From Dehalococcoidia bacterium (GTDB lineage: Bacteria > Chloroflexota > Dehalococcoidia > DSTF01 > JACRBR01): DNA of 54,697 nt. Numbering within the stretch: position 1 is the first letter of the stretch; every line of letters starts with the position of its first letter. Under the pieces are notes generated by a model. The model saw only the letters and a program-made list of their open reading frames with translations. It was not told the DNA's origin and made no database searches. The stretch spans positions 1 through 54,697 of the forward strand of contig JBBDXD010000002.1 of the NCBI GenBank assembly GCA_040902535.1. Direction: 5' to 3'. The position numbers and the translations under genes are program-made. This document shows positions 1-54,697 of the stretch, one piece after another.

Positions 1-176
1 TGATGAACCGTCCTCTGATTGGTCGATATCGCCGGGTTGCGCGGCGATGCGCGCCGCAATCGCGCGACCGCGCTTGCTACCGGTGGCATAACAACGGGGA
101 CCAACATCAATACGAATCCGACGATGCGCGCCATCGCAGATGTAAGAGCCGTACGTTCAACGCGTTGATAAGTCAT
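1..176 (-). CDS. Membrane protein, N-terminal fragment (truncated by window edge)
   Basis: This open frame starts at an ATG that overlaps the TGA of the upstream methyltransferase gene (ATGA), so it looks translationally coupled and is the next gene of the glycan operon. It runs without a stop for 58 codons to the window edge. After a short basic N-terminus (MTYQRVERTALTSAMAR), residues 18-40 are strongly hydrophobic, which suggests a membrane anchor or the first segment of an integral membrane protein. In a glycan cluster a polymerase, ligase or flippase would be plausible, but nothing visible identifies the family. Confidence 0.5.
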   Translation of the reverse strand, partial: MTYQRVERTALTSAMARIVGFVLMLVPVVMPPVASAVARLRRASPRNPAISTNQRTVH

Positions 177-859
177 GCCGGTTGCTTCCGCAGCGTGACT
201 ACGAACGAAGGGAGCGCCCAGCGGAGCGGCGCCAGGTCGGGAAGGACTCTACCGATTCCCGGAAGCCTTCTGCGTGCCACTTCCAACGAGCAGTCGTCGA
301 GCGCCAGGCTCGCTGTGCCGGCGAGCGCGCCAAGCTTTCCGAGGGTGAGCGGCTGTACGTCGAAGCGCGCTCCGCGTCGCGCCAGGCGGACGTACCGGTC
401 GCGCAGCGATGCGGGCAGCCACGAAAGGATTGGCAACTTGAAATGCGGTTCGAGCAGCGCAAACCGGTTGGGTGTCGCGAGATAGGCGATCCCTTTCGGC
501 CGCATCACACGCGCGATTTCCCGCAGGTGCAGCAGCTGATCGTCGACGTGCTCGATCACGTGATTCGAGAGCACGACATCGAAGGTTGCGTCTTCGGCGG
601 GGAGCTTCTCCGAAGAGATTCGCCGAAAGTCGAAGTCTCGAACGACGCGCTCGTCTACAACATCGACGCTCACGAGCGAACGCGATCTTCGAACAAAGTA
701 CGATGCGATGTAGCCGGAGCCGGTGCCAATGTCGAGCACGTCGCCAAGACTAGTGGTGCGCGTGGCGAGAATGGCTTCGATGCGCCGTGCCTTTGACTCG
801 CGCGACGCTTCGTTGGCATCGGCGTGAGACTGCTTTGCGACGGTATGTCCGGCGATCAT
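173..859 (-). CDS. Class I SAM-dependent methyltransferase
   Basis: A 228-residue Methyltransf_11-type protein. The SAM-binding motif I (VLDIGTGSGYIA) lies near residues 40-51, followed by an acidic motif II (SVDVVDERV) and a post-motif region with SNHVIEHVDD and ARVMRPKGIAYLATPN. The start chosen is the ATG whose first base lies inside the stop of the upstream methyltransferase gene (ATGA). A longer frame reading back into that gene is not needed. The protein is soluble, with no signal peptide. As it sits in a glycosyltransferase operon it probably methylates a sugar or lipid-linked intermediate; this is inference from position. Confidence 0.85.
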   Translation of the reverse strand: MIAGHTVAKQSHADANEASRESKARRIEAILATRTTSLGDVLDIGTGSGYIASYFVRRSRSLVSVDVVDERVVRDFDFRRISSEKLPAEDATFDVVLSNHVIEHVDDQLLHLREIARVMRPKGIAYLATPNRFALLEPHFKLPILSWLPASLRDRYVRLARRGARFDVQPLTLGKLGALAGTASLALDDCSLEVARRRLPGIGRVLPDLAPLRWALPSFVVTLRKQPA

Positions 860-1719
860 CGTGCCGCCTCCTCGCGCGGCTTTTCGAGCAGGAATCCCGT
901 GATGCGCGCTGTTCGCGGCGGGAGGAAGCGGCAAACGTCCTCGATGGGATAGCTCACCGCGACGGCCGCTCTCAGTACCACCCGCTTCGCACGATCAGCC
1001 GCCGTGCTTCGTCCCTGCTTAAACGCGCCGATCTCGTGGCGAGCCCGCGCGCCGTTCGCGACACGATGCACCCGGCTGAGCATCCGCAACAGCGGGATGT
1101 AGTGGTCGCCGATGGTGCGATGGACCGTCAGTCCGTGCTGCGCGAACTCTGACTGCCAGGCCGCGGCGGGCCATGGGAAGACGTGTGGGGCGTCGTCGTG
1201 CATGTCGGTCACTTCGAAGAGCACTACACGGCCGCCGGGGCGCAGCACGCGCGCGATTTCGGCGATCGCGCGTCGCTTCATCTCGTGCGGTACGTGCTGG
1301 AGTACGGTGACAGAGTTCACTACGTCGAACGACGCGTCGTCGAACGCAAGCGAATCGACGGACATCGTGTTGTAGGTTGGGCCGGCGCCGAGCGAACGCG
1401 CACGTTCGAGCCGTTCGGGTTCGATGTCGATGCCCGTGACTCGTGCATCAGGCCAGGACGCGTACCACCGCGCCCAGCGCCCAACACCTGTTCCGACGTC
1501 GAGGACGTCGCAATCGGCGAAGGACTGGTCGTGGAGCAATCGCGAGAACGCCTTCATCTGATATCGGTGGATGAACTTGTTGAACCATGGCGGCATGCCC
1601 GCGTAGCAGATCACCTCGAAGCCGTCCTCGCTTTGCTGCAGATGACGGCGGCTCAGGTCCTGCCAGTACGCTTCCAAGGCATCCCGGTTCATCCGCAGTT
1701 GCTTGCTTTCGGTCGCCAT
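856..1719 (-). CDS. Class I SAM-dependent methyltransferase
   Basis: A 287-residue methyltransferase. Motif I is VLDVGTGVGRWARW, followed by the acidic GIDIEPERLERAR and by the motif IV-like DVVNSVTVLQHVP and ARVLRPGGRVVLFE, a textbook class I arrangement. Two in-frame ATGs lie close together at 1725 and 1719. The GGGAGGG ribosome-binding site ends 7 nt before the second, so 1719 is preferred. The 3' end overlaps the next gene by 4 bp. It is not a close copy of its neighbour, so the operon carries two different methyltransferases, probably for different positions on the glycan. Confidence 0.85.
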   Translation of the reverse strand: MATESKQLRMNRDALEAYWQDLSRRHLQQSEDGFEVICYAGMPPWFNKFIHRYQMKAFSRLLHDQSFADCDVLDVGTGVGRWARWYASWPDARVTGIDIEPERLERARSLGAGPTYNTMSVDSLAFDDASFDVVNSVTVLQHVPHEMKRRAIAEIARVLRPGGRVVLFEVTDMHDDAPHVFPWPAAAWQSEFAQHGLTVHRTIGDHYIPLLRMLSRVHRVANGARARHEIGAFKQGRSTAADRAKRVVLRAAVAVSYPIEDVCRFLPPRTARITGFLLEKPREEAAR

Positions 1720-1734
1720 CTTCATTCCCTCCCG

Positions 1735-2961
1735 CTACGCCGCCAGGCGCTCGATGATGTCCGCGTACGATCGATGGATGCGCATGTGATCGAACCGCTC
1801 GCGCATTGCGCGAATGCCGCGAGCGCGCGCTGCTGTGTGTACTTCGCGATCTGATAGCAGTGCGCACACAGTCCTGGCAATCGCGTCGCAGTCGCGCTGC
1901 GGGACCATGCGCGCGAATTCGCCGTTGCCGGTGACGTCGCTTACGCCGCCGACATCCGTCGCTACGACGGCGCACCCGCTCGCCATGGCCTCGGCATAGA
2001 CGACGCCAAATGACTCCGTATCGCCGTTTTCCTCGACAACGGATGGGCCAACGAACACGTCGGAGGACGCGTAGTAGGCCGGGAGATCCCGGTTCGGCAC
2101 CGCGCCGAGAAAGGCTACGTTGCGTTCTACGCCGAACGCGCGCACGAGTTCTTCGAGCATCCGCCTTTCAGGTCCATCGCCGATTACGAGTAGGCGTGCA
2201 TCGGGATGTGCGGCGGCGATCTCTGGCATTGCCTTGATGGCGTACCGCGCGCCCTTCTTCTCGACCAGCCGTCCTACGAAAAGCAGCACAGGTCCGGCTG
2301 GATTCAACATCGCGCGAAGCTGCGGGGAGCTTGCGTCTGGCGTGAAGCGCGACGTGTCAACCCCCATTGGCAGAACGTCGACGCGGCGCTCATCAATGCC
2401 CAAAGCGACGACCTCAGCCTTCAGCGCCGAACTGACGGCGGTGACGCGATCGCTCGTGCGCAACGCGAATCGCTTCGCGATCAGCGCCGCACCATCACGT
2501 AATGCGTAGATGTCGCCGCCGTGTGTCGTGATGACAACGGGCACGCCGAACCGGCGCTTCAGCAGCGACGCGACAAGCCCTTGCGGGATCGCCCAATGTG
2601 CGTGAATGATGTCGAAGCGCTCGCGCCGCATCAATCGCCACGCTGCCCACAGTTCACAGAGAACGAACAACGGTACCTGCGCGAGAAGCCAGCGATTTCG
2701 CTGAATGTTGGGCAGGATCGCGCCATTCGCTAGAAGCTGCGCTCGGGAGGGCCATGCGTAGCGAAAGCGTCGCACCGTAAAGCCGTCCCAGGCCTCGAGG
2801 GATTTCGCGCGATGGGCGCCGGGCGCAAGCACGGTGACATCCATGGTTGTCGCGAGGGAGCGGCACAGGTCGGCAACGAAGACCGGGCACGTGTCGTCCT
2901 CCCAGCGCGGGAACGTGCTGGTGAGGACCAGTATCTTCAAGCGAGCGCCGTTTTCGTTCAC
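1735..2961 (-). CDS. Glycosyltransferase family 4 (GT-B fold)
   Basis: A 408-residue retaining glycosyltransferase with two Rossmann-like halves. The N-terminal half opens with KILVLTSTFPRWEDD and contains the HAHWAIPQG segment. The C-terminal GT1 domain shows LLFVGRLVEKKGARYAIKAM, GDGPERRMLEELV and the nucleotide-sugar EX7E motif in VVEENGDTESFGVVYAEAM. It probably transfers a sugar from an NDP-sugar to a lipid-linked or surface glycan at the inner membrane. Translation starts at GTG within a GTGA overlap with the flippase-like gene upstream, so the two are coupled. Confidence 0.9.
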   Translation of the reverse strand: MNENGARLKILVLTSTFPRWEDDTCPVFVADLCRSLATTMDVTVLAPGAHRAKSLEAWDGFTVRRFRYAWPSRAQLLANGAILPNIQRNRWLLAQVPLFVLCELWAAWRLMRRERFDIIHAHWAIPQGLVASLLKRRFGVPVVITTHGGDIYALRDGAALIAKRFALRTSDRVTAVSSALKAEVVALGIDERRVDVLPMGVDTSRFTPDASSPQLRAMLNPAGPVLLFVGRLVEKKGARYAIKAMPEIAAAHPDARLLVIGDGPERRMLEELVRAFGVERNVAFLGAVPNRDLPAYYASSDVFVGPSVVEENGDTESFGVVYAEAMASGCAVVATDVGGVSDVTGNGEFARMVPQRDCDAIARTVCALLSDREVHTAARARGIRAMRERFDHMRIHRSYADIIERLAA

Positions 2962-3995
2962 GCCGGCCTCCCATCGGTGACCGCAGCCTCAGCGCCGAAG
3001 GGCGCCTTAGCCGGTCCTGGCGCGGGTCGGTCGCGGCGGAAGGCGCCGGTGATCACACCGGCGCCGCTCAGCAGGTCGGCGGCAAGCGCGATCGCCACCA
3101 GTGTTATGTCGGCGACGATAGTGACGGCGCGAACCAGCACCGCGCCCAGCACGGCGAATTCGACGGCGAATCGCGTCGACAGCAGTGCTGTGAGCACACC
3201 GTCGCGCACACCGAAGCCAGCCGGAGCCAGCACGACGATGATTCCAGCCACGCCCGCGAGCGAGAGCGCGCCCGTCACAAGGAGCAGATCGGCGAAGCTT
3301 GCACCCGTGATGCAGCGCATCACAAGGAGCATCGCGACTCCGTTGAGGCACTGGTTTACAAGTGTGAGTGCGGATGCGAGGACGATGCACGGCATCGATG
3401 GGAGCGCTCCCTGCGGCAGCGGCTCGCGGCCGAATGCTCGCAGTGCGCGGTCCGCAAGCCTGCCGAAGATTGCCGGGTGGAGCGCGACGAGCCCGACTCC
3501 CGGCACCACCGCGAGCGCGGCGTACGCGCCCGCACCAGCCGTGAGTCCGAAGGCCAGCGCGATGCACATCGCGCCGAACGTGCCGCTCACCAGCACCTCG
3601 AGCAGGTTCTGCACGCCGGTTGCGAGCGCCACCTGCTTGGTCGAGTGGCCGGCGCGCTGGCCCAGGTAGACTTTGCCGGCGAAGAATGGGACGGTTCCGG
3701 GCACGTAGCGCACCAGCCATGCGTAGACGAACGCGAGCATCAGAGCGGGCCGCCGCCCTCGTCGGGGCGAGACGTCTTCGATGAGGACGATCCAGGCCGC
3801 GCCGAGCAGCAGCGTGGCGAACGCGGACATCGCAAGCGCGAGCCCCAGCATCGGTGCGCTGTCAACAATCGTCGATGCGTCGAGCGACGATGCGTCTCCT
3901 GCGAGGCGGCTGCCGGCGAACCAGACAATCGCGCACAGCAATCCCGCCGTGACGGCAATGCGAACCCATGCGTGATGGAGCACGCGCATCCGCAT
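2958..3995 (-). CDS. Flippase-like / lysylphosphatidylglycerol synthase-type membrane protein
   Basis: A 345-residue polytopic membrane protein with about seven to eight hydrophobic segments. It carries the hallmark of the LPG_synthase_TM (AglD/MprF flippase-like) family: a conserved RYVPGTVPFFAGKVYLG segment after the second membrane span, and PAGFGVRDGVLTALL near the end. There is no soluble synthase domain, so it is not an MprF enzyme. Members in glycan operons are thought to move lipid-linked intermediates across the membrane; here that is inference. The gene follows the dehydrogenase stop after only 2 bp. Confidence 0.8.
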   Translation of the reverse strand: MRMRVLHHAWVRIAVTAGLLCAIVWFAGSRLAGDASSLDASTIVDSAPMLGLALAMSAFATLLLGAAWIVLIEDVSPRRGRRPALMLAFVYAWLVRYVPGTVPFFAGKVYLGQRAGHSTKQVALATGVQNLLEVLVSGTFGAMCIALAFGLTAGAGAYAALAVVPGVGLVALHPAIFGRLADRALRAFGREPLPQGALPSMPCIVLASALTLVNQCLNGVAMLLVMRCITGASFADLLLVTGALSLAGVAGIIVVLAPAGFGVRDGVLTALLSTRFAVEFAVLGAVLVRAVTIVADITLVAIALAADLLSGAGVITGAFRRDRPAPGPAKAPFGAEAAVTDGRPA

Positions 3996-3997
3996 GG

Positions 3998-4855
3998 CTA
4001 GGCCGCGCGCTCTGTGTCGACGTCGTCCGCCTGCGCGACGCGGCGGAGCGGTGCCGCGATGATGCCGCCCGCCGCCGGGTGCAGCAGCGCGTTCACGCGG
4101 TCTGCCGCGCGCAGGACCTCCATCTCGACGCCGGCGCTGCGCGCCAGGTCGATCAGCGACTTACTGTCTTTTGGCAGGCATTTGCCGCTATACCCCCGGT
4201 AGCCGGCGTCGTGGACGTCCATGTGCGACGCGCCGATCCGCGCGTCCGCGGCTACGATGTCGCGCACCTGCGCGTAGTCGATACGGAGCCGCTGGCACAG
4301 GTCGAAAATCTCGTTCGCGTAGCTCACCTTCACCGCAAGGAACGAGTTCGCGACGTACTTGGCCATCTCCGCCTCGGAGGCGGGGCAGATCAGCTCGAAG
4401 GGCGCGCGCGGCATCATCGCCAGCACGCGCGGCCCCTCGCTCGCGCTCTCGACGGTCACGCCGACGATCTGGCGGTCCGGCTCGACGAAGTCCCGAAATG
4501 CGCTTGCTTCGCGCAAGAACTCCGGGTTGAAGATGAACCGATGCAGCGGGTAGCGCGACTGGAGCAATGCCGTCGTGCCGGGAAGCACCGTCGACTTGAT
4601 GACGACGGTCTTCGAGCCCTCGATGCGTGCGACCGCGTCGAGCAGTTGCCGGTCGTCGAAACCGCGGCCTTGTGAATAAGGCGTCGGCACGCAAAGAAAG
4701 ATCGTCGGAGCTTCATTCACAGGCCCCATGTCCGAATGGCCCTTTGGCGGGTCGTAGACGCGCACATCGAAACCACCGCGCTCGTGCAGATAGGCCCGTA
4801 GCGATCCGCCCACGACCCCCGCCCCGATGATCCCGATCAACTCACTAGGCTGCAT
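3998..4855 (-). CDS. UDP-glucose/GDP-mannose dehydrogenase-like protein, short form
   Basis: A 285-residue protein with the NAD-binding domain (GIIGAGVVGGSL) and central domain of the UDP-glucose 6-dehydrogenase family. It has the TVLPGTT loop, the FNPEFLREA motif and the catalytic cysteine (Cys226) in GYSGKCLPKD. The C-terminal NDP-sugar-binding domain of the usual ~430-residue enzymes is absent; the gene stops shortly after the catalytic helix. ATG 4855 is chosen for its GGAAGGA ribosome-binding site and 11-bp overlap with the upstream glycosyltransferase. It could supply a uronic acid or be a divergent dehydrogenase; missing the third domain lowers certainty on substrate. Confidence 0.75.
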   Translation of the reverse strand: MQPSELIGIIGAGVVGGSLRAYLHERGGFDVRVYDPPKGHSDMGPVNEAPTIFLCVPTPYSQGRGFDDRQLLDAVARIEGSKTVVIKSTVLPGTTALLQSRYPLHRFIFNPEFLREASAFRDFVEPDRQIVGVTVESASEGPRVLAMMPRAPFELICPASEAEMAKYVANSFLAVKVSYANEIFDLCQRLRIDYAQVRDIVAADARIGASHMDVHDAGYRGYSGKCLPKDSKSLIDLARSAGVEMEVLRAADRVNALLHPAAGGIIAAPLRRVAQADDVDTERAA

Positions 4856-5885
4856 CTTCGATCCTTCCGTCTGCTTGCTCCGGGTCCTCATCGGCGGGGT
4901 TCTGCACGCGCAGGACGGCCTTCTTAGGCGACCGTCGTAGCGCCGCCGCGCTCTCCGCGCGCTCTTCCTTCATGCGCAGGAGCACTTCCTGCATCATGCG
5001 CCGGTTCCAGCCGATCGCGACGGCAAGCAGCCCGGTGATGAACATCTGTCCACCGACGAACCAGAGCGCAGAACCGATGACCAATGACTGCACGTGGCCC
5101 TGGCCTTCGCCCTGCGCCACGAACCAGCCGTAGCGGGCAAATGGCACCGCGCCGAGCAACAGCAGCGCCGCACCCAACGCGCCGTACACCTGCATCGGCT
5201 TGTACAGCAGAAAACTCCTCAGAATGACGCCACCAGCGCGAAGCACGTGGCTCGCGATGCCGTGGATCAGCCGCGACGGCCGTTCGACGTGGCGCGCCGC
5301 GATGGGCACGTTCGCCAACGTCATGCGCTGATCCAGGGCGTTGATCAACGTCTCGTGCGTGTAGGTGTGGTCTGAAAGCACGTTCAGCTTCATCGCCGCT
5401 TCGCGCGTGTACGCGCGAAACCCCGTCGAGACGTCGACGTCGGGGATGCGTAACAGCCGTTGCATGATGTAGTTGGCCGCCTTGTTGCCGTATTTGTTCG
5501 CCGCCTTCATGGGCAATTCGTCGATCAGCCTGCTGCCGATGGCGATATCGGCCTCTCGTGCCAGCAACGGCGCGACCAGTTCCGGAATGCGCGCCTGGTC
5601 GTAGTGATTGTCCGCGTCGGTGTTGACGATGATGTCGGCGCCGCGCACGACAGCTTCCTGGAGCGCAAGCTTGAAGGTTGCGGCCAGCCCGCGGTTCATG
5701 GGATGCGAGACGACGTAGTCGGCGCCCGCGCGCAACGCTTCTTCGACCGTCGCGTCCCGGGAGCCGTCGTCGAGGACGAGCACCTCCACGCGGTCCACGC
5801 CCGGGATCGCTCGCGGGATCTCGCGAATCACATCGCCGATAGTCGGCGCTTCGTTCAGCGCCGGGATCGTGACGATCAGCTTCAT
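4845..5885 (-). CDS. Glycosyltransferase family 2, polyprenyl-phosphate type
   Basis: A 346-residue GT-A enzyme. The N-terminal catalytic domain begins KLIVTIPALNEAPTIGDV, then VLVLDDGSRDATVEEA and the metal-binding NTDADNHYD. After the catalytic domain there are two hydrophobic segments (VYGALGAALLLLGAVPFA and LVIGSALWFVGGQMFITGLL), the layout of enzymes that load a sugar onto undecaprenyl or dolichyl phosphate at the membrane. The start at 5885 is preferred because the family's conserved N-terminus begins there and an AAGGAAGGA stretch lies upstream. It would supply a lipid-linked donor for the GT-C enzyme encoded upstream. Confidence 0.85.
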   Translation of the reverse strand: MKLIVTIPALNEAPTIGDVIREIPRAIPGVDRVEVLVLDDGSRDATVEEALRAGADYVVSHPMNRGLAATFKLALQEAVVRGADIIVNTDADNHYDQARIPELVAPLLAREADIAIGSRLIDELPMKAANKYGNKAANYIMQRLLRIPDVDVSTGFRAYTREAAMKLNVLSDHTYTHETLINALDQRMTLANVPIAARHVERPSRLIHGIASHVLRAGGVILRSFLLYKPMQVYGALGAALLLLGAVPFARYGWFVAQGEGQGHVQSLVIGSALWFVGGQMFITGLLAVAIGWNRRMMQEVLLRMKEERAESAAALRRSPKKAVLRVQNPADEDPEQADGRIEDAA

Positions 5886-6010
5886 GGCGGCGGGATCCTT
5901 CCTTGCGGCCGAATCGGCGGACGACAAGCCAAGTTTCGCGCGAAGCTGCCGCGATGACACTCAGCAATCCCCCTACGCACGCGGGGAGACCTCCCGAAGC
6001 GCAGGTTGAA

Positions 6011-8038
6011 TTAGCGTGTGCCCGCCGTCACGGCGGCCTGCTCTTCACGTGGCGAGAGCCCCGCTTCGAGATCGCTCAGCCGCACCGGCACGCCCAGCTT
6101 CCCTGCCAGCGACGGCGGCGTCAGTCCGCTCTCACGCTGCAACGCGTCGTAGCTGGATGCGCTCGTCGTCATCGGGTAGTCGATGATGCCCAGCCGCGCA
6201 CGATCGACGCGGTACACGAAGAACTGATCCGCCGCCGACCGCGCGTCGTGATAGATCAGTTCGAACGCCGGATGTGCGCTGAAATACGACGCATACGCGA
6301 GCGGACTGAACGTCACGTCGTCACCGCTCACGGTCACGTAGTCGATCTCGCGCGCCGCGACGTAGTCCATCAACTCGCCCTGCGAGAGCGCGATCCAGTA
6401 CGCCTTGCCGGGATACTGGCGCAAGTACAGCCATCGATCGTCACGCGCGTACGGCCGAACATCGTGCTCGCCCCATCGGAAGAGATTCGACCGCGGCGTT
6501 AGCATCTCCCGTGCCGATGCATCGACATCCACCCGCACCGTGGGCACTTGATATAGCCGGAAGCGCGCATCCGTCTGCACGTGCAGGCTCGTGAAGTACA
6601 GCCGGCTTGTGAGGACGTGCGAACCCGCGGGCAGGTGCGCCGACATCCACGCGGCGTTCTCGCGCACGAACTCGTTGTCCCACGAACCCGCATCGACGCC
6701 CATCGCCGCCGCGGCGACGTTCTCGTCGCGGAACGTGCTTCCCTGTTGCACAACGAAGATCGTGCCAAGCACGGCGAGCGACGTCATGAGCAGCGGTTCC
6801 GCCGTCCGGTGCGCCAGCGTGCGGGCGAGCGCTTTCACGCCCCAGGCCGCTGCGAGCCCCAATGCCAGGTACGAGAGGTACACGAGCGGCAGCGCATCGC
6901 GGAGTTGTAGCGCCCGGTTGGCGGCGTGCATTGTGAATGCCAGGAAGAGCGTCGCGAATGCGAAGATCAATCGGGCGCTCTCGTCTCCACGCGCAGCGCG
7001 CCACGCCAGCCACGGCCACGCCAGCGCCAGCGCGAAATAGGGCTGCGCTTGCGGCGCCACCGTCAGCAGGTAGTCCGGCACCGTCCGAAAGTACGCTACG
7101 TCGGCCTTCCATCCCGCGGAAGCCTCGAGCCCATATAACACCAGCCCGCCCCAGGCGGCCACGAGCAGCCCAGCCGCGGGCATGGCTGCCCGGTCAATGC
7201 GCATGGCGCGCAGTGCGGGCGCTCTCGCGAGCCATGCCGTTGCCGCTACGAACGCCGCGATGATCAGCGAACCGGCGACAAGTGCGAAATGCGGCGCGGC
7301 GCCGCCGAGCAGGTAGATCGATGAGTCATGCACCCAGACCCAGGCCCACCACGGCGCGACGGCCGCGGCGAATGCGCCGGTGAACAACGCAGCGCCCAGC
7401 GCGCCGTCTCGCGTACGCAGGGACGGCACGGCGAGCCACGCGACGGCGCCGAGCGGCGCCCACTGGACGCCGGCCTCCTTCACGAGCAGCGCGGCACCAA
7501 TGCACGCACCTGCGGCGGCAAACCATCGCGCGGTGTGGGAGCGCGTCGCCTCGTGCAGTGCTAACAGCGCCAGCAGCATAAACGTGCATTCGAAGGGATC
7601 GAGATATAACGTCGTGCCCAGACCGTTCAGGTACGACGCGGCCGCCGTCGTTACGCCCGCTATCGCACCGGCCAGCGCGCCGCCCATGCGAAACGCCAGC
7701 AGCATCACGAGCAGCGCGTTAACGACGACGATCGCTCTTGCGACGGCATAAGCCCCGTCAGCACCGGCCATGCGGACGAACGGCGCGAGCACCGCCGGAA
7801 ACAGCGGCGCCCGATGCACCACCGCATCGCCCGACGGATAGGTCACGCCTTCACCATGCGCGATGTTGTACGCCTCGGCGAGGTACAACGACTCATCCGA
7901 CGTGAGGTTCGCAGGCGCCGCCGCGAACAACGGCACCGTCAACAGCAGCACGACGACCGCGACCAGCGGCAACGCCATGCCGCGTGCAGTCGAACGAAGC
8001 GGCCTGGACGAGGCAGATGCGGGAATGCTGACGGCCAC
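6011..8038 (-). CDS. GT-C family membrane glycosyltransferase (GT39/ArnT-like)
   Basis: A ~675-residue multispanning protein: about ten hydrophobic segments followed by a soluble C-terminal domain of roughly 220 residues. The first periplasmic loop holds the DESLYLAEAYNIAHGEG segment, the acidic pair typical of GT39/ArnT enzymes that use polyprenyl-phosphate sugars as donors. The frame is open further upstream, but a GGAGG motif sits 4-5 nt before the GTG at 8038, just ahead of the first membrane span, so that start is chosen. The longer reading would run through the terminator and the next gene. It heads the glycan operon. Confidence 0.8.
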   Translation of the reverse strand: MAVSIPASASSRPLRSTARGMALPLVAVVVLLLTVPLFAAAPANLTSDESLYLAEAYNIAHGEGVTYPSGDAVVHRAPLFPAVLAPFVRMAGADGAYAVARAIVVVNALLVMLLAFRMGGALAGAIAGVTTAAASYLNGLGTTLYLDPFECTFMLLALLALHEATRSHTARWFAAAGACIGAALLVKEAGVQWAPLGAVAWLAVPSLRTRDGALGAALFTGAFAAAVAPWWAWVWVHDSSIYLLGGAAPHFALVAGSLIIAAFVAATAWLARAPALRAMRIDRAAMPAAGLLVAAWGGLVLYGLEASAGWKADVAYFRTVPDYLLTVAPQAQPYFALALAWPWLAWRAARGDESARLIFAFATLFLAFTMHAANRALQLRDALPLVYLSYLALGLAAAWGVKALARTLAHRTAEPLLMTSLAVLGTIFVVQQGSTFRDENVAAAAMGVDAGSWDNEFVRENAAWMSAHLPAGSHVLTSRLYFTSLHVQTDARFRLYQVPTVRVDVDASAREMLTPRSNLFRWGEHDVRPYARDDRWLYLRQYPGKAYWIALSQGELMDYVAAREIDYVTVSGDDVTFSPLAYASYFSAHPAFELIYHDARSAADQFFVYRVDRARLGIIDYPMTTSASSYDALQRESGLTPPSLAGKLGVPVRLSDLEAGLSPREEQAAVTAGTR

Positions 8039-8114
8039 GAATCCTCCGTGCTTGCATGGTGCGGGCGCGGTGATCTTCTGGTAATCGGGAGGCGCCCGCA
8101 TATGCGGACGCGAA

Positions 8115-8143
8115 GACGGCCCCGGCAGCTTGCCGGGGCCGTC
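8115..8143 (-). terminator. Intrinsic terminator hairpin
   Basis: A perfect 13-bp GC-rich inverted repeat (GACGGCCCCGGCA on one arm) with a 3-nt loop lies 22 bp past the stop of the small secreted-protein gene. There is no strong T-run after it. It separates that gene from the glycan operon. Confidence 0.75.
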
Positions 8144-8165
8144 TCGCATCTTGCCGATTTGGCGG

Positions 8166-8561
8166 TTAGCTGCGGCGGCTCCCCACGACCGTCGCACCGG
8201 CGCCCACGAGGGCGACTCCGGCCGCGGCCAGGACCAGCACCAGCATGTCCATGCCGCCATCCTGCGTACCGACGCCGAATCCGGCGTCAGGAAGCGCACC
8301 GGCTGCCGGGTTAGCACCGATGCCGCCCGGGGCGCCCGCGTTCGGGTCCGTCGTGCCGGCCGGCGTACCGCCCGGGTTCGTTGCCGGCGGCTCCACCGGC
8401 GAAGCCGGCGGGTTCGCGGCCGGCGCCTCCAGCGGGTAGTCCGGCGGTGTGAAGTCGGTGGCAGCGCCTGTGGTAGCCGTCACACCCAGCCCTGCGACAA
8501 GCAGGACGGAGGCCGCGACGACCGCGGCGATACCGACGACCGCGTTCTTCGACTTGATCAT
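8166..8561 (-). CDS. Small secreted Pro/Gly/Ala-rich protein with sortase-like C-terminal tail
   Basis: A 131-residue protein starting MIKSKNAVVGIAAVV, with a signal peptide over residues 1-35. A long low-complexity middle follows (DFTPPDYPLEAPAANPP, PPATNPGGTPAG). The C-terminus has the three parts of a cell-wall sorting signal: LPDAGFG, a hydrophobic stretch (MLVLVLAAAGVALVGAGA) and a basic tail (SRRS). LPDAG is not the canonical LPXTG and no sortase gene is in the window, so it may instead be an ordinary membrane anchor. ATG 8561 is preferred because the signal peptide begins there and AGGGA precedes it. Function unknown. Confidence 0.65.
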   Translation of the reverse strand: MIKSKNAVVGIAAVVAASVLLVAGLGVTATTGAATDFTPPDYPLEAPAANPPASPVEPPATNPGGTPAGTTDPNAGAPGGIGANPAAGALPDAGFGVGTQDGGMDMLVLVLAAAGVALVGAGATVVGSRRS

Positions 8562-8819
8562 TCCCTGTACCTCCATGCGTTTGCTGGGCCCCTGAAGTGG
8601 CCGCCTAACGCGCCCCAAGAGGAGACCCCAACCGGTCTCGTGAGATGGTCGGCGGAGTCATGCCGCCACTTTAGGGCTGCACCGAAGCTGGCGAGTGAAA
8701 AACACTCCCACTTCGAACCTGTCACAGATTCGAGAAATCCCCGTTTGGATCGACGAGACCGGTCTACCGGACTCGCCATCGACCCGGCCCTCCTATACTG
8801 CCCCGCCAGGCAGCAGGAA

Positions 8820-9413
8820 TTGTCCAGAATCGACGGATTTGCAGCCGCGCGAGCGGCGGCATTCGGCATCTTTTGCCTGTCTTCAGTCGCCTTCGTCGCC
8901 TGCGGCTCGATCCCCTACGCGGGCGATCCGGCCGCTGGTTATGTCTATAACTCCGGCGCGCCGCTCCACGTCGCCGTGGTCGACGAGACGGGCGGCAACG
9001 ACTGGTCTCCCTCCCTGCAATCGGCAATCGACCAGTACGCCGGCGCCACGCCCCACCTGCGGTTCCAGCCCGCGCGCGCCGGCGCGAACATCGTCATCAC
9101 GGTGCGCCGCTACGACGACGCGCGTCCGCCCGAACTGCGCGGCTACCGATTTCAGCCCGGCGTCGGCGGGTTCGCTGCGGTCTACGACGCCGACGGCACC
9201 GCATGCAACTTCCCGCCTTCGACGGTCCCGGTCGCGTGCAGCGGCGAGATCGCCAGCGCCCAGATCTATCTCAACGACATCATCCCCGCCGGCGAAGACA
9301 TCGAGGCGCGACGGCTGCGCCTGATCCTGCATGAACTCGGACACGCGCTCGGTCTGACGCGGCACAGCCCCGAACTGGGCATTCCGCAGCTTACGCAGCG
9401 GTATGGGTGGTAG
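8820..9413 (+). CDS. Matrixin-like zinc metalloprotease, probable lipoprotein
   Basis: About 197 residues. The C-terminal quarter carries the full metzincin zinc motif HELGHALGLTRH (HExxHxxGxxH), preceded by the helix ARRLRLILHE. The N-terminus is hydrophobic and reads SSVAFVACGS, a plausible lipobox with the lipidated Cys, so the protein is probably exported and membrane-tethered. No ATG lies in frame near the signal sequence; a TTG at 8820 is the best guess. The protein ends 17 residues after the last zinc histidine and lacks the Met-turn that closes the active site in matrixins, so activity is uncertain. Confidence 0.65.
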   Translation: MSRIDGFAAARAAAFGIFCLSSVAFVACGSIPYAGDPAAGYVYNSGAPLHVAVVDETGGNDWSPSLQSAIDQYAGATPHLRFQPARAGANIVITVRRYDDARPPELRGYRFQPGVGGFAAVYDADGTACNFPPSTVPVACSGEIASAQIYLNDIIPAGEDIEARRLRLILHELGHALGLTRHSPELGIPQLTQRYGW

Positions 9414-9448
9414 CTGGTGGCTGGTGGCTGGTGGCTGGTGGCTGGTGG
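9414..9448. repeat. Tandem heptanucleotide repeat (CTGGTGG x5)
   Basis: Five perfect head-to-tail copies of CTGGTGG begin one base after the stop codon of the metalloprotease gene, in the gap before the convergent catabolic operon. Related degenerate heptamers occur at 10602-10643. Confidence 0.95.
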
Positions 9449-9479
9449 ACGTTACGTCCATCGTCCTGCCAGCAAAAAC

Positions 9480-10592
9480 CTAGCTGTGTGCGGCGGCGGC
9501 GGTCGCGTTCAGCCGTTCGGTGACAGCGATGCACTCCTGCACCATGTCGAAGATCACGTCGCGCGCGGAGCGCACGCTGTTCATGCTGCCGACGATCTGA
9601 CCGACCGGTGTCGTCGCGAGATCGCGCGCCTGCTCGAAATGCCGCATCCGCACCTGCGCGTCGGCGGTCAGCATGTACTGCAGCGGCATCGGCAGCGTGC
9701 CGGGCGATTCGGGGCCGTCCCACGCGTCGGTCCACGCCGTGCGCAGTTGGCGCGCCGGCTTGCCGGTCATCGACCGCGATCGCACGGTGTCACGCGATGT
9801 CGCGCCCAGCATGCGGTCGACGAGGAAGTCCGCCGTATCGGATTCCTTCACCGTCAGCCAGATCGATCCGGTCCACACGCCCTCGGCGCCGAGCGCGAGC
9901 GCTGCCGCCATCTGGCGGCCGCTGCCGATGCCGCCGGCGGCGAGCACCGGCGTCGGGGCAACGGCGTCGACGACTTCCGGCACCAGGACCATTGACGCCA
10001 CCTCGCCGGTGTGGCCGCCGGCTTCGTAGCCCGACGCGACGATCACGTCGACGCCGGCTTCCTTCTGCTTGATCGCCTGCTGCGCGCTGCCTACCAGCGC
10101 CGCCACGACGACGCCCTGGCCGTGCGCCTTCTCCGTGACATCGGGCGGCGGCGGGCCGAGGGCGCTCGCGAGCAGCTTGATCGGATGCGACAGCGCGATA
10201 TCGACCTGCGGCCGCGCGTTGTCGTACGTCCAGCCGAGCAGCGCCATCGGCGCCGGTGCATCTTCGGGCATTTTGGGCACGCGGTGGCGGTCCATCACCG
10301 ACTCGACGAAGTCGCGATGCGCCTGCGGGATCATCGCCTGGAAGTCGGGCTCCTGCGCGCCTTCGCCGCCGACCGACGAGATCGGCATCACGACATCGAC
10401 CCCGTACGGCTTGCCGTCGACGTGCGCATCGATCCACTTCAGTTCGATCTCGAGTTGCTCAGGCGTGAACGCGAGCGCGCCGAGCACGCCGAGTCCGCCC
10501 GCGCGGCTCACCGCTGCGACAACATCGCGGCAGTGGCTGAACGCGAAGATCGGAAACTCAATGCTGAAGGTGTCGCAGATCCTGGTCCTCAT
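9480..10592 (-). CDS. Nitronate monooxygenase / 2-nitropropane dioxygenase-like flavoprotein
   Basis: A 370-residue FMN-dependent TIM-barrel protein of the NMO/FabK family. Visible are the N-terminal PIFAFSHCRDVVAAVSRAGGLGVLG, the flavin-binding YEAGGHTGEVAS and the phosphate-binding AAGGIGSGRQMAAALALGAEG. Family members oxidise nitronates or act as enoyl reductases or other flavin oxidoreductases, so the exact reaction cannot be read from sequence. AGGAG lies 6 nt before the ATG. It is the last gene of the catabolic operon, suggesting a redox step on the same substrate. Confidence 0.85.
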   Translation of the reverse strand: MRTRICDTFSIEFPIFAFSHCRDVVAAVSRAGGLGVLGALAFTPEQLEIELKWIDAHVDGKPYGVDVVMPISSVGGEGAQEPDFQAMIPQAHRDFVESVMDRHRVPKMPEDAPAPMALLGWTYDNARPQVDIALSHPIKLLASALGPPPPDVTEKAHGQGVVVAALVGSAQQAIKQKEAGVDVIVASGYEAGGHTGEVASMVLVPEVVDAVAPTPVLAAGGIGSGRQMAAALALGAEGVWTGSIWLTVKESDTADFLVDRMLGATSRDTVRSRSMTGKPARQLRTAWTDAWDGPESPGTLPMPLQYMLTADAQVRMRHFEQARDLATTPVGQIVGSMNSVRSARDVIFDMVQECIAVTERLNATAAAAHS

Positions 10593-10601
10593 GGTGGTCT
10601 C

Positions 10602-10643
10602 CTGGTCGCTCGTCGTTGGTCGCTGGTGGCTGGTTGGTGGCCG
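10602..10643. repeat. Degenerate tandem heptamer array (YTSGTSG-like)
   Basis: About six heptamers in register (CTGGTCG, CTCGTCG, TTGGTCG, CTGGTGG, CTGGTTG, GTGGCCG) fill the whole gap between the acyl-CoA dehydrogenase stop and the ribosome-binding site of the flavoprotein gene. It is the same family as the perfect array at 9414-9448. Confidence 0.85.
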
Positions 10644-10644
10644 G

Positions 10645-11838
10645 TCAGTACGACCTTGGCAACCCCAGATTCCATTCGCACACGTAGTTCAGGATCATCT
10701 CGCGGCTGACAGGCGCCGTCTTCAGCAGCCGCGCGCCGTACCACAATTGCACGATTCCGAAGTCCTCGGTGAAGCCGTTGCCGCCGTGCGTCTCCAGCGC
10801 CGCATCGACCGCCTTGACGGCGAGGTCGGCGGCGAGGAACTTCGCCATGTTCGCCTGGGTGCCGACCTCCAGCGGGTTGCCGCCCTGATCCGACGCCCAC
10901 GCGGCGCGCATCATCATCAGCCGCGCCGCTTCGAGCTGGATCTTCACCTCCGCGAGCGGATGCGCGATCGACTGGTAGGCGCCGATCGGCGTGTCCTTGA
11001 ACACGCGCCGCTCCTTGGCGTACGCCACCGACTTCTCGAGGCACTGCTGCGACATGCCGTTGCAGATCGCCGCCGCGAGCACGCGCTCGCAGTTCAGCGA
11101 GTTGAACATCGCCTGCACGCCCTGCCCCTCCTGCCCGACGATCTGATCCGCAGGCGCTTCGACATCGTCGAAGAAAAGCTGCCACTGCGACTGCCCTTCG
11201 TTCGACGGCGTGTTGACGCGTGTCTTGGTCAGCCCGTTGGACTTCGTATCGACGAGAAAGATCGAGATGCCCTCGGACTTCGGGCGGCCTTCGCGCGCGA
11301 GTTCGTCGGCGGGCGTCGTGCGCGCGACGAGCAGCATGTAGTCGGCGTGCTCGACGCCCGTGATGAAGATTTTCTGACCGTTGATGCGATACACGTCACC
11401 GTCGCGGCGCGCGACCGTCTCGATCTTGAACGTGTTCGTGCCGGCGTTCGGCTCTGTGACGGCGAAGCAGAGCTTGCAGGAGCCATCAGCGACCTTCGGC
11501 AGGAAGCGGCGCTTTAGCTCTTCGGAGCCGTTCTTCGTGATGCAGGCGGAGTCCATCGCGGTCACGAGCATGAGTCCCGGCAGGAAGCCCTGCGACGTCA
11601 GTTCTTCGAAGCCGACGGTCAGCGGCTGCAGTCCCATGGCGTTGCCGCCGTACTCCTCCGGGATCAGGCAGCCGAGCAGCCCGATGCCTGCAATATCCTC
11701 CCAGAGTTCCTGCGGGAAGACCTGCTGCTTCATCATCTGGCGATATTCGTCGCGGCGCGGCGCGTATTTCTGCAGCATCGACCTGACGGACGTGCGGACG
11801 AGTTCGTGCTCTTCGTTAACGGCGAAGTTCAACGCCAT
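10645..11838 (-). CDS. Acyl-CoA dehydrogenase
   Basis: A 397-residue FAD-dependent acyl-CoA dehydrogenase of normal length. The family signature is seen in CFAVTEPNAGTNTFKIETVA and in the C-terminal ETHGGNGFTEDFGIVQLWYGARL, which includes the FAD-contacting GGNG segment. It introduces the alpha,beta double bond in an acyl-CoA, feeding the enoyl-CoA hydratase encoded upstream. TGGAG lies 8 nt before the ATG. A different heptamer array fills its 5' leader. The acyl chain or ring specificity cannot be told. Confidence 0.9.
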   Translation of the reverse strand: MALNFAVNEEHELVRTSVRSMLQKYAPRRDEYRQMMKQQVFPQELWEDIAGIGLLGCLIPEEYGGNAMGLQPLTVGFEELTSQGFLPGLMLVTAMDSACITKNGSEELKRRFLPKVADGSCKLCFAVTEPNAGTNTFKIETVARRDGDVYRINGQKIFITGVEHADYMLLVARTTPADELAREGRPKSEGISIFLVDTKSNGLTKTRVNTPSNEGQSQWQLFFDDVEAPADQIVGQEGQGVQAMFNSLNCERVLAAAICNGMSQQCLEKSVAYAKERRVFKDTPIGAYQSIAHPLAEVKIQLEAARLMMMRAAWASDQGGNPLEVGTQANMAKFLAADLAVKAVDAALETHGGNGFTEDFGIVQLWYGARLLKTAPVSREMILNYVCEWNLGLPRSY

Positions 11839-11853
11839 GGTGCAGCTCCAGAG

Positions 11854-11881
11854 AGTTGTAAGTTGTCAGTTTTAAGTTGTA
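11854..11881. repeat. Tandem heptamer array (AGTTGTN x4)
   Basis: Four heptamers in register (AGTTGTA, AGTTGTC, AGTTTTA, AGTTGTA) lie between the acyl-CoA dehydrogenase start and the small membrane-protein gene. The unit differs from the CTGGTGG type, but the period and intergenic placement are the same. Confidence 0.85.
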
Positions 11882-11902
11882 CGTGAGCCAACGGGAGCGC
11901 GA

Positions 11903-12121
11903 TCATGCTCCGGCGCGTGGGCCTCTCCTGACGCGCTCCAGTCCCCACATTCCGGCAGGGATGACCACGGTGCCAGCGAGCCCGAGATAGATGAGGCCTA
12001 CGACACTCGTTATCTCGTCGTTCGCGCTGTCCGCGAACCAGATGAGGTTTGCGATCAAGGCAGCGACCGCGACGTGCCAGACGACCGCAATCGCGCAACA
12101 GGCGCGGGCCAAAAGATCCAT
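11903..12121 (-). CDS. Small two-span membrane protein, unknown function
   Basis: A 72-residue frame with two hydrophobic segments (CCAIAVVWHVAVAALIANLIWF and VGLIYLGLAGTVVIPAGMWG) and a basic C-terminus (ERVRRGPRAGA). No ribosome-binding site is obvious before the ATG. It sits in the catabolic operon between the enoyl-CoA hydratase and acyl-CoA dehydrogenase genes, separated from the former by ~138 bp. No family is recognised. The clear membrane topology and low fit of alternative frames favour a real gene, but only moderately. Confidence 0.45.
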   Translation of the reverse strand: MDLLARACCAIAVVWHVAVAALIANLIWFADSANDEITSVVGLIYLGLAGTVVIPAGMWGLERVRRGPRAGA

Positions 12122-12259
12122 GGGCCAATTCTACGTTCGACGGGCTACCGGCCACATGGTTGGAACCTGCCGAAGTGCGTAGTCCGAATGAACCACCGTT
12201 CGCCGTCCCGGCGTCGAAGGCACTCCGCGCGCACGCGGTGTTCGATTCATACGCAGCCA

Positions 12260-13075
12260 TCACCGCCCCTTGTACACCGGCTTGCGCTTCTCTTTGAACG
12301 CCTTCGGGCCTTCGCGGGCGTCCTCCGTCGCGTAGACCTGCATGCCGATCTTGAACTCCACGTCGAGCGCGTCCTGCTCGGCGAGGCACTCCGTGGCGAT
12401 CACGGACTCCTTGATCTTCTGCACCGCGACGGGCCCGTTCGACGCGACGCGTTGCGCGACCTGCTTCGCGTGCGCGAGCGCTTCGCCCTTCGGCACGACG
12501 CGGCCAATCAGCCCGAAGCTCAGCGCTTCCGCCGCGGGGTACATGTCGCCGGTAAGCAGCATCTCCATCGCCTTGGTGTACGGGATCTGGCGCCGCAGAC
12601 GGATCGTCGAACCGCCCTGCGGGAACAGCGCCCACTTCACCTCCGTGACGCCGAACACCGACCCTTCGCCGGCGATGCGGATGTCCGTCGACTGCAGCAC
12701 TTCGGTGCCGCCGGCGACGCAGTAGCCTTCGATCGCCGCGATCAGGGGCTTCTTGAGCTGCCGCGACCGCAGCAGCCCCTGGAAGATCACGTTCGGGTCC
12801 TCGCGGCAGCGGCGCTCGAAGTCATCCTCCGGCGGCAGTTGCGCCAGCGAGCGGGACACCAGCTTGTCGAGGTCCGCGCCGGCGCAGAAATCCGCACCGG
12901 CGCCCGTGAGGATCGCGCATCGCACCTCCACGTCGCTGTCGATCATCTCCCACGCGTCGGCGAGGCGGCAGAGCATCTCCATGTTGATGCTGTTCTTCAC
13001 CTCGGGCCGGTTCATCGTCAGGGTGACGACGTGGCCTTCGCGGTCTACGATGAGGGCTGGTTCGATCGCGTTCAT
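12260..13075 (-). CDS. Enoyl-CoA hydratase/isomerase family protein
   Basis: A 271-residue crotonase-fold protein. The oxyanion-hole segments are ILTGAGADFCAGADLDKL and AAIEGYCVAGGTEVLQSTDIR, and a glutamate at the hydratase position is kept in VFGVTEVKWALFPQGGST. It probably hydrates the enoyl-CoA made by the neighbouring acyl-CoA dehydrogenase, preparing a 3-hydroxyacyl-CoA for aldol cleavage. ATG 13075 overlaps the stop of the preceding small gene (ATGA) and is preferred to the in-frame GTG two codons upstream. Confidence 0.88.
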   Translation of the reverse strand: MNAIEPALIVDREGHVVTLTMNRPEVKNSINMEMLCRLADAWEMIDSDVEVRCAILTGAGADFCAGADLDKLVSRSLAQLPPEDDFERRCREDPNVIFQGLLRSRQLKKPLIAAIEGYCVAGGTEVLQSTDIRIAGEGSVFGVTEVKWALFPQGGSTIRLRRQIPYTKAMEMLLTGDMYPAAEALSFGLIGRVVPKGEALAHAKQVAQRVASNGPVAVQKIKESVIATECLAEQDALDVEFKIGMQVYATEDAREGPKAFKEKRKPVYKGR

Positions 13076-13278
13076 GTCCACTCCAGATCGACGGTCTGGG
13101 CACCTTCTCGCGTGATGCAGAACGTCGAGCGTTTGAGCCCTTTCGGGGCTTCTCGTTCAATATGTTCGAGCTGCTCGAACGTGACCGTGAAGTACGGCAG
13201 ATCGAGCATCTGTTTGGCATTGCCGCGGGGGAGTCCGGCGAGCTGGTAGTGCATCCGCACTCTGTTCTCGCCCACCAT
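13072..13278 (-). CDS. Small conserved-looking protein of unknown function
   Basis: A 68-residue protein starting MVGENRVRMHYQLAGLPRG and ending GAQTVDLEWT, with the stop overlapping the enoyl-CoA hydratase start (ATGA). The tight coupling makes it a real operon member. The frame is open 51 codons further upstream, but that extension is built from a dispersed repeat (it reads RVILSAAKNL, a known repeat-derived peptide), so the short start with the upstream AGGGGAG is preferred. No catalytic motif is visible; it may be an accessory subunit. Confidence 0.5.
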   Translation of the reverse strand: MVGENRVRMHYQLAGLPRGNAKQMLDLPYFTVTFEQLEHIEREAPKGLKRSTFCITREGAQTVDLEWT

Positions 13279-13347
13279 GATCTCCCCTACGAAGCGGTAC
13301 TCCGGTTGCTCTCCCACAGCCCTCGTTTTAGCGCTGCGTTTCGTGAT

Positions 13348-13374
13348 GAGATTCTCGACGCTGTTCAGAATGGC
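13348..13374. repeat. Dispersed repeat, degenerate copy
   Basis: This 27-bp copy is a diverged version of the element at 13393-13419: both begin GAGATTCT and contain TTCAGAATG or CTCAGAATG near the end. It lies in the gap between the acyl-CoA ligase and the small gene. Confidence 0.7.
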
Positions 13375-13392
13375 GCTTGTGCGTTCCACGAC

Positions 13393-13419
13393 GAGATTCT
13401 TCGCTGCGCTCAGAATGAC
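13393..13419. repeat. Dispersed repeat of the ILSAAKNL type
   Basis: The sequence GAGATTCTTCGCTGCGCTCA plus GAATGAC matches the widespread short repeat that, read on the other strand, translates as ILSAAKNL and is often misannotated as protein N-termini. It lies just downstream of the acyl-CoA ligase stop. Confidence 0.8.
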
Positions 13420-13434
13420 CCTGTTGGACATTCG

Positions 13435-15039
13435 TTACCTCGAACGTGCCGGCGGTTCGCCCATTGCCGTCGCCTTCGCCCACCGATAATCGGCCTTGCC
13501 GCTCGGCGAGCGCACGACTTCATCGACGAGGTGCAACTCTCGCGGCACCTTGTAGCCCGACACGTGCGTGCGGCAATGCGCGTCGATCTCCTCCAGCGTG
13601 AGCGCGTGGCCTTGGCGCGGCTGTACCACCGCCGCGACGCGTTCGCCCCAGCGCTCGTCAGGCACGCCGACGACCACCGCATCGAACACGGCGGGATGCG
13701 CCTTGAGCGCCGCCTCCACTTCTTCCGGGTAGATCTTCTCGCCGCCGCTGTTGATACAGATCGAGCCGCGGCCGAGCAACGTCACTGTCCCGTCGGCGTC
13801 GATGGTCGCCATGTCGCCGGGGATCACCCACCGGACGCCGTCCGCGTCGGTCATGAAGGTTGCGGCCGTCTTCGTCTCGTCCTTGTAGTAGCCAAGCGGC
13901 ATGCGGCCGCGACGCGCGAGCCGCCCGACGATGCCCGATCCCGCCGCGACCGGTCGCAGATCGTCATCGATCACCGCCGTGTTCGGGTCGACGGTGAAGC
14001 GTGGCCCGGGTGAGCCTGCCGTGGCGATGCCCATGCCCTGGTGGCCCGTCTCCGACACGCCGTAGGCGTCGACGAGCAGAATGTTCGGCATGTGCTGCCG
14101 CAATTGCTGCTTCACCGCCTCCGACCAGATCGCGCCGCCCGACGAGATTACGAACGCCGACGATACATCGTAATCACGTTCGTTCAGCGCTTCAGCGAGC
14201 GGGCGCGCCATCGCATCGCCGACGATCGAGAGGACGTTGATCTTCTCCCGCTCGACGAGCGACCAGATCGCGTGCGCATCGAACTTCGGGTGGAGCACGA
14301 CCTTGCCGCCGCCAAGCAGCCCGATCATGCACGACCAGAAGCCGTTGCCGTGCATCAGCGGCGCCACCGGGATCATCGTCGGGCCTTCGCGTGACGCGAC
14401 GATCTCGCCGATCTGCTCCGGCCGCTCGATCGGCGCGCCGCCGACGTTGCCGCCCTGCAGGCCGCCGAAAAACACGTCTTCCTGCCGCCACATCACGCCC
14501 TTCGGCATGCCCGTCGTGCCGCCCGTGTAGATCAGGTACAGGTCATCGCCGGATCGCTCGCCGAAATCTTGCAGGTCCGACTCTTCGGCAAGCGTCGATT
14601 CGTAGTCGATCGCGTTCAGTCCCGAAGGATCCGCACCGCTCCGGTCATCGACCTGCACGAACGTCCGCAGCATCGGCGTCGAAGGGGCGACGGCGGCAAG
14701 CCGCGGCGCGAACTCGCGGCTGTACACGACGCCGGTCAGGTCCGCGTCGGTGAAGAGATAGCGCAACTCTTCCTCGACGTAGCGAAAGTTGATGTTCACG
14801 GGCACGGCGCGGATCTTGTACGCCGCCAGCGCCGCCTCGACGTACTCCGTGCCGTTGTACAGGTAGAGGCCGATGTGGTAGCCCTGCTTGACGCCGGCAT
14901 CGAGCAGCATGTGCGCCGCGCGGTTGGCGCGCTCGTCGAGTTGCTTGAAGGTGAGGCGCCGGTCGCCGCAGACGAGCGCAAGGCGATCGGGCACCGTCTT
15001 CGCCACGCACTCGAAGAGGTCGGCCAGGTTGTACTGCAT
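13435..15039 (-). CDS. AMP-forming acyl-CoA synthetase (acyl-CoA ligase)
   Basis: A 534-residue ANL-superfamily adenylate-forming enzyme of usual length. The P-loop motif is LIYTGGTTGMPKGVMW, the aromatic motif region is VDAYGVSETGHQG, and the C-terminal hinge and CoA-side motif is GRGSICINSGGEKIYPEEVEAAL with the catalytic lysine region near the end (SPSGKADYRW). It activates a carboxylic acid to its CoA thioester with ATP. GGAGGAGG precedes the ATG. It lies directly after the two thiolase-like genes, so it probably activates the operon's substrate or a side-chain acid. Confidence 0.92.
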   Translation of the reverse strand: MQYNLADLFECVAKTVPDRLALVCGDRRLTFKQLDERANRAAHMLLDAGVKQGYHIGLYLYNGTEYVEAALAAYKIRAVPVNINFRYVEEELRYLFTDADLTGVVYSREFAPRLAAVAPSTPMLRTFVQVDDRSGADPSGLNAIDYESTLAEESDLQDFGERSGDDLYLIYTGGTTGMPKGVMWRQEDVFFGGLQGGNVGGAPIERPEQIGEIVASREGPTMIPVAPLMHGNGFWSCMIGLLGGGKVVLHPKFDAHAIWSLVEREKINVLSIVGDAMARPLAEALNERDYDVSSAFVISSGGAIWSEAVKQQLRQHMPNILLVDAYGVSETGHQGMGIATAGSPGPRFTVDPNTAVIDDDLRPVAAGSGIVGRLARRGRMPLGYYKDETKTAATFMTDADGVRWVIPGDMATIDADGTVTLLGRGSICINSGGEKIYPEEVEAALKAHPAVFDAVVVGVPDERWGERVAAVVQPRQGHALTLEEIDAHCRTHVSGYKVPRELHLVDEVVRSPSGKADYRWAKATAMGEPPARSR

Positions 15040-15060
15040 GATGCCTCCTCCGACGCTTCG

Positions 15061-16218
15061 CTACGGCTTTTCGCTGCTCACGATCCACATCGCGAAGAAC
15101 TGCGAGCCGCCGCCGTACGCGTGCCCCAGCGCGACGCGCGCGCCATCGACCTGGTGCTCGCCCGCCTGACCGCGCACCTGCATCGCCGCCTCGGCGAATC
15201 GCAGCATGCCCGACGCGCCGATCGGGTTCGACGACAGCACGCCGCCCGACGGGTTCACCGGCAAATCGCCGTCGAACGCCGTCACGCCGTCTGCCGTCAT
15301 CTTCCAGCCTTCGCCGAGCGGCGCGAATCCAAGGTTCTCCATCCACATCGGCTCGAACCACGAGAACGGCACGTAGATCTCCGCGACGTCGATCTCGCGG
15401 CGCGGGTCGGTCATGCCGGCCTGCTTGTAGAGTGCGGCCGCGCAGTCGCGCCCGGCGCGCGGATTGACCTGATCGCGCCCCGCGAACATCGTCGGTTCGC
15501 TGCGCATCGCGTTCGCGACGACCCACGCGGGCTTCGTGCTGCCGCGGGACGCGTTTTTCTCGTCGGTCAGCACCATCGCGCACGCGCCGTCCGACGCGGG
15601 GCACGTCTCCAGGAACCGGATCGGGTCCCAGAGCATCGGCGATTGCGCCACCTGCTCGAGATTGATGTCCGCCTGCTGCAAATGCGCGTACTGGTTGCGG
15701 CAGGCGTTGAGCCGGTCCTTCACGGCCACCATCATGCCGATGTGCGCCGGCGCGCCCGACCGCGCGATGTAGGCGCGAATGTGCGGCGCGAAGTAGCCGC
15801 CGGCGCCGGCGATCGTCGCGGGCTGGAACGGGATCTTCGGCGAGAGCGCCCACATCGTGTCGCTTTCGGACTGCTTTTCGAACGCCACCGTCAGCACGCG
15901 TTCGTGCACGCCCGCCTGCACCAGCGACGCGGCGACGAGCGCCGTCGAGCCGCCGACGCTGCCCGCGGTGTGCACGCGCATCATCGGCTTGCCGACGGCA
16001 CCGAGCGCATCGGCCAGATACAGCTCGGGCATCATCAGCCCTTCGAACATGTCCGGCGCCTTGCCGATGACGACCGCGTCGATGTCGCTCCACGTCATCT
16101 GGGCGTCTTCAAGCGCACGCAGGGCGGCTTCGCGCACGAGCCCGGCGATCGATACGTCGGCGCGCTTCGACGCGTGCTTCGTCTGGCCGATCCCGGCGAC
16201 GGCGCAGCGATTCGCCAT
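15061..16218 (-). CDS. Thiolase-superfamily protein without catalytic Cys (SCP-x/Ltp2-like)
   Basis: A 385-residue thiolase-fold protein of SCP-x-like length. It keeps the family's C-terminal motifs (PVNPSGGVLSSNPIGASG and VALGHAYGGGSQ). In the N-terminal half, where thiolases have the nucleophilic Cys before GSTAL, it reads HTAGSVGGSTAL; the Cys aligns with Ser87. It cannot use the normal acyl-Cys mechanism. Cys-less relatives such as Ltp2 act with a DUF35 partner as retro-aldolases in steroid side-chain removal. Two DUF35 genes lie in the same operon, so that role is inferred. Start and stop overlap the neighbouring thiolase-like gene (TGATG). Confidence 0.85.
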   Translation of the reverse strand: MANRCAVAGIGQTKHASKRADVSIAGLVREAALRALEDAQMTWSDIDAVVIGKAPDMFEGLMMPELYLADALGAVGKPMMRVHTAGSVGGSTALVAASLVQAGVHERVLTVAFEKQSESDTMWALSPKIPFQPATIAGAGGYFAPHIRAYIARSGAPAHIGMMVAVKDRLNACRNQYAHLQQADINLEQVAQSPMLWDPIRFLETCPASDGACAMVLTDEKNASRGSTKPAWVVANAMRSEPTMFAGRDQVNPRAGRDCAAALYKQAGMTDPRREIDVAEIYVPFSWFEPMWMENLGFAPLGEGWKMTADGVTAFDGDLPVNPSGGVLSSNPIGASGMLRFAEAAMQVRGQAGEHQVDGARVALGHAYGGGSQFFAMWIVSSEKP

Positions 16219-17273
16219 CAGTCGGCCTCCAGCACGCAGACGAGGTTCTGCTGCAGGCACGGGCCGGACGTCGCGTGCGCGACCGCGCTCCTGGCGTCGC
16301 CATCGATGATGCGCTGCGCCGCCTCGCCAATGCGGATGAGTCCTGCGGCCATGAGCGGATTCGCCGCGAGCGCGCCCCCGGACGGGTTGATCGCGGTGGC
16401 GCCGTTCAGGCCGATCGCGTCGCGCAGGATGATCTCCTGGTGCGTGAAGGGCGCGTACAGCTCCGCGACGTCGAACGCGCGGCCGGTCGCGCCCGCTTCT
16501 TGCGCCGCCAGCGCCGTCGAAGGCGACTGCGTGAGATCGCGCATGCCGGGATGGTGCGCTTCGATGCGATGGTCGATGCCGCGGATCCACGCCGGCCGCT
16601 TCGAGATGCGCCGCGCGAGATCGCCCGCCGCAAGCACGACCGCCGCAGCGCCGTCGGTGATCGGCGCGCAGTCATGCTTGCGCAGCGGGGACGCAATGCA
16701 TGGTGCGGCGAGCAGCGCGTCGGCGTCGAAATCACCGGCGAGCTGCGCATTCGCGTTGGTCTTCGCATCGCGGCGGCTGCGGACGGCGATGCCGGCCATG
16801 TCGCGTTCGCTGCAGGCGCCGGCGTCGAGCATTGCCCGTGCCTGCAACGCCGCCATCGCGATCGAGTCGGGCCACAACGGCTGCATGCAGTACGGGTCGA
16901 GCTGCATCGTCATCACGTCGCGGACGTCGCCGAGCGATGACTTGCCGAATCCGTAGACCAGCGCCGAGTCGATGTCGCCGTGTTGCAGGCGCACCCACGC
17001 TTCGTACAACGCCCAGGCGCCGTCCATCTCGACGTGCGACTCTTCGATCGGCGGCCAGGGGCCGACAGCGTCGAGCGTCGTGACGAATGCGAAGGGCTGC
17101 CCGGCGAGAAAGTCGCTGCTGCCCGAGCACGTGAATCCGACCTCGCCCTTTTTGAGGCCCGATCGCTCCATCGCTTCGCGGACGACCGGCATCACGATCT
17201 CGACTTCGTTGCGGAACGCGTCGCGTCGTACGTTCGGCGCCTGCGCGAATCCCACCACCGCGACCTCGCGCAT
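16218..17273 (-). CDS. Thiolase-superfamily protein without catalytic Cys
   Basis: A 351-residue second thiolase-like protein, clearly different from its neighbour. The nucleophile region reads SHVEMDGAWALYEAWV, with no cysteine within 20 residues. It keeps the C-terminal AINPSGGALAANPLMAAG and ends SGPCLQQNLVCVLEAD, a tail typical of non-decarboxylating SCP-x-like relatives. It probably forms a heteromer with the thiolase-like protein downstream and with one or both DUF35 proteins upstream. The start is ATG 17273 in a TGATG overlap, or the in-frame GTG immediately before it (17276). Confidence 0.82.
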   Translation of the reverse strand: MREVAVVGFAQAPNVRRDAFRNEVEIVMPVVREAMERSGLKKGEVGFTCSGSSDFLAGQPFAFVTTLDAVGPWPPIEESHVEMDGAWALYEAWVRLQHGDIDSALVYGFGKSSLGDVRDVMTMQLDPYCMQPLWPDSIAMAALQARAMLDAGACSERDMAGIAVRSRRDAKTNANAQLAGDFDADALLAAPCIASPLRKHDCAPITDGAAAVVLAAGDLARRISKRPAWIRGIDHRIEAHHPGMRDLTQSPSTALAAQEAGATGRAFDVAELYAPFTHQEIILRDAIGLNGATAINPSGGALAANPLMAAGLIRIGEAAQRIIDGDARSAVAHATSGPCLQQNLVCVLEAD

Positions 17274-17770
17274 CACAGGTGCTCCTTGTACGCGTCGAAC
17301 GGCGCGTCCGGCTCACCCGTCGGGCGGAAGTAGCGGATGCTGTCCATCGTCGCCGCGCGCTCGGCGGGCGGCGCCCACACTGCTTCGACGCGCATGCCCA
17401 TGCGCACGTCTTCGGCGTCCACTTCCTGCAGCAGGTGAAACAACGGGATGTCGGCGCCATCGAGCAGTACCGAGGCCGATGCGTACGGCGGCCGCACCGC
17501 CTGCCCCGCAAACGGCACGTTGACGATGCAGAAGCTCGTGACGATGCCCCTGCCAGAGAGTTCGATCTCTTCGTCCGTCGGCACCGCGCACGTCGGGCAG
17601 CCTCCCTTCGGGGGCACGTACACCTTGCGGCACGAAGGACAGCGCTCGCCGACGATCCGCCCATCCGCAATGCCCCGGAGAAAACGCGAGGTCGCCTGCC
17701 CGGCGATGAACGTGTACTCGAGCCGTATCGGCGACACGAAGGCGTAGATGATCTCGCTCTCCGCGCTCAC
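17273..17770 (-). CDS. DUF35 OB-fold protein with rubredoxin-like zinc ribbon
   Basis: A 165-residue protein with the two-part DUF35 layout: a zinc ribbon with Cys44, Cys47, Cys58 and Cys61 (CPSCRKVYVPPKGGCPTC), then an OB-fold (GIVTSFCIVNVPFAGQAVRPPY, LDGADIPLFHLL). DUF35 proteins bind acyl-CoA and pair with thiolase-superfamily enzymes, as in steroid retro-aldolases and archaeal acetyl-CoA/HMG-CoA condensing complexes. It starts at GTG in a GTGA overlap with the other DUF35 gene and its stop overlaps the thiolase-like gene, so the partners are made from adjacent coupled cistrons. Confidence 0.88.
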   Translation of the reverse strand: MSAESEIIYAFVSPIRLEYTFIAGQATSRFLRGIADGRIVGERCPSCRKVYVPPKGGCPTCAVPTDEEIELSGRGIVTSFCIVNVPFAGQAVRPPYASASVLLDGADIPLFHLLQEVDAEDVRMGMRVEAVWAPPAERAATMDSIRYFRPTGEPDAPFDAYKEHL

Positions 17771-18207
17771 GGAGCCTCCGGTTCGAAGCAGACGATGTCC
17801 GTGATCGCGCCTACGGTCTCGTCGCGCCAGAGCGCACGCACGCGCATGCCGGTGCGCATCGACGCCTCCTCGCCGCTATCGACGGCGTGCAGCATCGAGG
17901 TATCAGCGCCGTCGATGCGGATCAGCGCGAAGGCGAACGGATGCGCCAGCGGATGGTTACGTCTGGGCTCGGCGATCCACGTCCACGATGTCACGACGCC
18001 GCAGTCCGTGAGTTTGACCAACTCCGATAGCGCGTCACCGGTGACCGGGTCGTATTCGATCGGCGGCACGAGCACGCGTCCATCCGGCGCGCGCACGCCG
18101 CGAATGCGGCGATCGCGCAGCCCCGCGAGAAACCGCCCGATCACCGGGCCCACGCTGCGGTGGTACGGGTATTCGAGCACATGCTGGGCGGCGAGCGGTT
18201 CGTTCAT
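17767..18207 (-). CDS. DUF35 OB-fold protein with degenerate zinc ribbon
   Basis: A 146-residue DUF35 relative. The linker helix (GPVIGRFLAGLRDRRIRGVRAPDGRVLVPP) and OB-fold (CGVVTSWTWIAEPRRNHPLAHPFAF, IDGADTSMLHAVD) are recognisable, but all four zinc-ribbon cysteines are replaced, so this copy should not bind zinc. Its neighbour has an intact ribbon, giving one metallated and one non-metallated subunit. ATG 18207 is preferred over the GTG two codons upstream. It follows the amidohydrolase gene after a ~100-bp gap holding two hairpins, and overlaps the next gene by 4 bp. Confidence 0.82.
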   Translation of the reverse strand: MNEPLAAQHVLEYPYHRSVGPVIGRFLAGLRDRRIRGVRAPDGRVLVPPIEYDPVTGDALSELVKLTDCGVVTSWTWIAEPRRNHPLAHPFAFALIRIDGADTSMLHAVDSGEEASMRTGMRVRALWRDETVGAITDIVCFEPEAP

Positions 18208-18236
18208 CGTCACTCTCGCCCCCGCGAGAGAATCGA

Positions 18237-18270
18237 GATGCCGGACGCGGACAGAGCCGCCTCCGGCATC
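18237..18270. repeat. Inverted repeat / hairpin in operon gap
   Basis: GATGCCGG and CCGGCATC arms, with an inner GCGG/CCGC stem, form a strong hairpin between the amidohydrolase and DUF35 genes. It could be a partial terminator or an RNA-processing site that tunes expression within the operon. Confidence 0.6.
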
Positions 18271-18288
18271 CCAACTGTGGGCCGGGCA

Positions 18289-18311
18289 GCGATGGTTGGC
18301 CGTACCATCGC
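18289..18311. repeat. Inverted repeat / hairpin at amidohydrolase stop
   Basis: Arms GCGATGGT and ACCATCGC pair perfectly over 8 bp with a 7-nt loop. The hairpin overlaps the end of the amidohydrolase gene and precedes the hairpin at 18237-18270 in the direction of transcription. Confidence 0.6.
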
Positions 18312-19156
18312 TACGCGTGACGCGCGGAAACAGCCGCCTCGGCGGGCGCTTCCGCGCGGAAGAACAACCGTTGCGCGTTCGCGTAGAGGAACTTGTCGAG
18401 CACGCCTTCCCGCAGGTCGAGTTGCTCGGCTTCCCTCATGCAACGCTCGAACGAAAGTACCGGGTAATCCGTCGCGAACATGATCTTGTCCTGACCGCGC
18501 GTGTTCATGAAATGAATGAGTTGCGGCGGAAAATATCGCGGCGCGTACGCCGACGTCTGCATATACAGGTTGCGGTACTTGATCATCAGCCGTATCGCGA
18601 CGTCCCACCATGGGTCCGCGCCGTGCGCCATCACGAGCTTCAACTCGGGAAAGAAGACGCACACTTCGTCCAGGTGCATAGGGTCCTGGCACTTTCCGGG
18701 CATCGGCGGCCCCGGCAGACCGGTGTTGATGGCGATCGGCAAATCAAGGTCGATGCATTTTGCGTATATCGGGTAGTACACGCGGTCGTCCGGCGGCAGG
18801 TTGATCATGAACGGCGTGATGCGCGCCAACACGACCGGCTCGCTGCGCACCAGGCTTTCGAGCGCCCGCAACTCGCTCATGCCGCGGCGTGGATCGAGCG
18901 ACAACGACAGCACGAAGCGGTCAGGGTGCCGCTCCGGAAACGCCAGCACCCGCGGATCAGGCTGCTCGGCGTTCGTGGTGATGATGCACTTCCCTACGCC
19001 GCAGCGGTCCATGTCGTCGATGAGCTGTTCGACGGAGATGTCCTTGAAGATCTCGGCGCTGCGGTCGAAGTAGTCCTCGGCGACGCGCACGAGCCACTCC
19101 GGGCGCTCAATCGAGCCCATGTTGACGTTGACGAAGGTATCGATGGCGCGCGGCAT
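18311..19156 (-). CDS. Amidohydrolase family 2 (ACMSD-like) protein, altered metal motif
   Basis: A 281-residue TIM-barrel protein of the Amidohydro_2 family, which includes decarboxylases and hydrolases of aromatic and ring-cleavage acids. Family marks are KLVMAHGADPWWD, the MQTSAYAPRY region and DKIMFATDYPVLSFERCM near the C-terminus. The usual N-terminal HxH metal motif after ID is replaced: the protein starts MPRAIDTFVNVNMG, with Asn10 and Asn12 where the histidines belong. The barrel may hold metal differently, or this member may do another job. AAGGAGG lies before the ATG. It follows the Rieske oxygenase gene by 10 bp. Confidence 0.82.
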   Translation of the reverse strand: MPRAIDTFVNVNMGSIERPEWLVRVAEDYFDRSAEIFKDISVEQLIDDMDRCGVGKCIITTNAEQPDPRVLAFPERHPDRFVLSLSLDPRRGMSELRALESLVRSEPVVLARITPFMINLPPDDRVYYPIYAKCIDLDLPIAINTGLPGPPMPGKCQDPMHLDEVCVFFPELKLVMAHGADPWWDVAIRLMIKYRNLYMQTSAYAPRYFPPQLIHFMNTRGQDKIMFATDYPVLSFERCMREAEQLDLREGVLDKFLYANAQRLFFRAEAPAEAAVSARHA

Positions 19157-19166
19157 AGGTCCCTCC

Positions 19167-20174
19167 TTATTCGCTCGCGCCGTTCGCCGGCTCGCCGACG
19201 TAGAACTGCTTCGCCCACCGGCGGAAGATGCCGATCGGGCCGTCGCCGTCGCAAAGCATCGGCGGCGTCTTCATCACCTTGTGCTCCCAGATCGGAATGT
19301 CCTGCCCCAACTGGCGCTCGATCTCGGCGATGAACGCCTTGGCCACGTTCTGCGTCATCGTTTCGTTGCCGACGCGCTTCGTCGTGAACGAAAAGCGCAC
19401 GTCGACGTACTCGCCGTCGATCGGCGTCACGGAGGAGATCAACAGCGTCTCGACGATCCCGGTGAAGCGCACCAGGCTGAACCCGAATCCGTACGAATCG
19501 GATGCGATCTGCCCTTCGACATCGCCCTGCGGCGTCGTGTACTGGACGGGTGAGCGCACGCGGAACATGTGGCCGTCGATCTCGGCGCGCGTCTTCGGCT
19601 GTTCCGGCGTGCCGTGTACGTACTTGAAGTGCGCTGAGTCGACCGCGTTTTCCGCCATCTCCTGGTTATGCGTACGCACCTTCCAGCGCCGCCGCACATA
19701 CGGCGTCCAGGCGTCGGAGTTGTACTCGCTGAGCTTCGGAAGCTCCCACCCCGGCTCGCCGCCGGCGATGTGGTGGTGCACCATGATCAGCCCGTTCGCC
19801 TCGAACACCGGCCACGCCCGCAGTTTCGCCTGCGACGGGATCTTCTCGGCATACGGGATCTCGACACACTGTCCCGCGCCGTCGAAGCGCCACGCGTGGA
19901 ACGGGCAGCGGATGCAGTTGCCTTCGACCACGCCGCCGTACCCCAGGTGCGCACCCAGGTGCGGGCAGAACGCATCGAGCACCTGCGCCGTGCCGTTGGC
20001 GTCGCGGAACAAGACCAGGTGCTCGCCGAAATACTGGAGCGGCATCACACGGCCAACATCGAGTTCGTCGCTGTACGCCACCTGGAACCATCCCGTCGGA
20101 AACGGCGGGATCGGGAAACGATATCCCTCCGGCACGGTAAACATCTCTGTGCGGCTCTCCGCGGTCATGGTCAT
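19167..20174 (-). CDS. Rieske non-heme iron oxygenase, KshA/sterol-desaturase-like
   Basis: A 335-residue oxygenase alpha subunit. The Rieske [2Fe-2S] ligands are Cys70, His72, Cys90 and His93 (CPHLGAH, CIRCPFHAWRF). The mononuclear iron site is seen in ENAVDSAHFKYVHG, with His182 and His187 and the bridging Asp179. The stretch CPFHAWRFDGAGQC followed by PYAEKIPSQAKLRAWPV resembles 3-ketosteroid 9-alpha-hydroxylase KshA and cholesterol 7-desaturases more than benzoate-type dioxygenases. No reductase or ferredoxin gene is in the window. ATG 20174 overlaps the TetR stop (ATGA). Confidence 0.88.
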   Translation of the reverse strand: MTMTAESRTEMFTVPEGYRFPIPPFPTGWFQVAYSDELDVGRVMPLQYFGEHLVLFRDANGTAQVLDAFCPHLGAHLGYGGVVEGNCIRCPFHAWRFDGAGQCVEIPYAEKIPSQAKLRAWPVFEANGLIMVHHHIAGGEPGWELPKLSEYNSDAWTPYVRRRWKVRTHNQEMAENAVDSAHFKYVHGTPEQPKTRAEIDGHMFRVRSPVQYTTPQGDVEGQIASDSYGFGFSLVRFTGIVETLLISSVTPIDGEYVDVRFSFTTKRVGNETMTQNVAKAFIAEIERQLGQDIPIWEHKVMKTPPMLCDGDGPIGIFRRWAKQFYVGEPANGASE

Positions 20175-20842
20175 GCGAGCCCTCCCTTCAGCGCGGCGCC
20201 ATCGGGGTCGCGCTCCGGCAGCAACTGCCGAAAAATCTGGTCGACGAGGTGATTGCGCCGCGCGATCAGCGCGTCGATGGAGAAGGGGTCGCCCGGCTTC
20301 AGCCGCTCCAAGAGCGGCCGGTGGCAAAAGTAGCCGATGAGCTGCACGTGCAGATCGTGGATGAAGAGCGCGGGGTCGATCCGCCGGATCAGCCCTGTCT
20401 CGATGGCGCGCTGCAGGCTGTTGAGTGCGGGCAAATAGATCGGTTCGACGAAGCGCTTCAGGTACGCCTCGGTGTTCGCCGAATCCAGCAGTTCGCGCGC
20501 CAGCAGCCGCGCCAGCGAGGGGTGCTCGACGAAAAACGTCTGCTGCTGGTCGATGAGATACGCCACGCGCTCGCGCTTGAAGCCGCCGCTCATGAACTCA
20601 CGCATGCCCTCGGCCAGTTGCCCCAGGGCCGCATCCAGCACTGCCTCGTAGAGCAGTTCCTTCGTCTCGAAGTGGTAGAGCACCGTGGTCTTGTGCGTGC
20701 CCGCGGCGTCCGCGATCTCCTGCACCGACACGGCGCCGAATCCGCGGTCGGCGAACAGTTCGGTGGCGGCATCCAGGATCGCTTGCCGCCGGTCGGCGCG
20801 TCGCGGCCTGTCCTGACCAACTAGGGGTGCTTTTCCGACCAT
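20171..20842 (-). CDS. TetR/AcrR-family transcriptional regulator
   Basis: A 223-residue regulator. The N-terminal helix-turn-helix is RRADRRQAILDAATELFADRG followed by VQEIADAAGTHKTTVLYHFETKELLYEAV; the helical C-terminal ligand domain follows. It is the first gene of the catabolic operon and is coupled to the Rieske gene by an ATGA overlap, so it probably senses the substrate or its CoA ester and represses its own operon. ATG 20842 (MVGKAPLVGQ) is preferred to an upstream start. Inverted-repeat arms near the start (20837-20846, 20882-20892) could be its operator. Confidence 0.9.
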   Translation of the reverse strand: MVGKAPLVGQDRPRRADRRQAILDAATELFADRGFGAVSVQEIADAAGTHKTTVLYHFETKELLYEAVLDAALGQLAEGMREFMSGGFKRERVAYLIDQQQTFFVEHPSLARLLARELLDSANTEAYLKRFVEPIYLPALNSLQRAIETGLIRRIDPALFIHDLHVQLIGYFCHRPLLERLKPGDPFSIDALIARRNHLVDQIFRQLLPERDPDGAALKGGLA

Positions 20843-20892
20843 TTGGTGAGTATGCGCCCGTCCCAGCTTCGGTGTCAACGGCCAAACTGGTC
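20837..20892. promoter_or_regulatory. Candidate TetR operator (spaced inverted repeat)
   Basis: GACCATTTGG at 20837-20846 and CCAAACTGGTC at 20882-20892 are inverted copies differing by one inserted base. They flank the region where the promoter of the TetR-led operon should lie; the inner arm covers the chosen start codon. The divergent kinase gene starts 70 bp away, so both could be affected. Confidence 0.35.
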
Positions 20893-20961
20893 AGACGTCG
20901 GCCCTCGCGGGGCCTTCCGCTCGCCGGTGTTACAATCTGTCACGGTCTCGCAAGGACGCTT

Positions 20962-23469
20962 ATGCTCGGCAGTCGTCTCCCCGTAATCTTGCACCTTCTG
21001 GCTGTGCCGGCGGCAATCGTTGCCGTCGCGGTCGCTGTGGTCGCCGCCTTTCCCGACCGCTTTTCCGATGCGCTGGTCCTCGGAGCCTTCCTCCTCGTGG
21101 CCATAGCGGCGTTCAGCCAGGGCATCATGCACGCCCGCCGCGAGGACGCGAAGGTCCGCCACGCCGAAGCCGCCCTTGAGGAGAGTGAACGGCGCTTCCG
21201 AAATCTCGGCGATGGCGCTCCGGTGATGATCTGGATCACCGACGACGCGCTGATGCCCACGTTTGTCAGCCAGGCGTGGATGGGCTACACCGGCATCTCT
21301 CCAGCCGAAATCGAGCGGGACGCCTGGCATGCGCTCCGCAGCACGGTCCATCCGGACGACCTGGAAGGGACGACGCAGGCCTTCCTCAAAGCGCTCAAGA
21401 ATCACGACAAGTTCTCACACGAATACCGGCTCCGCCGATTCGATGGTGAGTACCGCTGGGTGCTCGATTCGGGGATCTCCCGCCTCACCGACGCAGGCGA
21501 GTACATGGGCTACGCCGGCATCATCATCGATGTCGACGATCACCGGAAAGCCGAAGCCGCGCTTCGCACCAGCGAACAGCGCCTGCGGATGCTGGTCGAA
21601 AATGTGCCGCTGGTCCAGTACGTCACGGACAAGGATGGGACATTCCTCCTCGTGGAAGGACGCGCGCTGGAACAGTTGGACATAAGTCCCGAGGTCGAAC
21701 CCGTCGGGCGGTCTGCGTTCGAGCTGTACGCGGACAATGAAGAGATCAAGGACAAGCTGCGACGCGCGCTCGCCGGCGAGTCCGTCACGAGCACCGTCGA
21801 GTTTCTCGACGTCTGGTGGGACGTCTATTACACGCCGATCTTCGCCGCCGACGGTACGGTAGCCGGAGCTACCGTCGTCGGGCTGGACGTCACCGAACGC
21901 GAACGCGCGAAGGGCGCCCTTGAAGAGAGCGAAATGCGCTACCGGCTGATCGCACGCGCCACGATCGATGCGATCTGGGACTGGGACCTCGCGACCGGCC
22001 ACATCTGGCGGAGCGAAGGCTTCACGACGCGCTTCGGCTACCCGGCGGAAGCCATCGGCGATAACGTACAGTGGTGGGCTGAGCGCGTCCACAGCGATGA
22101 CCTGCAGCAGGCCGTCGCAGTTCGCGACGCGTTCGTGGCGAGCGGCGACTCCGACCTGCACATGGAATACCGTTACCTGCGCGCCGATGGCGCCTATGCA
22201 CGCGTCGTCAACCGCATCCACGCCGTGCGCGATGAAGACGGCAAGGCCACCAGGCTCGTCGGATCGCTCACGGATGTGACCGAGCAGCGCGAGCTTGAAC
22301 AGCAGTTCCTTCACGTGCAGAAAATGGAGACGGTCGGCCGCCTCGCCGGCGGCATCGCGCACGACTTCAGCAACCTCATGACGGCGATCATGGTCAACGC
22401 CGAGCTCGACCTGATCGCCACACCTTCACCCGAGGTGCTGCGCGCCGACCTCGAAGAGATCAAGGCCACGGCAGAGCGGGCGGCCGGCCTCTCGAGACAA
22501 CTGCTATCGTTCGCGCGCCGCCAGATCATCGAGCCGCAGGTCCTCTCGCTCAACGATCTCATGGAGAGCACCGAGCGCATGCTCCAACGGCTCATCGGCG
22601 CCAACATCGACCTGCGCGTTGAGCGCACGGAAGAACCGACGACTGTGCGCATCGACCCGAGCCAGTTGGAGCAAGTCCTCGTGAACATGGTCGTCAACGC
22701 CCGCGACGCCATGCCGGAGGGCGGCGATCTCACGATTCGTACGCAGCGCGTCGCACGCGCGACCGGCACGAGCCTCCCGCCGAGCGTGGATACCGGCGGC
22801 TACGTGCTGCTGGAGGTGCGAGATACGGGTATAGGCATGACCGAAGATGTGCGCCAGCACGTATTTGAGCCGTTCTTCACGACGAAACCCGTCGGCGGCG
22901 GCACCGGGTTGGGTCTGCCCACTTCCTACGGGATCGTCAAGCAGGCCGGTGGCGATGTGGTCGTCGAGAGCGAGCCCGGTCACGGCGCCATCTTTCGGAT
23001 CTATCTGCCGTTCGTCGCCGCCGCCCTCGACGAGATCATCCCATCGTTCGACGGCGCCATGCCCGCCGGCAAGGAGACGATCCTGCTCGTCGAAGACGAG
23101 GCGGGTGTGCGCAAATCGGCGTCGCGCGCGCTGCGGCAACTGGGTTACTGCGTCATTGAAGCCGCGGACGGGAACGAAGGGCTCGCGGCGGCGACCGCGA
23201 CCCCGACGATCTCGCTCATCATCACGGACCTCGTGATGCCTCAACTCGGCGGCAAGGAGTTGGCGCAACGGTTGACCAAGAGCCATCCCGGCATCCGTAT
23301 CTTGTTTCTCTCCGGCTACACCGATGATGCGGCGATCCGGGCGGGGATCAGCGAGCACGCCGTCGACTTTCTTGCGAAGCCGTTCTCGCCGTCGGCGCTG
23401 GCGCAGAAAGTGCGCGACATGCTCGATCGCGCTCCGGCGGCGCGCCAGCCTACGACGACGGCGCGATGA
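20962..23469 (+). CDS. Membrane hybrid histidine kinase (PAS-HisKA-HATPase-REC)
   Basis: An 835-residue sensor. Two membrane segments lie at about residues 5-28 and 33-53, followed by a coil and three PAS-type domains (roughly 72-190, 200-315, 325-445) with PAC motifs such as EYRWVLDSG. The H-box is GGIAHDFSNLM with the phospho-acceptor His467. The ATP-binding domain has the N-box NMVVNARDAMPEGG and the G-boxes DTGIGM and GGGTGLGLPTSYG. A C-terminal receiver has Asp756 in ITDLVMPQ. AAGGA precedes the ATG. Its 3' end overlaps by 20 bp the convergent response-regulator gene, a likely phosphorelay partner. Confidence 0.92.
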   Translation: MLGSRLPVILHLLAVPAAIVAVAVAVVAAFPDRFSDALVLGAFLLVAIAAFSQGIMHARREDAKVRHAEAALEESERRFRNLGDGAPVMIWITDDALMPTFVSQAWMGYTGISPAEIERDAWHALRSTVHPDDLEGTTQAFLKALKNHDKFSHEYRLRRFDGEYRWVLDSGISRLTDAGEYMGYAGIIIDVDDHRKAEAALRTSEQRLRMLVENVPLVQYVTDKDGTFLLVEGRALEQLDISPEVEPVGRSAFELYADNEEIKDKLRRALAGESVTSTVEFLDVWWDVYYTPIFAADGTVAGATVVGLDVTERERAKGALEESEMRYRLIARATIDAIWDWDLATGHIWRSEGFTTRFGYPAEAIGDNVQWWAERVHSDDLQQAVAVRDAFVASGDSDLHMEYRYLRADGAYARVVNRIHAVRDEDGKATRLVGSLTDVTEQRELEQQFLHVQKMETVGRLAGGIAHDFSNLMTAIMVNAELDLIATPSPEVLRADLEEIKATAERAAGLSRQLLSFARRQIIEPQVLSLNDLMESTERMLQRLIGANIDLRVERTEEPTTVRIDPSQLEQVLVNMVVNARDAMPEGGDLTIRTQRVARATGTSLPPSVDTGGYVLLEVRDTGIGMTEDVRQHVFEPFFTTKPVGGGTGLGLPTSYGIVKQAGGDVVVESEPGHGAIFRIYLPFVAAALDEIIPSFDGAMPAGKETILLVEDEAGVRKSASRALRQLGYCVIEAADGNEGLAAATATPTISLIITDLVMPQLGGKELAQRLTKSHPGIRILFLSGYTDDAAIRAGISEHAVDFLAKPFSPSALAQKVRDMLDRAPAARQPTTTAR

Positions 23470-24151
23470 CCAGCTCGTAGCCAAGACCGGGCACCGTGCG
23501 GATCATCGTTTCGGCGTCGAGGCGGCTGAGTTTCTGGCGCAACCTGCTGATACTGACGTGCAGCATGTGATGCTCGCCGGCGTATTCGGCGCCCCATACG
23601 TGCAGCAGCAACTCGTCGTGCATCAGTACCTGGCCCGCATGCTCCGCGAGAAACGACAGCAGGCGGAACTCCGTCGGCGTTAGCGCCGTCGTGGCGCTGC
23701 CGATCTGGGCACGGTAGCTGCGCGCGTCGAGCCGCAATGCGCCGGCGGCGATCTGCGCGGGCTGCGCGCCCTCGGGCGGCTGCGCGCGCCGCAGCACCGA
23801 TGCGACGCGCGCCGTCAGTTCTCGCGGACTGAAGGGCTTGCGCACATAGTCGTCGGCGCCGGACTCCAGCGCCCGCACGACGTCGGATTCATCGCCGAGG
23901 ACCGTGAGCATGACGACCGGCAGCTTGTATCGTTGCTCGATCTCGGCGCAGAGGTCGAAGCCGTTGCCATCGGGCAGTTGGACGTCGAGGATGGCGAGGC
24001 TGAAGCGCTCTTCTTCGAGCGCCGCCAGGGCCGAAGCACGGTCCGCCACCGGCCGGGTCGCATATCCGGCCTCGGAGAGGGCGCGCGCTACCACCCTCCG
24101 GACGGAAGGCTCGTCATCGACGATCAGAATTGGAAGCTGGTCGCGCTTCAT
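23450..24151 (-). CDS. OmpR-family response regulator
   Basis: A 233-residue protein. The receiver domain has the acidic pair in ILIVDDEPSVRR, the phospho-acceptor in SLAILDVQLPDGNG and the lysine in YVRKPFSPRE. The winged-helix DNA-binding domain includes TALTPTEFRLLSFLAEHAG, ELLLHVWGAEYAGEHHMLHVSISRLRQKL and IRTVPGLGYEL. It converges on the hybrid kinase gene and overlaps its end, so the two mRNAs are antisense over ~20 bp. ATG 24151 fits the receiver N-terminus; no strong ribosome-binding site is seen there. Confidence 0.9.
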   Translation of the reverse strand: MKRDQLPILIVDDEPSVRRVVARALSEAGYATRPVADRASALAALEEERFSLAILDVQLPDGNGFDLCAEIEQRYKLPVVMLTVLGDESDVVRALESGADDYVRKPFSPRELTARVASVLRRAQPPEGAQPAQIAAGALRLDARSYRAQIGSATTALTPTEFRLLSFLAEHAGQVLMHDELLLHVWGAEYAGEHHMLHVSISRLRQKLSRLDAETMIRTVPGLGYELVIAPSS

Positions 24152-24458
24152 GTGACGCGCCACGTTCTGGGGCGAGAGGCGACTGGCCAAGAGACGGTCT
24201 CCGAACACGATCCCCATCGATCCGGCCGAGCACGCCGTTGCACCGGGCGCGGCTGCGACTTGGGCAGTGTCGCGCAGAACGAAGCAAAGCTCAACTGCGA
24301 CCGACCGGTCGGAACGTGCTCGACCGGCTGGTCGCCCGCCGGGCGGCTTCGGCCCATTTGCACCGGATCTACCGTTGTGCCCGCTGCCGCGTCACGCCGC
24401 TGCAACGGGCGCTCGCGTACAGTCGAATCAGACTGGCGCACACAGGAGGAGGCTGATC
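24152..24458. other. Divergent intergenic region
   Basis: About 300 bp between the response-regulator start and the DUF2231 gene. It should hold both promoters. A perfect 12-bp palindrome CCGACCGGTCGG is at 24301-24312. No convincing coding frame was found. Confidence 0.5.
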
Positions 24459-24974
24459 ATGCGAAGCAAGTTCGCCATTGCGGGCCACCCGCTCCATCCG
24501 ATGCTGATCGCGCTCCCGATCGGGCTCTTCACCTGGGCTGTCGTCTGCGATGTCGTGTATCTCGCCACCGACCGCGAGAAGCTGTGGTACGACATGGCGT
24601 TCTGGGCGGGCATCGGCGGCGTTATCACGGGGCTCATCGCGGCGCTGCCGGGCGTGGGCGACCTGCTGACGATGGCGAAAGAGACCGACGCCCGCGACAT
24701 CGCGATCGTACACGGTGTGACGAACGTCGTGGTCGTGGGTCTGTTTTTCGTCGCGATGCTGCTCATGCTCGATGACGGTGCGACCAGCGGCGCCGCCCTT
24801 AGCGTCGTCTTCGTGCTGCACCTGGTCGGGCTTGGCTTGCTCGGGTTCGCCGGCTGGCTCGGCGGCGAAATGGTGTACCGGCACCACCTGGGGATGGAGC
24901 CTGACGACGGGGAATTGGAGCGCGCCGAGTCCGCACGCCACTCCATGCGACCGGCACGCGCGACGCGCCGCTGA
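24459..24974 (+). CDS. DUF2231-family membrane protein
   Basis: A 171-residue integral membrane protein with four hydrophobic segments. It opens with the family's hallmark GHPLHPMLIALPIGLF, followed by GIGGVITGLIAALPGVGDLL and HLVGLGLLGFAGWLGGEMVYRHH, and ends in a basic, charged tail. The function of DUF2231 proteins is not established; they are often near redox or stress genes. AGGAGGAGG sits 6-8 nt before the ATG, an unusually strong ribosome-binding site for this window. The nearest downstream gene, for topoisomerase IB, has its own start signals. Confidence 0.85.
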   Translation: MRSKFAIAGHPLHPMLIALPIGLFTWAVVCDVVYLATDREKLWYDMAFWAGIGGVITGLIAALPGVGDLLTMAKETDARDIAIVHGVTNVVVVGLFFVAMLLMLDDGATSGAALSVVFVLHLVGLGLLGFAGWLGGEMVYRHHLGMEPDDGELERAESARHSMRPARATRR

Positions 24975-25132
24975 GGCGTCACGCCGCGCGCGTTGAGGCG
25001 CCCGGCTGGTTGCGCAGGCGAAGGGCACCGCAGGCCGTCCCCATGACGATTGATACGGCGTCGTCAGATCGGCCATCGCGGATGTGACGGCGCATCCTCC
25101 GCCGAGCGCATACGGTAATCGCGGAGGATCCC

Positions 25133-26233
25133 TTGGTCGTCGCAGTCGCACCGCCGGGCAACGGACAAACCCCCGCCACCATCGCTGCGCCGGCTGTCGC
25201 AAAGGCCGCCGGCCTTCGCTATGTGTCCGATGCCACACCTGGCATCACGCGGAAACAGGAACGCAGCGGTTTCGCATACGCACATCCCGACGGTCAGCCG
25301 CTACGCGACGAGGGTGACCTTCGCCGCGTCAAGGCGCTGGCCATACCGCCGGCGTGGTCAGATGTGTGGATCTCGCCCCACGCCAACGGGCACCTGCAGG
25401 CCACGGGGCGAGACGCCCGTGGCCGCAAGCAGTACCGCTATCACACGACGTGGAGCGAGGTTCGAGACCAGGCCAAGTTCGGCCGCATGCTCGATTTCGC
25501 AGCGGCGCTGCCGGGCATTCGCCAGCGCGTCGAAGCCGATCTCGCCCGTCCGGGCCTCCCGCGTGAAAAGGTGCTGGCAGCCGTCGTGCGTCTCCTCGAG
25601 ATCACGTTAATCCGCGTCGGCAACGAGGAGTACGCGCGGCAGAACAAGTCGTTCGGCCTCACGACGTTTCGCAACCGGCACGTCAGCGTCTCGGGCGCGA
25701 CACTGCGGTTCAAGTTCACCGGCAAGCATGGAAAGACCCATGACGTCGGCATCCGCAATCGCCAGCTTGCCGGGATTATCAAGCGCTGCCAGGAACTCCC
25801 AGGGCAGGAACTCTTCCAGTACCTCGACGACGATGGGCAGCGACAGGCGATCGGCTCCAGCGACGTGAACGACTATCTGCGCGCGATCACGGACAGCGAC
25901 TTCACGGCCAAGGACTTCCGCACCTGGGCAGGCACGGTGCTCGCGGCCCTGGCGCTCCACGAGTTTGGTGCGCCTCAATCGGAGACGCAGGCCAAGCACA
26001 ACGTCCTGCGCGCGATCGAGTTTGTCGCGGCGCGTCTCGGCAACACGCCGGCGATCAGCCGCAAGTGCTACGTGCACCCTGCCGTGCTTGACGCATACAA
26101 CGAGGGCGCGCTCGAGGGCGACCTCCTGGACATCGGCGACGAAGCACGGGACGCGGTGGACGGCGGCCTCACGTCGCAGGAAGCCGCCGTGATAGCGCTC
26201 TTGCAGCAGCGAGCCAGCGCGGCCGCCGCATGA
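25133..26233 (+). CDS. DNA topoisomerase IB
   Basis: A 366-residue bacterial type IB topoisomerase, which relaxes supercoils through a 3'-phosphotyrosyl intermediate. The N-terminal domain has SGFAYAHPDG, AIPPAWSDVWI and GRDARGRKQYRYH. The catalytic domain holds LIRVGNEEYARQNKSFGLTT, the KDFRTWAGT segment with the catalytic Arg, and the nucleophile Tyr313 in SRKCYVHP. It starts at a TTG with GGAGG 5-6 nt upstream; no better start fits. The bacterial family is patchy and often found beside DNA-stress or general-stress genes, as here. Confidence 0.9.
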   Translation: MVVAVAPPGNGQTPATIAAPAVAKAAGLRYVSDATPGITRKQERSGFAYAHPDGQPLRDEGDLRRVKALAIPPAWSDVWISPHANGHLQATGRDARGRKQYRYHTTWSEVRDQAKFGRMLDFAAALPGIRQRVEADLARPGLPREKVLAAVVRLLEITLIRVGNEEYARQNKSFGLTTFRNRHVSVSGATLRFKFTGKHGKTHDVGIRNRQLAGIIKRCQELPGQELFQYLDDDGQRQAIGSSDVNDYLRAITDSDFTAKDFRTWAGTVLAALALHEFGAPQSETQAKHNVLRAIEFVAARLGNTPAISRKCYVHPAVLDAYNEGALEGDLLDIGDEARDAVDGGLTSQEAAVIALLQQRASAAAA

Positions 26234-26399
26234 CCGTCGCCATGCCGCGCCGTCAAGCATCAACCTCCGACATAATCTTGATATGGCCCGTGATGCCGTC
26301 ATGCCTTCGTCGATCCGCGGTCGGGGATACGTTGAACGCAACAGGTTCGAAACGACCCGGATCGTCGCCAGATGGGGGTGGCGCCGCAGGAAGGCAGCC

Positions 26400-26906
26400 A
26401 TGACAGACTTACTTAATCCCAGGCCGGTTGCAGTGCTCGACGACGACGTCCAGTTCATCCGGATGGTCGAGCGAATCCTCAAGACGGACGGGCTCCAGAT
26501 TCAGCCCGTGACGACGCCGGACCTCGACGAGGCGGCCCGAGTCGTGGCAATGACCAACTGCCGCGTCGCGCTCGTGGACATCTACATGTACGGCGAAGCG
26601 GCAGGGTTCGAGCTTATCGAGCGCCTCCGCCAGCAGCCGATGACGGCAAACCTGCCGCTCATCGTCACCAGCGGGGCGTATCGCGAGATTGCGCGGCACG
26701 TGCCGTTCCTCCAACACCACAGGTGCAGCATCCTCCCCAAACCGTTCGAGGTTGATGCGTTAATCAGCCAGATCCACCATGCCCACGCCGGCGACGCGCC
26801 GCTTCAGACTCCCGCGCCGGAGGAGTCTGATGAGTGGAGTGACCGTCACCCGGGCAGTTGGCGCTTTCTGGCGAATCCGCTTCGCCGGGTAGAGCGCACT
26901 GCCTGA
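26400..26906 (+). CDS. Stand-alone receiver-domain protein
   Basis: A 168-residue protein made of one receiver domain and a short polar tail with no DNA-binding domain. Visible are the acidic pocket VAVLDDDVQF, the phospho-acceptor Asp in VALVDIYMYGEA, the Thr/Ser switch LIVTSGAY and the lysine in SILPKPFEV. Such CheY-like proteins pass phosphate on or bind a target protein; the kinase encoded nearby is a possible donor. AGGAAGG precedes the ATG. A longer frame upstream lacks family sequence and is not used. Confidence 0.82.
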   Translation: MTDLLNPRPVAVLDDDVQFIRMVERILKTDGLQIQPVTTPDLDEAARVVAMTNCRVALVDIYMYGEAAGFELIERLRQQPMTANLPLIVTSGAYREIARHVPFLQHHRCSILPKPFEVDALISQIHHAHAGDAPLQTPAPEESDEWSDRHPGSWRFLANPLRRVERTA

Positions 26907-26923
26907 CCTGAAAGGAGCCCCTC

Positions 26924-27517
26924 GTGCCGAAGGTCGAAGACGAGATCGTCGTACGCGCACCGGTCGATACGGTGTACGGAGCGTGGCATAACTTCGAGAA
27001 CTTTCCACGCTTCATGCAGAACATCCACGAAGTGCGCGTTGTCAGTGGCGGCCGTTCGCACTGGAAAGCGAAGGGCCCGCTCGGCGCCGCTGCTGAGTGG
27101 GACGCAGAAATGACGCTCGATGAGCCGAACAAGGCGATCGGTTGGCGCTCGATCGAAGGCAACAGCGCCGTCAAGACGGCGGGGCGCGTCAACTTTGAGC
27201 CGCAGGGCGACACGACGACCAGGTTGAGCGTTCTCCTCGACTATGACGCGCCGACAGGCGCCATCGGCAACGTCGTCGCGAAGATCTTCGCCGACCCCGA
27301 AAAGCTGATGAAGGAAGACCTGCAGCGTTTCAAGGAAACGATCGAACAGGGCTGGGAACTCTCAGGGTTCTCGTACGGCGAAGGACAAACGTCGGGGAGC
27401 GGTGAGACGCTCGGCGGGTCGATGGGCCCGACGACGGCGCAGGACCTGGAGGCGCTTGACCGCACGAACACTGGCGACACGTCGCCACAAGAGGTCGACG
27501 ACCCGGCGGAGCGCTGA
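26924..27517 (+). CDS. SRPBCC (START-like) cyclase/dehydrase-family protein
   Basis: A 197-residue protein whose first ~150 residues match the polyketide cyclase/dehydrase branch of the SRPBCC fold: VEDEIVVRAPVDTVYGAWHNFENFPRFM, then AEWDAEMTLDEPNKAIGWRSIEG and a long C-terminal helix (KLMKEDLQRFKETIEQ). The fold binds hydrophobic ligands. The tail is acidic and low in complexity. It starts at GTG with AAAGGAG 7 nt upstream, 17 bp after the receiver gene, so the two are probably cotranscribed. The ligand is unknown. Confidence 0.82.
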   Translation: MPKVEDEIVVRAPVDTVYGAWHNFENFPRFMQNIHEVRVVSGGRSHWKAKGPLGAAAEWDAEMTLDEPNKAIGWRSIEGNSAVKTAGRVNFEPQGDTTTRLSVLLDYDAPTGAIGNVVAKIFADPEKLMKEDLQRFKETIEQGWELSGFSYGEGQTSGSGETLGGSMGPTTAQDLEALDRTNTGDTSPQEVDDPAER

Positions 27518-27543
27518 CGCACCATCACTCGCTGATACAAGAA

Positions 27544-27568
27544 AGAGGGTCTCGCATCGAGACCCTCT
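27544..27568. terminator. Bidirectional intrinsic terminator hairpin
   Basis: A perfect 11-bp stem (AGAGGGTCTCG) with a CAT loop lies between the convergent SRPBCC and D,D-carboxypeptidase genes. Confidence 0.8.
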
Positions 27569-27593
27569 CGTCATGCCTGCCAACGACAGACGA

Positions 27594-28607
27594 TCAAACA
27601 GGAGTGCCGGCGCATACGCCTAGCGACGCGATCAGTTCGTCGTCCAGCCCCATCCGCTCGGCCAGTTTCATCGTCATCGCCATGCGCGGGCTGACGCCGA
27701 TCCAGTCATGCGAGGAGTACGCCCAGTCGAACAGCGCGCCGGCGTCGGCATTGCGGTCCGCGCTGTTGAGCACGGACACGACCAGGCGGCGGCCGTTGCG
27801 CACCATGCTCGCGACGAACGTCCAGCCGGCGCGGTTCGTCCAGCCGATCTTGATCCCATCGGCGCCGGGCGCGCCCTGCAACAGCGTATTACCGTTGTAC
27901 AGCGTGTAATCTCCCGCCGCCGGCGCAAGGTGCCACTCCTGCGCGCCGACGACGCGTCTAAACACGTCGTTCCGCATCGAGTACGCGCCCAGGATGGCCA
28001 GGTCGTACGCGGTCGAATAATGCTCCTGGCGGTCGAGGCCGTGCGGATTGCGGAAGTGCGAATCGCGCATGCCCAGTTCGCCGGCCTTGGCGTTCATCCG
28101 CTCGACGAACCGGCTGACATCGCCGTCCATCGCCCGCGCGATCTCCAGCGCTGCGTCGTTACCGGATGGCAGCATCAGCCCGAAGAGCAGATCCGTCATC
28201 GAGATCTGGACGCCGGGCCGCAGCCCCATCACCGAACTGCCCACCATTCTCGAGGCGTCCGTCTCCGCTACGACCATCTGGTCCAGCGGCGCCGATTCCG
28301 CCGCCAGGATCGCCGTCATGATCTTTGTGGTGCTCGCGGGCGAGCGCCGTTCGTGCTCGTTGTAGCCCCAGAGCACCTCCTTCGTCTCCGCATCGATGAC
28401 GACGGCGGTAGCGGCGGAGACGAGGGGCGCCGGGGCGGCGTTGCGCAGTTTTCTTGCCATGGTGCTCTGCGGGGCGGTGTTGTCTGCGACGGGAATCGCA
28501 CTGCAGTTGACGTTGGCCTCGGCGAAAGCGGGACTCTCGGCTTTGAAGGACACCGCCATCGCGAGGCTACTCCCTGCAACAAAAATGAAGATTGCGTTCC
28601 TGAACAT
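27594..28607 (-). CDS. D-alanyl-D-alanine carboxypeptidase (peptidase S11)
   Basis: A ~337-residue penicillin-binding protein of the DacA/DacF type, which trims pentapeptide stems of peptidoglycan outside the membrane. A signal peptide (FRNAIFIFVAGSSLAMAV) ends near SPAFA. Counted from the GTG at 28613, the SxxK motif is Ser94-Thr-Thr-Lys97, the SxN motif is Ser150-Gly-Asn152, and the third motif is Lys255-Ile-Gly257 instead of Lys-Thr-Gly. The extra C-terminal domain of PBP5 is missing, leaving a short tail. ATG 28607 or the GTG two codons before it is the start; no clear ribosome-binding site separates them. Confidence 0.88.
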   Translation of the reverse strand: MFRNAIFIFVAGSSLAMAVSFKAESPAFAEANVNCSAIPVADNTAPQSTMARKLRNAAPAPLVSAATAVVIDAETKEVLWGYNEHERRSPASTTKIMTAILAAESAPLDQMVVAETDASRMVGSSVMGLRPGVQISMTDLLFGLMLPSGNDAALEIARAMDGDVSRFVERMNAKAGELGMRDSHFRNPHGLDRQEHYSTAYDLAILGAYSMRNDVFRRVVGAQEWHLAPAAGDYTLYNGNTLLQGAPGADGIKIGWTNRAGWTFVASMVRNGRRLVVSVLNSADRNADAGALFDWAYSSHDWIGVSPRMAMTMKLAERMGLDDELIASLGVCAGTPV

Positions 28608-28682
28608 CGGCACCGCCGGTTGGGACTACACGCTCACCGTTCTGTTGGACTCGCACGTCGATCACCTCATGCCGCCAAACTC

Positions 28683-29777
28683 CTACTGGTACATCACCAT
28701 GTCGGGCATGGGATCGAGCGCGAGCACGTCTTGCTCCGTACCGACGGGCCGATCCTGCTTGAGGAAGATGTTGAATGAGCGTCGCTCCGCGTACGGGCGA
28801 GCCATGTAGTGCCGATACTTCTTCACCTTCTCCGGGTAGTCGCCGAACGCGTCCATGTTGAGCACGACGTCCACGTTCGGAAGATCCGCCGTCACCTCGC
28901 CTTCGATGATCGTGCCGTCCATGAACTGGTGGACGATGAGCATCTTCGGCGGCAGATTGTGCTTCTCCGTCAGTTCCTGCAGGTACAGTTGCGCGCCGTT
29001 GATGTCGTGGCCGCTGATCACGCCCGAGGTATGGATGGGGTAGCCGTTTGGTCCCACCGCGTACTCCGGGTCGATCGCCACGTGTACGCGCGGATTCAAG
29101 AGGAAGCGTTCGATCTTTGCGATCTCGGCGGCCACGGTGCTGCGGCCGATCTGCAGATCCAGGATGACCTGGAGGCCATGCTCTTCCGCGAGCCGCAGGT
29201 ACTCCTCGACGCGATCGTCCGGCAGGTAGCTGAGGTAGAGGCCGTTGCCGGTCGGCTCGCTCTGCACGATGCCGTAGATCAGGTCAAGCGTCGGAACGGC
29301 TTTGCGATCGCCGTTCAGGTCGTCGTAGAGTCGCGCGTGCTCTTTCAGTCGCTGGGCCAGGTCCTGTGGTGACATCGTGCCGAGCACGCCCAGGCCGGGC
29401 GCGAGCGGTGTGCCGTAGTACACGATGAGCTGGTTCGTCTCAAACAGCGAAGTCGGTGCGGGGGGGACGGGCGTCGGCGGAACGTCTCTCGGAACGGCGG
29501 TGGGGGGAGCGGGGGGCGCTTCTGGCGGCGCCTGCGGTCGCCTCAGCTCCAGGCGCGGCGCCAGGGGCTTCGGCGTCGGGCTGACGGTGGGCGATGCCCC
29601 CGGCGCGGCGCCCGCATCTTGCGTGTAGATCTGCGTCGTGCCTGCGGCGGCGTGTACGGTTGGCGGATCGCCGGGATCACCCCTTGATGCAATGCCGACG
29701 AAACCACCGAACGCGATGGCTGTTATGGAAATGAAACATGGGACCGCATAAGCGCGCCAAGGCCGCTTGTTGAACAA
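28683..29777 (-). CDS. Secreted protein of unknown function, possible TIM-barrel
   Basis: A 364-residue exported protein. The N-terminal membrane segment (AVPCFISITAIAFGGFVGIA) is followed by a ~70-residue proline-rich linker with TVSPTPKPLAP and PPTPVPPAPT, then a folded domain starting NQLIVYYGTPLAPGLGVLG. Repeated beta/alpha-like units (VPTLDLIYGIVQSEP, GLQVILDLQIGRS, HVAIDPEYAV, KMLIVHQFMD, VDVVLNMDAFGDY) with acidic residues at strand ends suggest a glycoside-hydrolase-like barrel. No family is recognised. It starts at TTG with GAGGTGA 6 nt upstream and has a good upstream promoter. Confidence 0.7.
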   Translation of the reverse strand: MFNKRPWRAYAVPCFISITAIAFGGFVGIASRGDPGDPPTVHAAAGTTQIYTQDAGAAPGASPTVSPTPKPLAPRLELRRPQAPPEAPPAPPTAVPRDVPPTPVPPAPTSLFETNQLIVYYGTPLAPGLGVLGTMSPQDLAQRLKEHARLYDDLNGDRKAVPTLDLIYGIVQSEPTGNGLYLSYLPDDRVEEYLRLAEEHGLQVILDLQIGRSTVAAEIAKIERFLLNPRVHVAIDPEYAVGPNGYPIHTSGVISGHDINGAQLYLQELTEKHNLPPKMLIVHQFMDGTIIEGEVTADLPNVDVVLNMDAFGDYPEKVKKYRHYMARPYAERRSFNIFLKQDRPVGTEQDVLALDPMPDMVMYQ

Positions 29778-29818
29778 GTGGATTCACCTCAAAAATGCGG
29801 GAGGTTGGGGTACTGCGC

Positions 29819-29848
29819 ACTATAGGGCCCGCTCTTGAAGCAGGTCAA
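29819..29848 (-). promoter_or_regulatory. Sigma70-type promoter
   Basis: On the minus strand TTGACC (29848-29843) and TATAGT (29824-29819) are 18 bp apart. The predicted transcription start would give a leader of about 35 nt before the TTG start of the secreted barrel-like protein. This is the clearest promoter in the window. Confidence 0.7.
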
Positions 29849-30097
29849 CGCTTTCGACATGCATCCGCGCGCCTTTTGATACTTTTGAAACGAGTTTGAC
29901 AACGTTGAAATCGCCGTCTGCGTCACTAACGGAGGCGCACGTGCGCATACACCGCGATGCAACCCAACGCGACGCGCAATCGTGCGCGTGCTCGCCCGGA
30001 CTACGTCGTGCTAGCGCTAGCTCGCCGGATCGCGAATCTTGCGAATTTCAGGACCGTATCAGCGACGGATTTATGCGGGGAAAAACGGCGGAAGGAT
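29849..30097. other. Intergenic region
   Basis: About 250 bp upstream of the promoter at 29819-29848 and downstream of the PRC-barrel gene's terminator. Part is AT-richer than the surroundings (around 29870-29915). Short frames cross it, but none has a ribosome-binding site or recognisable sequence. Confidence 0.4.
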
Positions 30098-30120
30098 GGC
30101 CCGGGCGTCCCGCCCGGGCC
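30098..30120 (-). terminator. Intrinsic terminator
   Basis: A perfect 10-bp GC stem (GGCCCGGGCG arm) with a 3-nt loop, followed on the minus strand by CATCCTTCCGCCGTTTTT, lies 26 bp past the PRC-barrel stop. Confidence 0.82.
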
Positions 30121-30145
30121 TGGCCCGCTCGATGGCGCCTCGGGG

Positions 30146-30781
30146 TCAGGCGGTGGTCGTCGGCGGCGGGAACGTCTGTGGGTCGTTGCCTCGCATCACC
30201 TCGTCCGACGATGCGGGCTCGTCGCTGATGTCACCGTTTCCCATCGCGCGAGATCCTGCCGTCGAGGCATCTGTCTTGTCGTCTTCGCTGTCAGCGCGAC
30301 GCTCGGCGGACGCCATGACGATGATCGCGTCGTCGCCGATCGAGACGACTTCGTGCGGCATGATATCCGTCTTATCGCCGAACCCGAGGAGGCCGCTGCT
30401 CGCGTGATATGCGGTGATGTTGCCGCCGTCGTCGATCAGGATCTTGTCGACGGTCCCAAGGGAGTTTCCCGTCTCCGTCACGACTGGCGTACCCCGTAGA
30501 TGGAGACCGGAGTCGATGATCTCTTGCGCCCGGGGCCGCGACGCCAGTTCGTCGAGCACGCCTGAGACTCGTACGGTGATGGCGTTATCGCCGATCGCCC
30601 GAATGTGCGCGCGTTCGAGGAACATCAGGCCGTTCATGCCGCCCGCGGGCGAAACCATCACGCCAAGCAGCGCGTGCTCCGCCGGGTCGAAGAGCACGTC
30701 CTTGACGCGCCCCAGTTCCTTGCCCTCAGTGATCGCGATGACCGGCATCGACAAAAGCTCGTTGGCATCTCGTCCTTGCAT
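30146..30781 (-). CDS. PRC-barrel domain protein
   Basis: A 211-residue soluble protein with two PRC-barrel-like units: residues ~5-75 (LLSMPVIAITEGKELGRVKDVLFDP, LLGVMVSP) and ~85-150 (LHLRGTPVVTETGNSLGTVDKILIDDGGNITAY). The remainder is an acidic, disordered tail. PRC barrels occur in RNA processing, photosynthetic assembly and many stress proteins; no specific role can be assigned. GAAGGAGA lies 7 nt before the ATG, and the internal start is preferred over an upstream one with no family sequence. The adjacent upstream gene also encodes a small stress-type membrane protein. Confidence 0.82.
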   Translation of the reverse strand: MQGRDANELLSMPVIAITEGKELGRVKDVLFDPAEHALLGVMVSPAGGMNGLMFLERAHIRAIGDNAITVRVSGVLDELASRPRAQEIIDSGLHLRGTPVVTETGNSLGTVDKILIDDGGNITAYHASSGLLGFGDKTDIMPHEVVSIGDDAIIVMASAERRADSEDDKTDASTAGSRAMGNGDISDEPASSDEVMRGNDPQTFPPPTTTA

Positions 30782-30892
30782 AGTCGTCTCCTTCAATCGT
30801 TGGGTTAAGCGCAGATGGCAAGCGGCCGAGCGCTGTCGCTCCGCCGCCGGCACATGATACCTGCGTCACAATCGCAAGTCAGCCGTAACCGC

Positions 30893-31330
30893 TTAACGGT
30901 TGCGGCCTTCGCGCTTCCGGATGTCGTCGCTTCGCATCGGCTCGTCGGGCGTGACGTCGGGGCGCAGCCCCGAGCCCGTGCGCGGCTCGGCGTCAAAGGA
31001 CGAGTCGTATCCGCGACCCTCGCTGCCGCCCTGGAGCGGTTGCCTCAACGCGGTCAGATCGGGGTCGACGACGTGGTGCTCGCGCCGGAAGACGTTGGCC
31101 GTGATGCCGAGAATGACGCCACCCAGCAGCCAAACGATGCCGTCCTGGAACGAGTTTGTCGCGTCCTCGTTGATCTGCCCGAATGCCACGAGCAGGCCAA
31201 TGACCCCTGCCGCGATGGCGAGCCCTGAGAGAATCGTGGCCAGCCCGTTGCCCAGCCACGTATCGACGTCTTTGGCCGTCCGGCTGCGGTCTTTCCGCAC
31301 GGAACCCGAGTAGGCCTCTGTCCTGTTCAT
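30893..31330 (-). CDS. Small two-span membrane protein, unknown function
   Basis: A 145-residue protein. After a charged N-terminus (NRTEAYSGSVRKDRSRTAK), two hydrophobic segments follow (ATILSGLAIAAGVIGLLVAF and GIVWLLGGVILGITANVF), then a ~70-residue polar, arginine- and aspartate-rich tail. AAAAGGAGGAATC before the ATG is a strong ribosome-binding site and fixes the start. No family is recognised. Its layout resembles small envelope-stress proteins found near PRC-barrel and YihY genes, but that is only context. Confidence 0.65.
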   Translation of the reverse strand: MNRTEAYSGSVRKDRSRTAKDVDTWLGNGLATILSGLAIAAGVIGLLVAFGQINEDATNSFQDGIVWLLGGVILGITANVFRREHHVVDPDLTALRQPLQGGSEGRGYDSSFDAEPRTGSGLRPDVTPDEPMRSDDIRKREGRNR

Positions 31331-31561
31331 GATTCCTCCTTTTCGGAACCTGCACCTCCATGCTGCCACTGGCCGGATAGCACCGTCATTACAGGCCGTC
31401 GAAGCTGTATGTCGCGTCGCGCACAGATGCCGGGGCCCTTGACGCCCCGCCCCGCGTGCAGCGCATCGCTATGTGCGCGAGAACGGACTTTACGGAGGCG
31501 TAACAGCCGCCCGCGCATACTGGAGCCAACCAGACACAGGAAACCGACCGGAGGCGGCACC

Positions 31562-32098
31562 ATGGATCAACTGACCGACTGGCAGAACGCACTCATCCTC
31601 GTCGCCGTGCTGTTCGCCCTCTATATCCTCGTCATGTGGGCCGCCGCGGTTGTCTGGACCTACCGCGATATCCGCGCCCGCACGAACGAGCCGTTCGAGC
31701 AGGCGTCGTCCGTGTTGCTCGTCGCGATCTTCAACATCCCGGGGTTGCTGCTGCACGTGCTGATGCGGCCCAAGACGACCATCGAGGACCAGATGGACCG
31801 CCGCCTCGAGGCGGAAGCGATGTTCCAGGACATCCAGGAGCGCCCCGCCTGCCCGCAGTGTGCCGCTCGTATTCAGCCGGACTTCATCCTGTGTCCGCAG
31901 TGCCGCGCGCAACTCCGGACGCCATGCGCCGATTGCAGCCAGCCGCTGGCCGTCGATTGGGTGATGTGCCCGTACTGCACCGCCGACCGCACGCCGGCGC
32001 CGCTCACGGTGCCGCGCCGCCGACCGGCAGCGAGCACGCTCAGGCCGAGCGTGCCGGCGCCGCGCACGGCGTTTGCCGCGGGACGGCCGCGGGCATAG
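31562..32098 (+). CDS. Membrane-anchored zinc-ribbon protein
   Basis: A 178-residue protein. Two hydrophobic segments (ALILVAVLFALYILVMWAAA and SVLLVAIFNIPGLLLHVLM) are followed by a cytoplasmic double zinc-ribbon: CPQC, CPQC, CADC and CPYC, eight cysteines in four CxxC pairs, enough for two zinc ions. The C-terminus is basic and proline-rich. Such double zinc-ribbon tails usually mediate protein or nucleic-acid contacts; the partner is unknown. CCGGAGG before the ATG sets the start. The YihY gene follows by 31 bp and is probably cotranscribed. Confidence 0.78.
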   Translation: MDQLTDWQNALILVAVLFALYILVMWAAAVVWTYRDIRARTNEPFEQASSVLLVAIFNIPGLLLHVLMRPKTTIEDQMDRRLEAEAMFQDIQERPACPQCAARIQPDFILCPQCRAQLRTPCADCSQPLAVDWVMCPYCTADRTPAPLTVPRRRPAASTLRPSVPAPRTAFAAGRPRA

Positions 32099-32129
32099 CC
32101 GGCGGCTCGCCTGCTAGAACGGTTCTGAG

Positions 32130-33062
32130 ATGGCCATCATCGGCGAGCGGCTCCAGCACTTGCGCGTCGGCGAGTTCGACGTGACGGGGATCGCCCGCGA
32201 GACCGCGCGCGAAGTCGCCGATGACGACGTCTCCGGTCTCAGCGCCGAAATGGCGTATCACGCCATCCTCGCGATCTTCCCGTTCCTGCTCCTGCTCGCC
32301 GGGCTCACGTCGATCGTCGACAACGTGTTTTCAGTCGGCAACCTCACTGACCGCATCGTGGACAAGGCCGCGCAGGTGATGCCCGAAGACGCCGTCTCCG
32401 TCATCCGGTCGTTCACGCAAGAAGTCGTGAACGCTGACGGCGGGATCGCCATCGTGGTCGGTCTGGTCGGCTCGTTGTGGGCCGCATCTTCCGTGATCGG
32501 GTCAGCGATGAAGGCGCTCAACCGCGCGTACGACGTGAAGGAAGACCGCGGGCTTGTTCGGCGCAAGCTGATCGCGCTTGCCCTCACGTTCGTGTTCGGC
32601 GGTCTCATGCTCGCCGCCGCCATGCTCGTCGCGACGGGCGGCATCATCGCCGGTGGCGTCGGCGAGGCGGTGGGATGGGAGTCGCAATTCGTGCGGCTGT
32701 GGAACTGGGTGACGTTGCCCGCCGCGCTCATGCTCGTGGTACTCGCGGTCGCGTTGTTGTATTGGCTCGCACCCAACACCGGGCACCAGTTTCGATGGAT
32801 CACGCCCGGCGCCGCGTTGTTCGCCATAGGCTGGGTGATCGCGTCGTTGGCCTTCGCGTTCTACGTCGCGAACTTCGCGTCCTACAACCGGACCTACGGA
32901 TCAATCGGCGCGGTGATCATCCTGCTCGTCTGGCTGTACTGGACGAACTTCCTGCTGCTGGTCGGCGGCGAACTCAACGCCGTCCTCGCACGCCGGCACG
33001 ATGAGGAGTACCAGCGCGAGAGCGGGTCGCAACCGCGCTCCGGGTCGCGCGCGCAGCCCTGA
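32130..33062 (+). CDS. YihY/BrkB-family membrane protein
   Basis: A 310-residue protein with about six membrane spans, matching the YihY/virulence factor BrkB family. It shows the family's N-terminal DVSGLSAEMAYHAILAIFPFLLLL, the central SLWAASSVIGSAMKALNRAYDVKEDRG and the C-terminal ASYNRTYGSIGAVIILLVWLYWTNFLLLVGGELNAVL. BrkB was once called ribonuclease BN in error; the transport or envelope function remains unproven. The C-terminal tail is polar and Arg/Ser-rich. Confidence 0.9.
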   Translation: MAIIGERLQHLRVGEFDVTGIARETAREVADDDVSGLSAEMAYHAILAIFPFLLLLAGLTSIVDNVFSVGNLTDRIVDKAAQVMPEDAVSVIRSFTQEVVNADGGIAIVVGLVGSLWAASSVIGSAMKALNRAYDVKEDRGLVRRKLIALALTFVFGGLMLAAAMLVATGGIIAGGVGEAVGWESQFVRLWNWVTLPAALMLVVLAVALLYWLAPNTGHQFRWITPGAALFAIGWVIASLAFAFYVANFASYNRTYGSIGAVIILLVWLYWTNFLLLVGGELNAVLARRHDEEYQRESGSQPRSGSRAQP

Positions 33063-33405
33063 GCGCGCCGTCGCACGCACAGCCAACCGCCGATCATCAT
33101 TCGCCGCGTAGGGCGCGCACATCTGATCGCAGAACCCGGCCTATCGTCGCTCCTGCGCCTGTCAGCAGCACCAGCGCGTGCGCGTTGTCCGTCATCTGGC
33201 AGCGCGATGATCTTGCCGGACGGCGTAACAGTTTCGTGACGCGCGCACCGGCGCGCTCACAGATCGGCATACGCTCCGTCGCCGCACTGCGACCGCCGGA
33301 TCGGGCTGACACGCAACTGAAACAGCGTCGCGTCGAGTTGCGGCGGTCGCCTTGCGTGCCGTCAGGCACGATAGATGCCGTGACAGGCAAGAAACGGGGA
33401 GCCAC
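33063..33405. other. Intergenic region upstream of the PBP gene
   Basis: About 340 bp with no supported gene. It contains a small perfect hairpin CGTGCC-GTCA-GGCACG at 33355-33370, about 35 bp before the PBP start, which might be an operator or leader hairpin. No convincing promoter hexamers were seen. Confidence 0.4.
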
Positions 33406-35793
33406 ATGATCCGCAGCTACCGATACCGGCGATGGCGCAAGGACCGCCGCAAGCGCGCGACCCACATTGCGACGCGCCCGCTGATGATGCTGTTCGCGTT
33501 CCCGCTGCTCCTCGTGGCGTTTGCGGGCCTGGTGGGCACGACGATCGGCATGGGCTACTACGCCGACATCGGCCGTAACGCCGATCCGCCGGAGGAACTG
33601 ATCAACGCCCGTGGCGGCGGCGCCCGCATCTACGACCGCAATGGCACGCTGCTGTACGAATTCCTCGACCCCGAGTACGGCATGCAACGCGAGGTGGCGC
33701 TCCAGGAGATCTCGCCCTGGGTGCTCGATGCCACCATGGCAGCCGAGGACGCCAGCTTCTACTCCAACCCCGGCGTCAACGTCCGGGGGCTCGTGCGGGC
33801 TGCCACCGAAAACCTGCGTCCGGGCGAGGACTTTCTGCAGGGTACGGGCGGCAGCTCCATCACGCAGCAGCTCGTCAAGCAGATCTACTTTACGAAGGAA
33901 GAGCGCGAGGAACGCAGCATTGAGCGCAAGGTCAAAGAGGCCATCCTTGCGCTCGAGATCACGCAGCAGTACGACAAGGATCAGATCCTCGAGTGGTACC
34001 TGAACGAGATCCCCTACGGCGGCGTCCTCGTCGGCATTGAGGCCGCGTCGCAGGGCTACTTCGGGGTCGCCGCGAAGGACCTGACGCTCGGACAGGCCGC
34101 GTTCCTTGCGGGATTGCCGCAATCACCCGGCCAATATGACCCGTTCACGCAGTTCGACGCCGCCATCGCGCGGCAGCGCCAGGTCATCGACCTGATGGTC
34201 AAGCACGACTTTATCGATGCCGAGACCGGTCGCTGGGCGAAGCTCGAGGTCATAACGCTGAACCCGAAGCCGCTGCCGTTCCTCGCACCCCACTTCGTGC
34301 AGTACGTCGCCGAGTACATCCGCGCGACGTTCGGTGAGCGCGCGCTCACGCACGGCGGCCTCGACGTCACGACCACGCTCGACCTGGACCTGAACACGCG
34401 CGTCAACGAGGCGCTCGAGAAGTACCTGCAGACGTACGAGGGTTCCAGCAACGGCCACAACGGCTCCGTCGTGATCATCAATCCGCCGACCGGCGAGATC
34501 CTCGCCATGGTGGGCAGCCGCGACTACTTCCGCGAAGACATCGATGGCACGGTCAACAACGCCGTCGCCCTCAACTCGCCGGGCTCGACGCTCAAGCCCT
34601 TTACGTACGCCACTGCGTTCATGCAGGGTTGGGGTCCCGAGTGGCCAATCGTGGACACGCCGATCGACTACCGCGAAGCAGACGGCAAGGTGTTCTCACC
34701 GCGCAACCCGGACGGCAGGACGCGCGGCGTCATGCCGGTGAAGCAGGCGCTCGGCAACTCGTTCAACATTCCTGCTTTCAAGACGATCCTCTGGGCCGGC
34801 GTCGATAACGTCGTCGCGACGGCGAAGTCGATGGGCATCACGTCGCTGGACCGCGACCTCGGCCCCGCGCTCACGCTCGGCGGTGTCGATGTGAAGCTCC
34901 TCGACATGGTGTACGCCTACGGCGTGTTCGCGAACAACGGCGTGCAAGTCGGCGTCCCGGCGACCGGCGCCCTGCCGGCAGGCAACCGCGAGCTCGATCC
35001 CGTCCCGGTGCTCAAGATCACGAACCGCGCCGGCGAGACGGTCATCGACAATTCCGAGCCGGTGCACAAGTTCGTCATCGACCCGGAGTACGCCTACATG
35101 ATCACGGACGTCCTTTCCGCCGACGAGAACCGGCAGATCACCTACGGCCGCGGCAGCAATCTGAACATTCCCGGCCACCGCGTCGCCGCCAAGACCGGCA
35201 CGAGCGAGCCCTACGAGACCAGCCGCCTCATCGGTGACACCTGGACGTTCGGCTACACGCCGGATGTCGCCGTCGGCGTTTGGATCGGCAATAGCGATAA
35301 CTCGCCCATGGTCAACATCCTCAGCACGACGATCGCCGGCAGCACGTGGCACGACGCGATGCTCCTCGCGCTCGAAGGCCGGCCGCCGCGTGACTGGGTG
35401 CGGCCTGACGGCATCGTCGATGCGACGGTCTGCGTGCCGAGCGGCATCGTCGCGCAGCCAAACAGCGGCTGTCGAACCGTGACGGGCCGTTTCGCGCGGC
35501 AGGCGCTCGAGAACCGCGCGGCCAACTGGTGGGGTGGCCAACTCGTCTCTGGCGCCACGCAGGTCAGCGCGTCCGCCATACCCGCCGACATCGGCGGCTG
35601 GAAGCGCTACCTGGCCGATGAGTACCTGCGCCGCTACGGAGGCTCGCGCGCGCCGACGCGTGCGCGGCAGTCGGCGCCGCCACCACAACAGCAACCGCCA
35701 CCGCAGGACCCACGCGCACCCGACCTGCCCGATGGCATCGGCAACGGTGCAGGAAACGGAAACGGCAATGGCAACGGTAACCGGCGGCAATGA
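33406..35793 (+). CDS. Class A penicillin-binding protein (PBP1A-like)
   Basis: A 795-residue bifunctional peptidoglycan synthase. A basic cytosolic start (RSYRYRRWRKDRRKR) and one membrane span (~25-50) are followed by a GT51 glycosyltransferase domain: EDASFYSNPGV with catalytic Glu114 and GTGGSSITQQLVKQ. The transpeptidase domain has SPGSTLKPF with Ser394, GNSFNIPAF as the SxN motif and AAKTGTSEP with Lys596. The last 60 residues are disordered, with a Gln/Pro run and an Asn-Gly repeat (GNGNGNGNGN). It shows the lineage builds a murein wall, at odds with wall-less Chloroflexota such as Dehalococcoides. Confidence 0.93.
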   Translation: MIRSYRYRRWRKDRRKRATHIATRPLMMLFAFPLLLVAFAGLVGTTIGMGYYADIGRNADPPEELINARGGGARIYDRNGTLLYEFLDPEYGMQREVALQEISPWVLDATMAAEDASFYSNPGVNVRGLVRAATENLRPGEDFLQGTGGSSITQQLVKQIYFTKEEREERSIERKVKEAILALEITQQYDKDQILEWYLNEIPYGGVLVGIEAASQGYFGVAAKDLTLGQAAFLAGLPQSPGQYDPFTQFDAAIARQRQVIDLMVKHDFIDAETGRWAKLEVITLNPKPLPFLAPHFVQYVAEYIRATFGERALTHGGLDVTTTLDLDLNTRVNEALEKYLQTYEGSSNGHNGSVVIINPPTGEILAMVGSRDYFREDIDGTVNNAVALNSPGSTLKPFTYATAFMQGWGPEWPIVDTPIDYREADGKVFSPRNPDGRTRGVMPVKQALGNSFNIPAFKTILWAGVDNVVATAKSMGITSLDRDLGPALTLGGVDVKLLDMVYAYGVFANNGVQVGVPATGALPAGNRELDPVPVLKITNRAGETVIDNSEPVHKFVIDPEYAYMITDVLSADENRQITYGRGSNLNIPGHRVAAKTGTSEPYETSRLIGDTWTFGYTPDVAVGVWIGNSDNSPMVNILSTTIAGSTWHDAMLLALEGRPPRDWVRPDGIVDATVCVPSGIVAQPNSGCRTVTGRFARQALENRAANWWGGQLVSGATQVSASAIPADIGGWKRYLADEYLRRYGGSRAPTRARQSAPPPQQQPPPQDPRAPDLPDGIGNGAGNGNGNGNGNRRQ

Positions 35794-35926
35794 CGGTGGC
35801 CCTGATACCAGCCTGCAACAGATACCCCGACCGCGTTAGGCGTCTGCGGCGGCGCCATTCGTAGGATGCCGTGATGCATGCAATGCGCTCCATTGGAGCT
35901 GGAAGCTAGGACGGGAGGATGAGGAC

Positions 35927-36136
35927 ATGAGCCAACAGGTACCACCGCGACTGGACGTCAGGGCCGTACCGACCACCGGCGTCGAAGTCGAGTACTTCTG
36001 TCGCGGTTGCAAGGGACACTACGCGCGCACCGTCCCGGTCAAGCACTTCAGGGAGACCGCCTGTCGCTGCGGCTCCCACGATCTTTTGGTGTACTCCGTC
36101 GCGAGCGAGGTCGCGGCGCCCCTGCGCGCACACTAG
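35927..36136 (+). CDS. Small zinc-ribbon-like protein
   Basis: A 69-residue protein with a cysteine pair CRGC and, 20 residues later, CRCG (EYFCRGCKGHYARTVP, FRETACRCGSHDLL), a likely single zinc ribbon. The flanks are beta-rich and polar. A GGGAGGATGAGGAC leader provides the ribosome-binding site. A strong hairpin terminator follows its stop by 21 bp. No family can be named; similar one-ribbon proteins bind nucleic acids or serve as small adaptors. Confidence 0.65.
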   Translation: MSQQVPPRLDVRAVPTTGVEVEYFCRGCKGHYARTVPVKHFRETACRCGSHDLLVYSVASEVAAPLRAH

Positions 36137-36157
36137 GGCGTGATTGCACAGACAGCG

Positions 36158-36186
36158 TGAGGGCCTCCGCATGGCGGAGGCCCTCA
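36158..36186. terminator. Bidirectional intrinsic terminator
   Basis: A perfect 13-bp stem (TGAGGGCCTCCGC arm) with an ATG loop lies between the convergent small zinc-ribbon and response-regulator genes. Confidence 0.85.
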
Positions 36187-36207
36187 GTTGTTGCACCGCG
36201 TTGCCGC

Positions 36208-36918
36208 TCAGGCCGTGACGGCGGCCGGTTCCGGAATGTCGAGCATGTACCCGATGCCCTGGAAGGTCTTGATCAGGCGCGGCTTGGAAGGATCCTTCTC
36301 CAGCTTGTGGCGCAGCCGCGATACCCACACACGCAGGTACTGCAAGTCGTTGCGGTACTCCGGCCCCCAGACCTTGCTCAATAGCTCCGCATTGAGCATG
36401 ACCTTGCCGGCGTTCGCCGCCAGGTGCTGCATGAGCATCCATTCCGTGCGCGTCAGGGAGATCAACTCGCCGCCGCTCCGTACAAGCCGGTGGTTCAGGT
36501 CGATTTCCACGTCGTCGGTGCGGACGATGTTGTCCACCGCCGTCGATCCGACGGCCCGGCGCAGCACCGCGCGCACGCGTGCGCTCAATTCGTCCGGGCT
36601 GAACGGCTTGGCAAGGTAGTCATCGGCCCCCATCTCCAGACCGCGCACCTTGTCGGTGTCACTGCCCTTCGCCGTGAGCAGGATCACCGGCAGGTCGCCC
36701 CGCTCACGCAGCTCGCGCATCAACTCAAGCCCGCTCATGTCGGGCATCACGATATCGAGCAGCGCGATGTCCGGGCGGTATTCCTGCGCGATCTCCAGCG
36801 CCTCCGCGGCGTTCTCCGCGGTGAGCACGCGGAAGCCCTGCGGCGTCAACTCGAGCTTGATCAGCCGCAGAATGCCGGGTTCGTCGTCGACGGCCAGTAC
36901 CAGGGGCCCTGTGTTCAT
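36208..36918 (-). CDS. OmpR/KdpE-family response regulator
   Basis: A 236-residue two-domain regulator. The receiver has LAVDDEPGILRLIK, the phospho-acceptor in IALLDIVMPDMSG and the lysine in YLAKPFSPDEL. The winged-helix effector has LISLTRTEWMLMQHLAAN, VWGPEYRNDLQYLRVWVSRLRHKLE and IKTFQGIGYML. The spacing resembles KdpE. ATG 36918 shares one base with the kinase stop (TGATG) and AGGTGACG lies upstream, so regulator and kinase are translated together as a cognate pair. Confidence 0.92.
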   Translation of the reverse strand: MNTGPLVLAVDDEPGILRLIKLELTPQGFRVLTAENAAEALEIAQEYRPDIALLDIVMPDMSGLELMRELRERGDLPVILLTAKGSDTDKVRGLEMGADDYLAKPFSPDELSARVRAVLRRAVGSTAVDNIVRTDDVEIDLNHRLVRSGGELISLTRTEWMLMQHLAANAGKVMLNAELLSKVWGPEYRNDLQYLRVWVSRLRHKLEKDPSKPRLIKTFQGIGYMLDIPEPAAVTA

Positions 36919-39900
36919 CACGTCACCTCTTTCACTAGCGGAAGCGCGAAGCCGATTTCGGATCCGCCGCCTTCCCGCGGTTGCGCCCATACGTAGCCGG
37001 ATTGCGCTTCTACCAGCCGCTTGCAAACCGCGAGTCCCATACCCACTCCCGACGCCTGGCCTGACGTGCGCCGTGAGCGGTAGAACGCCGAAAACAAATC
37101 CTCCACCTCATCCGGATCGATGCCCTCTCCCCGGTCCAGCACGCTGACCAATACATACCCGTCCCGAGACTCGATAGAGATGTCGATCGGCTCGTCCGCC
37201 GGGCTGTACTTCTCCGCATTGCTGAGCAGGTTGCGGATCACCTGCTCTAGGTACGTCGGCTCGGCCATCGCGGCAGAGAGCCGGTCAGAACCTTCGACAT
37301 TCACGCGCCGCCGCGGGAAGCGCAGCATGTGCGCGTCAGCCAGCCGATGCGCGACGCGCCGTAACAACACCGGCTCCGTCACCAGCTCCTGCCCCGTCTC
37401 GATGCGCGCCAGCGTCAGCATGTTCTCGACGATCCGGTGCAGCCGGTCCGCCTCCTGCTCGATATCGCCGATCGCCGTCCGCTTGCTGTCTTCGTCCAGT
37501 TCGCGATCGCGCCGCCGCAGCACCTGCGCGTTCCCGAAGATCGTCGTGATCGGTGTGCGCAGCTCGTGTGACACCAGGCCCAGGAATTCGTCCTTGGCTT
37601 CGTTCGCCTCGCGCAGGTCCTCGACGCGCTGCTGCACCTCGCCGAACAGGCGCGCATTGTCCATGGCGATCGCGGCGCGTGACGCAAGGTCGCGGAACAG
37701 CGCGAAGTCCGGCTCGGTGAGCTTCCGCTTGGACTCGGCCGTGATGAACGTGATCGCGCCCAACACGCGCCCGCGCGCGATCAGCGGTACGCACGCGAAC
37801 GAAACGATCTGGGCCCGCTTGAGAAGTTCTGCCTGCCGCTCGTTCTCGGCGCTCTCATCGATCACAGCGTCGGTCACATCATCGAAGAACTGCGGCGTGC
37901 CCGTGCGCATCGTCCTTGCTTGCACCGAGTTGCCGCCCGGATCGATCGGGAATTGCCGGCCGATCTCCCGCACGCGCCGCTCGCGCTCAGGATCGGCGTT
38001 CGCCAGCATCAGCCGGCGGATGCCGCCTTCGTCGTCCAGGATGTCGATACCACACCAGTCGGCCAGCTCCGGCACAACGACGCGCGCCAACTGGCGCAGC
38101 GTGTCCTCGTAGTTGAGCGTCGAATTGAGCACGTCCGAAGCGCGCGCAAGGAAGCGGATCGAGCGGTCGGCCTGCGCGCGTTGGCTGATATCGACGAACG
38201 CACCGACGCTCCCGATGATCGCTCCATCGGCGTCACGCATCGGTGATGCGTACTCCAGCAGGTGTACCATCGTCCCATCCTCGCGCAGCACGTCGAGTTC
38301 GACATCGGCGATCGTCTCTCCGCGTAAGGCGGCACGCTGCATCGGCAAATCTTCGGGTGCGACTTCAAGGCCATGATGCATCGGTGTGAAGGGCATCTTC
38401 GCGTCGGGGGCAGACATCGACGTATTGGCGCTCGGCGCAACCCCGAGCAGGCGCGCGAAGGCCGGGTTCGCCCGTATGACGTGGCACTCCGGGTCCTCCG
38501 CGATGCCGATGCCTACCGGCACCACATCGAGGACGGTCGTCAGTTCGGCCAGCCGCCGCTCGAGCGCCGCGTTCAGTTCCGCGATACGCCGTTCCGCTTC
38601 CATGCGGTCGTGAATATCGACGGCAGTGATGAGCACAGCAGTCACGGTGCCAGCGTCATTGAACATCGGCACCGTGCGGCCCAGGTGCCAGCGATATTCA
38701 CCATCGTGTCGGAGCAGCCGCGCCTCGATCTCGATCGGAGTGCCGCTGCTGAGCGAAGCTTCCCACCGGGGGACGATCGCGTCGCGGTCGTCCGGATGCA
38801 GAATCTGGCGCCAACTCTGCGTCTTTGTGTCTTCTTCGCTGAGGCCGCTGTATTCGTACCAGCGCGTGTTGAAGAACACTCCCCGCCCGTCGGCGCCCGT
38901 GAGCGACACCATGGCGGGAATCGCGTTCGCCAGCGTCCGGTACTTCTCTTCGCTCGCTTCCAGCGCGCGCTCCGCGGCACGCCCCGCGCCGATATCCCTC
39001 GAGACGCCGATCATGCCGATCACGTGGCCGTAGTTATCGACGATCGGCGAGTCCGTCACGCGGACGAGCACCTCGCCGCCGTCCTTCGTGCGGCACTCGA
39101 ACTCGCCGGTCCACAGGATGCCCCGCTGCACGACATCGATGATCTCATCCGCGCGTTCGACCGCCGTCAACGGCACCGTCACGTCAATGATGCGCCGGCC
39201 GGCGACTTCGTCGGCGCGCCAGCCGTAGAGGGACTCCGCGGCGCGATTCCAGTAGCGGATGCGGCCGTCCATGCCGGTGGCGATCACCGCCTCGCTGATG
39301 ACGTCGAGGAGGTGCGCCTGGAAGCGAATCGCATCGTCGGCTTCGTGACGGGCGGTGGCATCCATGCACGTGCCCGCGAGGCGCACGACGTGCCCCTCGT
39401 CATCCTTGATCGCCCGCCCGTTTCCTTCGACCCAGCGCATCGTGCCGTCGGGCAGGATGATCCGATAGTCGATGCTCACATCGCTACCGGCGGCAACCGC
39501 CCCCTGGATCGACGACACCACGCGATCCTTGTCGTCGGGGTGAATGTCCCGCAGATACGCCTCGAACGTGCCGCCGAAGCTGCCCGGCGGCAGTCCGTGG
39601 ATGGATTCAACACCGTCCCAGACCAGTTCGTCCGTCACCACGTTCCAGTCGAACGTGCCGATGCTGGCGGCGCCCTGGGCGCGTCGCAAGCGCTCCTGGC
39701 TGCTCGTCAGGGCGAGTTCGGCCCGCTTGCGCTCGGTGATATCGAGCATCACGCCATGGAGCCGCAACGCGTCGCCCGGCGCAAAGCTCACGACATCGTG
39801 AAGCCAGACCTCCGAGCCATCGGCGGCGATCATGCGGAACTCTTGTTCGAATTGGCGGCGGTCGACGCAGGCGGCGAGGCATAGCTGGATGGCGCGTTCG

Positions 39901-40130
39901 CGGTCGTCGGCGTGGAGGTGATCCGCCCAGAACTCCGGACCCCGGTACCAGGCGGCGATGGGATAGCCAAGGATCGTCTCGGCGCTATGGCTGACGAACG
40001 TAAATCGCCAGTCCGCATCGCACTCCCAGACGATCGCCCCAATGCCCTCTACGAGCGCATGAAGCTGAGACTCACTCTGCGGCTCGACGGTCGCAGGACG
40101 TCCGGTCCCGGGATGTGACGTTCCTGGCAT
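36918..40130 (-). CDS. Large cytosolic multi-PAS/GAF sensor histidine kinase
   Basis: A 1070-residue kinase with no membrane segment. About five PAS/PAC modules (from VEGIGAIVWECDADWRFTFVS to LNAALERRLAELTTVLDVV and the MPFTPMHHGLE region) occupy residues 20-650. A GAF domain follows (ASDVLNSTLNYEDTLRQLA to AIAMDNARLF, ~660-835), then the H-box GLVSHELRTPITT with His855 and an HATPase domain with NLLSNAEKYSP, DRGEGIDPDE and GVGMGLAVCKRLVE. So many sensor modules suggest integration of several signals such as redox, light or ligands. It is the upstream partner of the OmpR-type regulator. Confidence 0.92.
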   Translation of the reverse strand: MPGTSHPGTGRPATVEPQSESQLHALVEGIGAIVWECDADWRFTFVSHSAETILGYPIAAWYRGPEFWADHLHADDRERAIQLCLAACVDRRQFEQEFRMIAADGSEVWLHDVVSFAPGDALRLHGVMLDITERKRAELALTSSQERLRRAQGAASIGTFDWNVVTDELVWDGVESIHGLPPGSFGGTFEAYLRDIHPDDKDRVVSSIQGAVAAGSDVSIDYRIILPDGTMRWVEGNGRAIKDDEGHVVRLAGTCMDATARHEADDAIRFQAHLLDVISEAVIATGMDGRIRYWNRAAESLYGWRADEVAGRRIIDVTVPLTAVERADEIIDVVQRGILWTGEFECRTKDGGEVLVRVTDSPIVDNYGHVIGMIGVSRDIGAGRAAERALEASEEKYRTLANAIPAMVSLTGADGRGVFFNTRWYEYSGLSEEDTKTQSWRQILHPDDRDAIVPRWEASLSSGTPIEIEARLLRHDGEYRWHLGRTVPMFNDAGTVTAVLITAVDIHDRMEAERRIAELNAALERRLAELTTVLDVVPVGIGIAEDPECHVIRANPAFARLLGVAPSANTSMSAPDAKMPFTPMHHGLEVAPEDLPMQRAALRGETIADVELDVLREDGTMVHLLEYASPMRDADGAIIGSVGAFVDISQRAQADRSIRFLARASDVLNSTLNYEDTLRQLARVVVPELADWCGIDILDDEGGIRRLMLANADPERERRVREIGRQFPIDPGGNSVQARTMRTGTPQFFDDVTDAVIDESAENERQAELLKRAQIVSFACVPLIARGRVLGAITFITAESKRKLTEPDFALFRDLASRAAIAMDNARLFGEVQQRVEDLREANEAKDEFLGLVSHELRTPITTIFGNAQVLRRRDRELDEDSKRTAIGDIEQEADRLHRIVENMLTLARIETGQELVTEPVLLRRVAHRLADAHMLRFPRRRVNVEGSDRLSAAMAEPTYLEQVIRNLLSNAEKYSPADEPIDISIESRDGYVLVSVLDRGEGIDPDEVEDLFSAFYRSRRTSGQASGVGMGLAVCKRLVEAQSGYVWAQPREGGGSEIGFALPLVKEVT

Positions 40131-40290
40131 GCTGGCTCCCTGAATGCGTGCAGTCGCAAGATGCTAGCAACCGGCGCACAGGTGGAAGCGCAACGGCCCT
40201 GCGAGGACACATTACAGGTGCATATCAGAGGGCGGTACAAGCGCATACGCCCGGTCGCGCGGCTGTCAAGCTGGCTTCCGGAGCGTCCCG

Positions 40291-41661
40291 TCAAGCCGGC
40301 CTTCGACGGTCCTCCTGCCGGAACTGCGCGGCGGAGACGCCGGCCGTGGACTCGACGATCCGGATCGCCGCACGGGTGATCGGCACGAGGCCCGGACGGT
40401 CGATCTTGTCGAGCGTGTCCATCGCGTCGAACAGGTAAAACGGCGCCACCAGGAAGTTCACCACCGGCACGCCCGCCGGGTAGAAGTCCGCGGCGTCCGT
40501 CGTCGGCTTCGGGCCGAACGCGTCCGGCGGCAGGATGTACGACCGGCGCAGATCTTCCGCCTCGATCGCACCGCGCACGGCTGCCTCCAGCCGCTCGATG
40601 CGCGACGTGAACCACCAGCGCGCCTCAGGCCGGCCGGTGGCGCGCAGCACGCCGTCCACCTCGGCGAATTCGTTTGCCGCGTGCTCGAGGTGCAGTTCCA
40701 GCACCAAACGCTCGAGGTCGGCGGCGTGCGACTGCACGAATGCGAATTGCCCCGCCCCACCCGCCATATGCCCGGCGTTCAGCAGAAACGTCAGCCGATG
40801 CGGCCGCTCGCGATCCGGCACGCGCGACCAGTACGCCGCCTGCGCCAGCACCATCGCGACCCCCGATGCGTCTTCGACCGCCGACGACCAGGGCCCGTCG
40901 TGATGCGACCCGATGATGACCGTCTCGTCGTCCGCGCCCGCCAACTCGCCGATGATGTTGTACGACGTGATGCGTTCACGCCGCGCCCGCACGACGACCC
41001 GCGCCTGCACCCGCCCCGCAGCGAGCATCGCGCGAACGCGTACGCCATCGCTGCCGCTGATCCAGACGCCCGGGACCGCACGCTCCTTCCCGTCATAGGG
41101 CACGTAGTATTGAAACGAGTCGCCCGGATACTCCCTCAGCACGCCCACGAACCCGATCGCACCGGCCGCCATCGACGGCTCCATCGCATCCTGGAACTCG
41201 CGGCCAAACGGCACCATCTGCCATCCGTCGTCGAAGCTGCCGTCCGGATCGAATGTCCACGTGGCGATGTGCCGGTAATAGCCATGCGGCACGCGCACGA
41301 GCGGCATATCATACAGCGAGATCGCCCCCCGCACGCGCTCCGGCGCATCGGCGTCATACGCCATTAGTCGCGCGTCGAGCCCGTCCGTGCGCGCACAGTG
41401 CGGAAGCGCAAAGCACGGCGCGTCGATCTCGGCGCCATCGTCGCCGCGCACCAGGAGCGATGTCTCCTCTGGCTCCCACGAGTGCATGTCGACGGGCTCC
41501 GCGCGCACGCGTTCCAGCCCGAACGCGCGAAACCGCTCCTGCGCCCACTGCTCCGCCCATCGATCGGCCGGATAGCCCGGACGGCGCACGCCCTGCGCGA
41601 ACACCTCCTCGATCCAGGCGTAGATCCGCGTTTCGTCCGGGACATGTTCGCCGGCGATCAC
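40291..41661 (-). CDS. M28-family peptidase homologue, altered catalytic site
   Basis: A 456-residue protein resembling M28 zinc aminopeptidases, with an inserted PA-like region. The metal-binding region is IIGSHHDGPWSSAVEDASGVAMVLA, close to the family's H-x-D and ND/ED-x-ASG motifs. Where M28 enzymes have the catalytic Glu-Glu pair before a GL(x)GS motif, this protein reads LNAGHMAGGAGQFAF, so neither Glu is present. The protein lacks a signal peptide. It may be a non-peptidase relative or use another residue. It overlaps the DinB gene by 4 bp. Confidence 0.75.
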   Translation of the reverse strand: MIAGEHVPDETRIYAWIEEVFAQGVRRPGYPADRWAEQWAQERFRAFGLERVRAEPVDMHSWEPEETSLLVRGDDGAEIDAPCFALPHCARTDGLDARLMAYDADAPERVRGAISLYDMPLVRVPHGYYRHIATWTFDPDGSFDDGWQMVPFGREFQDAMEPSMAAGAIGFVGVLREYPGDSFQYYVPYDGKERAVPGVWISGSDGVRVRAMLAAGRVQARVVVRARRERITSYNIIGELAGADDETVIIGSHHDGPWSSAVEDASGVAMVLAQAAYWSRVPDRERPHRLTFLLNAGHMAGGAGQFAFVQSHAADLERLVLELHLEHAANEFAEVDGVLRATGRPEARWWFTSRIERLEAAVRGAIEAEDLRRSYILPPDAFGPKPTTDAADFYPAGVPVVNFLVAPFYLFDAMDTLDKIDRPGLVPITRAAIRIVESTAGVSAAQFRQEDRRRPA

Positions 41662-42206
41662 GACGGCTTCCGCCCTTCCGCGGTGGCCACGCCTTCCTTA
41701 ATCCATCTCCAGTGCTGGCGCCCGTGATCGGCGTTGGTCGCGAACACGCCGCCGACGCTACCGTCGCTCCACGGCGCGCCCGGCAGTTGCTCCGCGATCT
41801 GCTCGTCGGTGAGGCTCACGAGCAGTGCCAGCGTCTCGCCACGCGCGGCTTGCCCGAGCGCCACAACTTCGCTGAACGATGCGTCCCGGTAGCGCGCCAC
41901 CCAGTCTTCGTTCATGGCGTGTACGGTCGCCATGATCTGCTCGCGCGTGCGCGCCGTGCCGTCGTCGCTGTTGGTCAGGCCCACCGGGTTGGCGTCGCCC
42001 TCGAAGTGACGGCGGATCATCCGGTTGAAGTTCCGCTCGATGCCCGCGAGATGCACCAGATGGTCGAGCGCGCTCCACCGTGTCGACGGATCGTGCTCGC
42101 TCGCGGTCACGGCGTGGCGCAACTCTGGATCGGAAAGCGCCGCATACGTCTCCAGCAGCCACGCGCGGTCCTTGTTCAGCTTCGCTTCGATCTCAATGCG
42201 GTTCAT
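41658..42206 (-). CDS. DinB-superfamily protein
   Basis: A 182-residue four-helix-bundle protein of the DinB/maleylpyruvate isomerase type. The metal triad histidines are likely those in SALDHLVHLAGIE and NADHGRQHWRWI. Members of the superfamily use mycothiol, bacillithiol or other thiols in detoxification, or have unknown roles. It starts at tandem ATGs (42209 and 42206) after GAGGAC, 8-11 bp from the carboxylase stop, and overlaps the M28-like gene, so all three are probably one transcript. Confidence 0.82.
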   Translation of the reverse strand: MNRIEIEAKLNKDRAWLLETYAALSDPELRHAVTASEHDPSTRWSALDHLVHLAGIERNFNRMIRRHFEGDANPVGLTNSDDGTARTREQIMATVHAMNEDWVARYRDASFSEVVALGQAARGETLALLVSLTDEQIAEQLPGAPWSDGSVGGVFATNADHGRQHWRWIKEGVATAEGRKPS

Positions 42207-42217
42207 CATCGTCCTCG

Positions 42218-45200
42218 CTACCACGTGTCGACGTGCGGGCGTTTCTTCGATGCGCGCGGCGCTGCCGGCGGCACGGAGCGCAGAGCGGCGCTGATCCAGC
42301 GTCGCGAGTCCGCCGGGTCGATCACGTCGTCGATCTCGAAGTGCGACGCGGTGTTCACCGCCTTGCCGTGACGGTACATCCGCTCCACCATCTCCTCGAA
42401 GGTCGCCGTGCGCTGCTCCGGATCTTCGATTGCGGCGAGTTCGTTGCGATAGCCGAGCTTCACCGCGCCTTCGAGGCCCATGCCGCCGAACTCGCCCGTC
42501 GGCCACGAGACGGTGAAGAACGGCGCTTTGAAGCTGCCGCCCGCCATCGCCTGGGCGCCGAGGCCGTAGGCCTTCCGCAGGATGATCGTGAACACCGGCA
42601 CCGTCACGCTGGCGCCGATGACGAACATCCGCGCGGCGTGCCGCACAAGTGCCGTCTTCTCGGCTTCCGGCCCGACCATGATGCCCGGCGTGTCGCACAG
42701 AAACAACAGCGGCACGTCGAACGCGTCGCAGAGCTGCATGAAGCGCGCGGCCTTATCCGCACCGTCGCTGTCGATCGCACCGCCGAGATGCATCGGGTTG
42801 TTCGCGACGATGCCGATCGGCCGCCCCTCGACGCGCGCCAGTGCGGTCACCATGCCGCGCCCGAACTGGCGTCGCAATTCGAGCACGGAGCCTTCGTCGG
42901 CGAGCGTCTCGATGGCCGCGCGGACCTCGTACACGCGGCGCCGGTTCTCCGGGATGACGTTGCGCAGCAAACGCTGGTCGGCGCAGGACCAGCCGCTCGT
43001 CGCGCCCTGGAAATACGCGAGGTACTTGCGCGCGACGGCGACGGCCTCCGTTTCGTCCTCCACCAGCACGTCGATGACGCCGTTCGGCGCCTGCACTTCG
43101 ACCGGCCCCACCTCGTCTGGACGGAACACGCCGAGGCCGCCGCCCTCGATCATCGCCGGCCCGCCCATGCCGATATTTGCGTCTTTCGTCGCGATCACGA
43201 CGTCGCAGCAGCCGAGCAGCGCCGCATTCCCCGCGAAGCAGCGGCCGGAGACGATGCCGACCAGCGGCACAAGACCGCTCAGCTTGCCGAAGTAGTTGAA
43301 CGCCATGCAGTCGAGCCCGGCCACCCCGAGGCCGTCCGTGTCGCCCGGCCGCCCACCGCCGCCTTCCGTGAAGAACACGATCGGCAGCCGCCACTTCTCG
43401 GCAAGCTCGAACATGCGGTCCTTCTTGCGGTGGTTCTGCGCGCCCTGCGTGCCCGCGAGCACCGTGTAGTCGTACGACATCGCGATGCAGCGCGCGTTCG
43501 CCTCGCCGAACAGGTCGGCGTTCACGGTGCCGATGCCCGCGACCAGGCCATCGGCCGGCGTGTTGGCGATCAGGTCTTCGATCTCCCGCCGCCGGCGCTG
43601 CGCCGCGATCACGAGCGGCCCGTACTCGACGAACGACCCCGTATCGCACAGATCGTCGATGTTCTCGCGCGTCGTACGCTGGCCGGTCTTCCGCCGTCGC
43701 TCCACGGCGTCCGGCCGCGCTTCATCGCGACCTGCACGGTGACGCGCACCCACCTCCTCGAGGTCCGCGCGCGCGTGGTCGAGATCCATCTCTGCGCCGG
43801 CCGCGCTGTCTGATTCCTCGACGTCCATCTCGTCGATCAGCATCAGCACAAAGCCCTCGACTACCGTATCACCCACAACGACGCCGATGCCGCGCACCTG
43901 CCCGCTCGCGTCGGCCGCGATCGTGTGCTCCATCTTCATCGCTTCCATTACGCACAGCCGCTGGCCCGCGCGCACCAGGTCGCCTTCGCCGACGTCGATC
44001 GCCAGGATCGTGCCCTGCATCGGCGCGCGCACCGCCAGCACGCCGGGCGGCACCTCCAGCGGTGCGACGCGCCCGCCGCTTCGGCCGCCCGCCTTGCCAT
44101 GCTCCAGCACCGCGAGCGGATCGCTCGCGTCGATGCGCGCGCCTGCGAGCCCTGACCGCCCGGCGCCCGCATCTGCGAAGTGCAAGACGTCACCGCGGTC
44201 GTCGGAGATTCGCGCCAGTTCGCCCAGACGCGCGTCGACGAACCCGGTGTCGATCGTTCCCGCCGCGACGTCGGGATGGGCGAGCAGCGTACGCAGCAGC
44301 GGGATGTTCGTCCGCACGCCTTCGATGCGGAATTCCCGCAGCGCGCGCTCGGCAAGCGCCAGCGCATCGCCAACTCGCTCCGACGAGGTGTGCGCGATCA
44401 CCTTCGCGAGCATCGCATCGAACGACGGACCGATGGCGTATCCCGCGTACCCGTGCGTCTCGACGCGGACGCCCCGGCCCGAAGGCGGGTCGAACGCCGA
44501 CAACGTGCCACTCGCCGGGCGCAATTCGCCTGCCGCGTCGATGGTCTCGGTGTACACGCGAACCTGCACGGCATATCCGTCGGGCCGCCGCACGGCGTCC
44601 TGCGCGAGCCCCGATGCTCGCAGCGGCCGCCCCGCGGCAAGCTGCAGTTGCCCGACGACGAGATCGACGCCGGTCACCTCCTCGGTCACCGTGTGTTCGA
44701 CCTGCAAGCGCGGATTCGCTTCTATGAAGTAGAAGCGCGCGTCGGCACCCGCTTCGCTATCGCCGTCGACGAGGAATTCGAAGGTAGACAGGCTGTCGAG
44801 CCGCGCGGCGCGGGCCAGCATCAGCGCCGCGTCGATGATCCGTTCTCGGAGCACAGCGGCGATCCACGGGCTCGGCGCGATCTCTATGAGCTTCTGGTGC
44901 CTTCGCTGGAGCGTGCAGTCCCGCTCCCAGAGATGCGTCACTTCGCCCGAGCCGTCGCCCGCCATCTGCACTTCGATGTGGCGCGCCCGTCGTAGCCCCT
45001 CTTCGCCGTACACCTCGCCGTTGCCGAAGGCGGCGCGCGCCTCGGACTGGCAGCGCTCGAACGCCGCTTCGATCTCGTCTTCGCGATCGACGATGCGGAG
45101 GCCACGTCCGCCGCCGCCGGCCACCGCCTTGATCGCGATCGACGATCCTGCCGGCAACGAAGCGAAAAACGTCCGTACATCATCGAGCGAAGCCGCTCCC

Positions 45201-45604
45201 GACGTCCCCGCCAGCACCGCCACACCGGCATCTGCGACGAACGCGCGCGCTCGCGCCTTATCGCCGAACAACTCCAATATCTCGGCGCGCGGACCGACGA
45301 ACGTGATGCCGGCCTCACGGCACTGAGCGGCGAAGGACGCACGCTCACTCAGAAATCCGTAGCCCGGGTGCAGCGCGTCGCAGCCGGACTTGACCGCCGT
45401 CTCGACGATCTGGTCCGCATCGAGGTACGCCGCGGGGCCGCGGCCCGCGAGCGGCAGCGTGCTATCGGCGCGACGGACGTGCAGCGATCGCGCATCGTCC
45501 TCGGAGAACACCGCGACGGTCGGTATGCCCAGGTCGGCGGCAGCCCGTGCGATGCGCACGGCGATCTCGCCGCGATTGGCGATCAGCAGGCGTGAGAACG
45601 GCAT
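42218..45604 (-). CDS. Single-chain acyl-CoA carboxylase (BC-BCCP-CT fusion)
   Basis: A 1128-residue biotin-dependent carboxylase. Residues 1-450 are biotin carboxylase (LLIANRGEIAVRIARA, AVAGGGGRGLRIV, FIEANPRLQVEHTVTEEVTG). A linker leads to a biotinyl domain with VMEAMKMEHT (biotinyl-Lys557). Residues ~640-1110 are a full carboxyltransferase (YDYTVLAGTQGAQNHRKKDR, GVVSGRCFAGNAAL-like GIVSGRCFAG, LFLCDTPGIMVG, APFFTVSWPTGEFGGMGLEGA). This order and size match single-chain long-chain acyl-CoA carboxylases. It adds CO2 to an acyl-CoA; acetyl, propionyl or longer cannot be told. AGGGGG precedes the ATG. Confidence 0.92.
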   Translation of the reverse strand: MPFSRLLIANRGEIAVRIARAAADLGIPTVAVFSEDDARSLHVRRADSTLPLAGRGPAAYLDADQIVETAVKSGCDALHPGYGFLSERASFAAQCREAGITFVGPRAEILELFGDKARARAFVADAGVAVLAGTSGAASLDDVRTFFASLPAGSSIAIKAVAGGGGRGLRIVDREDEIEAAFERCQSEARAAFGNGEVYGEEGLRRARHIEVQMAGDGSGEVTHLWERDCTLQRRHQKLIEIAPSPWIAAVLRERIIDAALMLARAARLDSLSTFEFLVDGDSEAGADARFYFIEANPRLQVEHTVTEEVTGVDLVVGQLQLAAGRPLRASGLAQDAVRRPDGYAVQVRVYTETIDAAGELRPASGTLSAFDPPSGRGVRVETHGYAGYAIGPSFDAMLAKVIAHTSSERVGDALALAERALREFRIEGVRTNIPLLRTLLAHPDVAAGTIDTGFVDARLGELARISDDRGDVLHFADAGAGRSGLAGARIDASDPLAVLEHGKAGGRSGGRVAPLEVPPGVLAVRAPMQGTILAIDVGEGDLVRAGQRLCVMEAMKMEHTIAADASGQVRGIGVVVGDTVVEGFVLMLIDEMDVEESDSAAGAEMDLDHARADLEEVGARHRAGRDEARPDAVERRRKTGQRTTRENIDDLCDTGSFVEYGPLVIAAQRRRREIEDLIANTPADGLVAGIGTVNADLFGEANARCIAMSYDYTVLAGTQGAQNHRKKDRMFELAEKWRLPIVFFTEGGGGRPGDTDGLGVAGLDCMAFNYFGKLSGLVPLVGIVSGRCFAGNAALLGCCDVVIATKDANIGMGGPAMIEGGGLGVFRPDEVGPVEVQAPNGVIDVLVEDETEAVAVARKYLAYFQGATSGWSCADQRLLRNVIPENRRRVYEVRAAIETLADEGSVLELRRQFGRGMVTALARVEGRPIGIVANNPMHLGGAIDSDGADKAARFMQLCDAFDVPLLFLCDTPGIMVGPEAEKTALVRHAARMFVIGASVTVPVFTIILRKAYGLGAQAMAGGSFKAPFFTVSWPTGEFGGMGLEGAVKLGYRNELAAIEDPEQRTATFEEMVERMYRHGKAVNTASHFEIDDVIDPADSRRWISAALRSVPPAAPRASKKRPHVDTW

Positions 45605-45799
45605 GCAACCCCCTGGGGCGGTCGGTGCTTCGCCTCGACGAGCATTATCGTAACGCGCGGCCGTCGCCACGCCACGTGCGGCTTCGCTAGTGGCGCGGGC
45701 GCAACGAGCACGCCACAGTCGCGTCCGTTGACGGCCGGGCACGCTTCGATGCTCGCCCCGGCATCGGTCGAGTATCGTAGGGCAGTGCCGCTCAGGGGG

Positions 45800-47308
45800 A
45801 TGCTTCGTTTGGCCCGGCTCACAAAGTCCGACGCGATTACCGCCGTGACGCTCGCGGCGGGCTTCGTCGCCGCCGTCTTCGTCCGCACGTGGCGCCTCAC
45901 GCCGCATGCCAGGATCCCGGATACGTACGAGCACATGTCGGCCACGCGACGTCTGCTATCGGGCGAATTTCCACTGTCAGACCTGTACCCGCCGGGCGTG
46001 GCGCTGGTGCTGGCGCCGTTCTTCGCGATCTTCCCCGATACGGTCACGACGGTGCAGGCCGCCGTCGTGCTCTTCTCGCTCGTGCTCATCGCACTCGCCT
46101 ACGTGACCGCTCGACGCGCTGGCGCGGATACCGTCACCACACTCATCTTCACCGCCGCGATCGCGTTCTCACCTGCGTTCGTCACCATGTCGCGCGTCGG
46201 CCTGTTCGACGCGATCGGTACGGCGCTGCTGGTCGCGTCGATCGTCGCCGCCCCCTCCGCCGCGAAGGCGCGCTGGCCTGCATGGCTGGCGTTTGCGTTG
46301 CTCCTGTCCGTGGCGATCACCGTCCGCTCGACGAATGTCTTTGTGCTCCCTGCGGTCATGATCACGTACGCGGACCTGGGACGCGACGGCGCGAGGATGC
46401 AGCGGCTGCGAGCGCACGTGACCTCGCCGCCCGCGCTCGTCATCGGCCTGCTGACATGCGCGCTCTTTCTATTGCTCGCGATTCCGGGCCTGATCTCCGG
46501 GTCATCGAATCCAGTGAACTTCGCGTTCGGAGACGTGCCGCAGCACGTGCTCTTCTACCAGGTTGTCGCGTTCGGCGGCTTTGCCCTGCCTATGGTGGCT
46601 GTGCTGCTCGCGTTCGGCGTGTCGCCGCTCTGGCGGCGGGCGCCTTCGCTCGTACTCGTGGCGATCTACCTGCTCATAGTTTGGCCGGTCGCCCACGCCC
46701 CGTTTCCGTTCGTCAACGAACGGTACATGCTGCTGCCATGGTTCTTCACGCTGCTCATCGCCGTGCATGGCCCCATCGAGGTCTGGCGAAGCACTCGCGA
46801 CGCTCAATCGCCGTTCCGCGCGCTTCGTCGGGCGACCGGGATCACCGCGCAGTTCCTGATCGTGGCGTTGTTCGCCGTCGGTGTCTTCCAAACCTTGAGC
46901 ACGTGGCCTGATGACGTAGGGCTCTCCGACGAATCGGCGCTGGAAGAGCTGCGCCCGGTCGTCGCGAGCTTCGACGACGATGCACTGATCATCACGGCTC
47001 TGGCGCGGGGATTTGATCACGCCAGAGACGACCGCGCGTACCTTGACCTCATCGATCACCGGATTGAAATGCGCGACCGTTCTTCATCGGTCGCCGAGAT
47101 CGTCGCCACGATCGAACAGGCGCTAGACGATCGTCGGGCCGTGTACTACGTGTACAGCCGGTTCGAAGAAGCCGGCGAGAATGCCGGCCTCGGCGGCGAT
47201 GGCCTCGACATCTACTTCACCGGCGTCGAAGCGCGATTTCGCGTCAGCGAGATGTTCCGCGCGCAGCAGCCGGAGTACCGCATCTATCGCGTGACGCAGC
47301 CGCCATGA
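45800..47308 (+). CDS. GT39-like polytopic membrane protein
   Basis: About 502 residues with roughly ten membrane spans and a ~120-residue soluble C-terminal domain. The first exposed loop carries PDTYEHMSATRRLLSGEFPLSDLYPPG, similar to the acidic motif loop of GT-C/GT39 glycosyltransferases that use lipid-linked sugars. The start is uncertain: ATG 45800 sits directly after GGGGG, while an in-frame GTG at 45785 is also possible. It is divergent from the carboxylase gene and apparently monocistronic. A glycosyltransferase role is likely but not shown by any catalytic motif beyond the loop. Confidence 0.7.
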   Translation: MLRLARLTKSDAITAVTLAAGFVAAVFVRTWRLTPHARIPDTYEHMSATRRLLSGEFPLSDLYPPGVALVLAPFFAIFPDTVTTVQAAVVLFSLVLIALAYVTARRAGADTVTTLIFTAAIAFSPAFVTMSRVGLFDAIGTALLVASIVAAPSAAKARWPAWLAFALLLSVAITVRSTNVFVLPAVMITYADLGRDGARMQRLRAHVTSPPALVIGLLTCALFLLLAIPGLISGSSNPVNFAFGDVPQHVLFYQVVAFGGFALPMVAVLLAFGVSPLWRRAPSLVLVAIYLLIVWPVAHAPFPFVNERYMLLPWFFTLLIAVHGPIEVWRSTRDAQSPFRALRRATGITAQFLIVALFAVGVFQTLSTWPDDVGLSDESALEELRPVVASFDDDALIITALARGFDHARDDRAYLDLIDHRIEMRDRSSSVAEIVATIEQALDDRRAVYYVYSRFEEAGENAGLGGDGLDIYFTGVEARFRVSEMFRAQQPEYRIYRVTQPP

Positions 47309-47329
47309 CGCACGACTACGTTAGCGTCG

Positions 47330-47371
47330 TGGAGCCGGAGATGGGACTCGAACCCACGATCCGGTTACCAT
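47330..47371 (-). pseudogene. 3' half of a tRNA gene (Thr-GGU-like)
   Basis: On the minus strand the piece reads from the anticodon loop (ATGGTAA, anticodon GGT) through the variable loop and T-arm (GTGGGTTCGAGTCCCAT) to the acceptor strand CTCCGGC, discriminator T and CCA. The matching 5' half (GCCGGAG, D-arm, anticodon 5' strand) is absent; upstream sequence pairs at only three positions of the anticodon stem. The break in the anticodon loop is typical of integrase-mediated insertion. Confidence 0.7.
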
Positions 47372-47426
47372 CCGCGCTGAGGCACGCCCGCTCTTCGAGC
47401 CGATCTGTGACGAGGGAGGAATGAGC

Positions 47427-47978
47427 ATGACCGAAGAGCATGACGCGATTGACAACCCGGTCACGGGCGAGAGGCTGGTCTTCCTGAAGCGCGCCCGCGA
47501 CACGGGCGGTGAGGCGCTCCACATGGAGCTGCTGATGACGGCCGGCGGGCCGCGCATGCTTGAGCACGTCCATCTGCGACAGGAGGAACGCATCGCAGTG
47601 TTGTCAGGCGTCCTGCGTTACCGGCTCGGCGGCGCGGAACACGAACTTGTGGCGGGGGAGGCGGTCGTCCTCCCGCCTGGCATTCCGCACACGCTGTGGA
47701 ACGCGGGTCAGGATGAAGCGCGCTGCCGCTTCGAAGTGCGTCCGGCGCTGAAGGCCGAGGCGGCGTTTGAGACGCTGTTCGGGTTGGCGCGAGAGGGAAA
47801 GACCAACCGCGAGGGTATGCCGAATCCGCTGCAGGGGGCGGTCCTGGCACGCGAGTACGAGACGTTCCTGCCGCGGCCGCCCGTTGTCCTGCAGCGGGCG
47901 GGTCTGGCGGTACTTGCGCCGATCGCGAGGCTCTTTGGATACCGGGCGCGCTACGCAAAGTACAGCGGACCGGAGTAA
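47427..47978 (+). CDS. Cupin-domain protein
   Basis: A 183-residue protein with one cupin barrel over residues ~25-115. Cupin motif 1 is seen around MLEHVHLRQEERIAVLSGVLRYRLGG and motif 2 in AVVLPPGIPHTLWNAG, supplying His and Glu metal ligands. The C-terminal 60 residues are hydrophobic and basic (PVVLQRAGLAVLAPIARLFGYRARYAK) and may bind the membrane. The start is ATG 47427 rather than ATG 47421, because GGAGG sits right against the first one. It lies alone between two broken tRNA genes, so it is probably cargo of an integration event. Confidence 0.8.
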   Translation: MTEEHDAIDNPVTGERLVFLKRARDTGGEALHMELLMTAGGPRMLEHVHLRQEERIAVLSGVLRYRLGGAEHELVAGEAVVLPPGIPHTLWNAGQDEARCRFEVRPALKAEAAFETLFGLAREGKTNREGMPNPLQGAVLAREYETFLPRPPVVLQRAGLAVLAPIARLFGYRARYAKYSGPE

Positions 47979-48053
47979 CAGCGGCCACCCACACCCGGCA
48001 TGGGCATATGCCCTCCAGCCGCGCGCGCCGCACCCCTGACCTGGGAACGTTGT

Positions 48054-48097
48054 TGGAGCGGGAGATGGGACTCGAACCCACGACCCTCTGCTGGGAA
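48054..48097 (-). pseudogene. 3' half of a tRNA gene (Gly-like)
   Basis: The minus strand carries GCAGAGGGTC, the T-arm GTGGGTTCGAGTCCCAT, acceptor strand CTCCCGC, discriminator T and CCA, the 3' half of a glycine tRNA. At the anticodon loop (TTCCCA) the sequence changes into the 104-bp direct repeat, and no 5' half (GCGGGAG) follows. The T-arm region is identical to that of the tRNA piece 720 bp away. Confidence 0.7.
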
Positions 48098-48195
48098 CAA
48101 GCTAGGCGTTCTGCAAGCTGCTCCAGATTCGAAATCAGGCCCCGAAATCGATGCAAGCTGCACCTAATTAGGCGCACATCTCGCAGCACGTTGCC
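48092..48195. repeat. Direct repeat A bounding the accessory island (attachment-site-like)
   Basis: This 104-bp sequence (starting TGGGAACAAGCTAGG, ending GCAGCACGTTGCC) is about 90% identical and in the same orientation as 53203-53305. It begins inside the anticodon-loop sequence of a tRNA-Gly half. It contains two GCAAGCTGC copies and a near-palindrome TGCACCTAATTAGGCGCA. Confidence 0.85.
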
Positions 48196-48298
48196 AACTC
48201 TATCTTACCAAGTAGAACGCCCCGATGATCCCATAGTTTCACGCTCTACGCGACAGCGAGATGGCACCCTGGATCCAGTGTCACGACGCGCATTTCGT

Positions 48299-49204
48299 TC
48301 ACCACGCTGCCACTGGTTCCGGGACTGCGGTCGCGTCCGGCGTCTCCGCGCGGACTCTCGCTTCGACCGCCAGCGCGTTGAACCCGTCTTGCGACCAGAC
48401 CACGCGCTCTTCCCCCAGCCGTCCACGCACCGCCTCGAACAGTCGCTGGGCTGCGCTGATGTCCTGCCAGTCTCCCCAACCCAGTTCCGCAAACCGCTTC
48501 GGGAGTGGACGATGCCGAGTGCGCCGGCCGTTAGCACCGTCGCCGTAGAACGTATCCACGATCACCCGGTCCGCGGCGGACTCCAGAGCGTCCGCGAATC
48601 GCTCCGGGCAATGGGGCAGTGTCGGGCTGACGGCGGCTTGCACCTTGATCCCGCTAGCGCGGGCTCGGCGCATAGATGCAAGCCGGCGCTCGATGCTCGG
48701 GCACGTGGGCGTGAGCGCGCGCCGCACTCCATCGTCATCAGTCTCGATGGTCATCGACAGCCAGACGAACGGCAGGTCAGCGAGCAGATCGAAGTCTTTC
48801 TCGACCCGTGGTGATCGTGTCTGGACGACGAGCAGGCCAACCGGACGCTCCCGGAACACCTCAAGGATCGAGCGGGTGATCCGTAGCTTCCGCTCGGCCG
48901 GCTGGTACGGGTCCGTCGCAGAGCTCATGAAAACCCGTACCGATGCGGCGTCGCGAACCTTATCAAGATCGCAGTGGAGGGCGTCGGCCGCGTTCGTCTT
49001 CGCTCGCAGCCATTGTCCCCACGGCTTCCCCGCGTACAAGCCGATGGGCGACTCGGCCACATAGCAGTAGACGCCACAGCCGCCCTCGCCGAAGGCACAC
49101 CCCATGTACGGATTCAGCGTGTGCGTAAACGCGTGAAGGAAGCCGCTCGCCGGAGTGAGAATCCGACCCGTTTGGACCAACTCGGTGTCCACAGGCTTGA
49201 GCAC
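48299..49204 (-). CDS. Radical SAM protein, SPL/COG1533-like, with unusual Cys spacing
   Basis: A 301-residue protein with a TIM-barrel-like radical SAM layout related to spore photoproduct lyase-type proteins (COG1533). The cluster-binding segment is NPYMGCAFGEGGCGVYCYVA: Cys36, Cys43 and Cys47, a Cx6Cx3C spacing rather than the usual Cx3Cx2C. Downstream segments (VFMSSATDPYQPAERKL, LLVVQTRSPRVEKDFDLL, WLSMTIETDDDGVRRALTP) match the family's conserved STDPYQP, TRS and ETDD-type motifs. It starts at GTG with GAGGTGA upstream, 67 bp after the methyltransferase-like gene, and is probably cotranscribed with it. Confidence 0.8.
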   Translation of the reverse strand: MLKPVDTELVQTGRILTPASGFLHAFTHTLNPYMGCAFGEGGCGVYCYVAESPIGLYAGKPWGQWLRAKTNAADALHCDLDKVRDAASVRVFMSSATDPYQPAERKLRITRSILEVFRERPVGLLVVQTRSPRVEKDFDLLADLPFVWLSMTIETDDDGVRRALTPTCPSIERRLASMRRARASGIKVQAAVSPTLPHCPERFADALESAADRVIVDTFYGDGANGRRTRHRPLPKRFAELGWGDWQDISAAQRLFEAVRGRLGEERVVWSQDGFNALAVEARVRAETPDATAVPEPVAAW

Positions 49205-49271
49205 CGTTCACCTCGCCTGATTGATAGCACGGATGTTCTCTTGGCGTCAAGGCCCCGCGCAACGTCCTGGC

Positions 49272-50855
49272 TCAGATCACCCGCTCCCCGCCCAACTGAA
49301 ATCCATTCCGGGCTTCTTTCCTCGACAGGACGTAGGCATAGTTGCCGGCCAGACGCATCGCCGCAGTCATGTCCTCGACCATGATGTCGTGGAGTTCGAA
49401 TTTGCGCATGTGCTCTGCGAGTTCGCGCGGGCGGAGGTCCGCATCTTCGATGATCAGGAAGTCGCAGCGCTTCAGCATCTCGGCGAGGACGCTGGCTCCC
49501 GCCGAGGTGATCAGCGCAGATGGGTCGAATCGTCGCACCGGCAAGTAGAGTTCGCCGCCGATCTGCGCGTCATCAGCGACCAGAGTCAGCGCGGCGAAAT
49601 ACCTGGAAAGCGCTGGCTGTGCCAGAACGTGCCCGTCGGCGACCTGGAAGCGCACCGCTGACGTGAGGAGGTCGTCGGGATTCGTTCTCAGCGTCGCCAG
49701 CCATTTCGCGGGCGATCGCTCGGCGGGACTGAACCAACGATCGCTCGCCGATGGCGTCGGCAGTTCCGAACGACGCAAGGGACGGACCTCAAACGCGCTC
49801 GACATGTCGAGTATCTTGCATGCCAGTCCGAGCCGCATGCCGCGGCGACTTGGCGGGTCGTGCCGCTGTGCGAGCCATGCGCGGTAGTCGACCGGCATGC
49901 GCGACAGCCCTTCCGTCGCTGCCCTGACAGCCGGATCCGCGAACGTATCGGACAGCGCGGTTCCGCTGCTGTCGATGAGGATGAACCGAAGGCGCGGATC
50001 GATCCCCTCCCCCGTTGCCCAGGCCACGAGTTTCCTGCACAGCTCCGCCGTTAGCGCGCCCGTACCTGCACCGAGATCGAAGAAGTCGAACGTCGCTGCG
50101 CCTTGTTCCGGAGCATGTTGCTCTAGCAGCGGTCGGACGGCGTGATCCCACAGTCGATGCGAGCGATCCGCCACGAGCGGATCCGACGACGAGCCAAGAC
50201 GATTCGCAAGCCCCGAGATCACCGACATGCTCGCACGATCCCCACCCGCCTGGTTCGTCGGATAGACGAGCAGGGACAGATCGCCGTCATCCGACAACGG
50301 ATAGCGTCGATAGTGGCCGAACGTCGATGGCGCGGCGTCCTTCAGCGCGATCAGCGGAAGAAACCGCATGGTGTGAGGTACGGTGGGCCACTTCAGCCGC
50401 GCGAGGAGATAGACCGGATTGCGCAGCGTTGTTGTTGCAGCCGCGAGCCGTTTACCTCTAACGTCGATCACGCTGAACGACTCGAACGTAGCGGCGGCAG
50501 TGATCGCTTGTCGCACGGCTGGCGACGTGTTCGCCGCGGTCGCAACCTCTACGAGATCCTCCAGCAAAGACCAATACGCGAGGCAATACGGTTGGACGGT
50601 CTCGGCGCCGAAGCCGGACTCGATGTAGGCGTGCCATCTGCTCCGAAGCTCGCCGCAGTTCTCGATCAGGCGGGATGATCCCATCGCCTGAATCGGCCGC
50701 CAATGATCCCACCAGTCCGTCGTAGTGACGGACAATGCCCCAGCCGCGCTTAGCGCGATGGAGCTGACGATCCGCGGGCGGCGAAGGCTCGCATCGAGTA
50801 GCGCTCGGTCGTACGGGACGGCCCGTCGCTGTTCGTGAGCCAGAACGGTCGGCAT
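49272..50855 (-). CDS. Unassigned protein with SAM-methyltransferase motif
   Basis: A 527-residue protein I cannot place in a named family. Residues ~258-300 hold a class I methyltransferase nucleotide motif (FFDLGAGTGALTAELCRKLV, then LRFILIDSSG). The ~250 residues before it are mixed alpha/beta with no recognised motif; the ~200 after it include VADGHVLAQPALSRYFAAL and CDFLIIEDADLRPRELAEHM. The catalytic DPPY or NPPY of DNA methyltransferases is absent, so protein, RNA or small-molecule methylation, or a non-catalytic fold, are all possible. It is divergent from AbiEi and upstream of the radical SAM gene. Confidence 0.65.
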   Translation of the reverse strand: MPTVLAHEQRRAVPYDRALLDASLRRPRIVSSIALSAAGALSVTTTDWWDHWRPIQAMGSSRLIENCGELRSRWHAYIESGFGAETVQPYCLAYWSLLEDLVEVATAANTSPAVRQAITAAATFESFSVIDVRGKRLAAATTTLRNPVYLLARLKWPTVPHTMRFLPLIALKDAAPSTFGHYRRYPLSDDGDLSLLVYPTNQAGGDRASMSVISGLANRLGSSSDPLVADRSHRLWDHAVRPLLEQHAPEQGAATFDFFDLGAGTGALTAELCRKLVAWATGEGIDPRLRFILIDSSGTALSDTFADPAVRAATEGLSRMPVDYRAWLAQRHDPPSRRGMRLGLACKILDMSSAFEVRPLRRSELPTPSASDRWFSPAERSPAKWLATLRTNPDDLLTSAVRFQVADGHVLAQPALSRYFAALTLVADDAQIGGELYLPVRRFDPSALITSAGASVLAEMLKRCDFLIIEDADLRPRELAEHMRKFELHDIMVEDMTAAMRLAGNYAYVLSRKEARNGFQLGGERVI

Positions 50856-51025
50856 CCTTCAAGCTCCTGATCTTCCCAGTTCGTGGCTGACGCGATGAAA
50901 TCACACGTGGCCGGGCATCTCCCAAGCGCTTCATGGCACTTTCGCCAAAATCGAGCGGCGAAGCCGGAAAGAATTTGGGTTGCCCCGCGGCCGATATCGG
51001 AGAGCCAATACTTTGCACGTCGAGT

Positions 51026-51071
51026 CAACTGCTGGACTTGCGATGTCGTATATTGTGAGTCCGGCAGTTTG
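51026..51071. promoter_or_regulatory. Candidate AbiEi operator (inverted repeat) with -10-like box
   Basis: CAACTGCTGGACT (51026-51038) and AGTCCGGCAGTTTG (51058-51071) are near-perfect inverted arms 19 bp apart. Between them is TATATT (51049-51054), a good -10 box; no clear -35 box is seen. The site lies 17 bp before the AbiEi start, where AbiE systems are known to be autorepressed by the antitoxin through inverted repeats. Confidence 0.6.
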
Positions 51072-51087
51072 CACGGGGAGTAAACAA

Positions 51088-51912
51088 ATGGACTCGGGAT
51101 ATTCAAGCTCTGCGGGAATCTCAGGCGCGACAAGGAGCGAACTCGCGGCCGTGACGGGGCGCGGGCATAGGCTCATCGGCGTTGCGGACGCGGTCAATGC
51201 TCTCGGGATCGACGCTCAGGCTGCGGCCATGAAACTGGCACGCTGGGCCGATCAGGGGTGGCTCCGGCGGGTCCGTCGCGGCATGTATATCCCGGTGCCG
51301 GTGGACGCGGAAAACCCGAAAGCTTGGACCGAAGACGCGCTCATCATTGCTACCGCGATCTGGTCTCCCTGTTACTTCACGGGCTGGACTGCGGCGAATC
51401 ATTGGGGTCTGTCCGAGCAGGTCTTCCGCACGGTCGTGCTCAAGACAACTGCCCGGGTGAGGGCCAGCCGCGCCGAGATGCTGGACCACGAGTACCTCGT
51501 CGCGCACACCGACAAACGCCATCTGAGTTGGGGCATGGAGTCCGCGTGGCAGGACGGAGTGCGGCTCAACTATGCCGACCCGACGCGCACGGTCGTCGAA
51601 ATTCTCGACGCACCGCGCCTCGCTGGAGGGATACGCCACGCAGCGGAGATCCTCGGCGCGTATCTTGGTGATCATGATCCCGATCGGCTCATCGACTATG
51701 GCGATCGCTTGGGGAATCGCACGGTGTTCAAGCGTCTGGGTTACCTCACCGAGGCGATCGGAGCTGAACAGCCCAGCCTGATCGAAGCATGCCGGCACCG
51801 GCTATCCGCAGGTGTGTCCCTGCTCGACCCTGACGGCCCGCGTGGTGGCCTGCGCGTACCTGAGTGGAACCTCCGAGCCAACGTCCATGTGTCTGAGACG
51901 AACCCGTCGTGA
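51088..51912 (+). CDS. abiEi: AbiEi-family type IV antitoxin / transcriptional repressor
   Basis: A 274-residue protein. The N-terminal winged helix is around HRLIGVADAVNALGIDAQAAAMKLARWADQGWLRRVRRGMYIPV, the recognisable AbiEi_4-type start that ends in RRGMYIP. The C-terminal antitoxin domain follows (YFTGWTAANHWGLSEQVFRTVVLKTT, YADPTRTVVEILDAP). AbiEi neutralises AbiEii without tight binding and represses its own promoter. GGGGAG before ATG 51088 sets the start; longer frames upstream run through the operator. It overlaps the toxin gene by 4 bp (GTGA). Confidence 0.88.
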   Translation: MDSGYSSSAGISGATRSELAAVTGRGHRLIGVADAVNALGIDAQAAAMKLARWADQGWLRRVRRGMYIPVPVDAENPKAWTEDALIIATAIWSPCYFTGWTAANHWGLSEQVFRTVVLKTTARVRASRAEMLDHEYLVAHTDKRHLSWGMESAWQDGVRLNYADPTRTVVEILDAPRLAGGIRHAAEILGAYLGDHDPDRLIDYGDRLGNRTVFKRLGYLTEAIGAEQPSLIEACRHRLSAGVSLLDPDGPRGGLRVPEWNLRANVHVSETNPS

Positions 51913-53087
51913 TTCCGTGGCGCGAGATCCTCGCGCTGCGCTCCGAGTGGCAGCTCGATGCCAACGTCATCGAGAAGGACTACGCGCTCGGATGGCTTCT
52001 CGCCGGCATCGCCCATGACGATGACCTGTCCGAGACCTGGGTGTTCAAGGGCGGCACTTGCCTCAGGAAGTGCTACTTCGAGACATACCGGCTCTCGGAG
52101 GATCTCGACTTCACGGTCACAGACGATGGACCGGAGACACCTGAAGAACTCACACCGATCTTCACCCGTATCGCCGAGTGGATGCGCCGCGAGTCCGGGA
52201 TCGAAATCGTCGTCGAGGACGGCTCATTCGTCCGTCAACGCAATCGTCGCGGCCATCCGACGACGCAGGGCCGCCTGACGTATCGTGGACCGAACCCACC
52301 CGCGCAGCCACCGAAGGTCAAGATCGACATCACGGGCGACGAGTTGTTGGTGGAGGCGCCGGAGATCCGGCCGATCGTGCATCCGTACAGCGACGCGCCA
52401 CTGCCCGTAAACGGCGTCCGTTGTTACACGCTCACCGAGCTGTGCGGCGAGAAGCTCCGAACGCTCGCCGAGCGCTGCCGACCTCGCGACCTCTACGACG
52501 TGGTGCACATGAGCCGACATCCTGACCTTCTCGATCAGCCGACCGCGATCGCGGAAGTCCTCGCACGCAAGTGCGAATTCGTCGGTATCTCAGTACCTGA
52601 CCTGGCTTCGATCCAAGCTTCACCCTTCCGGGAGGAGATCGCGCGTGAATGGGGGAACATGCTCGGGCATCAGCTGCCGCGCCCCCTCCCACCGTTCGCT
52701 GACTTCTGGGGCACGCTCGACGACGTGTTCGCCTGGCTCGCCGGAGAGGCGCATGTCATGCCACTGCCGCGGGCCGAGCTGGGACAGCTCGACGATACAT
52801 GGATTGCACCGCGCGAGATGACCTCTTGGCGCGGCGGAGCACCGCTCGAACTTGTCCGTTACGCCGGCGCCAACAAAATGAAGGTTGAGATCGACTATCG
52901 CGCAGAAGAGGGACTGCGCGGTCCGCGCACGGTCGAACCGTACTCGTTGAGGCGAACGCAGGACGGCAACCTCCTGCTGTTCGTCGTCAACGATCGCAAC
53001 CAACTACGAGTCTATCGTGTAGACCGGATCGCCGCGGTTCGGCCGACCGGCGATTCGTTCGTGCCGAGGTTCCTTGTCGAATTCTAG
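51909..53087 (+). CDS. abiEii: AbiEii-family nucleotidyltransferase toxin with C-terminal WYL-like domain
   Basis: A 392-residue protein. Residues 1-~290 are the AbiEii nucleotidyltransferase: VFKGGTCLRKCYFETYRLSEDLDFT has the GGT and R-x-S-x-D-x-D signature (Asp65, Asp67), and GEKLRTLAERCRPRDLYDVVHM is the conserved helix with Lys and Arg-Asp. The usual family length is ~290-300. Here ~90 more residues follow, reading VEIDYRAEEG, RTVEPYSLRRTQDGNLLLFV and RVYRVDRIAAVRPTGDSFV, which fit a WYL domain. Translation starts at GTG inside the antitoxin stop. The enzyme is expected to stop growth by nucleotide transfer, perhaps to tRNA. Confidence 0.88.
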   Translation: MIPWREILALRSEWQLDANVIEKDYALGWLLAGIAHDDDLSETWVFKGGTCLRKCYFETYRLSEDLDFTVTDDGPETPEELTPIFTRIAEWMRRESGIEIVVEDGSFVRQRNRRGHPTTQGRLTYRGPNPPAQPPKVKIDITGDELLVEAPEIRPIVHPYSDAPLPVNGVRCYTLTELCGEKLRTLAERCRPRDLYDVVHMSRHPDLLDQPTAIAEVLARKCEFVGISVPDLASIQASPFREEIAREWGNMLGHQLPRPLPPFADFWGTLDDVFAWLAGEAHVMPLPRAELGQLDDTWIAPREMTSWRGGAPLELVRYAGANKMKVEIDYRAEEGLRGPRTVEPYSLRRTQDGNLLLFVVNDRNQLRVYRVDRIAAVRPTGDSFVPRFLVEF

Positions 53088-53202
53088 TGCTCCGAGGCTC
53101 GCGTTGACGACTGCGGCGCGCTACGGTGGCTGCACGAACGTCGAAAGTTGCACCGCCTCTCGGTGAGTTTGACTCGCTGCTAGATCCGTAGGCGCAGGGG
53201 CT

Positions 53203-53305
53203 TGGGAACAAGCTAGGGCTTCTGCAAGCTGCTCCAGATTCGAAACCAGGCTCGAATTCGATGCAAGCTGCACCTAATTAGGTGCACATCTCGCAGCACG
53301 TTGCC
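53203..53305. repeat. Direct repeat B bounding the accessory island (attachment-site-like)
   Basis: The second copy of the 104-bp repeat, same orientation as 48092-48195. It carries a perfect 18-bp palindrome TGCACCTAATTAGGTGCA (53269-53286) and the same pair of GCAAGCTGC motifs. Upstream of it there is no tRNA T-arm. Confidence 0.85.
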
Positions 53306-53360
53306 GCGTCGATCCTACCATAGAGAAGAACGCTCCCCGCGTTCTTGAGTTTCGGTTTCA

Positions 53361-54617
53361 TCACCATCGCTCGAACTCAAAGCTCACGGTCTTCCCACCG
53401 AGTTCCAGCGTCTGAGGCTCCGCAGCGTCGCCGAGCGAGGTCGCTTTCAACTCAGGTGACTCGCGGCACAAGGCATCGTGCAGCGCACCCACGACCTCCG
53501 ATGGGTCTGAGTGCTCCAGCCCCAGCCGCATAAACTGTGGCCATGTCCCCCAGGCTGCTCGCGGATCCATGGTTGCACCTGAAAAGTGACTGAAGTGTCG
53601 ACCGAGGATGAATAGATAAACGTTGCTGACGGCGGCGTTCTTGAGGCCTAAGTGGCTCGCGATCTCACCGTCGCTGGCCCGGTCGAGCCACGACGTGACA
53701 GCGTCCAACCACTTCGCCGCCTCACGAGCCAGATTGGCTTTCCGAGACTGGCGGCGCCTCAACGATGCTCCAAATGGGTCCTGCCATTTCAGTTGGAACA
53801 GTCCGACGCTTCCCGTTTGCCTGTCGCAGACCGCAGCGTCGATATCAGTGGCGATCGACCCATCACTCGACCTGATTCGGATTGGACTCGGCGCTCTGAC
53901 GAACCGATAGTCGGGAAACAGATCGTACAGGTCCGCCCTAAACAGTTGCTCCCGCCCGGCGATGGCGCGATCCCAGTCCGAGGGATACCGGCGCTGCAAC
54001 TCGTTGAGGAGGAAGTGCGTCGGCTCACCGAGCATTCCAAGCAACGGTCGGGCTACGGATCGGGGGCCACCAATCTGAATCATCGGAATCAGGTAGCCTC
54101 CCGGTGCTGAACAGTGAAACTCCCGGTTCTCAGGCGTGAGGGTCAGTGCTGACAGAAGGGAGTCGGCAACGGACTCCGGTACGTCGAACATGTGAGATAG
54201 CGACTCCGCCAAGACTGGCCTTTCGGAGACTATCGAGATCACATTCCGGTGAGAAATCGTGGAGTCCTTGCTCATGAGCACCTGCGCGAAACCCAAGTGC
54301 TTAAGCGTCCAACCGGCTATGGCTACCAGTGCGCTTCCATAGAGCGAATAGGGCAGCCCTCCGAACTGCGCGTCGCCGGGGAACGCATCCAGGCTACCCC
54401 ATTGCCTCGCCCAAAGAACTCCCGCTTCTTGGTAGTGTTCGTCGATCTCAGGTGCGGTCGTGTAGCCGATGTACTTACCCAACCACGGATAGACATGCTG
54501 CTCCATTGTCCTCATCACTGAGGCACGCCTTTCCTCGTTTCGGCTCCGACGGCGAGCGTCGAGCCTGCGCGCGAGGTCACTGTAGTAAAGGTCATGCTCG
54601 CGCTCTACAGCCTCCAC
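53361..54617 (-). CDS. Putative PD-(D/E)XK-fold protein, 5' end probably disrupted
   Basis: A 418-residue protein of no recognised family. A segment near residues 255-278 reads TDIDAAVCDRQTGSVGLFQLKW, matching the D-x(n)-(E/Q)-x-K core of restriction-endonuclease-like nucleases, with Gln at the Glu position. Flanking regions are alpha-rich (RRRQSRKANLAREAAKWLDAV). The frame from GTG 54617 runs on upstream as IFSISRAAG before meeting an IS-like end at 54644 and then a TAG, so the native start has probably been lost. It lies just outside the direct-repeat island. Confidence 0.55.
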   Translation of the reverse strand: MEAVEREHDLYYSDLARRLDARRRSRNEERRASVMRTMEQHVYPWLGKYIGYTTAPEIDEHYQEAGVLWARQWGSLDAFPGDAQFGGLPYSLYGSALVAIAGWTLKHLGFAQVLMSKDSTISHRNVISIVSERPVLAESLSHMFDVPESVADSLLSALTLTPENREFHCSAPGGYLIPMIQIGGPRSVARPLLGMLGEPTHFLLNELQRRYPSDWDRAIAGREQLFRADLYDLFPDYRFVRAPSPIRIRSSDGSIATDIDAAVCDRQTGSVGLFQLKWQDPFGASLRRRQSRKANLAREAAKWLDAVTSWLDRASDGEIASHLGLKNAAVSNVYLFILGRHFSHFSGATMDPRAAWGTWPQFMRLGLEHSDPSEVVGALHDALCRESPELKATSLGDAAEPQTLELGGKTVSFEFERW

Positions 54618-54643
54618 GCCGGCGGCGCGAGAGATCGAGAAGA

Positions 54644-54697
54644 TGACCTGCCCCCCGAAAACTGATCCAGTCTAAATGAGCGTCCTCCGGGATAATG
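54644..54697 (+). mobile_element. Probable IS3-family terminus (partial, at window edge)
   Basis: The sequence TGACCTGCCCCCCGAAAACT followed by GATCCAG resembles the terminal inverted repeat of IS3-family elements, which start TG. An ATG at 54695 could be the first transposase frame. Only 54 bp lie in the window, so family and orientation are not confirmed. Confidence 0.5.

Follow-up and report, generated by a model that had tools for sequence, protein, structure and literature searches.

An Ltp3–Ltp4-type gene set in a Dehalococcoidia genome, with LtpB as the likely aldolase

The description of Ltp3 and Ltp4 as an aldol-lyase reportedly rests on the mutant study of Wilbrink (2012). Passages of two papers (PMC6273163 and PMC8708139) cite that study as the work behind Ltp3–Ltp4, and a review describes the pair as a heteromeric aldol-lyase that cuts the C24–C25 bond in the side chains of campesterol and sitosterol (PMC6678751). 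Published gene assignments place ltp4 at Rv3522, ltp3 at Rv3523, fadD19 at Rv3515c and echA19 at Rv3516, with Rv3521 listed just before ltp4 and ltp3 (PMC6429209). Among characterised relatives, the catalytic base is the Tyr of a YDHF/YDCY motif, namely Tyr294 in TcLtp2 and Tyr302 in CtSal (PMC12329534).

We analysed a window (the whole stretch of DNA under study, 54,697 nucleotides) from a genome of Dehalococcoidia, phylum Chloroflexota, in which the minus strand carries four genes between positions 18213 and 15061, neighbours sharing 1–4 bases. This set belongs to a known system, the Ltp3–Ltp4 arrangement of Rv3521–Rv3523, in a new host group. The original prediction had described four overlapping genes for two proteins of thiolase fold that lack the nucleophilic Cys and two DUF35 proteins, one with a four-Cys ribbon and one without. 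The coordinates and alignments with Cys thiolases confirmed the first part of this description, and the second held as well, given that DUF35z has Cys44, Cys47, Cys58 and Cys61 and that the ribbon region of DUF35n is free of Cys. The genes belong to a longer minus-strand run, in the following order:

20171–20878, minus strand: TetR-family regulator, with which the run begins (PF00440).
19167–20174, minus strand: Rieske oxygenase with a KshA-type C-terminal domain (PF19298, 142 bits; PF00355), ATG at 20174.
18311–19156, minus strand: protein of amidohydrolase family 2, encoded upstream of the four-gene set (PF04909).
18213/18207–17767, minus strand: DUF35n, first of the four genes, a zinc-less DUF35 protein with the OB-fold only (PF01796, 38.7 bits; zf-ChsH2 absent); the start is likely the ATG at 18207.
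17770–17273, minus strand: DUF35z, a DUF35 protein with zinc ribbon and OB-fold (zf-ChsH2 and OB_ChsH2_C domains; PF12172 and PF01796 above cut-off).
17276/17273–16218, minus strand: LtpA, 352 residues, Ltp4/Rv3522-type thiolase-like subunit (NF005924/PRK07937, 556 bits, cut-off 419); the start is likely the ATG at 17273.
16218–15061, minus strand: LtpB, 385 residues, Ltp3/Rv3523-type thiolase-like subunit (NF006180/PRK08313, 697 bits, cut-off 514).
13435–15039, minus strand: FadD19-type acyl-CoA synthetase (PRK07798, 759 bits, cut-off 543).
Between the FadD19-type ligase and the EchA19-like crotonase, minus strand: a small protein of no known family.
12260–13081, minus strand: EchA19-like enoyl-CoA hydratase, the crotonase (PRK07799, 357 bits, cut-off 316).
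10645–11838, minus strand: acyl-CoA dehydrogenase (PF00441, PF02771, PF02770).
9480–10592, minus strand: nitronate-monooxygenase-like flavoprotein (PF03060, 167 bits), the probable end of the run.

Residue numbers of LtpA are counted from the GTG at 17276, and the likely ATG would shift each down by one.

LtpA passes the cut-off of the Ltp4-type family PRK07937 and the adjacent LtpB that of the Ltp3-type family PRK08313; in Rhodococcus rhodnii L119, members of the same two families score 602 and 716 bits, respectively. There, both DUF35 forms are fused into one protein of 313 residues, the first half of which is 57% identical to DUF35n and the second half 51% identical to DUF35z. The FadD beside EchA19 in L119 scores 787 bits against the same PRK07798 model, and its EchA19 lies above the cut-off of the EchA19 equivalog model (437 against 400), whereas the EchA19-like protein of the window falls under it at 337 bits. 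Because Ltp3–Ltp4 with a double DUF35 protein (Rv3521–Rv3523, Rv3521 itself presumably being the double DUF35) was already known from Rhodococcus and mycobacteria, which cleave C24-branched sterol side chains with it, the doubled arrangement is not novel, a point that the original prediction had missed.

The system extends well beyond this genome. A contig scan for LtpA gave at least 586 confirmed relatives, and the best 80 of these belonged to Chloroflexota, Actinomycetota and Deltaproteobacteria/Myxococcota. Within the phylum of the window, the LtpB family was rare above cut-off (3 of 400 sampled genomes). Across 65 loci having room for all four genes, LtpB adjoined LtpA without exception and both DUF35 forms were present in 64, so that the four-gene set is not a product of chance. 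DUF35n and DUF35z were fused in 14 of the 65 loci, which argues for one complex; fusions of LtpA with LtpB were searched for, and none was found. The amidohydrolase lay near the set in 7 of the 65 loci, and a TetR regulator also adjoined it at loci L028, L030 and L031.

Conserved residues distinguish the two thiolase-like subunits. In alignments with Cys thiolases, the nucleophilic-Cys column holds Glu83 in LtpA (84/84) and Gly86 in LtpB (75/75), and the His of the GHP motif is lost too, with Asn306 in LtpA and Asn331 in LtpB (the latter in 75/75). Tyr282 of LtpB, aligned with TcLtp2 Tyr294 and CtSal Tyr302, is invariant (75/75), but the same column in LtpA (n = 84) contains His in 68 sequences, Ser in 10, Tyr in three, Cys in two and Leu in one. 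Tyr is therefore missing from 81 of the 84 LtpA proteins, and the LtpA of the window (Tyr274) is among the three exceptions. Nine related A/B pairs sampled from other Dehalococcoidia follow the same pattern, with Tyr in the B member and none in the A member (9/9). Given that the Tyr base is conserved in LtpB and not in LtpA, and that the nine related pairs are alike, LtpB probably acts as the aldolase, with LtpA as its partner; judged by these columns, LtpB would be the sole catalyst.

We consider it quite probable that the set constitutes a heteromeric CoA-dependent retro-aldolase of the Ltp3–Ltp4 type, with LtpB active, LtpA as partner, and a beta-branched substrate. The predicted complex would have an LtpA–LtpB thiolase-fold dimer, each half of which is probably joined by one DUF35 protein (DUF35n or DUF35z), making it a pseudo-symmetric form of the known Sal–ShyDUF35 and Ltp2–ChsH2DUF35 heterotetramers. 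The CoA ligase, acyl-CoA dehydrogenase and crotonase of the operon would carry out the steps before cleavage. Tyr282 of LtpB would then deprotonate the beta-hydroxyl group of a tertiary beta-hydroxyacyl-CoA, and the C–C bond would break with release of a ketone and a short acyl-CoA, LtpA acting as a partner subunit that presumably lost its Tyr base. As the operon would provide the preceding steps, the module may remove a beta-branched end that lies beyond ordinary beta-oxidation, such as that of C24-branched sterol side chains. The retro-aldolase chemistry originally proposed for Cys-less, DUF35-partnered proteins of thiolase fold is thus supported. Between the two options then offered, synteny, DUF35 fusion and the tree favour a heteromeric complex as far as sequences can indicate; two successive cleavages are not supported, since conservation of the catalytic Tyr is confined to one subunit.

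The same class of enzyme could, in place of a sterol, act on a branched terpenoid, alkyl or hydroxylated acyl-CoA, a view that overlaps with the preferred one and departs from it in substrate only, and to which we assign a substantial chance, though one below even. In its favour, neither HsaA nor Ltp2 had a match above cut-off in the genome, and a 2,3-dihydroxybiphenyl dioxygenase model had no match there, HsaA and this dioxygenase being markers of ring degradation. Against it stand the FadD19/EchA19-type neighbours, which match the Rhodococcus locus, and the upstream Rieske protein, which has a KshA-type C-terminal domain (KshA_C); the search of the genome gave no second protein of this kind. 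Five P450s are also encoded. With the KshA_C Rieske present, yet HsaA and Ltp2 under cut-off and the dioxygenase model without a match, a sterol substrate in this organism is plausible at most.

The LtpA–LtpB retro-aldolase with a single active subunit has also to be weighed against the conservation of LtpA. Its elbow ESHVEMDGAW is invariant or nearly so, and the elbow and the C-terminal His334 are as conserved as their counterparts in LtpB, which suggests a possible role of LtpA beyond scaffolding. Such conservation is not required of a purely structural subunit, and it counts against the explanation that we prefer. LtpA might accordingly be a second catalyst, using its invariant Glu as base or acid, in a complex that runs two linked reactions, for example hydration and retro-aldol cleavage. 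Glu83 (84/84) and the invariant Ser80, His81, Asp85, Tyr91, Glu92 and His334 agree with this, Asp85 and His334 staying invariant even after distant A-type proteins are added. However, conservation of the Tyr base does not extend to LtpA, the operon already includes a crotonase for the hydration step, and the A-type partners of related pairs lack the HVEMDGAW elbow, so that we regard a second catalytic subunit as unlikely. A pair of independent retro-aldolases, in which LtpA and LtpB would each work with one of the DUF35 proteins and cleave two C–C bonds in succession, would account for the two thiolase-like and two DUF35 proteins and for Tyr274 in the LtpA of the window, but is very improbable in view of the 81 of 84 LtpA proteins without Tyr and of the 14 loci in which DUF35n and DUF35z are one chain.

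Phylogeny placed both subunits outside the Cys-dependent thiolases. In a tree of 66 rows with a limited outgroup sample, all 43 A/B rows came together in one Cys-less clade (100/100) that excluded Ltp2/Sal as well as the Cys thiolases. LtpA and LtpB each formed a clade (100/100 for both), LtpA grouping with other A-type proteins (98/91) and LtpB with other B-type proteins (98/80), while three rows, two of A type and one of B type, fell outside both subclades. Neither protein lies inside a clade of Cys-dependent thiolases, the placement that had been named at the outset as speaking against the proposal, and membership of such a clade with a displaced Cys is ruled out by the tree and the motif columns. 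The topology fits an origin of the A and B subunits by one ancient duplication, followed by what would be joint inheritance, leaving the order of duplication aside. Sequence searches found no close solved structure of LtpA or LtpB. The models of both have the thiolase fold: LtpA (pLDDT 90.5) aligns with 6esq_A over 344 residues (Z 45.5, rmsd 1.9) and LtpB (pLDDT 90.6) over 375 residues (Z 53.2, rmsd 1.9).

The DUF35 proteins vary in their zinc ligands. None of 73 DUF35n sequences has a Cys ribbon, each containing at most one Cys in the ribbon region, and the zinc-less state predicted from this is a conserved trait of DUF35n. It is apparently specific to the LtpA/LtpB lineage, since both DUF35 proteins of related A/B pairs mostly retain four Cys; for the same reason, unequal zinc content was discarded as a general rule of such pairs. 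Among 82 DUF35z sequences, four Cys are present in 46, three in 17 and fewer in 19 (seven with none). Zinc is thus not strictly needed even in DUF35z, and the idea that the set requires it was rejected.

An odd-looking gene set is hereby settled as the Ltp3–Ltp4 system, which reaches well past Actinobacteria into Chloroflexota and Myxococcota. The known system is refined in that its likely catalytic subunit is named, and the roles that residue conservation predicts can be tested: LtpB as the active subunit, LtpA as its partner, and zinc as probably not essential for one DUF35 protein. More tentatively, with odds that we put somewhat against it, LtpA/LtpB may be the best-known branch of an ancient, obligate A/B heteromer family of Cys-less thiolases that goes back to a single duplication. 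One subunit would have kept the aldolase Tyr, and the other would have been remodelled, in LtpA around the invariant acidic elbow, to take on a catalytic or substrate-gating function of its own; other branches of the family would be spread through Dehalococcoidia. If the A/B family is indeed one ancient heteromer, it would illustrate well how a homodimeric enzyme can turn into a pair of active and inactive subunits.

The locus was compared with the closest described enzymes. BbsAB benzoylsuccinyl-CoA thiolase (7PXP) and archaeal acetoacetyl-CoA thiolase (6ESQ) share the thiolase fold and a DUF35 zinc-finger partner, but in BbsB both the nucleophilic Cys and the His of the GHP motif are retained, and BbsB branches separately in the tree. 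The Sal–Shy(DUF35) bile-acid aldolase (PDB 9MYR) is likewise Cys-less, with Gly at the nucleophile column, the Tyr base and a DUF35 partner; it differs in having one kind of thiolase-like subunit, a DUF35 fused to a MaoC hydratase, and Cys304 (YDCY) as acid, which aligns with Pro284 of LtpB. The Ltp2–ChsH2(DUF35) retro-aldolase (PDB 6OK1) has the Cys-less thiolase fold and the DUF35 partner in common with the set, and LtpB shares its Gly at the nucleophile column and Tyr at the YDHF column. Ltp2–ChsH2 nevertheless has a single type of thiolase-like subunit with a single DUF35, and Ltp2 has a second catalytic residue, Tyr344, that LtpB lacks; Tyr344 is located in the GHP motif, and there LtpB carries Asn331. 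Against PRK07855 (NF005892), which we take to be the Ltp2 model, LtpB scores 135 bits (cut-off 469), and membership of Ltp2 or Sal is ruled out by scores, the second catalytic residue and the separate clade (100/100). Ltp3–Ltp4 of Rhodococcus and Mycobacterium differs from the window in its host group, in the fusion of its DUF35 proteins, which are two separate genes here, and in an EchA19 for which the window has only a sub-cut-off counterpart, but the two agree in the curated families, the gene order, the pairing of a zinc-less with a zinc-type DUF35, and the FadD19/EchA19-type neighbours.

Further ORFs noted within the window:

13072-13431, minus strand: 119-residue ORF between the genes for the FadD19-type ligase (FadD) and the EchA19-like crotonase
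51909-53087, plus strand: single ORF in which a WYL domain comes after an AbiEii-type nucleotidyltransferase

The 119-residue ORF had no match in Pfam. The AbiEii/WYL ORF is adjoined by another at 50980-51912, and the two possibly form a toxin-antitoxin pair.

Further Cys-less thiolase-like genes were found in adjoining pairs in other genomes of the same class (loci L033-L041), where they were accompanied by one or two DUF35 genes and their products shared approximately 31-41% identity with LtpA/LtpB. The A-type partner of these pairs has a shorter elbow loop (the region around the former nucleophile column, ESHVEMDGAW in LtpA) and lacks the Tyr aligned with the catalytic base of Ltp2/Sal.

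The window's own genome also encodes other Cys-less thiolase-like proteins. Two of these (L001, contig C22 at 198 kb; L002, contig C3 at 138 kb) have YDSF/YDAF motifs, group with PDB 4u4e of Sphaerobacter, and are encoded near DUF35 genes. A lone protein (L003, contig C6 at 35 kb) carries a Sal-like YDCY motif; despite this, its position in the tree is beside the Ltp2 clade.
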